From Boletus sp. NGJ (Eukaryota > Basidiomycota > Agaricomycetes > Boletales > Boletaceae): 64,000 bases of DNA. Numbering within the stretch: position 1 is the stretch's first letter; every line of letters begins with the position of its first letter. Below the pieces are notes generated by a model. That model was given only the letters and a program-made list of their open reading frames with translations. It was not told the origin of the DNA and did not search any database. A program made the position numbers and the translations under genes. Location of the stretch: NCBI GenBank assembly GCA_019096195.1, contig JAGTXK010000030.1, positions 62,001 through 126,000 of the forward strand. Direction: 5' to 3'. This document shows positions 1-64,000 of the stretch, in pieces.

Positions 1-1450
1 GTACCTCCAGGTGTTGACTGCAGCGTGCCTAATGTATCCTGCACTTCAACATCAACCAAGGGAAAGGCTGGGGCCCCTACCTAACCACCTAGTACCCTGA
101 GTCTATTCCTCTCAGAAGTTGAACCAGAACGACTATGATGATTCGCAGCGAGTGATACCGGACACACCCTCCCATGATTGCGACGATGCGCGTCGACGCA
201 AACGACAATGATGCATAAGGAGTCTCGAAGATGAGCCAACATACCCTTGTTGATGACTCGCGATGACCCGGGATGGCTCATTCGTTCGCAATGATGAATT
301 CCTGCTAGGGTCGGTAGCAAGACTTGGAGCATGAACGGCGGCGGCAGCTTTGATACCCTGCAAGAGTGTGTTTGTCTGTGCTTCGAAGGATGAGTCAAAA
401 GAATTTTGTGAAGAATTGACAGGCTGTACAACGACAATATTAAAAGTTTAATTGTATGACGACCAATAACTCACTTCAGTGCCCGCGTGGTGAGCACACA
501 TCCCAACGACTCGCAGTCAGTTTGCTCGTGTAATGACGGCCATTTCACTCGCACTGCCAGGAAGAAATGGCGGATACCGACTTCGCGGGGTGGACCAGTG
601 ACCACTGCATTGAAATGTTGGAACTTGTCGAATTAGCTTCAAGTTCTCAAGTGACGATACCTCCAAAATGCGAACCTACCGATACATACAAGCTTATAGT
701 CAGAATATGCTCCAGGTAGGCACAACTTCGCCGCATCGCTGTATAACATTGCAGTGACCGAGGTCGGCATTGCAGGCTTGAGGTTTGGCAGCATAGGTAG
801 TACTAACGGGAGCCTGGTCCGTGTTCGGACATTCCTGTTCGAGGGTACAGCTCCATCGATATTGTCCGTGGGCCTGTTGGATCTGATGGAGACACACCCT
901 GATTCCTCGAGAGTTCCTGGCATCTTGAGCACCTCTTGGCTCAATTTCCGTCTGATTAAGAATCAGGTGAAAAGGTTGGCAGAGTCGTTAGCTACGTACC
1001 AGGGTTAACAAAGATGCTGCCACTCTCGCATCGACATGCAAGTAAGCCTGGTTGAGGGCCATGGCCACTCTAATTGTGCCCGCACACACGTCCGACGGGA
1101 CATTGCGAGGGAGAAAGGTTTATTGAGAGGACGTTCTCTATTGTCCCTATTATCTTGGGAGACAGCTTGGACCCCTCGGCAACGAGAACTCATTCATACA
1201 GAAGGTGCTTCAGTGCTAACACGATACGCTGTCTTTAATATCGTCGCCATCTCCTTGCGAGACTCCCAAAGCGGCGGGACAATACAGAACGTTCCGCTCG
1301 CAAACGCCCAGATACTGTACCATCAAGGTCAATGGACCGCCTCAAGGAGAAATAAACGGAACGTACATCGAGCAAGCCGTCCAGAACGTGTAAAACGTTC
1401 GGCTAAATACATAGTGCGAGAAAAACATCGGCAAGGGCACTAACAGTACG
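1..1450. other. No supportable gene, left edge
   Basis: Short open frames occur on both strands, the longest on the + strand near 1036-1443 and the - strand near 81-437. None gives a recognisable domain or a run of exons joined by good splice sites. The stretch includes the 3' flank of the DUR3 gene, which is read on the - strand and stops at 1451. Nothing else can be supported. Confidence 0.5.
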
Positions 1451-4437
1451 TCAACGCGAAGTCATTCTAGGATGGGAAAGCACACCGATGATGATTACTA
1501 TAGCCGCAAAAATGGTCGAGTAGATGACTGCCTTCTTGAAGGCATGTTTGAGTGACCCCATTCGCTGCTCCTCGTCGTTGGATGGGCTGTCCGGATCACT
1601 CTCAAAGTTTTTCTTCGACTGTTGCTCGAGGTCGGGAGACGCGCCGCCCTTCTTCGAACTGTGCTCCGACTCTTCGTGCACATGTTCACAATCAGCGTGA
1701 TCGTCCAACATTGCAATCGCGCGCGTTCCGGAAAAGTCGTAGTCCGCTGGGCCTGTACCGCCGCTTAAGAAACATGTGGTTCCAGTTTGACATCCAGCTT
1801 ACTCATCAGAGACACGGATACGGTAAGTATTCCCGAGAAGAGGAGGCCAGTAAGTCCACTGCAAACAGCAGAATATGGTTCCGCAAGATTGGAAATATTA
1901 ATTTGTCCTGTCGCACCCCGTGAATAGTCTCGATCGTGAACTTGATACCAAATCGTACCATATATCTTCCAACAACCGATCATCCATGCAAGCATTCCTA
2001 GACAGGCACCGCCGATTGCCCCACAAAACACACCTGCACGTGTCAGTTTAGACCACGAAACTGTAAGTGCGATTGGTATGACTGCAGGGCTGAGGATGAC
2101 ACCCCTAGAACGATTTAGTTGCACTCGCAGGGTGTGAGGACAGTCTTACTGTACATAATAGAGCTAAGCAAAGCGCCGTCAGCGTGAAGCTCGGTGACGC
2201 CAGTATAAATCTCACCCATCCTAAATTAATGTTTCCGGCGTTAAGCTAGAACGTATCAACTTTTGCATAATCAAAGATTAAAGCACCTTACGATGGAAGC
2301 CCAACAGCCCATCCAAACAGCCCAGAAGCAGATGAAATAATGGGATACCCTGACGATCTCCTCACCCGTTGCCTTTGGTCTGAAATACGTCCGATATATA
2401 CTAGTACAGGTCAGAATTAACGAGAGCAGGAAACAAAAAAAAACGTATTCAGATTCTTACTCGTATGAGCTGCCAGCATACCGAGGACAGTGAGCAGCGG
2501 ACACCACACTTCAAAATGATTACACTCACAAAAGACTCGATACCCCAATGAGTTCGGCACTTGCAGCGGACGTGACTGCCATACTGGACAGGGTTGAGTC
2601 ATCCATTCGCAAGAGTGATTTTTCACTTACAAGACAACGAGCAGGATCGCGATCGCGCCTCCCTTTCCCATGAGGACTGCTGCTGCTGCCGGTGCAGCGA
2701 GCCCTGCGCTCGTCTGAGTCGGCGACAGTGGGGAAGGATAAGTTGGAAAGTTTGGCTGGAACAACACCCGACGTCAGTGACAAAGAGCCATTCTCCTGGC
2801 AGACTCACGTTGTCAAGCAGCGCCCTGGCACACAGACCGAGGCAAGAGGCAAAAGCCCAAGGCACCGCGAACCAGGAAAGACCGCCCAGCATCTGAAATA
2901 TGATTGCTACTTGGGCATGTGACTAGGCCCATTAGGTTCTGCACTCACATAAGCCATGGTTGTCGATTCAGGATGGCTCGCAATCGCCTGACGATGGATT
3001 ATTCTGCATATTGCGTTTAATTTGGATCTCATCTACTTACTCTCTGCCAATAGCCTAGGTGTGCGTTCCGTCAACCCCACATTCCCCAGTCTAATCAACC
3101 TCAGGCTCACCTTGGTCACAAAACACCCCAGTAAAGCCGGAAAGAACAGTCGCCGCACCGAACACGAGACCTTGATTGGACTTCATAGTGAGGTAGCTAC
3201 CATCTTGATTACCTACCACTGGGGTGTCAATCGCTGCCTGCTGCAACAAGTCATACAATTCCGAGACACTTCCAACCGCAGGGGACGTTCCGCTGCGCTG
3301 AGATTCAGTTTTGCATTAATTGGAGGGAAAGGTATGGGACGAACTAAGCCCTGAAGATGAAGATATAGATGATGATGAAGAGAATTATGGTATGACTCCA
3401 GTCACAGATGAACGTCGCACGCAGACCTCCGAAAATGACGTAGACCGCGATCCCGATGGGTAGCAAGAAACAAGCCGCATTGAGGTTCATCCCCGTGAGC
3501 GCATTGACTGTCGCAGACCCTCCAACTAAGAAGTGGGCTCAGTGATCTGTTATACGTCAAGGACTGTTGCACGAACGCAGCAATGACCCGCAGACGATCA
3601 GGATGCAGAGGAAGGCATAAATTGTGAAGAGGACATGGCCGGCTGTTCCGAACCGCGCCTTAACTATCTCCAGGAACGTATGGGCACCGTTGGCATTCAT
3701 CTTCACTTTGGATGCAACCATGCCGAACATGCAGACTTGGATAGCTCCACCGGCGCCGTACCACCTTCCGCACACCCTATATTGACATCTGAAGTACGCC
3801 CAGGTGCAAATATCACGTACCACGGCCCACTGACGCCTGTGATGAAATAAGCACCCGAGTCACTAGACACGCGATGAACCGACCGAAAGTGTATGCCGCC
3901 GTACTTGACTGGAGAAGGGTAGCGCTCCATGTCCACGCACTAACTCTGGTTTCGAGAAAAACGATGATGTGAGACAGATGTCCAATTCGAACCCAAAAAA
4001 ACTGAGCCACAGACATGCCACAACAAACTAGACCAGGCTGAGAACCGACGAGTTCAGTGGTGGTAGATCTTGCGAATAAACAACCTGGTATACCTTGATG
4101 CTCCTCGAAGCGCTCTGTAGAATATGAGTGATGGCGATCAACTATAAGATAACCATCGGTCGTACAGTAAACTCCTCAGACGACGCAGGGGAGAATTTGA
4201 AGAATTTGCGTTGGAGCATTGTCAACGTCAACATGACGAAAGCAAAGAAGAATCCGACCCCTGCATCTCATTCATGGCAACGATAGCTGCATACAATTAA
4301 CGAACGCACCAACAACCACGCCATGTCCGATGTTTTGGCCTAGTAGGTAACAACGTCAAGGAGCATTCAAATCCGAGTATGGGTGGCCACATACTAAGAA
4401 GAGGCTTGAACTCGGAGTACGTTTGTGCACTGGACAT
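1451..4437 (-). CDS. DUR3: Urea active transporter, DUR3 type (sodium:solute symporter family)
   Basis: High-affinity urea (and possibly polyamine) symporter of the plasma membrane, feeding nitrogen assimilation. The start ATG at 4437 opens a short exon (4395-4437), and at least 16 exons follow. Recognisable family blocks in order are GVGFFFAFVMLTLTMLQRKF, VSAWTWSATLLQSSTAAYTF, VSGPWWYGAGG, KMNANGAHTFLEIVKARFGT, GGSATVNALTGMN, SNQGLVFGAATVLSGFTGVF, DQGYWQRAIASHPEST, MLGGLSWFAVPWAFASCLGL, AVTSAASAELIGVSSL and PIALTVSWSKLT. The hydrophilic cytoplasmic tail ends at 1451. Several exons are tiny: 4094-4114 (21 nt), 4015-4037 (23 nt), 3821-3836 (16 nt) and 3041-3054 (14 nt, coding GYWQR across both junctions). 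Splicing restores the family frame across most of the gene. The join around 2170-2290 is the least certain. I see no clear inactivating change, so the gene looks functional. Confidence 0.88.
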
Positions 4438-5580
4438 TGTTGTTGGAAGAGTAAACGACGGGGAAAGACAAAGTCGCCAAGCCCTTGCACCAGCCAGCTA
4501 CATATTTTACCGAGCTCTAGGAATACACGATGGAAGATAAGAGGAGCGCTGGAGCGTAAAAGTCAATACAGGAATGACAGCGTGTGGAGTGACCAAAGTG
4601 TGCGAACGGGAAAGATAACCAGGCAGGAAGGTCGGCTCCCCAACGCAGACAGGGATTTCGTAAAACACTGAAAGGGCACAAAAAGACGCTCACTGAGACG
4701 ATATTCAAAGAGAGTAACATTCAAGTTGTAGTGAGGGGCCAAGATTAAGATATTTGCATCAGGAGGCGGCGGAGAGCCCGGGAGTAGAGGGCGCGTTGGA
4801 ATCGTCCCTTTGCTGCTTCGCTAGACAGGCCCTGGAACAGGTTGGAATGTGAGAGAGCTCTCAGACGAGAGACATTGCCGAAAGTCAACCCTGTTTCGAA
4901 TCACTTTCATCGTCCTCTCTTTGGTCATGTTTCCCCAATTGGTGATACTTAACAACTTGAACGTCTAGAGATTGGCTGAGCACCTCAACGCTGTTTACGA
5001 CCATCGGGCCCAGATTGTCGAGCTTCACCAGACGCAGCTGCACCGATTGGGACATTCGGCACACAAGGGTCTTTGAGCGACTGAAGACTCGGAGCAGGTG
5101 GTAAGAGTCGAACGAATGCTCAAGGTAGATGGGTTCGTCGATATTCTAGTAGGTGACTTGAATGACTTGGTGGTACACTTGCAAGTGGCGACACCACCGT
5201 TTGTCTGAGCTGATACTAGAACGTTTGAGGACCTTAGCCTCTCGAAAGAGGGCAAGAGTCAAGATTGTCGCACAGGATAGTGGCTAGAAGACAAGAAGAA
5301 GAAATGGGGCCCATTTGTCGATTATCGGACTAGGTGCACATACTAGATACGATCAACGAAAACGTGAAAGCGAAAGCGCTCCCGCCCTTCATGAACAATG
5401 GTGCTGATGAGCATTCCCGCTACCTACCAAGTTGGCAACGTCCATCGACAACGTCTGATGGTCAGCTGAGACGTCCAAGCGAGGCCGTGTCCACGAATCA
5501 CGCTGGCCCGAAGTAGCCATAAATATCCGACGTCTTGGCAGCTCCCGAGCTTCGACATTTCCAAGTACCTCGCCCTTACC
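4438..5580. other. Intergenic, DUR3 / GH3 divergent upstream region
   Basis: This is the shared upstream region of two divergent genes. Around 4975-5330 on the + strand there are partly open stretches that read like helical protein (for example LAEHLNAVYDHRAQIVELH), but stops interrupt them and I could not join them into a recognised product. They may be a decayed gene fragment. No TATA box or other named site was identified. Confidence 0.35.
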
Positions 5581-7621
5581 ATGGTCGCCTTGACTGACGC
5601 TGATAAACGCGAGATCGGCCAGGTACAAAATTCCGTCTACCAGCGCTGCTATGTATGTAGGTTGACCAAACAATTGAAAGCACTTTGTCTTTGGCTTTCA
5701 TGGCCATGAAATCAGCGAGAATGCAAAGACCCTCATCCGCGACTATCATGTCGGGTAAGTCCCCCATAAGAAAGAGACGGATCACCTCACTGAATCGGTC
5801 TCGACACAGCAACATTATCCTCATGAAGAGAAACGTCCATAGTGATTGATACTGCCCTTGTTCCTAATCGCCCGACTGATAATATTTTTTACAGGTATAA
5901 AACAGGTCCATGGGCTTGTCAAGAGTCTGCAGCAGTTCGCCAAAGACTGCGGTCATACCCGACCTCTCATGATCGGGATCGATCAAGAGAATGGTCAGTA
6001 CATCCTATCACACTAACCTCTACTCATGCCCCACGCTTTCATAGGACTCGTATCCGCGTTTAGTTCCACCCACCGTTACACCGCCGGGACCCAGTTGTAA
6101 GTTCTGATGCGGACAATTGGCAAGTCTGAACTGAGAACCCCTGCTAAGCCCGGGCGCGATGGCACTTGCTGCTACGGGCGACCCGGGGATTGCAAAGTTA
6201 TGTTCGCTTGGCACAGCGAGGGAGATGAAGCTTGCTGGAATCAACTGGGCATACAGTCCCGTTGCGGACGTGAACTCGGACCATCGGAACCCAGTGATCG
6301 GTGAGCCAGTCCGGTTTATGTCGTGATTCTCGAACCAACATGACACATGCAGGGGTTCGTTCGTTCGGGGATGGTAAGCACTGGTGTGCGGGCGACAGAC
6401 TGTCATTTGGACTTATCATACGACTGCTTAGATCCACGGGAGGTTGCAAAGTACGCGATAGCAGTGAGCAGTGGTCTCGCGCAAGGCGGGGTCGCGCCAT
6501 CTGCAAAGCATTTTCCGGGGCATGGGGATACGCATGTGGATTCCCATCTTGCACTGCCGGTGATCAAGAAAAGCGATAGCGAGCTACACGAGACGGAGCT
6601 GGTTCCCTTCCGTGCGCTGATCGAAGCAGGGATCGCGACGATTATGACAGGGCACATGGCGCTCCCGTTGGTGGTGGGAGAGGCTGACAGTGAGACACCG
6701 TGTTCGTGCTCCCGAACGGTGACGACCGAGTTGCTTCGAGATCGCTTGGGATTCAAGGGAGTGGTCGTGACGGATTGCCTCGAGATGGACGCTGTTGCGG
6801 CGAAATATACGTCGCAGAAGGGGGCCGTGTTGAGCTTGCAGGCGGGAGCAGATGTAGTGATGATCTGCCACACGATGGAATTGCAGAGAGGGGCTATAGA
6901 GGAAACGTACCGGGCTGTCGAGCAAGAGGCGCTGTCGCTTGTGGCGTTGAGGGAGAGCGGGACGCGGGTTGATGAACTCAAGGCACGTTTTGCGGGCACA
7001 TGGGAAAGCGTCGTTGCGGAACTGGATGAGAGAAGACTTGCGGAGATTGTGGAAGTGAACGGGAAACTGAGTGAGAGGGCGTATGGAGCCTCTACGTGCG
7101 TGATACAGGGACCACTGCCGGAAGTGGGGCCGGGGCCGGTGTTGGTGCTGACACCGGAGACGGAGAGTGTGAACAAGGCTGTGGACGATGACACGGAGAA
7201 GAACACGGCAGGGCCACCTTATATTTCGCTTACAGGGAGTGTGCAGACGCGTCGGAAGGGAGCAGTACACGTGGTCTATTCTCCACTGCCGGGCCCGGAA
7301 GAGGACGTGCCAGCCGAAGTGCTCAGGGCGCTGCGTCAAGCCGAATGCCCAGCTTTGCTCATCTTCGTGACAAGGAATGCGGACCGCAGCGCTTGGCAGA
7401 CGACATACCTGCGCAAGCTAAGGAAGCACATCCCCGAGGAGACGGCGGTCGTAGTGCTTGCGAGCTGTGGGCCGTATGACCTCGTGGATGCGCGGGATGT
7501 CGAGTACGCATGCGTGGGGAGCTTCGAGTACACGCCGGCAGCGCTGGACGGGGCTGCGGCGGTGATCCTTGGGGAGAGAGCTGCGAGGGGACGCGTGCCA
7601 GTAAGATGGTCACGTGGTTGA
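5581..7621 (+). CDS. GH3-family beta-N-acetylhexosaminidase (NagZ-like)
   Basis: Predicted to release terminal beta-linked N-acetylglucosamine, for example from chitin or glycoprotein fragments. No signal peptide is visible, so it probably acts inside the cell. Eight exons join in frame: 5581-5622, 5681-5754, 5810-5841, 5895-5993, 6045-6096, 6149-6300, 6353-6373 (21 nt) and 6432-7621, giving about 553 residues. The N-terminal half is a GH3 TIM barrel with PLMIGIDQENG, the NagZ-type loop KHFPGHGDTHVDSH that supplies the catalytic His/Asp pair, and the nucleophile segment VVVTDCLEMDAV. The C-terminal part is a divergent Rossmann-like extension typical of fungal members. The ATG at 5581 is the first one that leads into the conserved QHFVFGFHGHEIS block. 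Only 135 bp separate the stop from the next gene on the same strand. Confidence 0.9.
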
Positions 7622-7756
7622 GTGGGACGAGCGGTGCGGCACAGCCTCGCTTGCGATATCGAATTAGTGCTGTCTTGTAGTCGTCCAAACTTTTTTCTTA
7701 TTTACCCCGTCCGTTGAGCCCGTCTCTGGTTGGTGTTCGACTTTCGCCGTCTCGGA

Positions 7757-10700
7757 ATGAAGCTGCAAAAGTTCTTCGCTCGTGACAAACCAAAACCCGC
7801 AAAGGTGACCCCCCTCGGTCGGGACGTGGATCCAGCGACCCAACCCGTCATTGACGAGGCAAGTCTTGGTCTGCATCCCCCGCTCGCCTCCCTCCCTGAT
7901 CTACCCTACAGGACGCCATATCCGCACATCATGGCTCTTTCACTTCCCTCGCCCTCCTCCAGTCTCCTCCTCTCCAATCCCGTGAGCCCTCACGCCCAAT
8001 CTCTAGGCCATCCAACGATGACCACTGGGAAGTCCTCACCCCAGGCCTAGGCGACGACCCCGCCCGCGTGCCGAGTCCCCGCGCACATCAGCAGCAGTTT
8101 ATCGCCCCTGTCATTCCTTCCCGTTCATCCTCTCTTGGCTCCGTCCCCCAGCCAGGCAACTCGCCCCAGATCCCGACCACCGTCCCCATTTCTCCCCGCT
8201 CCCCCTCCCCGTTCAGCATCACCTCGAATACGATCACCGTCCCGGGCGTCCCCCGCAATCAGCGAAGCGACGACCGCATTCTCAAGAAAAAATCTCCCCC
8301 CATATCAGGCGGTGTCGCTGCCCTGGGAATGCTCAGAGCCTTGGAACCTCATCAGGATCTCCCCCCTGTGCAACATCCTCCAGATCCATCCGAGGACCTC
8401 CACACTTACAACGAGCCCGTTCGGATAGAGAAAGACAAAAAGGAACGAAAGGGTTTCTGGGACGGCATGTTGAGGGACAGGGAAAAGGACAAGTGGAAGT
8501 CGGAAAAAGAAAAGGACAGGGATAGGGACAGAGAACGATCCGAACGCATGCGCGCCTGGGATCGACGTGAAGACGATCTTGGTACTGCCGAATTGACACG
8601 CATGATTGGTATTTCGCGTTCGATATTCAACGTGCCCAATACTGATGCCGTCCACCAGGGTACCTGACCGCGACCGCGTCAGAGGACTGGTCGATCGTTC
8701 TCGAAGTCTGCGAGAGAGCTTCCGCCAACGAAGCTAATGCCAAGGAAGCAACCAGGGCACTCCGACGTGAATTCAAGCAAGTCCCGTTCCGCTCAATACG
8801 TCAACCTTTTCATTAATGCTTTCATTTCCACAGGTACGCGGAGCCTAAAGCTCAATTAGCTGCTGCAAGGGTGCGCACTACTAGCCCCCCTATTTATTTC
8901 ATTCTTACCTCTTCCTACCCGATAGCTATGGGCAATCATGCTTCGAAATGCTTCAGACGTTTTCATCCAGCAGATCTCTCAGCGTAAATTCATTGAAGTC
9001 CTCGAGGATGTCCTTACATCACCACGGACATCACCCGTTGTGCGCGAGAGATTGATGGAGGTACTCGCCGCTGCCGTCTTTATAACATCCTCTCGTGGGT
9101 CATTCGTTGATGTTCAAGGCCGCGATACTTACCCGTTTAATCAGGATCTCAGTTGGCGGCGAAAGAGAAAGACAAGGACGGCTTCCGCGCCCTCTGGTGT
9201 CGTTTGAAACCTGCAGACAAGCCTGAAACAGGGGTTCCCTTTGATACAGATGACGCAATGTTCAGTCCTCCGGTCGTTCCGCTTCCGCGTCCAGCCTCTC
9301 TATACTCTCTCGAGACCCCAATCTTTGCACAATCATTTTCCCAGGACGATCTAGCCCCAACACCTCCCCCATCAGAACGTCCTCCGGTACGTATTTACTG
9401 TGGCCCTTTGTTTTTTAGTCTCATTCAGCCATCAGCCGCAGAGCCGTCGGCGCTACCCACAACAACGGGTCATTCCAATCGAGGAGGATATACGGCGTTT
9501 GTTCCAGGAGTGCAAGATTGCTCGCGGCAACGCTGATGTACTATCTCAAACATTGGCTTTTGCCAGACCGGACGCTCTCGACGCTGATCTGATTCCTGTG
9601 GGCTCATCGTTTTATCATGCCTGATCTTTAACCAACGCTTTCCGCAGGAATTTTATGCCAAATGCCGCGCGTCTCAGGAACTGATTTATACTCAGATACC
9701 TTGGGCGTCTGCCGGTGCAGAACGCTCTCGGGCTGAAAAAGTTGGGCATCAGCATGCTCGAACACGATCGGTCACGCATGGGTCACAGCAAGATCTCATA
9801 CTTGCAAATACGGAGGACGTGCCAAATGAACTCACAGTAGAAGAAGAGTTACTGGCCGCCCTGCTAGATGCAAATGAGGGTCTTGTCGCCGCTCTGCGGA
9901 TGTATGACGACCTTGCGAGGGTTGCAACCGAGCGCGCTACGGAGGAGAAGAGTAAGAGGGAGATTAGAATGGATAGACGAGTGAGTTTTAACTTTTGCTC
10001 CTGTTCGAGTCATATTCAGGTGGATCCCCGCAGCAATTAAATGACGACTTCTTTGTCGAGCCCCCGGGTGCCTATACAGGCTCCTCTGACCCACCATCGC
10101 CACCGCTTCCATCGCCAACTGCAACACCACTTCAGCATTTCGAATTGCCAGCCGTCGTACCTTCGCCAAACCATCCTCTACCCCGCATTCCACCCAATCT
10201 TGTGCCAAGTGCGCTAGCCCAGAACCAATCTCCCAGCCAGTACTATGGATCGCAAGCCAATACGCCGACGCTTCTCGCCCCCCCTCACCCACTTGGCCCT
10301 CGCTCTCCTGCGCAAATGGTAACACCATCTCGTACGCCTTCGCCAGACCGAATTCCTGGGCGACCCTCTAGACACGATTCCGGGGACAGCGACAAAGATC
10401 CTATATCGGATGTGATAGAACGGATGAACATCGAAGACGATGTATCCAATAGCGACGATGATCTCCGTACTCCGATCCGGCCAAGCGCCAAGGCGCTTGG
10501 AAAGCGGCGAGTTGTCGAGGACGCAGATGGTACCTGATCTAGTTTCCGACAAGTGGTCGATGGCTGACTATCTTGTTCCCCGACAGACGGCGAGTCGAAC
10601 CAAGCGTTCTTTGGCAAGAATGACTTGTACCGGGACTCTGCGGCCGAATCTGATTCGGATGATGCTGGGACCTTGCCCAGACGTCAGCCTACACGTTATG

Positions 10701-10768
10701 TTTATGATGCAGCCGCTGAGCGCACGGCACAACACCTTCGAGAGCGTCTAGTGAACGGGGTCCATTGA
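7757..10768 (+). CDS. VHS and GAT domain protein (LSB5/GGA/TOM1-like trafficking adaptor)
   Basis: Probable adaptor for ubiquitinated cargo or clathrin and actin at endosomes, the Golgi or the cell cortex. The protein starts MKLQKFFARDKPKP and has a long Pro/Ser-rich leader and a highly charged Lys/Arg/Asp/Glu stretch (8430-8560). A VHS domain (about 8660-9110; SEDWSIVLEVCERAS, KAQLAAARLWAIMLRN, RKFIEVLEDVL) is followed by a GAT-like three-helix region (about 9490-9980; EEDIRRLFQECKIARGNADV, LLAALLDANEGLVAALRMYD). The tail is Pro-rich and acidic and ends RTAQHLRERLVNGVH. Two introns use GC-AG ends (7859-7911 and 8777-8833), and both are needed to hold the frame. The domain order matches yeast Lsb5 best, but GGA or TOM1 relatives are possible. 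Confidence 0.8.
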
Positions 10769-11012
10769 TTGCTGTGTTGAGATGATATTCGACACTCCTG
10801 GTAGAAGTTTTCCCTCGGATTACAATGCACGCACAATGTTGTATATTAGCTCGGGACCTTTTATTTATTGTTCATTTTCTCGAAGCTGAGTGAGCCACAT
10901 GGTGTTGTTTGGTTGTGTGTTGCCTCGCCGAAGTGATTCCTGGCAGACAGCTCCAACTTGCCCAACCCGAAGCTTTCACGCCTCCCTCCCGGACCTCAAG
11001 GACGCTACGACC

Positions 11013-13284
11013 ATGTCCAGCGCAAAGAAGGAAAATGCAGACTCTGACCTTTACGGAGGCAAGGGCTCCTCCAACGTCCCGAAATACACTGACATCGTCT
11101 CTGTACAGATTTGTACGACGACGAGTTCACTGTCCCTCTGGATGACGAGTATCAATCGCCAGTCGAGTCAACGCAAGGCTCGACGCTCGACAAGCCTTCA
11201 GAGTCAACGACACCAACGACGACCATCCCCGACAGCAAACGGCAAGTCCGAACCTTCCGGAACCGGCACGCTCCCCGCAAAGCCCGCAACCGCAGAGTCC
11301 TCGGGGTTGTCGTACTCTGCACAGGTAGCGAAACAGTTCTCCGCTTACCAGCAAACGCCTAGCCAGGAACGACAGCAGCGAACGAGCCTCCCCTCGAATC
11401 CGCAGGGGGTTCCGTCCGCAATTGCCACCCACGAAGGGTCTGCCGACCGCAATTCGCAAGACCGGCCGATACGGCCATCGGAAATGAAAGATGAAGGGTA
11501 AGCCATTCTTTTCCTTGCATCGAACGGGTGCTTTGCTCCTTATCGGTTCGTGCTCCACACACTCGCACGTTGGTCACGTGCGTTGTAGCATCGTACATGT
11601 TTGTCTCTTTTTCAAGTATTGCCCGCGATAGTGTCATGGACGCGCGATGGAGCCTTGTTCTCTCTCTTACACAGTACATGCTCACGCTGCTCGCACCTCT
11701 GCCTTTTACCCACCGTCTTTAATTGCCATGCTAATCTGCCGTTCGACTTACTATCTCTCTCTTCATTATTGGCCACTCTCTTGCTTACTCTGGTCGCTAC
11801 CTCACCATACCTCTGGTCGCTAATCACTTTGTGTCGATTTCACGATATCGCATACCGCTGGACCTCGACGACTCGTCTCACGTTGCTCTACTCTACGATA
11901 CTCTGCCTATGGAACCCGATAGCAAAATGTTCATTGGAGGCCTTAACTGGGACACTACAGATGGTATAGCGCTCCATGCACATGGAATTCAATGCCTTTT
12001 TCACTGACACCCTCGTGACCCTTTTTACTTGTCTGAGCAGAAGGTCTGAGGAAATACTTTTCGGATTTTGGAAAGGTGATCCTTCCAGCGCTGTGTAGGG
12101 TGGGTTGTTAGTGATACGGAGGTACTAATACTGTCTCGAAAGGTGGACGCATGCACCATCATGCGCGACCCCGACGGGAGGTCACGGGGTTTTGCATTCC
12201 TCACGTTTGAGGATCCAGAGTCTGTTAACATTGTCCTTGGCCGCGATCATATTCTTGACGGCAAATCGGTTAGATGCTCATTTCGTTTCAACCTCCTGAT
12301 GTTGACTCTGTTTCGCCTCACAGATTGACCCCAAACGTGCAATCCCAAGAGAAGAACATTTGAGAAACACGCGTTATTTCGTCGGCGGCCTTGCCCCTGT
12401 CACCTCCGCAGACTCGATGCGGGAGTTCTTTTCCACTTTCGGCAAAGTCGTCGACGCCACGGTGATGGTGGACAGAGAGTCTGGCCGCTCGAAAGGCTTC
12501 GGATTCGTCACCTTTGAAGACGCGACAAATTCAGACCAATTCGTTGGAAAGTTGGGTCTCGTCCTGGACGAGAAACAGGCAAGTGCTTTTGCCACTTGAT
12601 ATCAATATGCACACGCGCCAACTTGCCATACAGATCGAAGTCAAAACTGCCCAGCCCCGCAGTCAACGCGACCAAGCGCGGAATCTGGTTACGAATCGTG
12701 AGCCGTATTTCAACGACCAAGATTCCCGGACGCCATCGGGACCAACCGTTCCGTTCAACCCCCAGCAAGCTGGTAACCCAGCTGCGTCCATGCTCTACCA
12801 ACGCATGATGAATCAGATGCCCCCTATGGGCGGCAGCGCCACAGGCATGAACATGATGAATCCGATGATGATGGGCATGATGGGTATGGGCGGCATGGGC
12901 GGCATGGGAGGAATGAACAATATGGGTGGTGGCATGAGCGGTATGAATGGCATGGGCGGCATGGGCATGGGAGGAATGGGGGTGATGGGAGGAATGGGGG
13001 GAATGGGACCAATGGGTGGGGTGAACCCTATGGCGATGCGCATGGGAATGAATGGACCAGTGGGGATGGGGGTGGGGATGATGGGGCAGCCCGGTGCGGC
13101 AATGGGCATGGGCAACATGGGCATGCGGATGAGGCCAGGAATGGGGATGGGGATGGGCGGTGGGGTGATGGGCGTCGGTGCGGGGATGGGTCCAAACGCT
13201 GGACGGATGGCGATGAACACAGGGCTGGGTCCCTCTCGAATGTCGACTCGCGGACAACATGCCTTCCATCCGTATGCGCGCTAG
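11013..13284 (+). CDS. Two-RRM RNA-binding protein, Hrp1/Musashi/DAZAP1 type, with Met/Gly-rich tail
   Basis: Nuclear-cytoplasmic hnRNP-type protein. The yeast relative Hrp1 works in mRNA 3'-end cleavage and export. RRM1 runs from about 11933 to 12330 (KMFIGGLNWDTTDEGL, RNP1 SRGFAFLTF). RRM2 runs from about 12366 to 12650 (RYFVGGLAPVTSADSM, RNP1 SKGFGFVTF). The acidic N-terminus (DLYDDEFTVPLDDEY) and the LSYSAQVAKQFSAYQQTPSQ segment precede the RRMs. The C-terminus (12830-13200) is a long run of MGG, GMG and MNG units. Introns at 11059-11108 and 12579-12633 have GC donors. One join near 11170-11290, where the reading frame changes, could not be resolved by eye. A long intron of about 430 nt (11499-11932) separates the leader from RRM1. 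The stop is at 13282. Confidence 0.88.
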
Positions 13285-13462
13285 AGGGGAAACTGGGGGA
13301 AAGCTGGCTGCTATCTGTATCATATATCCTCTGCTAGTGCTCTTTGTGCTCTTCTGCTCTGGTAGTATTTATTAATCGCTTGGTGGTTGTTTCAATGGGA
13401 TAGCGACGCTAATTATCTATGGATGCCATTTTACTGTACAACTTGCACCGCTGGACGTCGAG

Positions 13463-16111
13463 TCAGACAGTCCATTTTCTCATCTTTGCGACCAACTGTG
13501 CTATTCTGTCACTTCCGTCGTCGCTCGCGAGCATTGCTCTCCCCGCGTCGTCCGTCATCCCGACACAAGCCTTCCACCGCTCCAGATCTCCCCTCTCAAC
13601 GCCCAGCGCACGCACGATCGTCTCGAGGTATCCCAAGTCAGCGCTGAGCTGCGCGGCCCCCGCTACGCTCAGCGTTTTGATCTGTGGCAGAACGTCCCGC
13701 GTGAGGTGTACGACCGTCGCGCGGCCGAGGGACGAGAGCCACGCAGCGGTGACAGCCTCTGGCGAATACCCCTGTCCCTGCTCGTCCGCTTCTCCTGTCA
13801 CCGGCACCGTCTCCCCACCATCTGCACCAGATAGCCCTCCGAGCTCGAACCCGAGCGCATCGTCTTCCGCATAGACCTCGAACAGCCTCGGAAGGTTGAG
13901 TAGCCCGTCGCCGACGCGGTGCGCGACCTCGCTGGGGCTGAGCGAGAACGTGGGTACGACCAAGCCCGCCATGCCAGGCACCGCTTCTTGGAGGCGCACA
14001 GCGGACCACAGGGGCAGGGTTGGATAGGCTGCGAGGTGCGCGTAGAGCGGCGAGAGCAGGACGCGTTGCAGTGTGCGTTGGTTGGCCCGTGCGAACGCCG
14101 TCAGTGCGGCGTGCGCACTCGGAAGGAGAAGAGGACTCGGCGCGGATTTCGTCGAGGCGGGTGCGACGCGCGTAAGGAGTTCTCTCAGCTCGAGCGAGTT
14201 TAGTGAGGATTGGGCGAGCAAGAGGCCTTCGCCTTTGGTTGCCCCGGGGGTGTACACGCCGGACCCGCCGCTTCCCCATGCCGTTCGAAAGACTGTCGAC
14301 AGCTGTCCGAGCGATGCCTTCAGGCGGGTCTCGAACACGCCAAGACGGTCTCTCACTGCCCGCCCAGCGGCGAGGAGATGCAGCACCTTTTGTATGTGCG
14401 CCCAGTCCTGTGACGTGTAGTCTAGGTCCGCAAGTTCTTCGTCCTCCAGACTCGCTGACGCCAACTTTGGTGCAGAACCCGATCGCGAATCTGTGTCGAG
14501 GAGATTGGAAATGGAGTTTGTCCAGGCCCCCACGAACGCGCTCACAAAGGCATCTAGAGTGCGCACGAGGCTAACACAGGCGTAACCGTGCGTGAACACT
14601 AGGCAACGTTCGATGCTTTCCTCCGCAGCGCTGAACACGTCCACGGCACGTTCGCGCATGGCCCGCGCAGCTCGATCGCCGTCCAAATCCCTGATGTTAC
14701 CAGGAAGTGGCGAACCCAAGGTGTCGTCCAATAACCGCCTCTCGAGGGTACCAAAGTCGACCTGGAAGTCGAGGAATGGTTGGAAGAGGCATTGATCCCA
14801 CTCTGCACCTTCGTCTGCACCGTCACTGGCGACACTCGTGCTACCTATACCTCCCCCTCCAAGTCTGCCCGTACTACTCATTGACCGCCACGACATGGAC
14901 ATTCGTACGGAACGCCTTCTGGAATGTTTCCCTTCACTTGGGGAAGCAGACGAGGATGCAACTAACAAGGGAGGCGCAGACGCGCGTAGTTTTTCGAGGA
15001 TTCTCTGAGCACCTCGCGCAAACTCTTCGGAGGCTTGAAGAAGCTTCACCACGTCCTTCAACGCTGTCGCACTACTCCCATTGTGGAAGAGGGCAGCAAG
15101 ACGTTGAGCGGGAGACGGTGCGAGCACGCTGAGAGTTGTGTAAATGAGAGCGGAGAGCGTGCGTTCTGGATCTGGAAAGATATTGGGAAGGGCTGTACGC
15201 TCTCCATTGAGCACCGTCAAAAAAGAGGAGAGGAAGGAAGGGTAAAATGCGCTCAGTGATTGAGGAGTTTCTTTCTCGGCACTAGGTTCGCCCTCGATGA
15301 CAGCTTTGCTCCATGCCTCCGCTATGGAGCTGCGTCGCGTACCATAGTAATAGTTTCTGAATTCGCCTTCCCGCTCTATATCGACGAAGATGGCATAGAA
15401 CGACTTGCACGATTCCACGTCACAAGCGGTCACAGCGCGTACAAGATCAGGAGAGAGAGCAGCCTCGAGCTGGTTCGCGAGTGAGGTCAGTAGCGCACGA
15501 CGAGGTTCGTGCACTCCTCCAGACGAGATGCCGGGGCTAGTGGCGGTACGAGCAGACACAGGCATCAACCGAGCCGAGGCCGATAGCCTGGAAGCAGCAC
15601 GTGCATACGCCTTTTCTGCAAGCAAAGTGGTGACCTCTGCCTCTAGAGCGCCCCACGACTCTGCCTCGCGGAGGACGTCGCGAGCAGCTTCCATTCGCGT
15701 TCTCAGAGTATCGAGATGCTGCAATCGTTCGAGGACCTTGGAGGTCGCGTCAGACTCTGCAAAGTCGGTTGTCGGGCTGTGAGACTGCGAAGACGGGAGG
15801 GACTGCGCTAAGACGTTGCGAAGTGCCAGTGCGCTATCCCGAGTGAAGTGGATGTCGTAGGAAAGACGAGGTGCAGCGCGTGCAATGTCGTCGATGATGT
15901 GCTCGAGGGCTGCAGACGTCGATTGGGCTGCTATGGACGTCGTGGTCTGTAGCGCGTCCAGGGTGGAGGCATGAGCGACGAGCAGGGGATCACTGGACGG
16001 AACGGCATCGACAGGAACGTTGAGAACGGTGTTGAGCCATGTCAATACGTCGGAAGATTTATCCAGCTGCTCAGCGACCGACGCTGCAGTCACTGTCGCT
16101 GTCGAGGCCAT
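13463..16111 (-). CDS. COG7: Conserved oligomeric Golgi complex subunit 7
   Basis: Subunit of the COG tethering complex (lobe B), which guides retrograde vesicles within the Golgi. It is one uninterrupted frame of 882 residues, unlike its intron-rich neighbours. The N-terminus (SSDVLTWLNTVLNVP) and the following helical region (VLERLQHLDTLRTRMEAARD, LREAESWGALEAEVTTLL) match the family's N-terminal coiled coil. The rest is helical, with Ser/Gly-rich inserts around residues 385-430. The length is within the range for fungal COG7. Its stop faces the stop of the RRM gene 178 bp away (convergent pair). The assignment rests on the N-terminal pattern and overall architecture. Confidence 0.8.
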   Translation of the reverse strand: MASTATVTAASVAEQLDKSSDVLTWLNTVLNVPVDAVPSSDPLLVAHASTLDALQTTTSIAAQSTSAALEHIIDDIARAAPRLSYDIHFTRDSALALRNVLAQSLPSSQSHSPTTDFAESDATSKVLERLQHLDTLRTRMEAARDVLREAESWGALEAEVTTLLAEKAYARAASRLSASARLMPVSARTATSPGISSGGVHEPRRALLTSLANQLEAALSPDLVRAVTACDVESCKSFYAIFVDIEREGEFRNYYYGTRRSSIAEAWSKAVIEGEPSAEKETPQSLSAFYPSFLSSFLTVLNGERTALPNIFPDPERTLSALIYTTLSVLAPSPAQRLAALFHNGSSATALKDVVKLLQASEEFARGAQRILEKLRASAPPLLVASSSASPSEGKHSRRRSVRMSMSWRSMSSTGRLGGGGIGSTSVASDGADEGAEWDQCLFQPFLDFQVDFGTLERRLLDDTLGSPLPGNIRDLDGDRAARAMRERAVDVFSAAEESIERCLVFTHGYACVSLVRTLDAFVSAFVGAWTNSISNLLDTDSRSGSAPKLASASLEDEELADLDYTSQDWAHIQKVLHLLAAGRAVRDRLGVFETRLKASLGQLSTVFRTAWGSGGSGVYTPGATKGEGLLLAQSSLNSLELRELLTRVAPASTKSAPSPLLLPSAHAALTAFARANQRTLQRVLLSPLYAHLAAYPTLPLWSAVRLQEAVPGMAGLVVPTFSLSPSEVAHRVGDGLLNLPRLFEVYAEDDALGFELGGLSGADGGETVPVTGEADEQGQGYSPEAVTAAWLSSLGRATVVHLTRDVLPQIKTLSVAGAAQLSADLGYLETIVRALGVERGDLERWKACVGMTDDAGRAMLASDDGSDRIAQLVAKMRKWTV

Positions 16112-16203
16112 ACCAAAAACGGCAATCTAGGAAGGAAGGCTAGTAGCCTTGTACAAGGTCGCACAGTCTTAGTATACGGACATCGGAGTGTCGTATGAAC
16201 ATG

Positions 16204-16275
16204 TCGGATATGGTGTAACGGCTAACATTGCCGCCTCTCACGCGGCAGCTCGGGGTTCGACTCCCCGTATCCGAG
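16204..16275 (+). tRNA. tRNA-Glu (CUC), copy 1
   Basis: A full cloverleaf can be drawn. The 7-bp acceptor is TCGGATA/TATCCGA with G as discriminator, the D-stem is GTGT/ACAT, the anticodon stem is GCCGC/GCGGC with loop CTCTCAC (anticodon CTC), and the T-stem is CGGGG/CCCCG with loop TTCGACT. No intron is present. A T-run just downstream (TTTTT near 16279) fits a Pol III terminator. Confidence 0.97.
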
Positions 16276-16571
16276 TGCTTTTTCTCTCTCGCAGGTATCA
16301 CATTTCCTGGCCCCAGTTCTATTATCCAAGCATGGTTATCTCGTTCGTTCGGTATCGCCTCGGTGGATGAAAATCTGATTTTGGTCGTCCTCATGCTCAT
16401 GACTGACCTGTTAAGTCCAAATCGACCCCTATCTCTCGTGCCCTTCTGGCGCGCCACCGAAGCAGCACTGGGACATGCGATCTAGGAAGAGGATGAAAGA
16501 AAACAAAGGGCTTCGAGATCGGGATTGATTTCCTTCTTGCACTGCAGCGCTACGACGCAAGAAAAATGGGA

Positions 16572-16643
16572 CTCGGATACGGGGAGTCGAACCCCGAGCT
16601 GCCGCGTGAGAGGCGGCAATGTTAGCCGTTACACCATATCCGA
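16572..16643 (-). tRNA. tRNA-Glu (CUC), copy 2
   Basis: This is the exact reverse complement of the copy at 16204-16275, with the same anticodon CTC and all stems intact. Downstream on its own strand is a TTTTT run (AAAAA at about 16562-16566 on +). With copy 1 it forms a 72-bp perfect inverted repeat around a spacer of about 296 bp. Confidence 0.97.
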
Positions 16644-16722
16644 CTATCAGACGAGTGGTTTCGTGGTGCAGCTCACCTTCATTTCCCAATGATGCTTAGC
16701 GTATGAACGAGATATGTACTAA

Positions 16723-16763
16723 TCAGATATGGTGCGGCTAACGTTGCCGCCTCGGGGTTCTAA
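16723..16763 (+). pseudogene. tRNA-Glu relic
   Basis: A shortened and altered copy of the neighbouring tRNA-Glu genes lies here. It keeps a TCAGATATGGTG start, the CGGCTAAC D-arm piece, TTGCCGCCTC and GGGGTTC. The middle of the D-loop and the 3' half of the anticodon arm are missing, and the T-loop is changed. The larger gap lies between two CTC motifs, as expected from slippage between short direct repeats. No cloverleaf can form. Confidence 0.8.
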
Positions 16764-16888
16764 CGGTCAGATGAAGGGAAAATTGAACCCAGATCATGCC
16801 GCTGACGTAAGCAATACTTTACCTTGTTTTCCTCGATCCGCAGCAAAAATCGAAAAGCAAGTCGTCGTCTGCCTCGAACGAAAAGGGC

Positions 16889-16960
16889 CTCGGATACGGG
16901 GAGTCGAACCCCGAGCTGCCGCGTGAGAGGCGGCAATGTTAGCCGTTACACCATATCCGA
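16889..16960 (-). tRNA. tRNA-Glu (CUC), copy 3
   Basis: Sequence is identical to the other two intact copies, on the - strand. A TTTT run follows on the transcribed strand (AAAA near 16881-16884 on +). All stems pair and the anticodon is CTC. Confidence 0.97.
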
Positions 16961-17855
16961 TGGTGTGCCGATTGACCCTGTGTGTAAAACACAGAACCAA
17001 GGCATCTCGAAGCGAGAATGCTACCTCTATCTATCGCAGGGGAGATGGCTGGCAAGTCATATGGGGAGTGGGAATCTTCAACGCGCAACGCTTCATCGTT
17101 TTATAGTCATGCGATAAACCTGTCGCGTGCTCAGCTCGTGCCAAAGATGCGATCGCGCGCACGTAACAGTACTAAAGAAAGTATCGAATCGCATACGCTA
17201 CTTGGAAGTAAGGAAGACAACTACCCCATCGTCGATCATCGTCACCAATCTAACACACGGCATTACAGGTAATAATACAATGATAGACGCCCGTACAGGA
17301 TGGCCAGCAGCCCGATCAGGGGCCCCTACGGACAACACTGTGGCATTGACAGTCGTCACCGGCGATCCGCATCACTCTACAGCTTGGTAAACGGTACATG
17401 TGGTCAGGAAATTGATCCGAGGATCTGGGCGTTAAGTAGGCAATTTCGGACACCAAACACCACATAGTGCCATGTCATAGTCATTTTCATAGCGATCAGC
17501 AGATTGAAATGGCAAAGCATACTGCCCCGCTTGTTACTATCGGTCGGTAATTCATCGTAGCCACGTTGTTCGGCGGAATTGGTAATGCCATCCTGTTACC
17601 ACCAAACCCAATCCATTGAACAGACAAATGTGTACGGAATGTAACAGACGAAAGTAGGAGAAACAAAAAACAGCAGACAAAAAGGACCATATGAGAACTA
17701 TCACCGTATAGAAATATCAGCAGACCAGCTGCCTCTTCGTAAATGACCAAGAATCAAGCAAAGTTCGGTTATAAAAGTGAAGAACACAATCTAATATGGG
17801 AGCGAGGGAATGGGGAATGGGGGGGAATGGGGGAATGGGAATCTTATGACTTCAA
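16961..17855. other. Intergenic, no gene seen
   Basis: Between the tRNA cluster and the zinc-finger gene I see only short open frames without domains or supporting splice sites. A G-rich run of GGGAATGGG-like units occurs near 17800-17840. The region may hold the 3' UTR of the zinc-finger gene, read on the - strand. Confidence 0.5.
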
Positions 17856-18304
17856 TCACCTTGCACCCCCACAGAGTGCAAGGTGTGTGTTCCTCGCCAC
17901 CTTACCCGTGAAGGCGGCTCCACAGCTGGGACAGAGCCACCTCCAGAGTAAGTGCTTCTCTTGGATATGCCTCATCAACCCTTCTTTATTAAAAGTAGAG
18001 GCATCCGAGCAATTCTCCCACTGGCATAGGAAGCCGAGGGAACGATATCCGACACCGTATATCCCATGGGCGTCCCTCAGGTGTGTAGGGAAATAAATCC
18101 CTTGAACGGCGGTACCACATCGCACGCCGCCTGCTGCCCAACGACAAGTGTGGGGGTTGAGCTCTGGTGAGCTGGCAATAGAGACCAGCCTCTGGGCGTC
18201 CTGAAGAGAGTAAGACACAGCGATGGACATTGCGTTTGTCTTACCTCGTCTGTGAAATCGTGGTTGAAACCATCACTGTAGCTGTTTGTAATGTTCTGAG
18301 GCAT
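17856..18304 (-). CDS. Small C2H2-like zinc-finger protein
   Basis: Two exons (18245-18304 and 17856-18200) joined at a clean GT-AG intron give a protein of about 134 residues. Three Cys/His clusters are visible: CRWAAGGVRCG followed by HLRDAHG, FLCQWENCSD followed by HIQEKH, and WLCPSCGAAFTGKVARNTH followed by a Cys. The first two have the two-Cys, two-His order of C2H2 fingers with non-standard spacing, and the third ends in Cys. It could bind DNA or RNA, but no specific role can be assigned. A small protein consisting almost only of fingers is common in mushroom genomes. Confidence 0.7.
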
Positions 18305-19185
18305 TGTAGTCGCTTGGAGGAGACAAACTCTGGTGAAGATCGCGAAACGTACCGTTACTCAAAAGCAGAGTACGACCATGTTTGACATTTATACGACACT
18401 AACGCAGATATCCTGCCACGCGCGACTCGGATGAGATCAGAACGCTTGCGCACTAGCACAGCTTGGCAATTGGCTCCGCCGCCTACAAGGACTCACATGT
18501 ATGATATATTATGTCTGCGTCAACGTGGTGGGCACTTTTCCCGAGGATGGCACGCATTAAACTACGGATTGCCACTGATCAACCCGCCAGTTGGACTAAT
18601 TGCAGTAAAGTCTGCACGCATTCCAGTCACAGATGCTGAAGGGGCTCAACTTGGTATGTGTCGCATTTCACATTTGCGGTTGAACTTTGCCACTTGGTAG
18701 ATAACCGCATAAACCAACGAGTCACATCGAAGAAAATAGCGGTACCTACCCACATGTCCGGAGCTCGAGTTTCATCAAACGATTGCCAATGCTAGCCACC
18801 GTTGCCCGGCGTCTGCTTGGTTCACCGCTGGAAATGATTGGGCGCTGACGAAATACCACCATACATGATTTTGATTGCTTCTCCCACGGAGTGGCTCAAA
18901 CACCCGCTTGTCCTACAGCCCTAAGGCTACACTACAACAGTGACTAACACATTCAAACGTCATTGAACGATAGGAATGTCACATGCACATGCACAAAATC
19001 TTTGCTGGATGAATTGAATGAGGCAACACACGATGGAAACAGAAAGCCAGATAGAGGGAAAGAAAGAATGGAGGACCACAAATAAATGCAAACGAAGGAA
19101 CGTAAGTGACACAGCAACTGCGTCTAGACAGGCTAGTCAAAAAATTGCCACTGAATCATTGGTCTTGAATGGCATCAACACACCT
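18305..19185. other. Intergenic, no gene seen
   Basis: Only short frames without recognisable domains occur between the zinc-finger gene and the 3' end of eIF5A (stop at 19186 on the - strand). A stretch around 18431-18700 (+) stays open but matches nothing I know. Confidence 0.45.
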
Positions 19186-19970
19186 TCAAGCTTTCGGTCC
19201 CTCCTTGAAGGAAATGGCCTGCTCCTCATTCATAGCAGAGACGATTGTGATCAGAAGTTCCTTTCCTTCGTCGAAATCCTTCTGGATGCTCGTTCCAAGG
19301 TCACCCTCAGGGACTTTAATATCATCCTTGGGTGTCCCGTCTGCTGTCATGAGGTTAAGGTAACCGTCATCAATGTTCACCTAAGGAAAGAAATAAGATC
19401 CTGGTGAATGAATTCACAGTAGATAAGCATCTACAAGGGCGTATTCATTTCGTTGAACGTTGGGAACATCCATGTTGTGAGTAGAGGGAGAGATATCTTC
19501 CTGTTCGAACATAGAGTAGTGAGTTGGCGTACAACGCTCTGCGGACCCATCGATACATACCAATTTCTTGCCGGTAAAAATCTATGCAAGATGATGTCAG
19601 GAAGAAAATCAAGCGCTGGTACTACTGAAACATACATCAATGGCGACAAGATGGACCTTGGCGTGTCCATGCTTTCCGGTCTTGGAGGTCGACATTTCGA
19701 CAATTTTGCAGGGGCGGCCTGATGGTAAGGAGAATACATCAGACAACAGATGCGAACCTCCCCACAACGTGAGGATTTGGATAGTAAAATACCTTTAATG
19801 ACAACATGACCATTTTTGCGAAGAGCAGAACATTGCATGGGAAAGGTGAGCGAGGCACCTGCACTGGCCTAACAATCGGCATCGAGTACGATCAACAGCG
19901 GAGACGAGCAAGGAGAGATAAGGAGGCAGACCTGCTCAAAAACCTGGTTATGCTGCTCATCGTCGTTCAT
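19186..19970 (-). CDS. eIF5A: Translation factor eIF5A (hypusine-containing)
   Basis: Promotes peptide-bond formation and elongation at stalling motifs such as polyproline, and also termination. Six exons join cleanly into about 158 residues starting [20 protein letters not shown]. The hypusine loop [12 protein letters not shown] is intact and the modified lysine would be about Lys54. The KOW-like N-terminal barrel ([19 protein letters not shown]) and the C-terminal OB fold ([32 protein letters not shown]) are both complete. The last exon is 19186-19380. The length and sequence are normal for a fungus, and this is the only copy in the window. Confidence 0.96.
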
Positions 19971-20756
19971 CGTTGTAATGGTGATGCAAAGGGGGATCTA
20001 AGTGAGTCTACGTGAGGGGAAGATAGAAAAGATGAAAGAAGATGTTAGGATGAGAACAAGATTTTGAAAAAAAACAGAATTGACCAACAACACGATCGCG
20101 ATTGCCGTTTCAAGCTCCGACGTGTGAATATATGGCTCGGATGCCGAGTTGCCGTGGTCTATACTTCAACAAAGTCCATATGTACATTGTCAACCTGTCG
20201 TAGTCTACCAACGAACATGCTGAGGATATCAATGAAACTAAGTCGGCTCGGTAACAGCGAACTACGGAAATGAAAGGGTGAAAGCAAACGAAAGAAAAAA
20301 ATGAGATCCCATTCGTTGGTTCGAGGGTTGTTCCAATTGTGCAACAGAAACAACCCACTTGAATCGCAGTGAATGAGAGGTACTGTTATGCCGCATGCGC
20401 CACCATCACGCTGGGCAATGCTACTGGACCCTTGTATGTTGGTGAAATGACCGTTATCCTTAAGAACCTGCCCGCCAATTTACGAAGCTGATTAGTGAAC
20501 AAGCCAAGTGACATGCTGAAGTGCTGTGTCCATGGGTTCCTTGGAGATGCCAACCAAGCGGCGTGTTGTCTGTTGTCGGGAATTGCCGATCCAGGTGAGT
20601 GTAAGTAACGACGACTTTGTACGTGTCTCTCTTCCAGCCGGACCCTGTACAGTCCCCAAATCGTCACAGCCCGGCAAGCACATAAGACAGTGTTCCTCTC
20701 GGCTCATGCTAATCATCAACACCAGATTCACTTCTGATTGCATAGTTCGATTTATC
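19971..20756. other. Divergent upstream region of eIF5A and the LIM gene
   Basis: The 5' flanks of two genes that point away from each other. Open frames here carry no domains. The + strand frame that runs into the LIM gene starts upstream, but its first LIM-like residues begin only at the ATG at 20757. No TATA box could be pointed to with confidence. Confidence 0.45.
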
Positions 20757-22297
20757 ATGCATCCGTTTGGAGGAACACCAGTATGTCCCCGATGCAGCAA
20801 GGCCGTGTATGCAGCCGAGCAGGTGTGTAGCGTTTAACGGTCGTACTCATGCCTCGCTTGACTCATGCGCGTGCGATCTAGGTCATGGGGCCAGGTCGTA
20901 AGGTAAGCACACTCGGTTAGCCCTGTAGAATCTCCGTCACTGTTCACCTTGTCAGCTATACCACAAGGCATGTTATTAAACCACCCCTTCTACGCTTGCT
21001 CATTCAGGTACCGTACTGTACCCTTAACAGCCATGTCTTGCGTGTACTTCGTGCAACAAACGTCTGGACTCCCTTACCCTACTAGAGCACGACCAAGAGG
21101 TATGGCCTTTTCATCATGGCCTATTCGCTCATCTTGATGCTCACTTGATTTAGCCATATTGGTAGGCATCGCTTTTCCAACCCTTGTTTCGCTCACCTTT
21201 GACCCATTTCCCAAGCAAAAATTGCCATGTACGCAACTTCGGTACCCGGGACCTTCGACAGGCAAACCTCCCTCATCGAGACGACCTTGTTTCTCCTTCA
21301 ACTCCCTCCTCTCCTGCCCGAAACCCTTTCCTTGCGATGTCTGGGGCGTCCAGTACCCATTCCCGAACGTCGGGTGACGTCACTAGCCAAATGTCCCCCG
21401 TTCGTTCCCCTTTCCCTCTGCCAACTGCGCGTGGCCGAGCTAATGGTTCGCTGGATCTCACACCGCGTCCCCTTGTCAACGATGGATCTCGTTCACCCGT
21501 CCGCACCCAGTTCACAGGAGCAGGACCACTCCTTCGTGCCAACTCTGCCCTCCCCGCGCGGTACTCTCGTGCTCCTATCAACCCAGCAAGTGATTTAATC
21601 ACTCCTAGTGCAGAACCAAACACAGAGGAAAACGATACTGCAGAAGAGGACGAAGTGCAAGACATTGTTGAGGAGCGTATGTCCTTTGAGGGCGACATCA
21701 CCAACACCCAACGTGTCGGTGAAAATCAGTTTCCGCGCACGGTTTCACTCAGTCCCTCCAAGTCTATCCCAAGTGTTCCCAGAAGTATGGAGCGCGCGGA
21801 CTCCATCCCAATTGATCGCCCAGTTTCACCACTCAAGCCTAACTCGACTGGGTTTGTTTCTGGTGGAGCGACGAGCTCATTGAAACAGACTGCTACTGGT
21901 TCGCGTTACGGAACTGCGCTCGGCGGTAGCACAGCTAGCCCTGCAAGGACATGGGGGCTCAGTGGCACGACGCCTGTATGTCCACGATGTGGCAAGAATG
22001 TGTATTTTGCGGAACAGGTTAGTGAATACGTTTCTAATGATTCAAATGCATCTTGATATGGTTGATAGATGAAAGCAGTTGGAAAGACGTGGCATAAAGG
22101 ATGCTTGCGTTGCACTTCTTGCAATACCCTGTTAGATTCCAAGCGGTTGAATGACAAGGACGGAGATCCGCTCTGTGGAAGATGTTATAATAAGGCACGT
22201 CATGTTTTGCGCGTATTTTCCTCCTCTGACATCCTTCATCTAGCTTCATGGCCCACAAGGAAACGGGTATGCTCTGCTTGGAAAACCGGGCAGTTAA
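20757..22297 (+). CDS. Two-LIM-domain protein with Ser/Pro-rich linker
   Basis: LIM domains are double zinc fingers for protein contacts, often at actin structures or polarity sites. LIM1 is assembled from six small exons: 20757-20822, 20882-20902 (21 nt), 20956-20967 (12 nt), 21031-21099, 21154-21161 (8 nt) and the start of the long exon at 21216. The joined product reads TPVCPRCSKAVYAAEQ, VMGPGRK, LYHK, PCLACTSCNKRLDS, EPYCKNCHVRNFG. LIM2 is GTTPVCPRCGKNVYFAEQ, then MKAVGKTWHKGCLRCTSC, then DGDPLCGRCYNK. A linker of about 250 residues rich in Ser, Pro and Arg lies between them. Introns at 20968-21030 and 22195-22243 are GC-AG. The C-terminus reads LHGPQGNGYALLGKPGS. The reading depends on the 8-nt exon, without which the eighth zinc ligand region is lost. 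Confidence 0.88.
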
Positions 22298-22592
22298 ACA
22301 TCATATCTCACCCTCCATGATTCTAATACTGATGCTGAATAGTGAATATTTGAATCTTGAAACGATTTTTCGATATCATTATTTCACTCTTGTGCCTGTA
22401 CCGTTTACATGTTGTTTTCTTCCAGTGTCACCATCAGTGAGCCCAGATACATACACTGTATTGTGGACTCCTCCCGATTCTCGATACGTATACTTACTTG
22501 GAAGCAATCCCTATTGAACTTCCTAGCAAAGGCAGAATGATTTGATTTCTTGGTCCCACCTACATAGGGATCTGGAGAAAGGTTGTCCGTAC

Positions 22593-24563
22593 CTATCTTT
22601 CAGCTCGGTCTGGCGTCCTATCACGTTGGGAACGATACTTCCTCCAGACTGCCAAGATTTCCTGCAGCATCCCAACCCTTTCCCCCAAATCCCCCAAGCA
22701 CCAATCCTGGATCATATCTACCATGATCTCTTGCGCAGCAGCCTGAGCCTCAGGGCTAGCATTGGATCCGGGATAATATGTCAAATCCGCCCCAATTCGT
22801 CTTCTGATATGACGAGGAGCGACCTTCCAGAAATCCTCCGCGAGTTTCCTCTCAGGAACCCCACAGACGACTATGATCAACGGTGTGATACTGCCCTTGT
22901 AGACGAGATAAAACCTCTCCAATGTCCTCCACGTTTCGCTACTTGGCTCTTCCGCAGGCAGGAAGAACATGACAAGACCGATGCCCTTTTTGCCCTGATC
23001 CGAAATGCGATGGTGCATATTGTCAGGTGATTGACTCACAATCAAAGAAAAGGTTTGTGAATCAACCTGCTGAAATCGATGCCCCCGTTGGGGGCCGACG
23101 GCACGCCGGAGAGACGACTGCACACCCGGTGCAATGTCAGCGAATACGCCCTGACTTGTGGCGTCACAGACGACCACAGTGGTCGTGGGCCAAGAAATCT
23201 CTCCGACCACTGCACGCACATTAGGCACTGTGACCCAGAATGCATGGTCGCCAATGTTCCAGTTTCCTGACGTGTACTCTTCTTGCAGGACATGGATGAG
23301 TTGGGGGCGAGCGGCGTCGCCGAGGTCACTGATGGGGACTTGACAGGGATCGCAAGGGATGTAGACATGTCTGTCGAAACGAAACCCTCTTCGTCTGATG
23401 TCATGTTCGTTTCTCTCCCACCACGTATCGGCCCCCTCTTCGGGTCCAAGAATGACGGCTGCCACCGGTACTTTCTTCCGACAAATAGCAGCATGGAAGA
23501 GATTATAATTCCGAACGTGGCGGACTCTAAGTCTTCCTGCACGAAAACAGAAAACGAGAAGGTCAATTCCCGCCGTTTGCTTGATCCCCTGGATGAAGAG
23601 CTTTAGATTCTTCTCGGTCACGAGAACGTCATCGTCGTTTTCGTCGAATCCACTCGGGTTCCAAAGGTTGACGTGCGTGTGCACATCGACTGCGACGGGA
23701 ATACAGGTAAATGGTGAAACGGCCTCAACTTTGTGATTGAAATTTTGTTTGTTGCGCGAGGCAATCATCATGTCGATGAAGTCGTGTCTGTCTGCGTGAT
23801 CTCCGTATAGAAGTACGTTCCGAGGCTGGTTCAATTGACATTTCAATCGTCTTGTCCAAGATTCAAGGTAACAGTCTACTCACAGGAAGGAAGTGACGCG
23901 AGAATAGATCTTGCAGCCTGTGTCTAGAGACCTCAATTCGGTTGACATCGTCACTGGGGTCCCAAAGGTCGGGTGGGACAACGGAAACGCATGCATGAGC
24001 ACAAAGCTGAAATCCAAATTCCGATATTTTCCCCTCATTGTGATCCCACCACGTGTCCATATCTCCACTCGGGTTGTAAGACTCCAGATAGGTGACGATC
24101 AAGGCTACGGGAACTCTCTTCTTGCATACTTGTTCGAATATGAATTTATACTTTTCCCAGTAACCCCGCTTCACTGGAAGGCTTTTCTTACCACTAGCTC
24201 CCCGAATACAGAATAGGAGGAGGTCGACACCCTCCGGGGTCGTGATTTGCTTCTGTAAGAACTGTTTCAAACTTTGCTTCGCTTGCTCGGCGGGGATTCT
24301 GCCAGCAGTTCCTTCGTCTAGTCCAATAGTGTCCCAAAGATTGACCTTTGGTTCCCGTGTCCAGGGTGATAGTGTAGGGTTTGTTTTCATTAGTGCACCC
24401 TAGGACATCATTGGAGGTTTTTGCTACCGGTTGTCCGACGAGTGCGTTGATGATGGAGGATTTACCCACACCGCATTCACCGAATAGCACAACGTTGCGC
24501 GTCTGTGCAAGCAGAGTTATTTCAGTCAAAGACAGAGTGTGGCAGGATAATCACTGTTTCCAT
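22593..24563 (-). pseudogene. Tandem G-domain (P-loop GTPase-like) protein, frame interrupted
   Basis: This resembles the large mushroom families of AIG1/MMR-like G-domain proteins. The first domain has an intact P-loop (LFGECGVGKSSIINAL, about 24450-24500) and a G3-like VNLWDTIGLDEG. It is followed by GVDLLLFCIRG and RVPVALIVTYLE. The second domain (22593-23830) repeats the pattern: NVLLYGDHADRHDF where the P-loop should be, VNLWNPSGFDEN at G3, GIDLLVFCFRAG, and KVPVAAVILGPEE. It lacks Gly-Lys-Ser and probably does not bind nucleotide. The halves join at a GT-AG intron (about 23833-23890). Between TITLDTGTK and KVNLWDT, near 24345, the frame moves by one base with no usable intron, so the copy is either broken or carries a sequence error. 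The start is tentative: ATG at 24563 with a 9-nt first exon. Confidence 0.68.
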
Positions 24564-24839
24564 ATGAGTGCGTACTGAGAAACGCGTGTGCCTTACGAAT
24601 TCAGCCCCGAACTGCTTCCAACACTGCCTGCCATAAAGACTACTGGGTAACGAGAGCATCATGGGTGACTGACAAAACTCACCAACGTTCCCGGAATGGG
24701 CCTCTTCACAGACCCGTGTTCTCAGCGTCTGAGGCGACCGGAAAATTTGACGATGGCAAGTTGCAGCGCCTAACTTTCAGCCAACCAGAATGGTCAAGGG
24801 TATGAGTTGGCACCAGCCACTAAGCAGTACCGGAGGTGT

Positions 24840-25266
24840 CAGGCTCCGACGGAAATGTTCCAGTCCGGCGCTGGTGCAATCATAAGTATCTATAACTGAG
24901 TAAACGAACATGCTGTGCCGACATAAGTACGAGTGGCAGGTGGTCTATCAGCATCACCTGAAATGTTGAATGGTTCATTCAAATCAATCATGGTGGTGGA
25001 TAGGGAAAGATTGGTGGTAAACGGTCCCAGTGACTGGCAAAGATGGATTCAATGGCTTTCCAACAGTCACTACTCGGCTCTCGACATTGCAAGTAAACAT
25101 TCAGTTGTAAAATTTTCGCAGTCGTCCGCCAAGCAAAGGTCCCAAGGTCGAGACTCGAAACCAGTTTAACTCTCACAACGCAGCCGCATAACACTCAGGA
25201 CCCGCTGATCTCGGACCCAGTTTCCACTAGAAATTCTATTAGAAATGGATTTGGAAAGTGTCTCGT
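24840..25266 (+). repeat. Dispersed repeat, left copy
   Basis: Two blocks are shared with 29178-29298 in the same orientation and order. A 37-nt block at 24840-24876 starting CAGGCTCCGAC has one mismatch to the right copy. A 26-nt block at 25241-25266 starting AGAAATGGATTTGG is identical. The blocks are about 365 nt apart here and about 58 nt apart in the right copy, so one copy has gained or lost internal sequence. The family is unknown. Confidence 0.75.
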
Positions 25267-26347
25267 ACAAGCAAGGTGATTCAGATTAGATCTCTTCATA
25301 CCTGCTCGCACTGGCTGCGAACCAGTTTTCACTCAGTCACTCAATGGGCTTGAACGCCTGATGGCAGTTCATACATCGCATTCAGGTTGAACGCGCGATT
25401 CGGTATAGTCTCCGAGTCCTTTTCTCATGGATCCAGGAATTCCTCTGCATTTTTCGCCACCCGGATGCACAAGAATACCGGAAACAGGTGTAACGCGCTA
25501 TCGGGCTGAGGAGCCGCCTCACGTTGAAAAACGCCACTCCTCGCGGTAGGGATGGGGTACTAAGAAAGGCTGTCGGCGGACCTCGTGATCCAACGCATAT
25601 CTCATCGAGGCAAGGTCAATCTGATCTCACGCAAAACATGATCTCACCTGATTTCAGGAGAGTGCATGAGACGTTGCTAGGGCTTCTAGTCGTACTCTCC
25701 GAATATATATATATATATATATTTCGAAACAGGAATGGTTGCGTGGGTATCCCCAAGCTGTCAGATAAGTCCAACTACAGGTCCGACACAGGATTTTGGA
25801 AAGATGGAAGAAGAGAACATTGCGCCCGTGTCATGCTGCCGCATGACTAGCATCAGCGCCGGACGACCACGTCGCACATGATGGCACTGAAGCCGGCAAA
25901 ACTTAAAGCATTCAAACAAATAGTGCCTCTGTGTCACGATCTCTATAGTAATTACTTCTAGTATGCATGTTGATCGATCAGCATGTCAAACAGCGCCGCA
26001 TTATACATTCTGTCGCGAGAGTGGCACTGGGTGCGGGCCAAAAGTATGCGATGAAACATGTCTTGGCAAGCACGCCTACGTCCAGTGTCCACATGCATGC
26101 TGACCTGATGTTTACAGTACCATATTAACGATGACCCCACCTGCATTATTAATCCTTCGGCTTTTCTATAAAGACCAGAAAGTCGATCTAAAACGAAGAT
26201 GAAGGCACATGGTGGACATCACGAAACATGTTTTTATCGGTCACAGGTCAGACCACCATTGAAACAGAACGGTTGGTACTCAAGAAACTCCAGGGGTACA
26301 TACCTATGAATGTCGTTTCATGCGAACATCAGGACATGTATCGAGCG

Positions 26348-26353
26348 TATAAA
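26348..26353 (+). promoter_or_regulatory. TATA box of the G1 peptidase gene
   Basis: TATAAA lies 72 bp before the ATG at 26420, a normal distance for a secreted fungal hydrolase gene. Confidence 0.55.
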
Positions 26354-26419
26354 GGTTGCAGGACGCTCTTTCTGTATCTCAGGCTCTCGTTGTCGATTCA
26401 CAGCCCCATCATCTACACC

Positions 26420-27286
26420 ATGGTCTCCAGGTTCTCCCTTCTCAGCAATCTTCTTCTCGTCTCTGTGGCCCTGGCTATCCCTCCCTCTCAGCTTGGGACT
26501 CACTTTCCTCCTGGCGAGGATCTCCAGTTGCAACGCTCTGACAGTTCTGCGTCATCTGTTGACACCACCCTTGTTAATAAATACACCGAGAACTGGGCTG
26601 GTGCACAGTGGCTTCAGCCTGAAGTTCGTCTCATTCCTGTGGTCCACAGTCGTGTTCGATCTCGTTTTGTTACCGATAGGGAACTTTCAATATTATCTAT
26701 GGTACCTTCACCATCCCCACCATGATCAATTTGCAGGCTGAGGGTGGTGCCCTTGTTGCGATTGCTATCGGCGGTGGCAGCTGTGGCACTATGCTCCAAG
26801 TGGGTATCCGGATCAGAGTTAAGGGTGGACAGGCCTTGTTCAATGGTGAGAGATGTCGAACTTCCAGTTCGAACTGGGTTTAATCATTCGTGACAAAGCC
26901 CCTTTATTGCTGACAACGGCATCGCCGCTGGCGACGTTGTGACATTATCCATCATGATTATGACTCGTAATAACGGTATGGTGATCATTAGGAATCGCAC
27001 TCGTGGCTGGGCGACTACTTTTGAAGTCAACTCTCAACGTGAGATTTGCGGGTCGGAAGCTGAGTGGCTCGTCATAGACTATAGGTTGCCAAATGGTCTA
27101 TATATACCCCTCGCGAAATTTGGCAGCGTGACCTTCAGTGACGCTTTTGCCACTGGCCTGGGTGGGGTCACGGTCAGCCCACTTGGTGCTACCCTCCTGG
27201 ACATAGTGCAGGGGGGCGCACCTCTCACAGCCACCTCCGTCGACCCAAACAATGGTTTACTCACTGTCAGATACGCTGGCATGTGA
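26420..27286 (+). pseudogene. Peptidase G1 (eqolisin) family protein, probably decayed
   Basis: Eqolisins are secreted acid proteases with a Gln/Glu pair. A signal peptide is clear (MVSRFSLLSNLLLVSVALA). The mature start YTENWAGAQW fits the family. A GT-AG intron then leads to GTFNIIYGTFTIPT, GGGSCGTMLQVGI (holding the Gln that would be catalytic) and, further on, IAAGDVVTLSIM and EAEWLVIDY (holding the Glu). The conserved AWYEWYP-like segment, expected near 26840-26900, is missing, and the frames on either side of that point do not match through any normal intron. The protein is therefore probably inactive, or this end is spliced in a way I could not see. The stop is at 27284. Confidence 0.7.
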
Positions 27287-28071
27287 CTACAGGCTGGTGG
27301 TCACTTTTTGTGGGGAAAAAATAGCAAGTTGTGATTATTTATACCAATAGTGTTAGCATTCAAGTTTGTGGATTTCTTAGGAATGTATCTTGACAGAATG
27401 ACGTACGGATCACTGTGCTCCGAGGGCGGGGATGGCATGTCGTGTGCAAATGTTCAGACGTGTTCAGAGCTGGTCGAGATGGGCTCACAAGAGGGTGAAG
27501 GTAAAGCTTCAGTGCCGAGGGTAGCTAAAGGTTCGATTCCTGTCGCCATCGAAGTTCCACAGTTTTCTTGGCAGCTGTCGGAAAAATGAATGTTTATTAT
27601 TACAAGCGATACCTTCGAACGCTAAGTGGTTTACAAAAGTAGTAACTGTTTGTATACAACATTCGTGGTTGCTCTCATCTTCGTTCAAAGGAGAAAAGAA
27701 AAGAAGAGTATCTTCACAGAGTCTGACTCTCGACAAAGTTGTATACAATTGTGCACGTGCAAAACGGTGCGACACAAAGGTCAAGAACGGTCCGAGCCAG
27801 TGTTAGACCTTGGCACACTGTGGGTAGTAGAATAAATGAAAAATACTATATGCAAACACTGAACAATGAAAGTTCAATGTCGAAATGACGGAAACTTCTC
27901 ACTACAGTATTCAGTGATTCTTACTGATCACTGAGTTCCCGTTGTCGGTCTGGAATTCGGGCAGCTGTTGGGAAATCATTGAATTCCGAGTCTGTGGGGT
28001 CCACACTACATGCTCGAAAAGATCTACAAACAACTACGACATGCGTGCATGTGCAGACGTCCGTTCAAGGT
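27287..28071. other. Intergenic, no gene seen
   Basis: No supported coding region lies between the G1 peptidase and the - strand gene ending at 28072. A tRNA-like B-box string (GGTTCGATTCC, near 27532) occurs but no cloverleaf forms around it. Confidence 0.45.
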
Positions 28072-28833
28072 CTAACTCGACTCATCACCAGACTGTGAGT
28101 GTTCAGATTCATCAAGCGGCGCAAAGACAACTTGAGGGAGATTTGGTGTCCGATCGATAATGCCCCATTTCCTTCGTGTTTGTACACGCCCAATGGCCGC
28201 CTTGATATTTCGTACATCCGTTATTAACGAAGCCGCGAAACGAGAGAACGAGGTATTTGTAGAACTGGCATCTTGCCCACTGGTTACAGCTGGCGTGACG
28301 AGTGCAAGGAGGATAGTACTGTTGCGTAGTGCCTTCCATATCCACTCCAGATCACCTAATGTGCAAACTAACACACACTCGAGTCGTCCATAATGAATAG
28401 ATGTTATTTCTGACCCGTCGGCTGAGTCGTAAACAATCTCGTAATATGGGAACATCAGGATGGACACAAACACGAGGAAAAGACATAGATACTACGCACC
28501 CGCACGAAGGAGTTGTCACGGAATGTCCCTCGGGGTCTCTTTCGTAGGCATTTGACTGTGCGTAGTTGGTCACCGCCAGGGCGTAAGCGCACCTTCCCCC
28601 ATAGTGGCATCACTCGTGGTAAATTGGCAATAATTTGATCTTGTCTACCACCGATCACTTGGCGCAGGTCGTAGGTCGTTATCTGGCTGGAAATCAGCTG
28701 TGAAAGGACTGGCGAAAATATGGTGTGGATCTGTGTATGGATTCTATGTGAGCTCTGAGTCAGGTTGGTTCTCGCTGCGTTATGAACTCACATCCTGCAT
28801 ATTCGCGCTCATTGCGGGAAAGTTTGTCGCCAT
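28072..28833 (-). CDS. Unidentified basidiomycete protein
   Basis: Three exons (28792-28833, 28500-28730, 28072-28437) join at GT-AG introns in phase 0, giving about 212 residues that start MATNFPAMSANMQD. The middle part is basic (LWGKVRLRPGGDQLRTVKCL). The C-terminal part reads VYDSADGSEITSIHYGRLEC, LLALVTPAVTSGQDA and RRKWGIIDRTPN, and ends in an acidic, Ser-rich tail. The HYGRLE and WGIIDR pattern resembles C-terminal regions of repetitive, transposon-associated proteins that I recall from mushroom genomes. I cannot name the family. The absence of internal stops and the clean splicing suggest it is expressed. Confidence 0.55.
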
Positions 28834-29177
28834 GATGTACTGGCTGCCCTAGTTCCCATGTTCGTCCTCCAAGTTGAATTTGACTTTAATTTGGCTCAAG
28901 TACGATAGATGCAGAATTCGTTTATTCAGATTACTCCATGGGAAACGTCTGGAGTGCAATCCGACCTTGAGAAACCCACAGAAACGTTCCATCGAAAAAG
29001 TCCAGGTGGTCCAGACTGGTCCACAAAATCAGATTCCCTCTGCAACATGCAAAAGTCCATGAATCGGCAAAGTGCATGTTGACAGTCGGTCCTCGTTGTA
29101 CTGGTAGTAGTACCTAGATAGGGACGGAATTGAAGTACTTTTCCCTGAGTCGGACCTTTACTTACTCCTCGTATTGC

Positions 29178-29298
29178 CAGGCTCCGACGAAAATGTTCCA
29201 GTCCGGCGCTGGTGTCACAAGTACTGTGAAGTAATCAGAATATCGCGTGATGAGCTCAGTACTAGTACTAGTAGAAATGGATTTGGAAAGTGTCTCGT
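29178..29298 (+). repeat. Dispersed repeat, right copy
   Basis: Shares the two blocks described for 24840-25266: 29178-29214 and 29273-29298. A short CTAGTA run (near 29260-29272) lies just before the second block. Confidence 0.75.
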
Positions 29299-29619
29299 GC
29301 TTGTCTAGAAGAACTCGCGGACGAGTCGGAGGCAGCCTAAGTTGGTCGCTAGGCTATCACGCAACAAAGCGGCGAACTGGGAGCAAGTACTGGTATGGAC
29401 CGTCGGTATAGGCTGAGCCCGTCAACCCGGTTTTCTGGGACAGCGCCATAAACAACAACTACTAGTTTGAGAAGAGGCCAAGGTAACGTTATTTCATTGA
29501 AACTCGAATTCCGGGGCTGAGTCGCCATTCTATTGTTCAGTTTCGCTTTTGGGGGTAGTTGGGTTCTTTGCATGACAGGCGGCGAGTTTCTACTTCGCTT
29601 CCCGGTTCCTCTCGCCCTT

Positions 29620-29626
29620 TATAAAT
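29620..29626 (+). promoter_or_regulatory. TATA box of the amine oxidase gene
   Basis: TATAAAT lies 55 bp before the ATG at 29675. Confidence 0.6.
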
Positions 29627-29674
29627 CCCTTTCTGCGGTCGTCGTCTTCTGGGCCCCTTCCCTACCGTACTGAC

Positions 29675-31766
29675 ATGCTTCCTTCCAGAGTGCCGTCTCG
29701 TTTTGCTCTGCTTGGACTAATATTGTCTAGTACTTGCTCAGGTGTATTCGCTCAGAATGCGAACACGACTGCCCTCAGGCATACCACCGTCCTTATCCTC
29801 GGCGGTGGTCTGACGGGTGTCATTGCGGCTCGGAACCTTCACGAGCAGGGCATCGACGACTTCATCATCCTCGATGCCAAGACCGAGTTGGGTGGCCGAA
29901 TGAGTCCCAAGACATTCGGTGTGGCTGGTCGACAAGTCGTCGTCGAGTTAGGCCCAAACTGGATTCAGGGAACGCAGCAAGGCGATGGTCCTGCGAATCC
30001 CATCTGGGAATTGGCACTCAAACATAATCTCAGTACCGTCTACAACGACCTGTACGGAAACGTTAGTATGTGTATCCTTTTACCCTTTAGAAATGCGTGC
30101 TCATGGGCCCTAGCTACCTACGACGGCAGTGGTTACAACAACTACACTGACGTGTTCAACAACGCGGTCGATAATTTTGTTCAGGCCACTGTTGTTGCAG
30201 GTATATACAGTTTTCTAGTCCTCTGTCTTGAACGCCCCCTGATCGTCGTGAACTAGGCTCGCGGTTAGAAGAAGGCGAAGTTGATCTGAGTCTGAGATCG
30301 GCGTACGGTCTCATGGGTATCAGCCCAAAAACACCACAAGAGGACGCCAGCGACTACTACCAGATTGACTGGGTATGCAACACTTGCCTTGAACATAGAC
30401 TTGGCTGATCCGTTCGTCAGGAATGCAAGTCATGTCTTTATTTTCTGCGGCGGTGGAGGCTAACGCCTTTGATTGATTACCACTCGATGCAGATGCACAG
30501 GTATGAAAATCTGATGTAGACCTTGAACTGCTGTCTGAGTCGTCTTCAGTCACCCTCACAAACCTCATGGCTCGCTTCTGCATGGGTAAGTCCCGGGTTG
30601 ACGTATTGTTGGTTCCATCTTCATTTTCGATAGAACAATAATTTCACGTATGTCCCTGAATATGGAGGGTTTTCGGATGTCAACGAGATGTGCATCGACC
30701 AGCGAGGATTCGCATACATTGCCCAGGCGGAAGCAGCGGACTTTCTACAACCACAACGAGTGATCTATAACGAGACCGTCTACCTCATCGAGTATGGCGA
30801 ACACAACGTGACGGTGCACACGACCAGTGGCCTGACGATCACTGCTGATCACGTTTTGTGCACGTTCAGCGTCGGGGTCTTGCAAAATAGTGATGTTGTG
30901 TTCCAACCTCCCTTGCCCGATTGGAAAGTCGAGGCCATCAACAGCATTGAAATGGTTAGCCGACGGTCGTGTTTAGGTCTGGGTACTTGGATACTGACCA
31001 TGCCTTAGGCTACCTACACGAAGATTTTCCTTCAATTCAACGAGACCTTTTGGTTCCCGACGGAGGTATGCCCCTCACCACGCTCTAACAATATCTTTTT
31101 ACCTGGATCTCGTTTTTAGATGGGATTATATGCAGCCGAGCAAAGAGGAAAGTATCCCATTTGGCAGAGCCTGGATCACGTCGGATTCTTCCCAGGTTCT
31201 GGTATCCTCTTCGTCACAGTCACCGTACGTACATGCCGAGCCACAACGAAAAAACGATCACTGCGCTCATAACTCTCTCTCAGGGCGATTGGTCTCTCTA
31301 CGTCGAGCAGCTCACTCCCGCCCAAGTCCAGTCGGAAGTCATGGACGTTCTCCAAACCATGTATCCCAACATCACCCTCCCCCAGCCCGTCGATTTATAC
31401 TTCCCGATCTGGGCGTCGAACAAGCTGTTCCGAGGCTCGTACTCGAACTGGGGACCGTCCTACGTCCCTGCGCACTCGGAAAACTTGAGAGCGACGCTCG
31501 ATGACCATCTTTGGTTCGCTGGCGAAGCTACCAGCGTATTGTACTTTGGTGCGTCGTTCCTTCTCCGAGTCGCTTCGCTCCACTGATGCGACTTTTTTTT
31601 TTTTTTTTTTCGTTCCCCAGGTTTCTTACAAGGCGCCTACTTTGAGGGTGCGAGTGCTGGGTCTGATATTGCGGCGTGCATCCAAGGAAAGGCGAGTTGT
31701 CAACGCCCTCACGTCACGATCCCGAAAAACGCTCAGCCGTATCCGAGCATGTTGACGTCGTATTGA
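29675..31766 (+). CDS. Secreted FAD-dependent amine (polyamine) oxidase
   Basis: Predicted to oxidise polyamines or related amines with release of hydrogen peroxide. A signal peptide (about residues 1-26, ending SGVFAQ) precedes the FAD-binding dinucleotide fold VLILGGGLTGVIAARNL, the ELGGRM motif and the ELGPNWIQG loop. Further blocks are FTYVPEYGGFSDVNE, SVGVLQNSDVVFQPPLPDWK, and the C-terminal FAD contact HLWFAGEATS. Many N-glycosylation sites are present, as expected for a secreted enzyme. Splicing is unusual: the frame DWEYAQSPSQTSWLASAW is only obtained with a 4-nt exon (30421-30424) and an 8-nt exon (30493-30500), the first followed by a GC donor. The last intron carries a long T-run (about 31591-31611). 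The gene is convergent with the permease gene. Confidence 0.9.
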
Positions 31767-32019
31767 AATGTGGCGGCTCGTCCTGGACTCGTTAATTGTC
31801 GGACCATGATTGTGTTTTTGGACCGGCGTGTCGAGTTGACGTTGACAGGTGTTGCTAAACGAGTGACCACGGTTAAGGTAGAATCAAAGAATGGGTGTTC
31901 GATACCGTAGCTGTGCGAGGTTCTCACCAATGAAAAGCCGTACACACATCTATTGCACATGCAAGGGTGCAGAACAGAACAAAAGCAAAAAGCGCATAGA
32001 GAACAAGTTCGACACGACA

Positions 32020-34441
32020 TTATTGTACTTCCTTCACTTCCACGACCGCTTCTACCTTTTGATCCGCCAAAGAACCACTGCTGCCATCATCCTTGTGCAG
32101 GTTCGGCACAGGCCCGGTGAACCAGTGCACACCGCCGTAGACGGGGAAGTAGTACCAGACGAGCGAGAGGGAGAGCACACCGCCCAAAACGACGACGGTG
32201 TAGTTCATGCTCGTTGTGCTCGTCTGTGGCGTAGTGGGGAAGAAGAAGACGATGTCCATGAACGCCATGAAGCTGACGGAGATGATGCCGACGGGAAGGC
32301 TCTGTAAGACGTGGGATCAGCTTCGTTCCCAACATTGGGGAGGGAGAGGGACTGACAAATACGCCGAGGTTGAACGGTCCAGGCTTGAAGTTATTTTTGA
32401 AGATGAACCTCGATGCAATTGGGATGGCGTATGCAACGTAGAGCCCAGTGACAGAGATTGCAAAGACGGCATTGATAGCTTGGGGGCCCGCGAGCGCAAG
32501 CAAGCCTAGGAGGGTGGAAACCGTGACGACGAACCAGACGGTGTTCACGGGTGTGCCGGTGAAGCTGTTCATGCGGTACAGGATGTTTGAAAGCGGAAGG
32601 GCACCGTCACGAGAGAACGCAAAGGATTGACGTGACGCAGCGAGGACCTGGAATAAGGTATGAGTGCGCAGAATACGTGCGCAAATAGCAAAGAATGAAT
32701 CACCATGCTGGATCCCATCATATATCTAAGCACAAGATAAGCATAAGGGGGATACGGACGGGCTAAACGAGCACTTACTGCCCAAGGACGACGAATGCCC
32801 ATAGGATCAAGGTGCCATTTTGTCCAAAGCTGTTCAAAAATATATATGCCATAGGTTGAGGGCTGCTTATGAGACTTGTGATGTCGGTTCCCATGCAGAA
32901 CGCAAGGGAGATATTGATCGCTAATTTTCACCATCAGGACGTGAATAGTTGTGATCAGGTGCCAATGCGCACCCCAACCAAGTACACCGGCTATACCAAC
33001 TGCACTGACCTGCACGAATTAGCTCAAGTGACGGCAAGCAGACGGTACACTCACGATTGCCCACGGCACGGCGGTCGTTGCATTCGAGGCTTCCTCGCTA
33101 ATGTGTACACTCGAGTCAAATGAACCTAAACGATTCAGTCGGTACAGTCAACTGTGGGAGAGCGATGAACATACAAATGGTCCAGAGAGGGGCAAGGAAG
33201 GAGAGGATAAATGCGTAACCGCTCGTCCAGCCATTGACTAAGCGATGGGAGTTGGTTAGAGAGCAAGAACTGATAAGGAGGACCGACAATTGGAAAAGTT
33301 CCCCAAGGCGAAGCTAGCGGTATTCATGTATTCCTTTGGGGTAGCAGCTGGAAGACCGATGATGACGACGAAGCAGAGGCTGATAACGTGAGTTAGGATG
33401 ATTCGGGCGAGGGCATATGGAATAACTCGAATGGAGACACTCACCATAAATTGAGGAGGATATAGAGATTCTGTAGTCTCGCAAGGACGGCAGTTCCAAG
33501 AGAGCAGACGATGCCATGAGAGAAGAGTACTGCCACATAGATCCCGCTGTATGATGTCAGTGAGGCGAGAAACAGAAGAGGGAGAAACGGGGGGGAGACG
33601 TACAAGGTTTGCTGCTGTGTAGCAACAAAGTTCTGGTTGCTGATATTAACTGCTGCGGCAATCTGGACTGCGCAACCCCAGTCAATGGAGGCTGAAAGCA
33701 ACACACGACATGTCATAAAGTCGATCGAAAGGCAGAATGAGGTGAATAACCCACCAACTGATGCAATGGAGCCGATTGTATTTGAATCTGAGGTGATTGT
33801 AAACTGGGTGTAAGGGGTATCCGCAGTTTGGACGTACAACCAACGATCCAGGAGAGAAGGTTTCGGCAGCGAGGTGAAGACAAAGAGTGAGTCCAGAAGT
33901 AGAGCTATATCACACAATGTTCATCTCGTTGGGCGGGGGAATGTGCCATAGTGGGACTCACCCCACCAGAAGTAGGTGCTGCGGAACCAAGCTCTGCCAT
34001 GGACATTGCGACGCAGAGGATAAAAAGGCTTGCGACCGCCCACTGGATATAGATCAGATCAAGGCCACCAGCTACTCAAAGATCGTACGTACACCCCATA
34101 CCATTGCGGAAGGACCACCATTGGAAAGGGAATAAATGAGGACGGAGCTGTGTGTCGGCGAGGTGAGCCCCGTCGTGCGGATGAAGACTCTAGTCGAGCT
34201 ACGCACGCAATCGACGGCAGCAAGCCGATGACGCTGAAAGCAACTCCAAAGAGCTACGGATACGACTCAGTCTGTGATACTGAAGAGGTTCAGTGCTAAT
34301 CACCTCTAGCGGAGTGAAGGCCCTCTTGAATTCCTGCTTGTAACCGAGCTCGGCAAGGACCTGCTCGTCTGCTTTGTCGAGTGTCTGTTTGTTGGTCATG
34401 GTGGGGACGAGAGAAGAGGTGACATTATCCGCAACTGGCAT
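32020..34441 (-). CDS. Amino-acid/GABA/choline permease (APC superfamily, ACT family)
   Basis: A membrane carrier with about 12 predicted transmembrane helices, for uptake of amino acids, GABA or choline. The N-terminus (ADEQVLAELGYKQEFKRAFTPLE) is the family signature. Later blocks are FGVAFSVIGLLPSIAS, NGGPSAMVWG, MAELGSAAPTSGGLYFW, AFILSFLAPLWTICSFDSSV with HISEEASNATTAVPWAI, and a C-terminal region with NSFTGTPVNTVWFV. Many short GT-AG introns interrupt the gene. The longer in-frame start at 34441 is chosen, and an ATG at 34399 is an alternative. The substrate cannot be told from the sequence. Confidence 0.88.
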
Positions 34442-34740
34442 GGAAACGGAAAGAAGCAGATACCGGATAGCTTGATAAGGCTCGCATCCGTGGCTAGTGC
34501 GGTGTCATGAAACGTAGCCGAGCAGTTGGTCGATATCGATCGACCGTGACACGCGATACTCGATCATTGCATCATAGCTAATAAATAGTTGCAGCTATTT
34601 GTGAACTTTTTGGTGCAGGAACATTCAAGCAGGACCGACCCGGTCCGAGTCATGTTGGCAGTAGGGATTACGTGTCACTCATCATGTGATCGTGGTAAAG
34701 TCACGAGGTAAAAAGTGTCGACGTGTCCACGCATTTTCTG

Positions 34741-34755
34741 TACGTGGCGCAATTG
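34741..34755 (+). promoter_or_regulatory. Possible unfolded-protein-response element upstream of BiP
   Basis: TACGTGGCGCAATTG reads on the - strand as CAATTGCGCCACGTA. This contains an ATTG-CG-CCACG arrangement one base away from the mammalian ERSE-II consensus, and an ACGTGG core like fungal UPR elements. It lies about 125-140 bp before the BiP start. This is a motif match only. Confidence 0.3.
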
Positions 34756-34769
34756 TGCGAGCTAATAAG

Positions 34770-34776
34770 TATAAAG
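34770..34776 (+). promoter_or_regulatory. TATA box of the BiP gene
   Basis: TATAAAG lies 109 bp before the ATG at 34879. Confidence 0.5.
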
Positions 34777-34878
34777 AACGGTTCTCTCTCCACAAACTTC
34801 ATCATCTCTTCTCCTCACCTCACCGTCGTCCAGATGACCGGTCCACACCGCTGTTCATCACGAGCAAAGTCACGCCGT

Positions 34879-37343
34879 ATGGCGTCATCACTTTCACTTA
34901 TCCTTTTCGCGTTCCTCGCACTTATTTGTCTCTCCCCCGCCGTCTCCGCGCAAGACGATGGGAAGAAGAGCGAGTATGGCACAGTCATCGGTATTGGTAT
35001 GTCCATCCCCCTCGTCTACATCGTCGTAACCATGCTCACCAATCTGCCCTGCCAGACTTGGGAACTACGTATGTATCAACTCTCGATCTATTCTGTTCAC
35101 TGACCAATCATCCCTCCGTTCAGCTATTCATGTGTTGGGTGAGTCGGTTTCCTTGGCTGTTCTGCACATCCTCATCCATTTCGTTCAGTGTTCAACGAGG
35201 TGGCCGCGTGGAGATCATCGCCAACGACCAGGGTCACCGTATAACGCCTTCATGGGTCAGCTTTACTGACGACGAACGACTGTATGTTCCCAGACTCTCC
35301 GCTTCCCACTCCCGCTAACAAATTCACCAGGGTCGGAGACTCTGCCAAGAACGCTTTCCACTCCAACCCACAAAATACCGTCTTCGACGCTAAACGTCTC
35401 ATCGGTCGTAAGATGGACGACAATGAACTCAAGCGGGATATCAAACACTTTCCTTTCGGCGTCGTCGACAACGGCGGAAAGCCAGCCATTCAGGTTGCCT
35501 ACAAGAGCGAGACACGTGAATTCGTCAGTTTTTCCATGTTGTTTGCTGCACCTTGCGAAACTCAATTACCCTGTGCAGACCCCAGAGGAGATCAGTGCCA
35601 TGGTTCTGACAAAGATGAAGGAGACTGCAGAAGCATACCTCGGTGAAAAGATTACCCATGCTGTAGTCACTGTCCCCGCTTGTGAGTACCCCATCTATTA
35701 TTGGAAATTCAATCGTCTCATTAATTTGTTAGACTTCAACGACGCTCAGCGTCAGGCAACCAAGGATGCCGGTACTATCGCCGGTCTTCAGGTCCTCCGT
35801 ATTATCAACGAGCCTACCGCTGCCGCCATCGCCTACGGTCTCAACAAGAAGACTGGCGAATCTCAAATCATTGTCTATGACCTTGGTGGTGGTACCTTTG
35901 ACGTTTCTCTCCTTTCCATCGACGATGGTGTCTTTGAAGTCCTCGCGACCGCCGGTGACACTCACCTCGGAGGCGAAGATTTCGACAACCGCGTCATTGA
36001 CTATTTCGTCAAGCTTTACAAGAAGAAGACGAATACCGACGTTACCACTAACTTGCGCGCCATGGGCAAGCTGAAGCGGGAGGTTGAAAAAGCCAAGCGG
36101 ACTTTGTCGAGCCAACAGTCGACTCGCATTGAAATCGAGTCCTTTGAGGATGGCAATGACTTCTCTGAAACCCTCACCAGGGCCAAGTTCGAGGAACTCA
36201 ACATGGATCTTTTCCGCAAGACCATGAAGCCCGTCGAGCAGGTTATCAAGGATGCCGGTGTTAAGAAGGAAGATATCGACGAGGCATGTCACTCGGTATG
36301 TTTGATGTGTGAAGCGCTAACTTGAACGTTATAGGTTGTCCTCGTCGGTGGTTCCACTCGTATCCCCAAGGTTCAACAGCTCCTGAAGGAGTACTTCAAT
36401 GGAAAGGAGCCTTCCAAGGGTATCAACCCCGATGAGGCAGTTGCCTACGGTGCTGCTGTCCAGGGTGGTATCCTTTCCGGTGAACAGGGCACTGAAGATG
36501 TGGTCCTTGTCGATGTCTGTCCCCTTACCCTCGGTATCGAGACCACTGGTGGCGTCTTCACTAAGCTCATCCCTCGCAACACCGTCATTCCTACTCGCAA
36601 GTCTCAGATGTATGTGGTTTTGATTTTGAGTTACTCAATTGACCGATTGACTGGATTGCAGCTTCTCGACGGCTGCTGATAACCAGCCAACCGTGCTTAT
36701 TCAAGTGTACGAGGGTGAACGGGCTTTGACAAAGGACAACAATCTTCTTGGCAAATTCGAACTTTCTAGTATTCCCCCTGCACCACGTGGCGTTCCCCAG
36801 ATAGAGGTCACGTTCGAGATTGACGCCAATGGTATCATGAAAGTCGGTGCCGCTGACAAGGGAACGTGAGTGCTATATCAGGTTTCCGTGGATCACTTGA
36901 TTGATTTCGTTGACATCAGTGGTAAATCCGAGTCTATCACTATCACGAACGAGAAGGGGCGTCTTTCCAAGGAAGACATTGAGCGCATGGTCCAAGAGGC
37001 TGAGGAATTCGCTTCCGAGGACGAGGCGAACCGCAAGCGTATTGAATCGCTCAACTCGCTGTCCTCGTTTGTCTTTGGCCTTAAATCTCAGCTCGCAGAC
37101 CAAACTGGGCTCGGTGGTAAGTTGGAGGAAGACGACAAGAAGACTCTTCTTTCGGCCATCAAGGAGGTGACGGAGTGGATCGATGAAAATGGTCAATCTG
37201 CGACCACGGACGAACTGGAGGAGAAGTTGGCAGAGGTCCAGAGTGTTGTTGGCCCCATCACGAGCAAGCTTTATGCTTCCTCGGAGGCAAATGGATCTGC
37301 GGATGATGATGATGAACCTTCGTACGAACACGATGAGCTGTGA
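34879..37343 (+). CDS. KAR2: ER-lumenal Hsp70 chaperone BiP/Kar2
   Basis: Folds secretory proteins, drives translocation and senses ER stress. The start at 34879 gives a signal peptide ([24 protein letters not shown]), and the protein ends in the retention signal HDEL. The ATPase domain shows all Hsp70 marks: [54 protein letters not shown] and [14 protein letters not shown]. The substrate-binding domain and acidic lid follow. The phosphate-binding loop is split over a 13-nt exon (35056-35068) and a 15-nt exon (35124-35138). The intron at 36284-36334 has a GC donor with a GT donor 12 nt downstream. An upstream in-frame ATG at 34834 would add 15 residues before the signal peptide and is less likely. 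Confidence 0.97.
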
Positions 37344-37788
37344 GGGATGTCATTGATTAACAAGTCGTTGATTGTTATTATTCCCTGATCTACGCACTCG
37401 CCCTGATGAGACTAGAAGGGACGATAAATTAGAACGACCTATTCGGCTAGAGTTTAAGTGGTGAAATTCATCGAGCTTGTCGAGCAACTTTTTGAACACG
37501 ATAATACATCGTCTTTACTACATGCGATATACATTCTTACAAGGAATGGAGAGGAAAAAGACACTAAAGAAAAGAGGCTGAGAAGGGAGATACCAAAATG
37601 TTGTGGACAGGACTAGTCAAGCAGTTATGGGTAAAAGCGGAGCAGGAATTACAGGGGACTGTATGTATCGTGTTGGAGAACGTACGGGGGGACGCAATAG
37701 TAATGTATGTGGAGCGTGATGCGTGTAGTAGTTGCATGAACGATGGGGTATGATGCGGAATGGGGACGAGGATTAGAGACGAGGGTGA
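37344..37788. other. Convergent 3' regions of BiP and NAA30
   Basis: About 445 bp between two stops facing each other. No coding region or clear RNA gene is seen. Confidence 0.5.
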
Positions 37789-38580
37789 TTAATCGTCGTC
37801 GTCGTCGTCGTCGATGGGGTACGTTGGGAGCGGATCTCGAATGGGGAGATACCTGGAGTAAGGCGAGGGCTGGTCTGGGTCGGGGGGGACGGCGAGGACG
37901 AGACGAAAGGCGTCCTTTCCGTTGAGGTAGAATCGATAGAGGCGTTTCTCGCGAATGAAGCCGAGGGACTCGTAGAGGGAGAGGGCGGGGATGTTGTCGA
38001 ACTCGGTTTCGAGGACGACCTGGTGGGTGTGAAATTTGGCGGGGGGGACAGCGTAATGGAGACGTACCTCGGTCACGCCGTCCCGTTTCATGATGTCGAT
38101 CGAGCGGCGAACGAGCGTGCTCGCTGTGGGGTGGTATCACGTAGATGAGTGGGGGCGAGCGGATGGGGTCTGGCATGAGGAGATGGGGCTCACCGACGCC
38201 GCGTTTGCGCCAACTCTTGTTGACGCTGAGCATGGCGATGTAGCCTCTGTTAGAGACGTGTTTGTGCATGCTCTGCTTGCACACGATGACACCTATCGGG
38301 ACCGACGAGCCCGCTGGGATAGCCTGTGGGCACGAGACGGGTGAGCAAACGCGAGGTAGATAGACGGGGAACGCACGAGGAACGCGAGCTGAGGCCTGGA
38401 GGCGACACATGTCAGCGATGAAAAGGCAAAGGAGGCGAGTACGACATACCATTGATGTAGAAAGTACCGATAAGTGTATATAACATAGGGTTCACTGAGT
38501 TCACTCTGTACGAGAGACATGATGTGGGGCAAATCTGATTCGCCTATATACTGTCTGTACAAAATCACCGTCTCGGCCAT
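37789..38580 (-). CDS. NAA30: N-alpha-acetyltransferase 30, NatC catalytic subunit
   Basis: Transfers acetyl groups from acetyl-CoA to N-termini such as Met-Leu, Met-Ile and Met-Phe, as the catalytic partner in NatC (yeast Mak3). The GNAT fold is clear: [21 protein letters not shown] at the N-terminus, [20 protein letters not shown] with [15 protein letters not shown] (the acetyl-CoA loop R-x-x-G-x-A), then [20 protein letters not shown] and [18 protein letters not shown]. The tail ends in a run of Asp coded by GTC repeats on the + strand. Four exons join at GT-AG introns. It is divergent from NUP192, with start codons 133 bp apart. Confidence 0.93.
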
Positions 38581-38713
38581 CGTTGTCCAGAGCAGCGACG
38601 AACGAAACCCTACTACCTCTCTACAATATCCTTGTCTACTTTAGGAAATATATTCACACTCGCACAACGACCCGCGCGCGTCAAGTCCGCGTTTTGAACT
38701 CTCTCGCTCGACA

Positions 38714-41700
38714 ATGGATTCCATCACCGCGCTCAGGTCCGTCCTGGCCACAACGCTCACCGCACGCGGACACGGCGAGCAACACCTTTTTGACGACCTC
38801 ATCCTACACAAGTCTCGTCTCCGCGACCTCTGGGACGTCGGCCAGCCCTCACCCCAGGAACAGCGCGAACTCCACTCTGGTCCGTGTTCGTCCCTCTCCG
38901 CATCTCCGCGTTTGACACTCACCTATGTGCAGGAAAGATCGCGATCAATGGCAGGTCTCTCGCGGTCAACGCCGACTTTGCCCAGCAGGCCCTATTCCTC
39001 GCTCAGCACCTCAGATGCTCAGAAAAGTACATTGCCAGCATACTCCATACAATCATGTCCGACAGCCCGAACATCAGCCCGGTCAACTTGATCGAGGCGA
39101 CCATCGTCGAGTTCCATCTGCGCCGGCGCCACCTCGTCGATTGCTTGTGTTACCTCTTCGAGGCCGCCGGACTGGCGCAGCTGCCCGACTCATCGAGGCT
39201 CTATCTCCGTCTCGAGGCTTTCGTCAGGCAAGAGCTCGTCCCTGCGACAAAGTCAGCCGGCGCCGACGCCTCTCTTGCCTTTCGCATCTTCAAGGAGATC
39301 CAGTCGCTCGGTACAGCCGTCGCACAGGCCCAAGCAGCGAGACAAAACGCGCAGAGTAACACCGTTCCTCCGTCTGGTTCATGTGCGTAAAAAATCTATT
39401 CCCCAACCTTGTTCTTCTACTCATGCCGTTCCAAGGTTCACAACCCTCTTTGGGGTACGATATTCTAAACGCCCGCTGCGACTCGCTCAAGTATGAGCGA
39501 CGGTGTCTGTCCATGGTTTACTACCAAATCGCCCGTCTAGGGTACTTCTCCCCGAACGAGGTACAAAAGTCGATAGATTGGCTCGCAGCTAATTCAAACG
39601 ATCCCATGACGTTTTACATTCTCGCTGCCAGCCTTGCTGCATTCGACCCAGCAGACCCCCACTCCTTCGCCGGAAAAGTCCGCAAAAACCTCGCCATCGA
39701 CAAGGGCACCATCACATATATGAAACGACAGCTAGCGCCAACCGCAAACTGGAAGGAAGCTGGCTTAAAGGCAACTGTATTGCTCAAGTGGACACTCTTC
39801 ATGACAGAGACCAGATATCGTGACCCCTCCTTGGAGAACCAAGAGGGTTTCAAAACTGAAGAGCTCGAATCTCAGATATGGAATGCCGTTCAAGGCGATG
39901 CGTTCACATACCTCGCTTCCGCCGTCATACAGCTCCAGAAACGCATGCACACCTCGCCTATGAGCTCATTCGCGCAGTTTGTCCAACTCGTTCCTGAACA
40001 ACAGGAGCAACAGCAAAAGGAGCCACTTGCTGACGAATTCAAGCTTCCGATACTCAACACGTGCGATGTGCTGATCAGGTCTCTGCTCACATATGCCAGC
40101 TCCGAGCTGCGCAAGATCAAGCAGAGGCAAGAAGACGTGCTTGCAAGCGTTCGCACGGATCGATCTAGGATGTTTAGGTCGGCTGCCCCCGTCAGCGGTG
40201 AAAGCGAATGTCAGCCTGCACCACGGAACGATATCGCCATGCTCTATTCACTCATCGGCATCCTCTATACGTCCCTCCCGCCTGAACGTGCGCTACAGTT
40301 CTGGGGTGCAACACCCCCTGACGAGACACACGCTCTGTCGTACATGGAAATCACGGAAATGTCTGCCGGAAAACTACCGTCGTTTTTGCAATGGGCCGTG
40401 TGGTCTACCCAAGTCCGTGACGTGAATATGACAATGGCGTTGTACGATATGCTTTCGGGTCTTGCAAAGGGCCAGCAGTGTAGTGAGCTTGCGTACAATT
40501 TCCTCGCTCGAGGTGGTGGAGAGGTGATACCAGGTAGCAGCCTACCGAGTTCGACTGGCTCGTATAACGCCGGCCCCTCGATATCATGGTCCACGATCTT
40601 TGCCCTTCTTGAATCCTGGGCTTTTCCTGTCCCAATATCCCGCACCAACCAGCCTCCCCAGCAATCCCTTGCCGCTTCGTTTGGCGGATTTGGCTCTCTT
40701 GCTGTCTCACAACTCCCCCCTCCACCTACTCAACAACCTCCTCAACACATCTCCATTGGACCAAAGGATGTACTTCTTGCGCAATCCTTCCTCCGCCTTC
40801 TCTCCACCGTGGCCACGAGCTCTGTCGCAGTGCGGCTTGCCATTTCTTCAAACACCCAGTTTCGCGCTATCCCGACTCTTGTGTCACTCGTTCCCCTCGG
40901 TATCCCTCTTGAACTGAAGGGAGCTATATTCGATACTCTCGCTGCATTTTGCGAACCTGGGGCGGGTGTCGCAGGCGTGGATATTTGCAAGAGTCTGTGG
41001 ACGCTGATGGAGAGAGTCGAGGTGATCAACGTGCGTGCGTCTATATCCGGGCGGTCGATCGGCGCAGGTGCCGTCTTACCGCCTGTGAAGGGCGTGGAAG
41101 TGGAGTTGGATGAAGTGGAGGCGGTATACAGACTGTATCCTGCCACTATCCCGTTCCTGAATCTGCTGGCTACGCTGTTGCATGCGCCAAAGAGGCTTTC
41201 CCCACGAAGTCTCTTGGCGGATGCGGAGCCGCTCAATACGATCCCCGAATCCCTGGGCCAGCCCTACCGCATACCTGGCATCGGACCCTACGTCAGCTTC
41301 GTGGTGGATAATGTGTTTGCGGGATTGCCTCGCCGGGAATATGCACGACATTCGGAGAGGTGGAGAATGAATGATCTATGCCTCAAGTTCGTCGAGGGTG
41401 CCCTGGCAGGCTGGGAGATAGAGAACCTTGTCAGGGGAAGCGAAGATGGGTCACTGAAACGAGAAACTGTCATCCCGTTGCTCGTCCATCCTGGTTTTGA
41501 ATTGCTCACGCGCCTGCTCACGGATTCTCCGCTCCAATCCACCATCCTTTCCTACATCGTCGACGGTATCGAAGGGTTCGAGCACGAACTCCCCTCTGAA
41601 GAGCCTTACTTTTTGCTGACAATCATTCGTGTCCTTCGCATTATTCACCGCGTACTCGAGATTCAGGACGTCTTCCTCGATGTGCTGGTTCCCACCCTTT

Positions 41701-44700
41701 CCGAGTTTGATAGCGCGCCATTCGTGGGGAGCGTTCATTCGAGGTCGTTCTACACGCGGTTCGACCAAGCGCTGACGTACGGGACCAGGTATATCCCCGC
41801 GATCGCAGCGTATGTCGTGTATCCAGCATACCCGGAGCTTGTCCTCCTCGCTGTCAAGATCATCTCTCAGCTCTCTTCTTCGACGTCCATCACGAGCCTC
41901 CTCACCCTCATCGAACGCAGTTCCGATTCCGAGCGGATTCTCAGTGGGTTCAGGCAGCTGCTGGACGTCGAGTCCCTGGATGACGTCGACGCGGCTGAAA
42001 CAATTTCAGAACAAACGACGGGCGCCGGCGCTGCAGACAGAGAAATCCAAGAACCGCTAGATCAAGCTATCAGAATTGCGATACTCGACCTCCTCATCCG
42101 TAATACGGAACACGGAACAGCATATCCCAACATTGGTCATTTCCTATTGTTCGGGGGAACAGAGAATGAGCATCAGATTCAAGACCCGCATGCGATCGGC
42201 GCACGCCGGACGTGTGCGCACGTCATCCTCGATCTCGTCAATGTGGGCGTGCCGCGAGTGAGTGCCAAGGGCAAGGGCAGAGAACGACACCGGAGGGCGG
42301 CGGTACATGCGGAGCCACTTTTCAATGTTCTCCCGGCGCTGAGCGAGCGGTGTTACCGTATCATCCACCAGCTCTGCGTACACCCTCGTACGTCGGATGC
42401 AACGATGCGATATCTATACACAAGGGAAGACTTTTTTGCGCGTCATCTCGCGGTGATCCCGTCAAAAGTTCCGGAAGCGTCCCAGGAGCCGTTCATCGAG
42501 GTCATGTATCAAGATGGATCGCGTGTGCTGACGAGCGTGGCGACGCTTCGCGCGTTCATAGGTTTGCGCTCTCGGATATTGGATCTCGCGGCGCTGGATC
42601 TACACGTATTGACGAACAAGGGTCATAACAAGGGCGTGCTGGAGATCTTGCAGATCTTATTCGGAACAGAAAGCATGCAGGATATGGGAGAGTCTGACTG
42701 GGAGGATGAACTTGGGGTATCGTTGCAGCCGTTTAGAGAGTTGGGTCAATCACATCTGCGCATCATCGAGTTTATCCAGTCGCTGAGTTTCGACTGGTCG
42801 GACTCGCTCACTACGAACCCTGTCGACCTGGAGTATCTGGGATCGATTAACCTGCAGGCGTGTATTCGTGTGGACGCGACAGGATGCGAGGTGGTCGATC
42901 AGTCGGCGCTGTTACTGCTTCTCACAGCCGCTTGCCGGACGCTGCATTCCCAAGGTCGTATCACAACAACGGCACAAGCGAAGAAACTCAACGCGGAAAC
43001 AGTGTACATCTTGGAGAGCTGTGCCATCGAGAATCACAGAAGGGAGGTTTCGTACGCGGTCGCTACTGGCTACGAGGCATGGCGTCGACTGCTCGACATG
43101 ACGCTCACAAAGTGCTTCAATCGACTCCCGCACGATCGACGTGAAAACATGCTCTTTGACCTGCTTCATGTTCTCCCCGGGACCGTGCGCTCCGATGTTC
43201 AAGAAGCGACGGCTGTCTTGCTTTCCGAAGCCACCCTGTCTACCATCACCAAACTGCGCGAGGACAGACGTCACCAGATCATGCTTCAGTCCGCCGGGGG
43301 CGATATCGAGGCAGGTTCGTTGCCGACGGAGCGGCTTTACGCTCTCCTTCGGAGTTTGCTCGAGTGTATTCTGGACAACAACCGTTCGGAGTTGGTTCGC
43401 GGGAACCTGTATGCGTGCTTGATCAACTATTTGCACCTCGTCTCTGCCGACGATGAGCGTCACGATGTGGAAACTGTTGTTGACACCTTTGGCAAGCGGT
43501 CCATGGCGCTCTCGGCGTCTGCATTCACTTCGAGGGACGATCCTGCCCTTGTGGAGAGTCAAGGAGGGTCCTCTCGATCGACGCCAACGCAGGGTGGTCG
43601 TCCCGTTCTGCGCACGTCCACGTTGGAAGCTGGCACGCTGTCTGTGATGAAGAACGTGATGGAACGACTGGTCAGTACGATTTCTCGCGACGCGATCGAT
43701 GGAACGGAGGTATGGAAGACGGTTGCGTTCATGCTCCTCGATGCTCTTGCACACCTTTGTCGGGCGGACAAGTCGCGCACGTTGTTGTCGTCCTTGGTGA
43801 GGTATGGCGTGTTGTCCAACTTTGTGAGGGGGTTGAAGGAGGCGGAGATGCATTTGCAGTATGTGTTGAAGCCTGATCCGGGTACGTTTTTGTTCTTGTT
43901 TACCTTTTTTTTTTTTTTGTTGAGGTTGTACATGATTTGCAGATGACTTGAATCCATTGTATGTATATGAAGCAAAGATGTCGTTGTGTACTCGGATGGC
44001 ACAAACGAGATCGGGTGCAGAACGGTTGCTGGAGGCCCAGATTCTCCCCATCTTGTCCCAGTGCGAGTATTTGGATACACGGCCCGAGGAGGACCAGTCT
44101 TTTATGGGTACGTGTTGGCGTTGCGATCCTGATGCGCCATCTGGCTGATGTTACTGTAGATCAAGATTCGTTTTTGCCTTCTGCGGTCCAGCGGTACCAC
44201 CAGCTGTTCATGCCAGCGTTGCAGCTCGTCGTAGCTATGCTAGCTTCGCTGGGTACAAAGCACACGACGGCAAATAACCAGGTGTGTGGGATTTCCTGTG
44301 CTCGATAGTCGGTGTCTACTCACTTCTACAGAAGGCCCTCGAGTTTTTGTCGAGTCACAGAGATACGATCGTGATCATGCTCAAGAATGACAGTGAAGAG
44401 GTGGCGTTATCGTACATTGAAGAGATTCACCTGCTCGTGACGCTTAGCGGCAGTCTTCTTCCTCTCGTTCCTAAACCGGAGTTGGCAAGTCCCCCTCGTG
44501 TCTTTTTTTACTGCAAGATGGACTGACTCTTGTCAACCCAGTTGACGATGAATACTGGCTTTGGTGGCATACACGGTGCCATTCTGGGGCTCGCCGCGCG
44601 GTGTCTCGGCAACGGTCGATGGAGCCAGTCTGTCCGACCCCAGACCGACAGCGAGATCGCCCTCGCTGGCGTGTTTGCGCCAGGACACCAATCGGAAACC

Positions 44701-45607
44701 AAGTTTGACGTCCAAGTTTGGCGACAGGAGCTCTTGCTTCGAAAAGCGGTCATCGAGTATCTAGGTACCGCGAGCGACTTTACGGAACCTGAGATTACGT
44801 TGGTTCTCTCTCCCGTGTTGTCGGTCCTTCGGCATGACGAGCGGCCACCTCGTGTTATGGGTACGTTTTTGTGAGCTAAAGGATTGTTCCGTTGACCGAT
44901 CGTGTTTTCTTAGCTACGATTCCGACCGTCGGAGACGCTGTCGAAGCTCTGAACAGTCTCTGCGATGATCTCGCTGCGACCTTGAAGCAAATTGCGGATC
45001 TCTCGGCGGAGCTGTCCTCGCGAGATCATATTCGGGTGGATAACATCCAAGAGGTAGGGGGTTGATGGACTCTGTTATCATGTGGCAACGCGTCTGAACT
45101 GTAGTGCCTGCAGGTGGTCAGCGTTTCGGATCCAGCGTTCTTGCAGGACCTCGATATCGTGCAAAAGCGCGCGTTGGTCCATCAAGAGTACCAACGACTG
45201 AAGAACGAGTTTCAGGACGAGGTCAAGACGGTACTCGGTACGACGGAGATGTTGTTGTTGTTACTCTGGCGGCATCTGGCAAGTTATGCCGAGACGGATC
45301 CGTCGCAATCGGCTGTACCGCCACCTGCGAATTTGCGGACGTCGATGCGTCTATTGCCTGCGTTGGATGTGAATACGTTTAAAGATGAAGTGGGTAAGCG
45401 GCTGGTGAGCGCGCTGACGCGGATATCGAGTCTCGATCTCGTGAGTTAAATTTTTTTAGCGTGTCGTTGTGCGGTATCTGATGGACCCCGTGACAGAGCG
45501 CTGAGACGATTGGGCAGGATTGGCAGTCATACCAGGGGTACATTGAGATCATGTCCCGGAGATTGCGAGATACGGTCGGGTTGCACGACTTGTTGGAGGT
45601 GTTCTAG
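38714..45607 (+). CDS. NUP192: Nucleoporin Nup192/Nup205, inner ring scaffold
   Basis: Large helical solenoid protein of the nuclear pore inner ring, binding Nic96 and Nup53. The first exon (38714-38879) begins MDSITALRSVLATTL. The N-terminal blocks SPVNLIEATIVEFHLRRRHL and YERRCLSMVYYQIARLGYFS are strongly family-like. One very long exon (about 39457-43882) holds most of the protein, and several short exons complete the C-terminus, ending LHDLLEVF. The total is roughly 2,100 residues, slightly above the usual 1,700-2,000. One late intron (44485-44541) is GC-AG. The intron after 43882 carries a T-run of about 14. No truncation or frame break is visible. Confidence 0.92.
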
Positions 45608-45773
45608 CATCGACGTTTATCACGCGTCTGTATTCCGAAAACAAAAAGCTTCCAACGTGTGCAATGTAAATTTTACTTTTCTATTCACGTCCGAATATCC
45701 AAGGGGACGAGATTGCAAAAAAAAAAAAAAGGATAATTAAGTGGTAGCAAATGAATCGTAACGAGAGGTGGGG

Positions 45774-46719
45774 TCAAAAAGGAAGGAGGTTGGCTGCGCT
45801 GCGGAGGGCGATTTGTCCTCCGAAACGAAGTGTCTGTGTACCCCCGGGAAAGTATGCAAGCACATAGGCCACCAGAGAGACAACCTGGAAGCATGGGGTC
45901 AGCATGACGAACGGAAAACGTCGGGTGAGTGACCAGACCTGGACGATGCCTGCCAGGAGCGTGCCTAGCTGTGAGCGAGCCTGAGAAACGGGCGCGAAAA
46001 CGACATTATCGCATCAAAAATATGCCCTCAAACGACAGGGTGCTTACCCCGAGCGCAAAGTAGAGGGTGAGACCCAAGCTGGCAAAGTAAATGACCGAGA
46101 ACGGCAGTCGTTCTTTAGAGAGCAAGTGTTTGACGTGATTTATGGGTCCGATGAGCACTGAGAAGCTGGTGTTGGTGGTTAGTTGTGGCGAGGGGACGCG
46201 AGGCGGGGAGGTAGGATACTTGCCCGACCATGACGAGAAGGCTTCCCATGCTAAAAGGATGGACGGAACGCATGGAGGGTTGGTGAGACGGAGGGAATAG
46301 ACGGACGGAGAGCGAACCTGAATGCTAATACAAACTTGGCAGGACGTACTGGGAGCCAAGGGAGCCCGAGAAACGCAAAGAAGAAGCATACGCAAGCTCC
46401 GATGAGACATGCACCGAAACCCAGCAATCTAGATGGAAAGTGGGGTGGGGTGTTCCCTTGCTTCATTCCTCAAAAGTGGTGCGGATGCAAAGAGCACGTA
46501 CCTCTCCCATCGTGACAATGCGAACCGCGCTTCGTCTTCGTTGGAGTGCTCACTCGATCGGAGGGGGACGTAGTCTCCTGCGACAGCGTTGTAAAAGCGT
46601 GAGAAGGGGTTGGAAGGTTGAGCTGGCTGGGCTGGCTGGGAATCATCTGTCACACCTCGAGCCCAGCGGAATTGAGAGAGGTTGTTGTGAAAACTTTGTT
46701 CGGTGGACGAGGGGGCCAT
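45774..46719 (-). CDS. SFT2: Vesicle transport protein Sft2
   Basis: Small tetra-spanning Golgi protein linked to retrograde, SNARE-dependent transport into the Golgi. The N-terminus is hydrophilic ([33 protein letters not shown]). Four hydrophobic segments follow, with [56 protein letters not shown] and [17 protein letters not shown], which are family hallmarks. The C-terminus reads [18 protein letters not shown]. Four or five exons. The start codon lies only 75 bp from the start of the divergent SET gene. Confidence 0.9.
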
Positions 46720-46761
46720 GGTGGAAGTCGTCGTTTTGCTGCGGGTCGATGAAGTGGGACA

Positions 46762-46767
46762 TATAAA
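46762..46767 (+). promoter_or_regulatory. TATA-like box in the Sft2/SET divergent promoter
   Basis: TATAAA lies 33 bp before the SET-gene ATG, so it would place the transcript start very near the start codon. It may serve the rightward gene only. Confidence 0.4.
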
Positions 46768-46794
46768 CAAGTGTACATTCACCAACCCTTTGTG

Positions 46795-48257
46795 ATGGAC
46801 ACCCTTCGCTCCTGGTTCGTTGCACGCGGTGGATCGTTCCATCCTTTGGTCGTTCTCGAGTCTCAAGGTCTCGCTCGTTTTCGAGAGTGCTCGACGGTCC
46901 TTTGATCTCCATCGACAGGTCCGTTTGGCATATCCGTGCTCGCCCCAAGGCTCGACGAGGACACCACCATCGTCACTTGTCCGTTTGCGTTAATCATCAC
47001 CAAAGATACATCGTCGCAAGCCTTGAAAACCCTTCTCGGGCCCGACGCACATGCCACGCTCGACACTTGGTCCGAACGCCAGCTGATCTGCTCGTATCTG
47101 TCCTTTCACCACCTGTGTCCAGAGCAAAGGTCTATCTCACTCTCGCTCTCGCTCTCTCTTTTTTTTTTTTTTTCGCACCTTGTTCATGACGTGCCGTACA
47201 GCTTCCCCGAGGCGTTGCGCCATTTCCCGTACACCCAGTGTCTCCCCACCGCCGCGAACCTTTTGACGCCGCTCCATTTCACGACGACCGAGCGCGAGAT
47301 CCTCCGGGGCACGAATCTCTATGGCGCGACGTTGGATCGTGAACGCGATTGGCGGGCGGAATGGGTACACTGTCGGTCCCTCGTGCAGAGCGTCAACCAC
47401 GCTTGGGGTGATGCGTTCACCTGGTTCGTCGAATGTGTTTCGAGACTAGCAACCTATCGTTCACACATGCGACTAGGGATATCTACCTGACCGCCTCGAC
47501 CCATCTCTCATCTCGCGCGTTCCCTTCCTCCATCCTCTCCCCAGACCCCTCACTCGTGGCTTCTCCATCGACTTATCCCGTCCTCATTCCCGGCGTCGAT
47601 CTGCTGAATCACAAACGTAGACAACCCGTCTCATGGATCGTTTCCTGTCAAGACGCTGCCTCCGACACAGTCTCAATCGTCGTACATCCCAAAACCGACT
47701 CCGATTTTGAAACGGCATCACCTCATGGAGAACTGATTGAGGTGTTCAACAACTACGGACCCAAACCCAACGACGAGCTCATCCTTGGCTATGGTTTTTC
47801 GCTCCCAGATAATCCAGACGACACGATCACGCTTAAAGTGAGTGGCTCAGCAACGTCGCAAAAATGGTTGGTTGGCAGAAATGCGCAACAAGTCGAAGGT
47901 CTTTGGTCCGGAATTCGAAGCAGGATCGCGAACGGGGAAAGTGACTATGAATTTGAGGACGATCTCGAAACTGCAGCCGTGTTGTCGGACATGATTCAGG
48001 CGAAACTGGACGGCATGAAGACCGCGGCGGACGTGCGACAGAGCGACGAGATTCGACCGACGGTCAGAGTCATGTTGGAGCACTATATTACAGGTAGGAC
48101 ATCCCGGCCGTCATCAGATGCATATCTCATCTGTGGCCCAGGACAATGGGACATTTTAGAGTCGATCTTGGAATTCTCGAACGAGAAACAAAAAGCAGCG
48201 ATCGAAACTGCGAGGGAACAAGGCATTGATCTTGTATTTGACGATAGTGATGATTGA
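46795..48257 (+). CDS. SET-domain lysine methyltransferase (SETD6/Rubisco-LSMT type)
   Basis: Predicted to methylate lysine in a protein other than histones, such as a ribosomal protein. The start MDTLRSWFVARGGSFHPLV and the join to GPFGISVLAPRLDEDTTI are the N-terminal SET pattern. Later come YPVLIPGVDLLNHKRRQPVSW (the LxDxxNH-like motif) and EVFNNYGPKPNDELILGYGF, where NYGxKxNxELxxxYGF is the catalytic SET-C signature. A Rubisco-LSMT-like substrate-binding domain follows. Four introns are seen, one with a strong T-run (47159-47173). The substrate is unknown. Confidence 0.85.
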
Positions 48258-48369
48258 ATGCTCGTTCAAAATGACATGCGTTCTCCACGTCCGTTGTTTA
48301 CACATCAAGTAATAGAGTTGACTCGTACAACACTGTCTCTCCACCAACCAGACTGGCTTTCGCCGTGAC

Positions 48370-49944
48370 TTATAAGATGTTTGAGTTAGGTTCGAGGCCC
48401 AGGTTGTATATCCTGTTCGCATTGTGGAAGAGAGCGTTTTGAACTATCTCGATTGCTTGCTCCTTCTTGAGCTCATCTCGGCGTACAGAATCAGAAAGAA
48501 CCTGAGTAACAAATCAAGTCAGCTGGCAGAGCAGTCCGGGGAAGGAAAAGAGACCTCGTAGAGCGCATAACGCGCTTGAACGCTTGCCAAATAATAAGAC
48601 TCTGGCCACCAGTGTCCGTCGGCTACAATGAACCGTGCGTGAACGATCGTTTTCAAAACTACGTGAACGACCTGACGCACTTGACCACAGAATTTTGTTC
48701 GTCGGCGCAAGTTCCAGCACCTGTCGAATTACTGCGCGTTGACCATCGCCTGATAAAAACGGGAAGACTTCTCCAAAGTCCAAATAGACGTTCTTATACA
48801 CTGATGTCAGGTAACCAGCCTCGCGGGTATACGGGTAGCTCGAGTGGAGGAGGACAATAGACGTGTCGGGATAAGCTTCGATGATGGGTTGCATATATGC
48901 GGGTGAGGACTTGGTCAATCGGATGTCGTTGTCACCGAGGCCTGCTCGTGGCTAAGTACCTTGTCCTCCTCCAGCAGATATGGTCTCACCTGTGTGGAAC
49001 TGCACTTTTGGTTGGGTTTACCATCGTTAGCACCTCTGAGATGGAGGTGATGATCTGCAATACCCACCCGGCTTGCGATATTGGGCCGCGAAATGCAGCA
49101 CGATGCGAACGAGATAATCGTTGAGTACCTTTTGTTGTAAGCGGAAGCTTTGCGTTGTATTGTATTGTAGCAACAGATCCAGGACGGCGTTTTGAACTTC
49201 CTCAATAGTCGCTGACGGTGCTATGTCAAGTCCCGTTCTATGACGCAGTCCTATTATTGCACGTTGGCATCATGTCACGAAAACCATACCTGTAGCAGAC
49301 CACGGACTTGAAACCGGCGACAAGGTCATCTAGGGCATGAGCGAGGATTCTGGCATTAAACCTTTCCGTCAATTCTCCTAAAATACGGACGACGGAGACA
49401 ATGGACATCGATACTTGAGCCGAGTTGTTGTCCACTAAATTGCGAAGGACGTTCTTTTTTTTGGGCAAGCGTGGATCAGGGGATAAGCGGTCTACACATG
49501 GGCGGCAAACACTACCTCTGCCTCGGTCTCAATCCTCACGATTCTCTTGGAAGGACTGGTCGTAAACTGATCGTGCCACTCGTACGACTCGGCGAGATCA
49601 ACGACACCGCCCAAACCATCGTCGAGCAAGATGCACTGGATGCCGGTGGGCTTGAAACACATATTGCAGAGGTCGACATAGCCTATGTCCTCCCGCCTAT
49701 TCCTGAGAGCATCCCATGAGGGTGCACCGTCCTTCAAGTCAAAGAGCTTGGCCAGCTCCGCGGTCGCAGAATAGCTAGCCAAGGTGTAGCGACTATCGCG
49801 GGTGAGAGCGTCGCCACTGGCCTCTGAGATGATGCCCTCCAAGGGGAATGCGTTGCGGTTCTTTTCTGAGAGGAGCGGGTGAGCGTGGTTGTCGATAGCG
49901 GGATGGGTGAGCGCGGCGAGGAGGAGGGAGGAGCGTGGATCCAT
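48370..49944 (-). CDS. Amidohydrolase-family protein, FluG N-domain type
   Basis: A metal-dependent hydrolase of the amidohydrolase superfamily. It starts MDPRSSLLLAALTHPAIDNHAHPLL, where NHAHP is the first metal-binding HxH pair. VQFHTGLGDNDIRL and SIVLLHSSYPYTREAGYL supply the later metal His residues, and YLDFGEVFPFLS and ILWSTDGHWWPE complete the barrel. This resembles the N-terminal half of Aspergillus FluG, but without the glutamine-synthetase half. The C-terminus reads NANRIYNLGLEPNSNIL. Several GT-AG introns. The substrate is not known. The start lies 79 bp from the divergent BolA gene. Confidence 0.83.
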
Positions 49945-50023
49945 GTCGAGGGGCTAATGACTAATAGCTCGACCAGTCGACATCTTATCAGATCGATCAA
50001 GACTCGACTTGAACTAGAAAGCA

Positions 50024-50435
50024 ATGCCAGTACAAATTGCAGCGTTGGAGCAGGCCATTCGAGATGTGTTTCCTGTATCGCATCTCCAGGTCGAGGACCA
50101 GTCCGACGGATGTGGCGAGAGCTACTCGGTCCTCCTCGTCAGCGAAGTGGGTACCCGTTCTGTTCCCTGTCGATCATCCAGTGAGGAACAACTCGCAGGC
50201 GTTCGAGGGTAAGACAACGCTCGCCAGACACAGACTAAGTAGGTGGACATCATTCACAGCGAAAATCGCTGACCTTTGCTTCTAGTCAACGAGGTATTGA
50301 AGGTGCAGATCGCCCAAATGCATGCGTTTTCACAGGTGAGACACACGCGCAACCAACTTTCGAGTTTGATCGACGCTCTGGCAGAAAACGTTTACCCCGA
50401 AACAATACGAGACGTATTTGGCAAAGGGTCAATGA
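50024..50435 (+). CDS. BOL2: BolA-like protein 2 (Fe-S cluster trafficking/iron signalling)
   Basis: A small BolA-fold protein that partners monothiol glutaredoxin in cytosolic Fe-S handling and iron sensing (Fra2 in yeast). Four or five short exons join into about 84 residues: MPVQIAALEQAIRDVFPVSH, DQSDGCGESYSVLLVSE, AFEGKTTLARHRLINEVLKV, QIAQMHAFSQ, KTFTPKQYETYLAKGQ. The Cys of DGCG and the His of MHAFSQKT, which bind the cluster with glutaredoxin, are both present. The length is normal for the family. Confidence 0.9.
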
Positions 50436-50834
50436 GTGGTGGTGTCGAGAAGACGGAGGCAGTGGTTTGCTTTGTCCTCCACAAGTCACGGTGTGGCATG
50501 TAGTCCTTGTTCTCTGCCACCAAATCTCCACTTGAGCCACCCCACCTCAGAGAAAGGAACACAAGTTATCCTGCCTGGGTAAGGCTATTCGCGTCCTGGA
50601 CCAGTCACGTCAAGACACGTTAGTCCTGTCAAAACTTAGTTTTTGTTTTCGTTTGGACCACGCTCACCGCTTTGTATACCTTTCTGCCGAAGCGTGGCCC
50701 TGTCAGCGTGCACTTCCCCGACCAGCCATTGTCCACAATGACGATCCACCCAAGAAGGAGAAATATAAAGGTCGGATCTTCTGTTCGAGAGGCCTACCAA
50801 CATCAACCTCTCCCCGATCCAATCCATTAACAAC
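50436..50834. other. Intergenic with a TATA box
   Basis: This holds the 3' end of the BolA transcript and the promoter of the next gene. TATAAAG at 50764-50770 lies 65 bp before the ATG at 50835. No other feature is seen. Confidence 0.5.
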
Positions 50835-51815
50835 ATGTCCGACGCAGCTTTCCCGCAGCAACATCCCGACTTGGATGAATGGGACCACATTCTCGCACAA
50901 TTGGAACAGCAGTGGCCAGTTAGAGATAAGGTCTCAACAGCCTTGAATGAAGCCAATGCTGCCTTTGCAGCGCAATTTATGCAACCGGATGCATACAAAT
51001 ATGCGGGGGCCTGCGACCGGCTCACATCGTTCCTCGATCAAAATGTCCGCTTGGAGGACTCGGAACAGAAATTGGTACGCGTATCTCACGTTTGGTCGCG
51101 TTCACTCGCTGATGGCGCTGTAGCTCGTTCAGATTCTTCAAGTATGTCCATGATGTCGTGGAGGGAACGAATCTGATGATGCCACCTGCAGGTTGCGTGT
51201 GCCATGCACCAAAACGCGGTCAATAACCCCGCGTTGTCAAAAGCGGAACGTTCGGCCCACTACCTTGCCACCACGTCCCTCGTCCCGCTCTGCAAGAGAG
51301 CTCTCGAGAGCGGTGTCACGGATACCGAGCTTTGGTGTATGTCGATCGTCTTCTTCGCGTCGGATTTTCTCACGTTTGAATCCGACACAGGTGAGGTGTT
51401 CAGCCTCAATTGCCGAGCGGAGCAAGCGCTCTCCAATGCAGCGGAAGCGCTCGACCTCTCCAAGTACCTCGACTTTGGAAATATAAAAGACGACAATTTT
51501 TGTGAGACTGGGAACGACGCAGGCGAAACGAGTGCAACGCTGTCACACGTGCCTACTACCTCGAAGCTCGCCACACCGAGATTATCTGTACACGACATCA
51601 GAGATGTTCGCCAGACCCCAGGGTCTGCCAAACTCAAAGAGAAGGCGCTCGTGGCACTGAATGTCAATGATCGGTCGCCAAAGGCGCCGCCGTTGGGGCG
51701 CGCCAGTACGATGCCCTCTGCGTCAGAAACGACGTCCAGCTCTCGGACGGTTCGAGCACCTTCGAAGGCTTCTCGTGGGCATGGTCTCCGTGCGTTGCAG
51801 GAGATTGGGGAGTAG
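50835..51815 (+). CDS. Conserved-looking hypothetical protein
   Basis: The first exon starts MSDAAFPQQHPDLDEWDHIL. After an intron (about 51075-51191) the second exon runs from VACAMHQNAV to the stop at 51813. The N-terminal two-thirds looks helical and folded (WCMSIVFFASDFLTF, AEQALSNAAEALDLSKYLDF). The C-terminal part is Ser/Thr/Pro-rich and basic, as in a disordered tail. I recognise no domain. Good start context, a TATA box 65 bp upstream and a continuous frame argue that it is real. Confidence 0.65.
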
Positions 51816-52277
51816 CTTTTTTTACTGTATATCTCATCAGAAGGCTTGTTTATGTATCAGTATGATTGTATGCTATTATGGTCCATATGTTGTATGTCGT
51901 GTCGTCTTGGATAGAGATGGCCTTTTCTGCCACAACTTGTTTGGGAAACTCAGCGTACACTGTACCCGATTTAGTACGTTGACTGACAGCTCACTGCGAT
52001 ACCGGTCTTTCGAGGAGTTATCAAGATGGGACGATTAAGATATGAACCATAGCGAACTATGATTCTATTGATATAATGAACTTGTTATCCTAGTACTTGC
52101 TACCTACGTGCCACAGCTTCATGAGTGACTCGGACGGTGACGGCACGGGAGCAATAGATCGATAACACCCGGCGTGCCAGTGAGCGCCGGCCAAGCTACA
52201 CCTCCCATACTACCTACATCTTCCTTAGACACCCGAGTCGAAAGGTCATCCATTGTTTGATTCAACCATCGTTCGGG
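51816..52277. other. Intergenic, no gene seen
   Basis: The 3' flank of the gene ending at 51815 and the 5' flank of the DUF89 gene. Nothing else is supported. Confidence 0.45.
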
Positions 52278-54630
52278 ATGTTCCAACCTCCATATCCCCC
52301 CTACGATCCCCAGGACAAGTCTAGGTGAGCCTCGGATCGCCGTCTTTCGGACAACTCATAGTCCCGTGCTGATCGTTCCTCAATCGTCCAAAACCATCAA
52401 AGCTTCTCGTGAGTTCCTTTCCCCTGCGCGTGAATGCCCACGCCTACCTTTCGATAGCTATGAAACCCTAATCAAACGTTGGCCAATCATCATCACCAAC
52501 ATCATCAGCCATGTTCATCACCTGATTCATGACATGACGATGGAGTCCATGCAGCTCACCGAGTCGGGCGAGGGCGCGCTTGAGCGCGCAAAGGAGCTCG
52601 ACGAAAAGGTCGAAGAGGGAAAGGACATCATCTCGAAAGCTAGTCGCTTAAAATACCGCATGGCGAGGGACCAGGAGCTCGAGTAAGAGGAAAGAGTACG
52701 ACAACCAGATCGGGTTGCTCACGGCCTTGTTATACTTTCCTCCGTCTGCAGACAAATACCAAGTGACGGCGATATCCACCGTGACGTCGACGTGTACAAC
52801 GCTGAACTCGCCAGGTTAGCGACCACCCACCAAAACACGTGGTTCACCGCGCCTTGGCTCTTTGCAGAGTACGTCATTTAGATTCTGAGTTCCCGTCCCC
52901 AGGGCTTACTCGTTCTGTTAGATGCTACTTGTGCGTCCTTTTTCGACCCTGTTTGCTTTGACAGGCTTGAAAAGGGGGAACAGATACCGTCTGTTTCGGT
53001 CGTACTTCAACGAGACGCGTCAATGGCGCAACTTTGACCCCTTTTTTGCGCAAAAAGAGGACATGTTCAAGAACAGCGGCGCCGCGATATACCGTGCGTG
53101 TCCTTATTACTTGGGTTACCCTGGCGCGCGACGATGCTCACCGTTTGGGCGAAGAGATCGCAACCACGATGCACGAGCTGGAACCCGAGAAAGGAAGATT
53201 GAGATCGGATCCAGATAAACTCTTGGTTCTGTTCCGAGAGATGGTTGACATGTGTCTTTGGCGAGTATATATTTCACTACGCATACTGACGTTTCAGTCT
53301 GAACGTGTACCGCTGTAGGGGAAATGCTACTGTATGGACCCTCGTGGTTGTCAGGGAAATTTCACTCATGATCAACACAGGATCTTTCTCTCTTGACCCA
53401 CTTGACACCATCCGACATTGAGGAGCTGCAGACGGTAGGAATGCAGGCTCAGCAAGCAAGGCAAGAGTTCATCCTCAGAGATGACCAAGAGGCGGTTTGG
53501 GAATATATCAAGACTCTGGGAGGATCAGAGAGGCGTTGTGATTTTGTTTTGGACAATGGTGTGTAGAATCTAGACTTGGGCAGCGCCTGATTTGCTTACT
53601 GCGATAAGCGGGTTTTGAGGTATTAATCTCAGCTTTCCCAATGATTACAGCACTTGTCAACGATGACATGCTTGATAGCTATTCACTGATTTGGTCTTTG
53701 CGGATTTCTTGGTGACATATACCCCTTACTTTTCAAAGGTGGTTTTTCAGTAAGTAGACATCGTGATGCTGTCGCAAACATTAACCTTTTCTCCAGCCCA
53801 AAGCTCTTTCCATGGTTCGTTTCGGATGTCACACCTACCGACTTTGAAAGCATAATTACATTCCTTCTCTCGAGCACATTCTTCCCCGAGCCATTGTTCC
53901 CCAGCACCAAATCGGCTGCTCATTTAAAACAGATGGTAACACGGTGGCGGTCGTACGTTGAACAGGGCACCTTTGTTCTAAGTACAAATCTCAAAGAGGT
54001 AAATGGTCAAAAAGTCGACGGGCAAGCACTGGCCATGTTCTGGACTGAACCATGGCCCTACTGGAACATGAAGGAGAGAGCAAGCCAACTTTGGAATTGG
54101 CTACATGACAGCGACCTTGTCATTTTCAAGGTACGTATGTTCGTCATGGATCCCGTATCCCCCTGACACGTTACCACCAGGGCGATCTCAGGTGTGTTGT
54201 TATGGTTATTGCGATTCATGCGGGATTGATTGACGTCTGGTTGTCTCCAAGCTATCGCAAGTATGGTTAATTGCTTTGGTTGTGCGGGGGCAATGCTCAG
54301 TCAAGCGAATGTTTTCAGGCTCACTGGAGATGTTAAATGGCCAATCTCCACACCCTTTGCTACGGCACTCGGTAGGCGCTGAGTAGGTGATGCGCGTGCT
54401 GGCACGACCTGAATAAACTGTTGACAGGCCCGTTGGCAGGCTCATTCCCCTTGCTGAGCCTCCGTACCAACAAAGCTGACGTTGCAGTCGGCATCCCGCA
54501 ACAGATCGCAGATCAGCTAGATGCCAGGGGTGAGAAATGGAGGGTGAGCGGAAAGTACGTTGTCCTCGCGACCCTGCACGTGATCGGAGGTGGGCTGAAC
54601 TTCATTCGTTACTCAGGTACGCTCTGGTGA
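52278..54630 (+). CDS. DUF89/ARMT1-like damage-control phosphatase
   Basis: Metal-dependent phosphatase of the DUF89 family (yeast YMR027W relatives), thought to clear harmful phospho-metabolites such as fructose-1-phosphate. It starts MFQPPYPPYDPQDKS. Family blocks include YETLIKRWPIIITNIIS, NTWFTAPWLFAECYLYRLFR, KLLVLFREMVDMCLWGNATD, DFVLDNAGFELFTDFVFADF (the metal-binding LDNAG-ELxxD motif), NPKLFP-like HPKLFPWFVSDVT, VIFKGDLSYRKLTGDVKWP and KADVAVGI. At least ten exons. Two points are uncertain: the exon structure at the N-terminus (52320-52460), and the extreme C-terminus, where the expected end SGKYVV continues into a short unusual tail stopping at 54628. Confidence 0.85.
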
Positions 54631-55256
54631 GCTTTGAACCAAGGGCAGGTTGAGTAATGTGTTTGGGGAGATCGATGGTGCTGTGCTCAGTGCTGGCGTA
54701 TAGAATTGTATGTCTAGGACGCGGATACGTTAGAGTCTATTCACATCGAGGTCCAGGATTGGTTGATTGCCCGTATCCACTTCAGGTTGGCCACACCTTG
54801 ACTGAGTGGAGTCAACACCTTCTTATGCATCCTTTATCTGCAAAGCAGACGAGTAACGTTATCGCCTCACGACCGTCGAGCAATTCTTTCGCAAGTAGCG
54901 AGCCCCCTTTGAGCTCTCTCATTGGCTGATGAGCATCTAACCGATACCCAAAAAGTGTTTTACAGCACAAACCCTGACCTATTCCAAACTGGGTGTCCCC
55001 AAAATGCTGCGTTTTCGTGTTTTCGGTTTGTAGATGCCTTGGTGGTTGTGTAATGGAACTACTGTAAATGCTACATAAAATTTGTGGAGCTCGAATGTAA
55101 TTTACTGTCTTTTTCAGTCAACTTGGCACGTGGGAAAATTATGTAAAAAACACGTCTGATCCATCGGTCGACCCACAGCACCTCAACGCCCACCCGGAAC
55201 CTGACGAAAACGCCACCTTCTCCCTTGAAGACAAGGCGAAAACATGTTCCCGGTCG

Positions 55257-55347
55257 CACACCCACTCCTTACCCACCTAGTACTACTCCTTCCGTTCTGC
55301 ATCTTCCTGTTACACACCCGCTCCTTACCCACCTAGTACTTCTGCCA
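55257..55347 (+). repeat. Two-unit tandem repeat, 56-bp period
   Basis: Units starting at 55257 and 55313 share CACACCC-CTCCTTACC and CACCTAGTACT with few changes, then diverge. Confidence 0.7.
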
Positions 55348-56049
55348 CTACATCCTTTCCCATGATACTTCCCATGTCCCCTTGTGTATCCTATCTGATC
55401 ATTCCTAGTATAATATCTGAATTGCTCATATCTGTCCAAAAAATCATTGCAACGAATCAAGTAACATCATGACAACGACAATGTACTACTATGGAGAGTG
55501 ACACTATCAAGAGTCTGAGTCTGTAGGGAGAACCAACTTGCCCACTTTCAGGGCTGCTATATCTGCTTCTGCATATTGAAAGATAGTCACAGCTGTGCCC
55601 CTCTTGACTCCAAGCCATTCCTGAAGTTCTGATAGCTGGACATATGAGTGGTCAAGTTGAGACAGCCGAACAAAACCTTGTGTCTCGAGAAGGGGTCCAA
55701 ATGATGTGTAAGCAACTCCATGCTGGCTGCGTACCTCATGCTGATCAAGATAAGAAAACCAAGTACATAATAAGGTCAGGATCTGAAGTGGGTGTGATAG
55801 CCACAGGTGACCTAGAGTTTGGATGCAACCCATTGTAGTAAGGTGGTACCATAGGTCAGGCCATACTGGAGTTTCATTGCATAGAAACACTGTCATTGTA
55901 GTGATACTCCCATTGCAAGTTTGACTACAGACTTGTCTTGCAACACTTTTTACACCCATTGGAACCATCATGTATATGACATTGCAACATGTAGCGGCCC
56001 CCCTCGATACTATGCAATACATAAACAACTGCATTCATCAGTAAATACA

Positions 56050-56310
56050 GGATTTCATCATAGTGCTCATAGTGCCATAGTAGTTTCATAGATAACTCAT
56101 AGTATCATAGTATTGAAAGTGTATTCATAGTATCCATAGCATATTCATAGTGTGCATAGTATCATAGTATCATAGTACCATAGCATTTCATAGTGTTCAT
56201 AGTGTTCATAGTGTCATAGTAGAAAGTATATTCATAGTGTTCATAGTATCATAATACCATAGCATTTCATAGCATTCATAGTACATCCATAGTAGTCATA
56301 GTCATAGTAG
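56050..56310 (+). repeat. CATAGT-based tandem array
   Basis: About 260 bp built of short units such as CATAGTGTTCATAGTATCATAG, with variable spacing. It lies left of the Harbinger block. Confidence 0.85.
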
Positions 56311-56325
56311 TAATTTTAAGCTAAT

Positions 56326-56345
56326 CCTAAACCTAAACCTAAATC
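56326..56345 (+). repeat. CCTAAA hexamer run (telomere-like)
   Basis: Three CCTAAA-type hexamers following CTAAT. They are the opposite orientation to the longer GGATTA run at 60902-61110. Confidence 0.6.
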
Positions 56346-56600
56346 AAAAGTATACAAGAAGTGTAGTCAAAGGTGTAGTCAAATGTTGTACAAAAAGTGT
56401 ACAAAAGAGTGTAATACAGTGTAGCAAAAATGCGCACCAAATGTAGCAAAAGTGTAGCAAACAAAGTGTAGTAAAAAAAGCAAACAAAAGTGTAGCAGAG
56501 TGTAGTACAGTGTAGCAAACAAAGTGTACCAAAAGTGTACCAAAAGTGCACACCAAAGTGTAGTAAAAGTGTAGTCACAAAGTGTACCAAAAGTGTAGAC
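56346..56600 (+). repeat. GTGTAGCAAA/GTGTACCAAA tandem array
   Basis: About 250 bp of 9-12-bp units mixing GTGTAG, GTGTACC and CAAA. Period and composition differ from the CATAGT array beside it. Confidence 0.85.
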
Positions 56601-57244
56601 CTACATTCAAAAAATATCTAAGTCCATTTTCCCACACTCAGTGGACATTGTTTGCCAATGTTTGTGCCACCATTCTTATATAAACAAGCCAGACTTCAAA
56701 AACTTTCCCACACTCTCTTGTTTTTTAATTTTATCCTTCTCTACTCATTAGTGGTACTCAAATATCTAGCTGACCCAACTAGTGGTTGACTAGTACACTA
56801 AAATAAGTTGTGCATGAACTTGGACCAAGCATGTAAATTGGATCTCCACTTGAATGTTCAGATGCTTCCACAGCACAGCATATCTCCAAATTTGGAGTAA
56901 TCTGACAAATTCAAACCTGGCACAGCATACTGCCAAAAACATCCAGTACCTCCTGCACAGCAAATTTCCAAAACAGTCTGGGAAGTATAATCTCCGCTTA
57001 AAGTTATCAGACATGCCCATGACAACAGCGCTGTGGCAACATTACAAAACCAAGGCTGCTCATTGGTGCAGTACATTCAATCTCCACTTGAAATTTAAAA
57101 ATATTACTCAAATATACCAAGTCCTGTTATCTAGCTATTTCCCTGCTCCTGGCCATTCCCCTGCAGTATGCCCAGATCCTCAGCACATCAGGAAGCCTTG
57201 AGCCTCCTTTAAGCACCTTTAGCAGCATCAGGATAGCACAAGCT

Positions 57245-58782
57245 ATGGAGCTTTGGAATGCCATTGTGGCTCAGATTGAGCCTAATCTGCTATCAGACTC
57301 TAACCCTGAGTCTGACTCATCTTTTCATTCATCCTCACCCACTCCACCTTCAACACCTTCCATAATCCCCTCCTACTCAATGTCAGATTCAGGCCAGTCC
57401 AATGTCTTTTTTTTTCAGTCAGAAGAGGTTATTCAGTTTTAACATGCCATTCTGGCAAGGATTGATGAAGTACAACGGGCTTGTGTTCTTCTCACCCATA
57501 TTCCCACTACTCATGCTCCACAAATCCACCTTCTCAAGGAGTGGAAAATCCATTGCCTGTGGCTCTTTCGTCAAAAGCTTCGCGTATCCCATGAAGTCTT
57601 TATTCAGCTTGTTGAGAAGATTTGTGGCCATCCTATCTTTTCCACTGCCACTATTCCTGACTCCAACTCTGAGTCTGATGGCATGCATCTTCCAGAGTCT
57701 CATGCAGGTAACCAGCAATTGCCTATCTGGTTTCAGCTGGCAATTTTCTTGAATGGAGCAGGACACTATGGCAATGCTGCAACATTGCAAGATATGGCTA
57801 AATGGGCAGGTGTGGCCATTCATACAATTTATAACTGCTACAAGCGTGTTATGCTTTCGCTCCTATATTTGCATGATTAGACTATTCACTTTGATCCTAT
57901 TCATCATGAAGATGATTATGCAGAAAAGGAGAGAGCTAAAGCTTGGGTTGAGGCTAGATCTATTCCAGAATGGAGAGGAGGCTTTTTGTGTATCGATGGT
58001 TTAACCTTCAATTTTTTTCAAAAGCCAGGACATCATGGTGAGGTCTTTTTCGATCGAAAATCATGTTATTCTGTAACAAATCAGGTCAGTTTAGATTTAT
58101 TCCACTAATATAGGTATTTACTAATATGATATTTTACTAGATCATAATTCTCCCTTATAACCTGAAGATTGTGGACTATGTCATTGGTCTTCCAGAAAGT
58201 GTGTATGATGCAAGTGCTTTTGGACACACATGTGTTGCCCATTATCCTGATCAGTTCTTTGCTGCAAATGAATGGCTTTGGGCTGATTCAGCCTATCCCT
58301 CTCAAACATGGTGTGTTACACCATTCAAGAAACCTGTTGGAGGAAGCCTTGGTTCTGATAAACAAAAGTTCAATTATCATTTGTCATCAGTGAGATTTTT
58401 TCACATTTTTCTTTAAATTGATTTTAATAGTTATGGATACATGTTCGGACTGAGCATTTCTATGGCTCACTCAAAGGTTGTTTCCAATCACTTGTGGATT
58501 TGTGCTTCCAAATTCAAACACAGAAATCTCAATCATGCAATTGAATGGATTCATTGCTACTTGATTCTACACAATTTGATTGTTGACATTGAAAGGGAGC
58601 TCAGGTTGGATAGTTCATTGGCTGAATTTAGGAAAGAGGGTCCAGTTGAAGGACATAACTCATATGCTGATGAGGACCCAGAGGATGGGAATGATGGACC
58701 AGAGGTGGATGATGATCTTGCTACATCAATGGGGCAAGCTTTTTGCAGACAAGTCATGAATGTGTTGCTTGAGAACATGTAG
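57245..58782 (+). pseudogene. Harbinger transposase (DDE_Tnp_4), broken
   Basis: The N-terminus (MELWNAIVAQIEPNLLSDSN) leads to a helical region (AILARIDEVQRACVLLTHI, PIWFQLAIFLNGAGHYGNAA, DMAKWAGVAIHTIYNCYKRV). The catalytic core follows: GGFLCIDGLTFNFFQKPGHH (first Asp), VDYVIGLPESVYDASAF (second), NEWLWADSAYPSQTW, RTEHFYGSLKGCFQSL and IEWIHCYLILHNLIVDIERE. Two introns (about 58085-58140 and 58391-58429) fit GT-AG rules. Breaks seen are a TAA in frame at 57440, a TAG at 57878 and a one-base frame change around 58490, so this copy cannot make an active enzyme. Confidence 0.88.
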
Positions 58783-58886
58783 TAGGTTAAACAATACAAC
58801 ATACATCAATGATATACTATAACATACTACATTGAATATGTTACAACATGGTGGACAACAAGAGTGGATGATGATGATGATGACAA

Positions 58887-60747
58887 TCAAGCATTCTCAC
58901 CAGACTGCACCTTTGCCAATTCCAACTCATGGTCCAATTGCTGTAGCTTAAGCTCAGCCATTTTCATTTCAAACTCTTGTGAGTGCTGGGCTTGCTCAGC
59001 ATTGAACTGTGCCATCCATTCTTCATGCGCACGTTCTGCAGCCTTATCATAATAGTGGGCTTTACGATGGCAGGCCTTCTCTTCATATTGCCGACCTGTG
59101 ATTGTTGCACCTCATGTAATCAGTTCATCAGCTTGCATGATGAACTTATCTGTTGTATTGAAAGCAATGGCAGCAGTGGACATATGTGTCCACTTTGTTG
59201 TGGACTGGCATGAGCCACTACTGGCAGCAGCATCAATGGCAGATGTAGGAGGGGTGGATACGATGTGGCATGATCATTGATCAGTTTTGGATGATGCCGG
59301 TGAGAAGCGATGGTCTTGAGAGGAGTTGGACTCCTGTGCTGTGGTCACCCCAGCACGCCAGTGATCTGAAGGTGCAGGCACATGCCAATCCTGTTCATCG
59401 TTGTTGTCAGAGTTAAGGGATATTTCCCTGGGTCAGAAATGGTGATGAGGAGGAACAATACACAAAGCACCACCACGAAATGCAAATGGTGTTGTGCCAC
59501 GCCCACTCTGAGTTTGACTCAAGGAGTGGGGAAGAAATGGAGCAGAGAAGTCATCACCTTGTGAAGATAGTGGTGGTTCATTAAAGTGGGTTGAAGACAA
59601 GGATTGAAGGGTAGTGGACATAGTGGCATCATGCGGTTGGGCAAGAGAAATAGTGGCATTGTGTAGGTCGGCAGGGGAAATGGTGGCATCATGTGAGCAC
59701 ATCAAAGACGAGGAAAAATTAGAAGACAAGGCAGTAGGGCTTTCATCAACATCCATGCTAAACCATGTCAAAAACAGTTTGTCATGATCTTGTGTGCTGG
59801 CAGTGGTGAACATGGTACTGGTTTCTGGCACAAGATGAGGTACAGGCGAGTCAAAATGAAGGGATGAGAGGGGATTGGTGGCACCATCACTAGACGAATA
59901 AACAGGATCAACCAAATCATTTTATTCCGTCTCATTTGTGGAGCTGGCACCACTGCCAGTGTTTCTGAACTGGAAAGTGGACAGCACCTCTCCCTCAAGG
60001 TCCTGACCAGGATCTGCAATGGATGGCTTTATGTTGAAGCCAGGGTTCATCTTCCAGAACCTGTGGAGGTCAGGCCACCACAGGAACGAGTCCACTATTA
60101 AAGCTATCAAGTGTTAGCAGTGGTGAAAATTGCACACCATATTGAAAACATACTTATTAAATTTACCTTTGAGGGGTTATGCTGCAAGTCCTCATATGTC
60201 ATCCCTGCACCTGTTTTTCCAAGCCTTGTGTTCTCTGCATTATAGGCCTTTTTAAAACTGTGGAATGTTAGTCAGGTACCACCACAACATATGAGCTCAC
60301 CTACTTCTTGATGCGGTGGTCAATCTTCTTGATGAAAACATCAGGTCAGACCTGTGAGAAATGTCATACATGTTCATCATCATTGTTCATGAAAATTGCT
60401 TGAGCAGCTTGCAGATAGTAGTATTTCTTGTTGTGTGATGAAACTTCCTTCTTGCGGTCAGCATCCTTGGCATCCTGTGTAGAGTCCAAGAAAATCTTGA
60501 GGTGTGTGGTCTCATTTTCCTTCAACCATGTGATGAGGTGTGTTGTGTGCATAGCACAGTTCTTGTCCCAGTGGATGAGTGGTGCCTTCAGGTCAGTTAT
60601 GTTGGGGTCAGCAGTGAGGGAAGAAGCTGGGCCAGTACTAGTAGGACTCTGAGCAATCAGCAACTTGGAGCGGCTCTTAGACCAAGCATGGGAAAGCTTG
60701 GGCATGGTGGCAAGCAGGGGAGCTTGGTGGGGGGTGAGCTTGGGCAA
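58887..60747 (-). pseudogene. Harbinger partner protein (Myb/SANT-like), decayed
   Basis: The N-terminal exon (about 60364-60747) reads LIHWDKNCAMHTTHLITWLK, like the Trp-rich first helices of Myb/SANT DNA-binding domains. A later exon has FKKAYNAENTRLGKTGAGMTYEDL and WWPDLHRFWKMNPGFNIKPS. A low-complexity Ser/Thr/His part follows (59433-59915), then a charged coiled coil ending at 58887 (MAELKLQQLDHELELAKV). The reading frame is interrupted between these blocks, so the gene is not intact. It meets the transposase gene tail to tail about 105 bp apart. Confidence 0.72.
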
Positions 60748-60901
60748 GGGGTAGATTTCAATGTGTTGATTTCAATTGGAGCTTTACCTTGCACATGACA
60801 ATTTGTGCCTACACAACCAACTAGTTCAGTGATTAGTGAGGGCCTTGCCAGCCCTTGAGAACCACAATTACATGAAGTCAACACTTTACTTTATAAATCA
60901 T

Positions 60902-61110
60902 TAGGATTGGAATTGGAATTGGAATTGGAATTGGAACTGGGATTAGGATTAGGATTAGGATTAGGATGAGGATTAGGATTAAAATTAAAATTAAAATTAG
61001 AATTAAAATTAGAATTAGAATTAGAATTAGTAGAATTAATATTTGATTGAATTTGAAATTAGAATTGGCTTGAAATTGGATTAGAATTAGAATGAGAATT
61101 AGAATTGCTA
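60902..61110 (+). repeat. Hexamer array grading ATTGGA to GGATTA to AATTAG
   Basis: About 200 bp of 6-bp units that shift stepwise in sequence: ATTGGA, then GGATTA, then AAAATT and AATTAG. The GGATTA part resembles diverged telomere repeat but is not TTAGGG. Confidence 0.85.
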
Positions 61111-61299
61111 AGCCACTATGGAAGCACTATGTATCTATAATTGGGAAAATTTACGATGCTATGCAGTAAATGGGTAAATAGGACAAACCTTTGGAGAACC
61201 CCGGATCGCACTGCACTGCCACCTCCCCCCCTCCCCAGCAGGCCTCAGGGCGAACATGTTCAGCCATGATGGAGGGTTGATGACCCATCGAGGGCCAGT

Positions 61300-62560
61300 T
61301 GACTGTGATCATGCACAAGGGCAGGGTCCTGCTCATCACAAGCTTGCTGGGCAAACCAATAGAGGAGGCTGAGAATGTGCTCACTTGTAGCTCGTATTAG
61401 CATTGTCAAAGGCTGCTGGACTGCGATTACACATGAAAGTAAGGTCCAGCTCATTGCGAGCTTGCTGGCAAACTGACGGAGAAGGCTAAGAATGTGCTTG
61501 CTCGCTTTGTGGGATCGTCATGGTAAAGTGGGTGGGGTGCTCAGCAGGGTTTGTCACAAGCTCAGGCTTGGCCTGCAAACTGACAGAGGAGGCTAAGAGT
61601 GTGCTCACTCTAAACAGTGTAGATCATCACTGTTATGATATTGAATATTTTCAAACTTTTCAGTTTGATACTTACTTCTTTATTTCACCAATTCTTTTCT
61701 TCTTAAGTCATGTGACTGTGCACATGACTGTGGGAACAATCACATGATATGGTCTAGAACCTATGACATTAGATGACATCATACCTCATATGATCCACAA
61801 CCTTTTAATTTCCGCTCTTCTCACACAGCCCCATTAATCTCCATCTTACTATATGTAGTAATTTATCACATGCACAGCTTGGTCTGTGCACCATCCCTGT
61901 GCATATATAAAGTAACACTTTGATGACTGGAATCCCCAGTCTAATCCATTTGTATTCTGCTCCAACAACTCATTGCCTTGACCACTCTGGTCATTGTAGG
62001 GTTGGCATAGTATGGATAACAACTCCCCACCTCATCTGTTGAGCCAGGACATGTGTAGCCTGCAAGTATTGTCCGAGCCTTGTGGTTTTGTTTCGAAAGG
62101 TTTATAACAGTCACAGTAGAGTGGCTGGGATAGAGCAGCTGGGGTGCTGGAGCCTGAAAGAAGAAAGAAATGTTGTGGTTTAAAGTGGGTGAGGTGCCAT
62201 GCTGGTAAACTGACAGACGAAAGCTAAGAGCGCATTTGCTATTAGCTTGTGAGATCATCGCAATAGAGCAGGGGGTGCTGAAGCCTGAAAGAAAAAAAAA
62301 TGTGGTTATTTAAAGTGGGTGGGGTGCCTTGCTGGCAAACGAAGGCTAAGAGCGTGCTCACTAGCTTGCAGGATCGTCGCAGTAGAGCAGGGAGTGCTAG
62401 AGCCTAAAAGAAAGGAAAAATGTTGTGATTTAAAGTGGATGGGATACTTTGCTAGCAAACGATGGGGAACATTAAGAGCAAGTGTTTGCTTGCTCGCTCA
62501 TGGGATCATTGTGGTAGAGCAGGTGGAGTGCTGGACCCTGAAAAAAGAGGGAAAAAAAAA
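61300..62560 (+). repeat. Tandem array, units about 120-135 bp
   Basis: Four recognisable units end with GAGCAG-GTGCTGGAGCCTGAAAGAA-like strings near 62131, 62265, 62385 and 62516, spaced 134, 120 and 131 bp. More diverged pieces with AAACTGACAGAGGAGGCTAAGA occur at 61300-61620. Each unit also has GGTGGGGTGC and GGATCRTCG-type boxes. Confidence 0.8.
61621..62110. other. Unassigned sequence inside the repeat zone
   Basis: AT-rich stretch with a TATATAAA at about 61906-61913 and no supported gene. It separates the two parts of the tandem array. Its promoter-like look is noted under rejected items. Confidence 0.35.
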
Positions 62561-62599
62561 GTAAGTAGGTGGTTTTGATGCATTTTGTGTAGAGAAACA

Positions 62600-64000
62600 T
62601 GGAGAGAAGAGAGAATGACTTCTGGTGCGGGGATGCACAAGGGCACCATGGGCATGAATATAGCAGATCTAGTGACATCTGGGCAAATGATGTCAGATGT
62701 AGTAGTAGGAAGTGCCGCAGTGAGTCCAACTTGCAAGAATGAGCACCCTGAATGCCACCTCAAACTTTGAACTTTGCATTTACAAGTCTGACAGTGGCCC
62801 AGAGGAGTTTTTTCATTGTCGCATTGGTGAGCAAAGTTGGCCCATGAGAGGCTTGAAGGACGATGATGATGAATGAAAGTGATGTCCATGTGCAGACTGC
62901 CAAATTTACACAAATTTACAGCAAACTTTGCACTCCCTTTCTATTAGCTCACTTTACATGAAACTTTACCTGCCAAAATTTCACTTTACACCAACTTTAC
63001 AACTCATTTGACCTTTCCACAAACACAACATCAAGTTTTCCCTCTTTGTTTTTTTTTCCCCCTGTACACAAGTATGTTGTTTAAACCACAGATGTACTGT
63101 ACTTTTTTTTTCTACTTGTTTGAAGTGTTCTCATTTCTTCACTGCCCACTGAACGACACTGCTGCGACAGCATCCAACACAATGACTTCCCAATTGGGAT
63201 ACATCATGTAAGCCCATCCAGTGCTGTGCCCATGTGCCTCCTACTCATAGGCCATCATTGGTGATCTGTCCTTTAACGTCAACAACATGCTCATTGTCCA
63301 CACAGTCAGGTGGTATAGTGGCCATCTGACAGTCCTTTGACCCATGGCACTGCAAGAAATGAAGGCAAAGAAGAAATCTCACAAATCTGTGGTAGTAGAG
63401 CTGATGCAGTCACAGTGTTGATTCACTCCAAGTTGTATTGTGGCCCTCTCACCATATCTCCATGGTGGTACACAGATTTTCATCATGACTTTTCTAGGGA
63501 AGAAAACAACTGACTATGACCATGTGGCTGTGTGGCTGGTCATCCAGTACATCACACCATTCTGATCACCCCCTTTTCTGCCACTGACCTCCATCAAGCT
63601 CAGTTGCCATTGGTGTGAGTGGACTGTGGCCTGTGAGCCTGAGCATTTTAATTTTCTATTTATTTTTATACTGATTGGTCAACAGATTTTGTCTTGTGTG
63701 GTGGAGAAACGCTCACTCCTGAAGGTTTTTGACCACATGCTGGGTCAGCACCTGGAGCTAACTTAAACCTGCTAAAGGTCAGTGTGGATGCTAGGTATGA
63801 GTACATGACTGCTTGATGCCTGTTTGTTCTTATGACTACCTACATGTAGCACTTGGATGCACTCTGTGTGTCCTGTTTTTTGGTACCACCATGCTAGTGC
63901 TGGACAGAATCCAGAGCTTTGTATGCTTTTTTACCAACTTGCAGCCATTCTGGCAATGCCAATTCATGCTATATTTGTATTCAATGGATCTGAGTGGCCA
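62600..64000. other. Right edge, no supportable gene
   Basis: Frames here are short and full of stops. The sequence keeps the AT-richer, repetitive style of the transposon zone and matches nothing I recognise. A frame on the - strand (62506-62913) overlaps the tandem array and is probably chance. Confidence 0.45.

Follow-up and report, generated by a model that had tools for sequence, protein, structure and literature searches.

Can a coding sequence run through two consecutive exons of only 4 and 8 nucleotides, and what would such exons contribute to the protein? The question is raised by a flavin amine oxidase gene of Boletus sp. NGJ (29675..31766, forward strand; eleven exons, ten introns, 511 amino acids), which lies in a window of 64,000 nucleotides, by which we mean the whole stretch of DNA that was analysed. 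We consider it highly probable that the gene codes for a functional polyamine-like flavin oxidase, that three introns occur within 12 of its coding nucleotides, and that the 4- and 8-nt exons encode the active-site residues EYAQ; the introns would then be removed in an ordered manner.

The spliced model is free of stop codons from the ATG to the terminal stop, and its product has the characteristics of a flavin polyamine oxidase of the ZmPAO type. The 511-residue protein contains the Pfam domain PF01593 (Amino_oxidase, E=7e-53), and residues 38-490 align with maize polyamine oxidase (1b37, E=1.7e-69), which amounts to full-length similarity. NCBIfam profiles gave only weak matches, all below their cut-offs. 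As judged by eye, the N-terminus resembles a signal peptide, and the enzyme is probably secreted. In the alignment, the maize catalytic-site residues Glu170 and Lys300 correspond to E199 and K326 of the window protein. The positions of maize Phe403 and Tyr439 are occupied by Tyr428 and Phe465, both aromatic but swapped; according to the excerpted text of a family survey, this aromatic pair is a peculiarity of clade I polyamine oxidases (PMC7576179). At the position of maize Glu62, Gln is found in the window protein and also in its intact paralog, L003, which is described below.

The junction under study lies on the forward strand between exon 3 (30257..30372), whose 3' end reads ...GAC TGG, and exon 6 (30550..30585; 36 nt, TCACCC...GCATGG, SPSQTSWLASAW). 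Reading from GACTGG, intron 3 (30373..30420; 48 nt, GT-AG, gtatgc...gtcag) is followed by exon 4, which consists of GAAT only (30421..30424, 4 nt), then by intron 4 (30425..30492; 68 nt, GC-AG, gcaagt...tgcag), by exon 5 (ATGCACAG, 30493..30500, 8 nt) and by intron 5 (30501..30549; 49 nt, GT-AG, gtatga...cttcag), after which the coding sequence resumes at TCACCC. Exon 4 supplies the codon GAA for Glu199, opposite maize Glu170, and the first base of the Tyr200 codon; exon 5 supplies the remainder of Tyr200, followed by Ala201 and Gln202. Together they spell Glu-Tyr-Ala-Gln (EYAQ, residues 199-202). Both are microexons in the usual sense of very short, intron-flanked exons of less than about 30 nt. 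The earlier note had given the GAAT exon, its GC donor and the ATGCACAG exon with correct letters and coordinates. The sequence CAGGAATGCAAGT occurs 7 times in the whole genome. The copies of the amine oxidase gene account for 3 of these occurrences; the remaining 4 were viewed with short flanks only.

The block EYAQ faces E170-F171-A172-E173 of the maize enzyme without a gap. Glu170 is counted among the key catalytic-site residues of the polyamine oxidase family and is well conserved across clades, being Gln in AtPAO5-like enzymes and undefined in some sequences, and Glu173 is highly conserved as well (PMC7576179, as excerpted). Exons 4 and 5 would thus include the predicted active-site glutamate. 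We compared several candidate splice forms with the maize protein by phmmer. For the window gene, the form with EYAQ scored 234.3 bits, those with SYAQ and VYAQ 232.1 and 231.1, and the form lacking both microexons 227.7; for L003, the values were 215.7 with EYAQ, 210.1 with VNAQ and 207.8 with both skipped. The margins in favour of EYAQ are modest, 2 to 8 bits. Relatives were also sought in prokaryotic genome contigs. A first scan returned 123 pattern-matching stretches, none of which was a relative, and a second returned 91, including one distant protein from an Acidobacteria MAG that matched at residues 257-480 only; in this 438-aa open reading frame an EYAQ-like block was not visible by eye. 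As to gene structure, intron 5 (30501) sits directly after the codon opposite maize Glu173, and excerpts of the same survey report an extra intron at the Glu173 position in AtPAO1-like plant genes too (PMC7576179); for a position common to the fungal gene and these plant genes, both shared origin and parallel gain are possible.

The reading frame by itself does not single out this arrangement of exons. Starting at a set codon of exon 3 (30352) and ending with the last base of exon 6, we enumerated all chains in which no more than three introns, 45-200 nt long and with GT/GC-AG ends, are removed. Open, in-frame products resulted from 44 of the 269 chains, and exactly one of them gave EYAQSPSQ; with the minimal intron length lowered to 40 nt, 60 of 420 chains were in frame, and again only one contained EYAQSPSQ. 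The statement that this is the only join keeping the family frame therefore fails for the frame alone and holds for EYAQ. Similarly, omission of the 4-nt exon shifts the frame, as had been claimed, if GAAT alone is left out; when both microexons are omitted (4+8=12 nt), the frame is kept and the product reads DWSPSQTSW.

How readily such an insert could arise by chance was assessed with shuffles of the composite intron, in which dinucleotides and the outer six bases at each end were kept, the donor that follows exon 3 was retained as the first, and no more than three introns, each of 40-200 nt, were allowed. Some in-frame insert of four amino acids was available in 9,482 of 20,000 shuffles of the window sequence and in 9,535 of 20,000 in a separate run with L003. 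An in-frame insert of the type E[YFW]A[QE] was found in none of the 20,000 shuffles in either run. These two runs do not constitute independent evidence, because the copies share descent. Under the same rules, the real sequences permit eight in-frame inserts in the window stretch and seventeen in L003, and the only outcomes common to both are no insert, EY and EYAQ.

The microexons are retained in other copies of the gene in the same genome. The intact paralog L003 lies outside the window but on the contig that carries the window gene, at a distance of about 47 kb (G000:C38, at about 139 kb). Spliced in this way, it too yields a full-length 511-aa open reading frame. It also has eleven exons, of which the nine internal ones are equal in length to those of the window gene, including those of 4 and 8 nt; its introns 3-5 measure 50, 69 and 50 nt, and the GC donor is shared. 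The two proteins are 79% identical, and over 508 codons dS is about 0.96, dN 0.114 and dN/dS 0.119; the pair is therefore under purifying selection. When the composite introns of the two copies were compared, the longest runs of identity were TGCAGATGCACAGGTA (16 nt, 30488-30503) and GTCAGGAATGCAAGT (15 nt, 30416-30430), that is, the microexons with their splice sites, and the next-longest runs reached 10 nt. Across all ten introns, identity between the intact copies is 70% (349 of 497 aligned positions). This intron identity, taken from gapped alignments, stands beside a 54% difference at synonymous sites, and gap fitting may explain part of it. L003 keeps the equivalent of Glu170 and has Arg at the position of maize Lys300 (motif TYTRIFLQF), where the window gene has Lys; it has Tyr at the Phe403 position and Arg at the Tyr439 position. 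Judging by these residues, the activity of L003 may be changed.

An apparent third copy is split on contig G000:C31. Its 5' half (L002, at about 159 kb) covers residues 2-199 and its 3' half (L004, at about 125 kb) residues 214-494, with about 32 kb between them. The broken 5' half retains GAAT with its acceptor, the GC donor and ATGCACAG, and diverges from the other copies exactly at the border of exon 5 and intron 5. Upstream of the 3' half there is an open reading frame with a weak HTH_23 match, below the cut-off, which possibly belongs to a transposon. A search of the genome with the protein gave, among the 20 best candidate matches listed, only matches within these three copies; a search with PF01593 gave weaker matches on contigs C89, C19 and C59 (E 1.5e-4 to 7.9e-4). 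Thus the microexons are conserved among relatives, these being relatives within the same genome and one lineage. The agreement between the copies makes a sequencing error at the microexons unlikely.

The splice signals were scored with a matrix built from this gene pair, hence from few sites, with introns 3-5 left out of training. With the second intron base ignored, the donors of introns 3-5 hold ranks 1-3 among the 23 GT/GC sites of 30366-30555, the GC donor AAT|GCAAGT being second of the 23. Its score is 2.20 in full and 5.52 without the +2 position, where GC is penalised. Intron 4 has the features of a GC-AG U2-type intron, namely a GC donor with an otherwise strong consensus, present in three copies. 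The acceptors are less uniform: among the nine AGs of the window stretch, introns 3 and 5 use the ones ranked 1st and 3rd and intron 4 the one ranked 7th, and under the leave-out matrix the intron 4 acceptor scores poorly in the window gene and in L003 alike (-5.28 and -3.49). Branch-like sites were found in both intact copies 12 nt from the 3' end of intron 3 (CTGAT) and 29 nt from the 3' end of intron 4 (CTAAC/CTAAT), and at 35 nt in intron 5 of the window copy; a search of intron 5 of L003 revealed none, and neither did one of its intron 10. Taken together, the paralog, the broken copy, the maize alignment, the donor ranks and the shuffles support the interpretation given in the earlier note, with coding exons of 4 and 8 nt, and on the genomic sequence we conclude that the amine oxidase gene very probably contains these two consecutive coding exons.

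Other ways of joining exon 3 to exon 6 have to be weighed against this. Both microexons could be skipped within a single 177-nt intron (30373-30549), which yields DW-SPSQTSW and a protein four residues shorter. This form is in frame, has GT-AG ends and combines the rank-1 donor with the rank-3 acceptor, and an automatic gene predictor could well pick it. However, it loses the catalytic Glu along with the aligned family block, falls short of the EYAQ form by 6.6 bits (window gene) and 7.9 bits (L003) in the comparison with maize, and leaves the longest conserved stretches, the microexons with their splice sites, unexplained. Its single intron would also be an outlier, because the ten introns of the model are 48-72 nt long. 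We regard this form as distinctly unlikely. Very improbable, in our estimation, is the use of other sites that avoid GAAT: DWVYAQ, for instance, would result from a GC donor at 30377, and DWSYAQ from inclusion of TCAT (30430-30433) as an exon. The conserved Glu is lost in either case, and the scores against maize are lower, although in the window copy by only 2-3 bits. Both forms are in frame and stop-free, and DWVYAQ has an in-frame counterpart, DFVNAQ, in L003; yet its donor TAT|GCAACA has a negative score and comes 9th among the 23, while for DWSYAQ the acceptor before TCAT is the last of nine and SYAQ is absent among the in-frame inserts of L003.

A different proposal accepts both microexons and makes them a coupled, regulated pair: inclusion of both would give an active enzyme, exclusion of both an in-frame product without the catalytic Glu, and exclusion of one a frameshift, with the GC donor and the weak intron 4 acceptor setting the ratio. 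If this were true, the fungus would control an oxidase via 12 nucleotides. The 12 nt do jointly keep the frame, each of the three copies has the GC donor, the intron 4 acceptor is weak in both intact ones, and a fungal microexon switch has been published, the 20-nt microexon of Trichoderma Xlr2 (PMC11121469, as excerpted). No sign of regulation was seen in the sequence, however. RNA folding across the three introns was no better than in shuffles (z -1.15 and 0.65 for the two copies) and in neither copy supported a structure bringing the splice sites together, and an Rfam scan of 29000-32500 gave no match at the gathering score. Such a switch seems quite unlikely to us. As for a stwintron (nested twin intron) in place of the microexons, such introns occur in fungi (PMC5639578 and others) and those of this gene are very closely spaced, but no intron has a splice element interrupted by another intron, and conserved coding bases, 4 in one case and 8 in the other, stand between neighbouring introns; its probability is close to negligible.

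If, as we favour, both microexons are coding exons, they are most likely constitutive, because loss of one shifts the frame and loss of both removes the catalytic Glu. Each of the short introns would be recognised by intron definition, with its own donor, branch site and acceptor, and neighbouring introns would be removed one after another. We infer this sequential order because two spliceosomes cannot flank 4 nt simultaneously. Removal of the first intron would place the microexon inside an exon of normal length, from which the next donor could then be used. The locus is a clean case of a short-intron spliceosome facing exons too small for two neighbouring complexes to flank, and with the microexon pair the idea of ordered (recursive) intron removal can be put directly to the test in a fungus. 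The locus further illustrates that an active-site residue could vanish from a predicted gene without trace, since a wrong model skipping both exons would look right as its reading frame stays intact.

Tiny exons are a known kind of feature, seldom reported at this size in fungi and easily missed by gene prediction. That exons this short are very rare, as the earlier note put it, fits the literature, with the qualification that 1-nt and 4-bp cases are known (PMC12940212, PMC4674806 and PMC9929638, each in excerpt). Among the matches listed, which lay largely outside subscription journals, we found neither such a microexon pair in an amine oxidase nor a 4-nt exon in a basidiomycete; in the excerpts of PMC3990503 and PMC4014442, microexons appear only as an aligner setting. 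The comparisons that follow likewise draw on excerpts of the papers cited. The closest fungal case in these papers comes from Fusarium, where CYP621A has a 1-nt exon that the authors present as the first in a gene of a fungus (PMC12940212). There, too, an ultra-small exon preserves the frame in a conserved enzyme motif and is conserved among related genes, but it is a single, read-confirmed 1-nt exon of an ascomycete P450, whereas here exons of 4 and 8 nt follow in a row in an amine oxidase, with a GC donor, and are predicted from genome sequence. Among basidiomycetes, Phanerochaete chrysosporium CYP5141A1 has an 8-nt microexon (PMC12940212), and in the P450 set of this fungus the shortest exon is 6 bp and introns of 45-55 bp are frequent (PMC1184071); these genes resemble ours in having microexons in conserved enzyme motifs and short introns, and differ in belonging to another family and in that no microexon described in the excerpts is as short as 4 nt. 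Two microexons in a row are known from rice, where adjacent exons of 5 and 12 nt were validated by RT-PCR in a plant (PMC8831610). The human MPC1 microexon is likewise 4 bp long, not a multiple of three, and constitutive; unlike the introns here, which are shorter than 70 nt, those flanking it exceed 12 and 3 kb, and exon definition applies (PMC9929638). For the 1-nt exon of Arabidopsis APC11, a plant gene with a single such exon rather than a pair, the authors propose intron definition and recursive splicing, with the flanking introns removed sequentially (PMC4674806), as we suggest for the amine oxidase gene.
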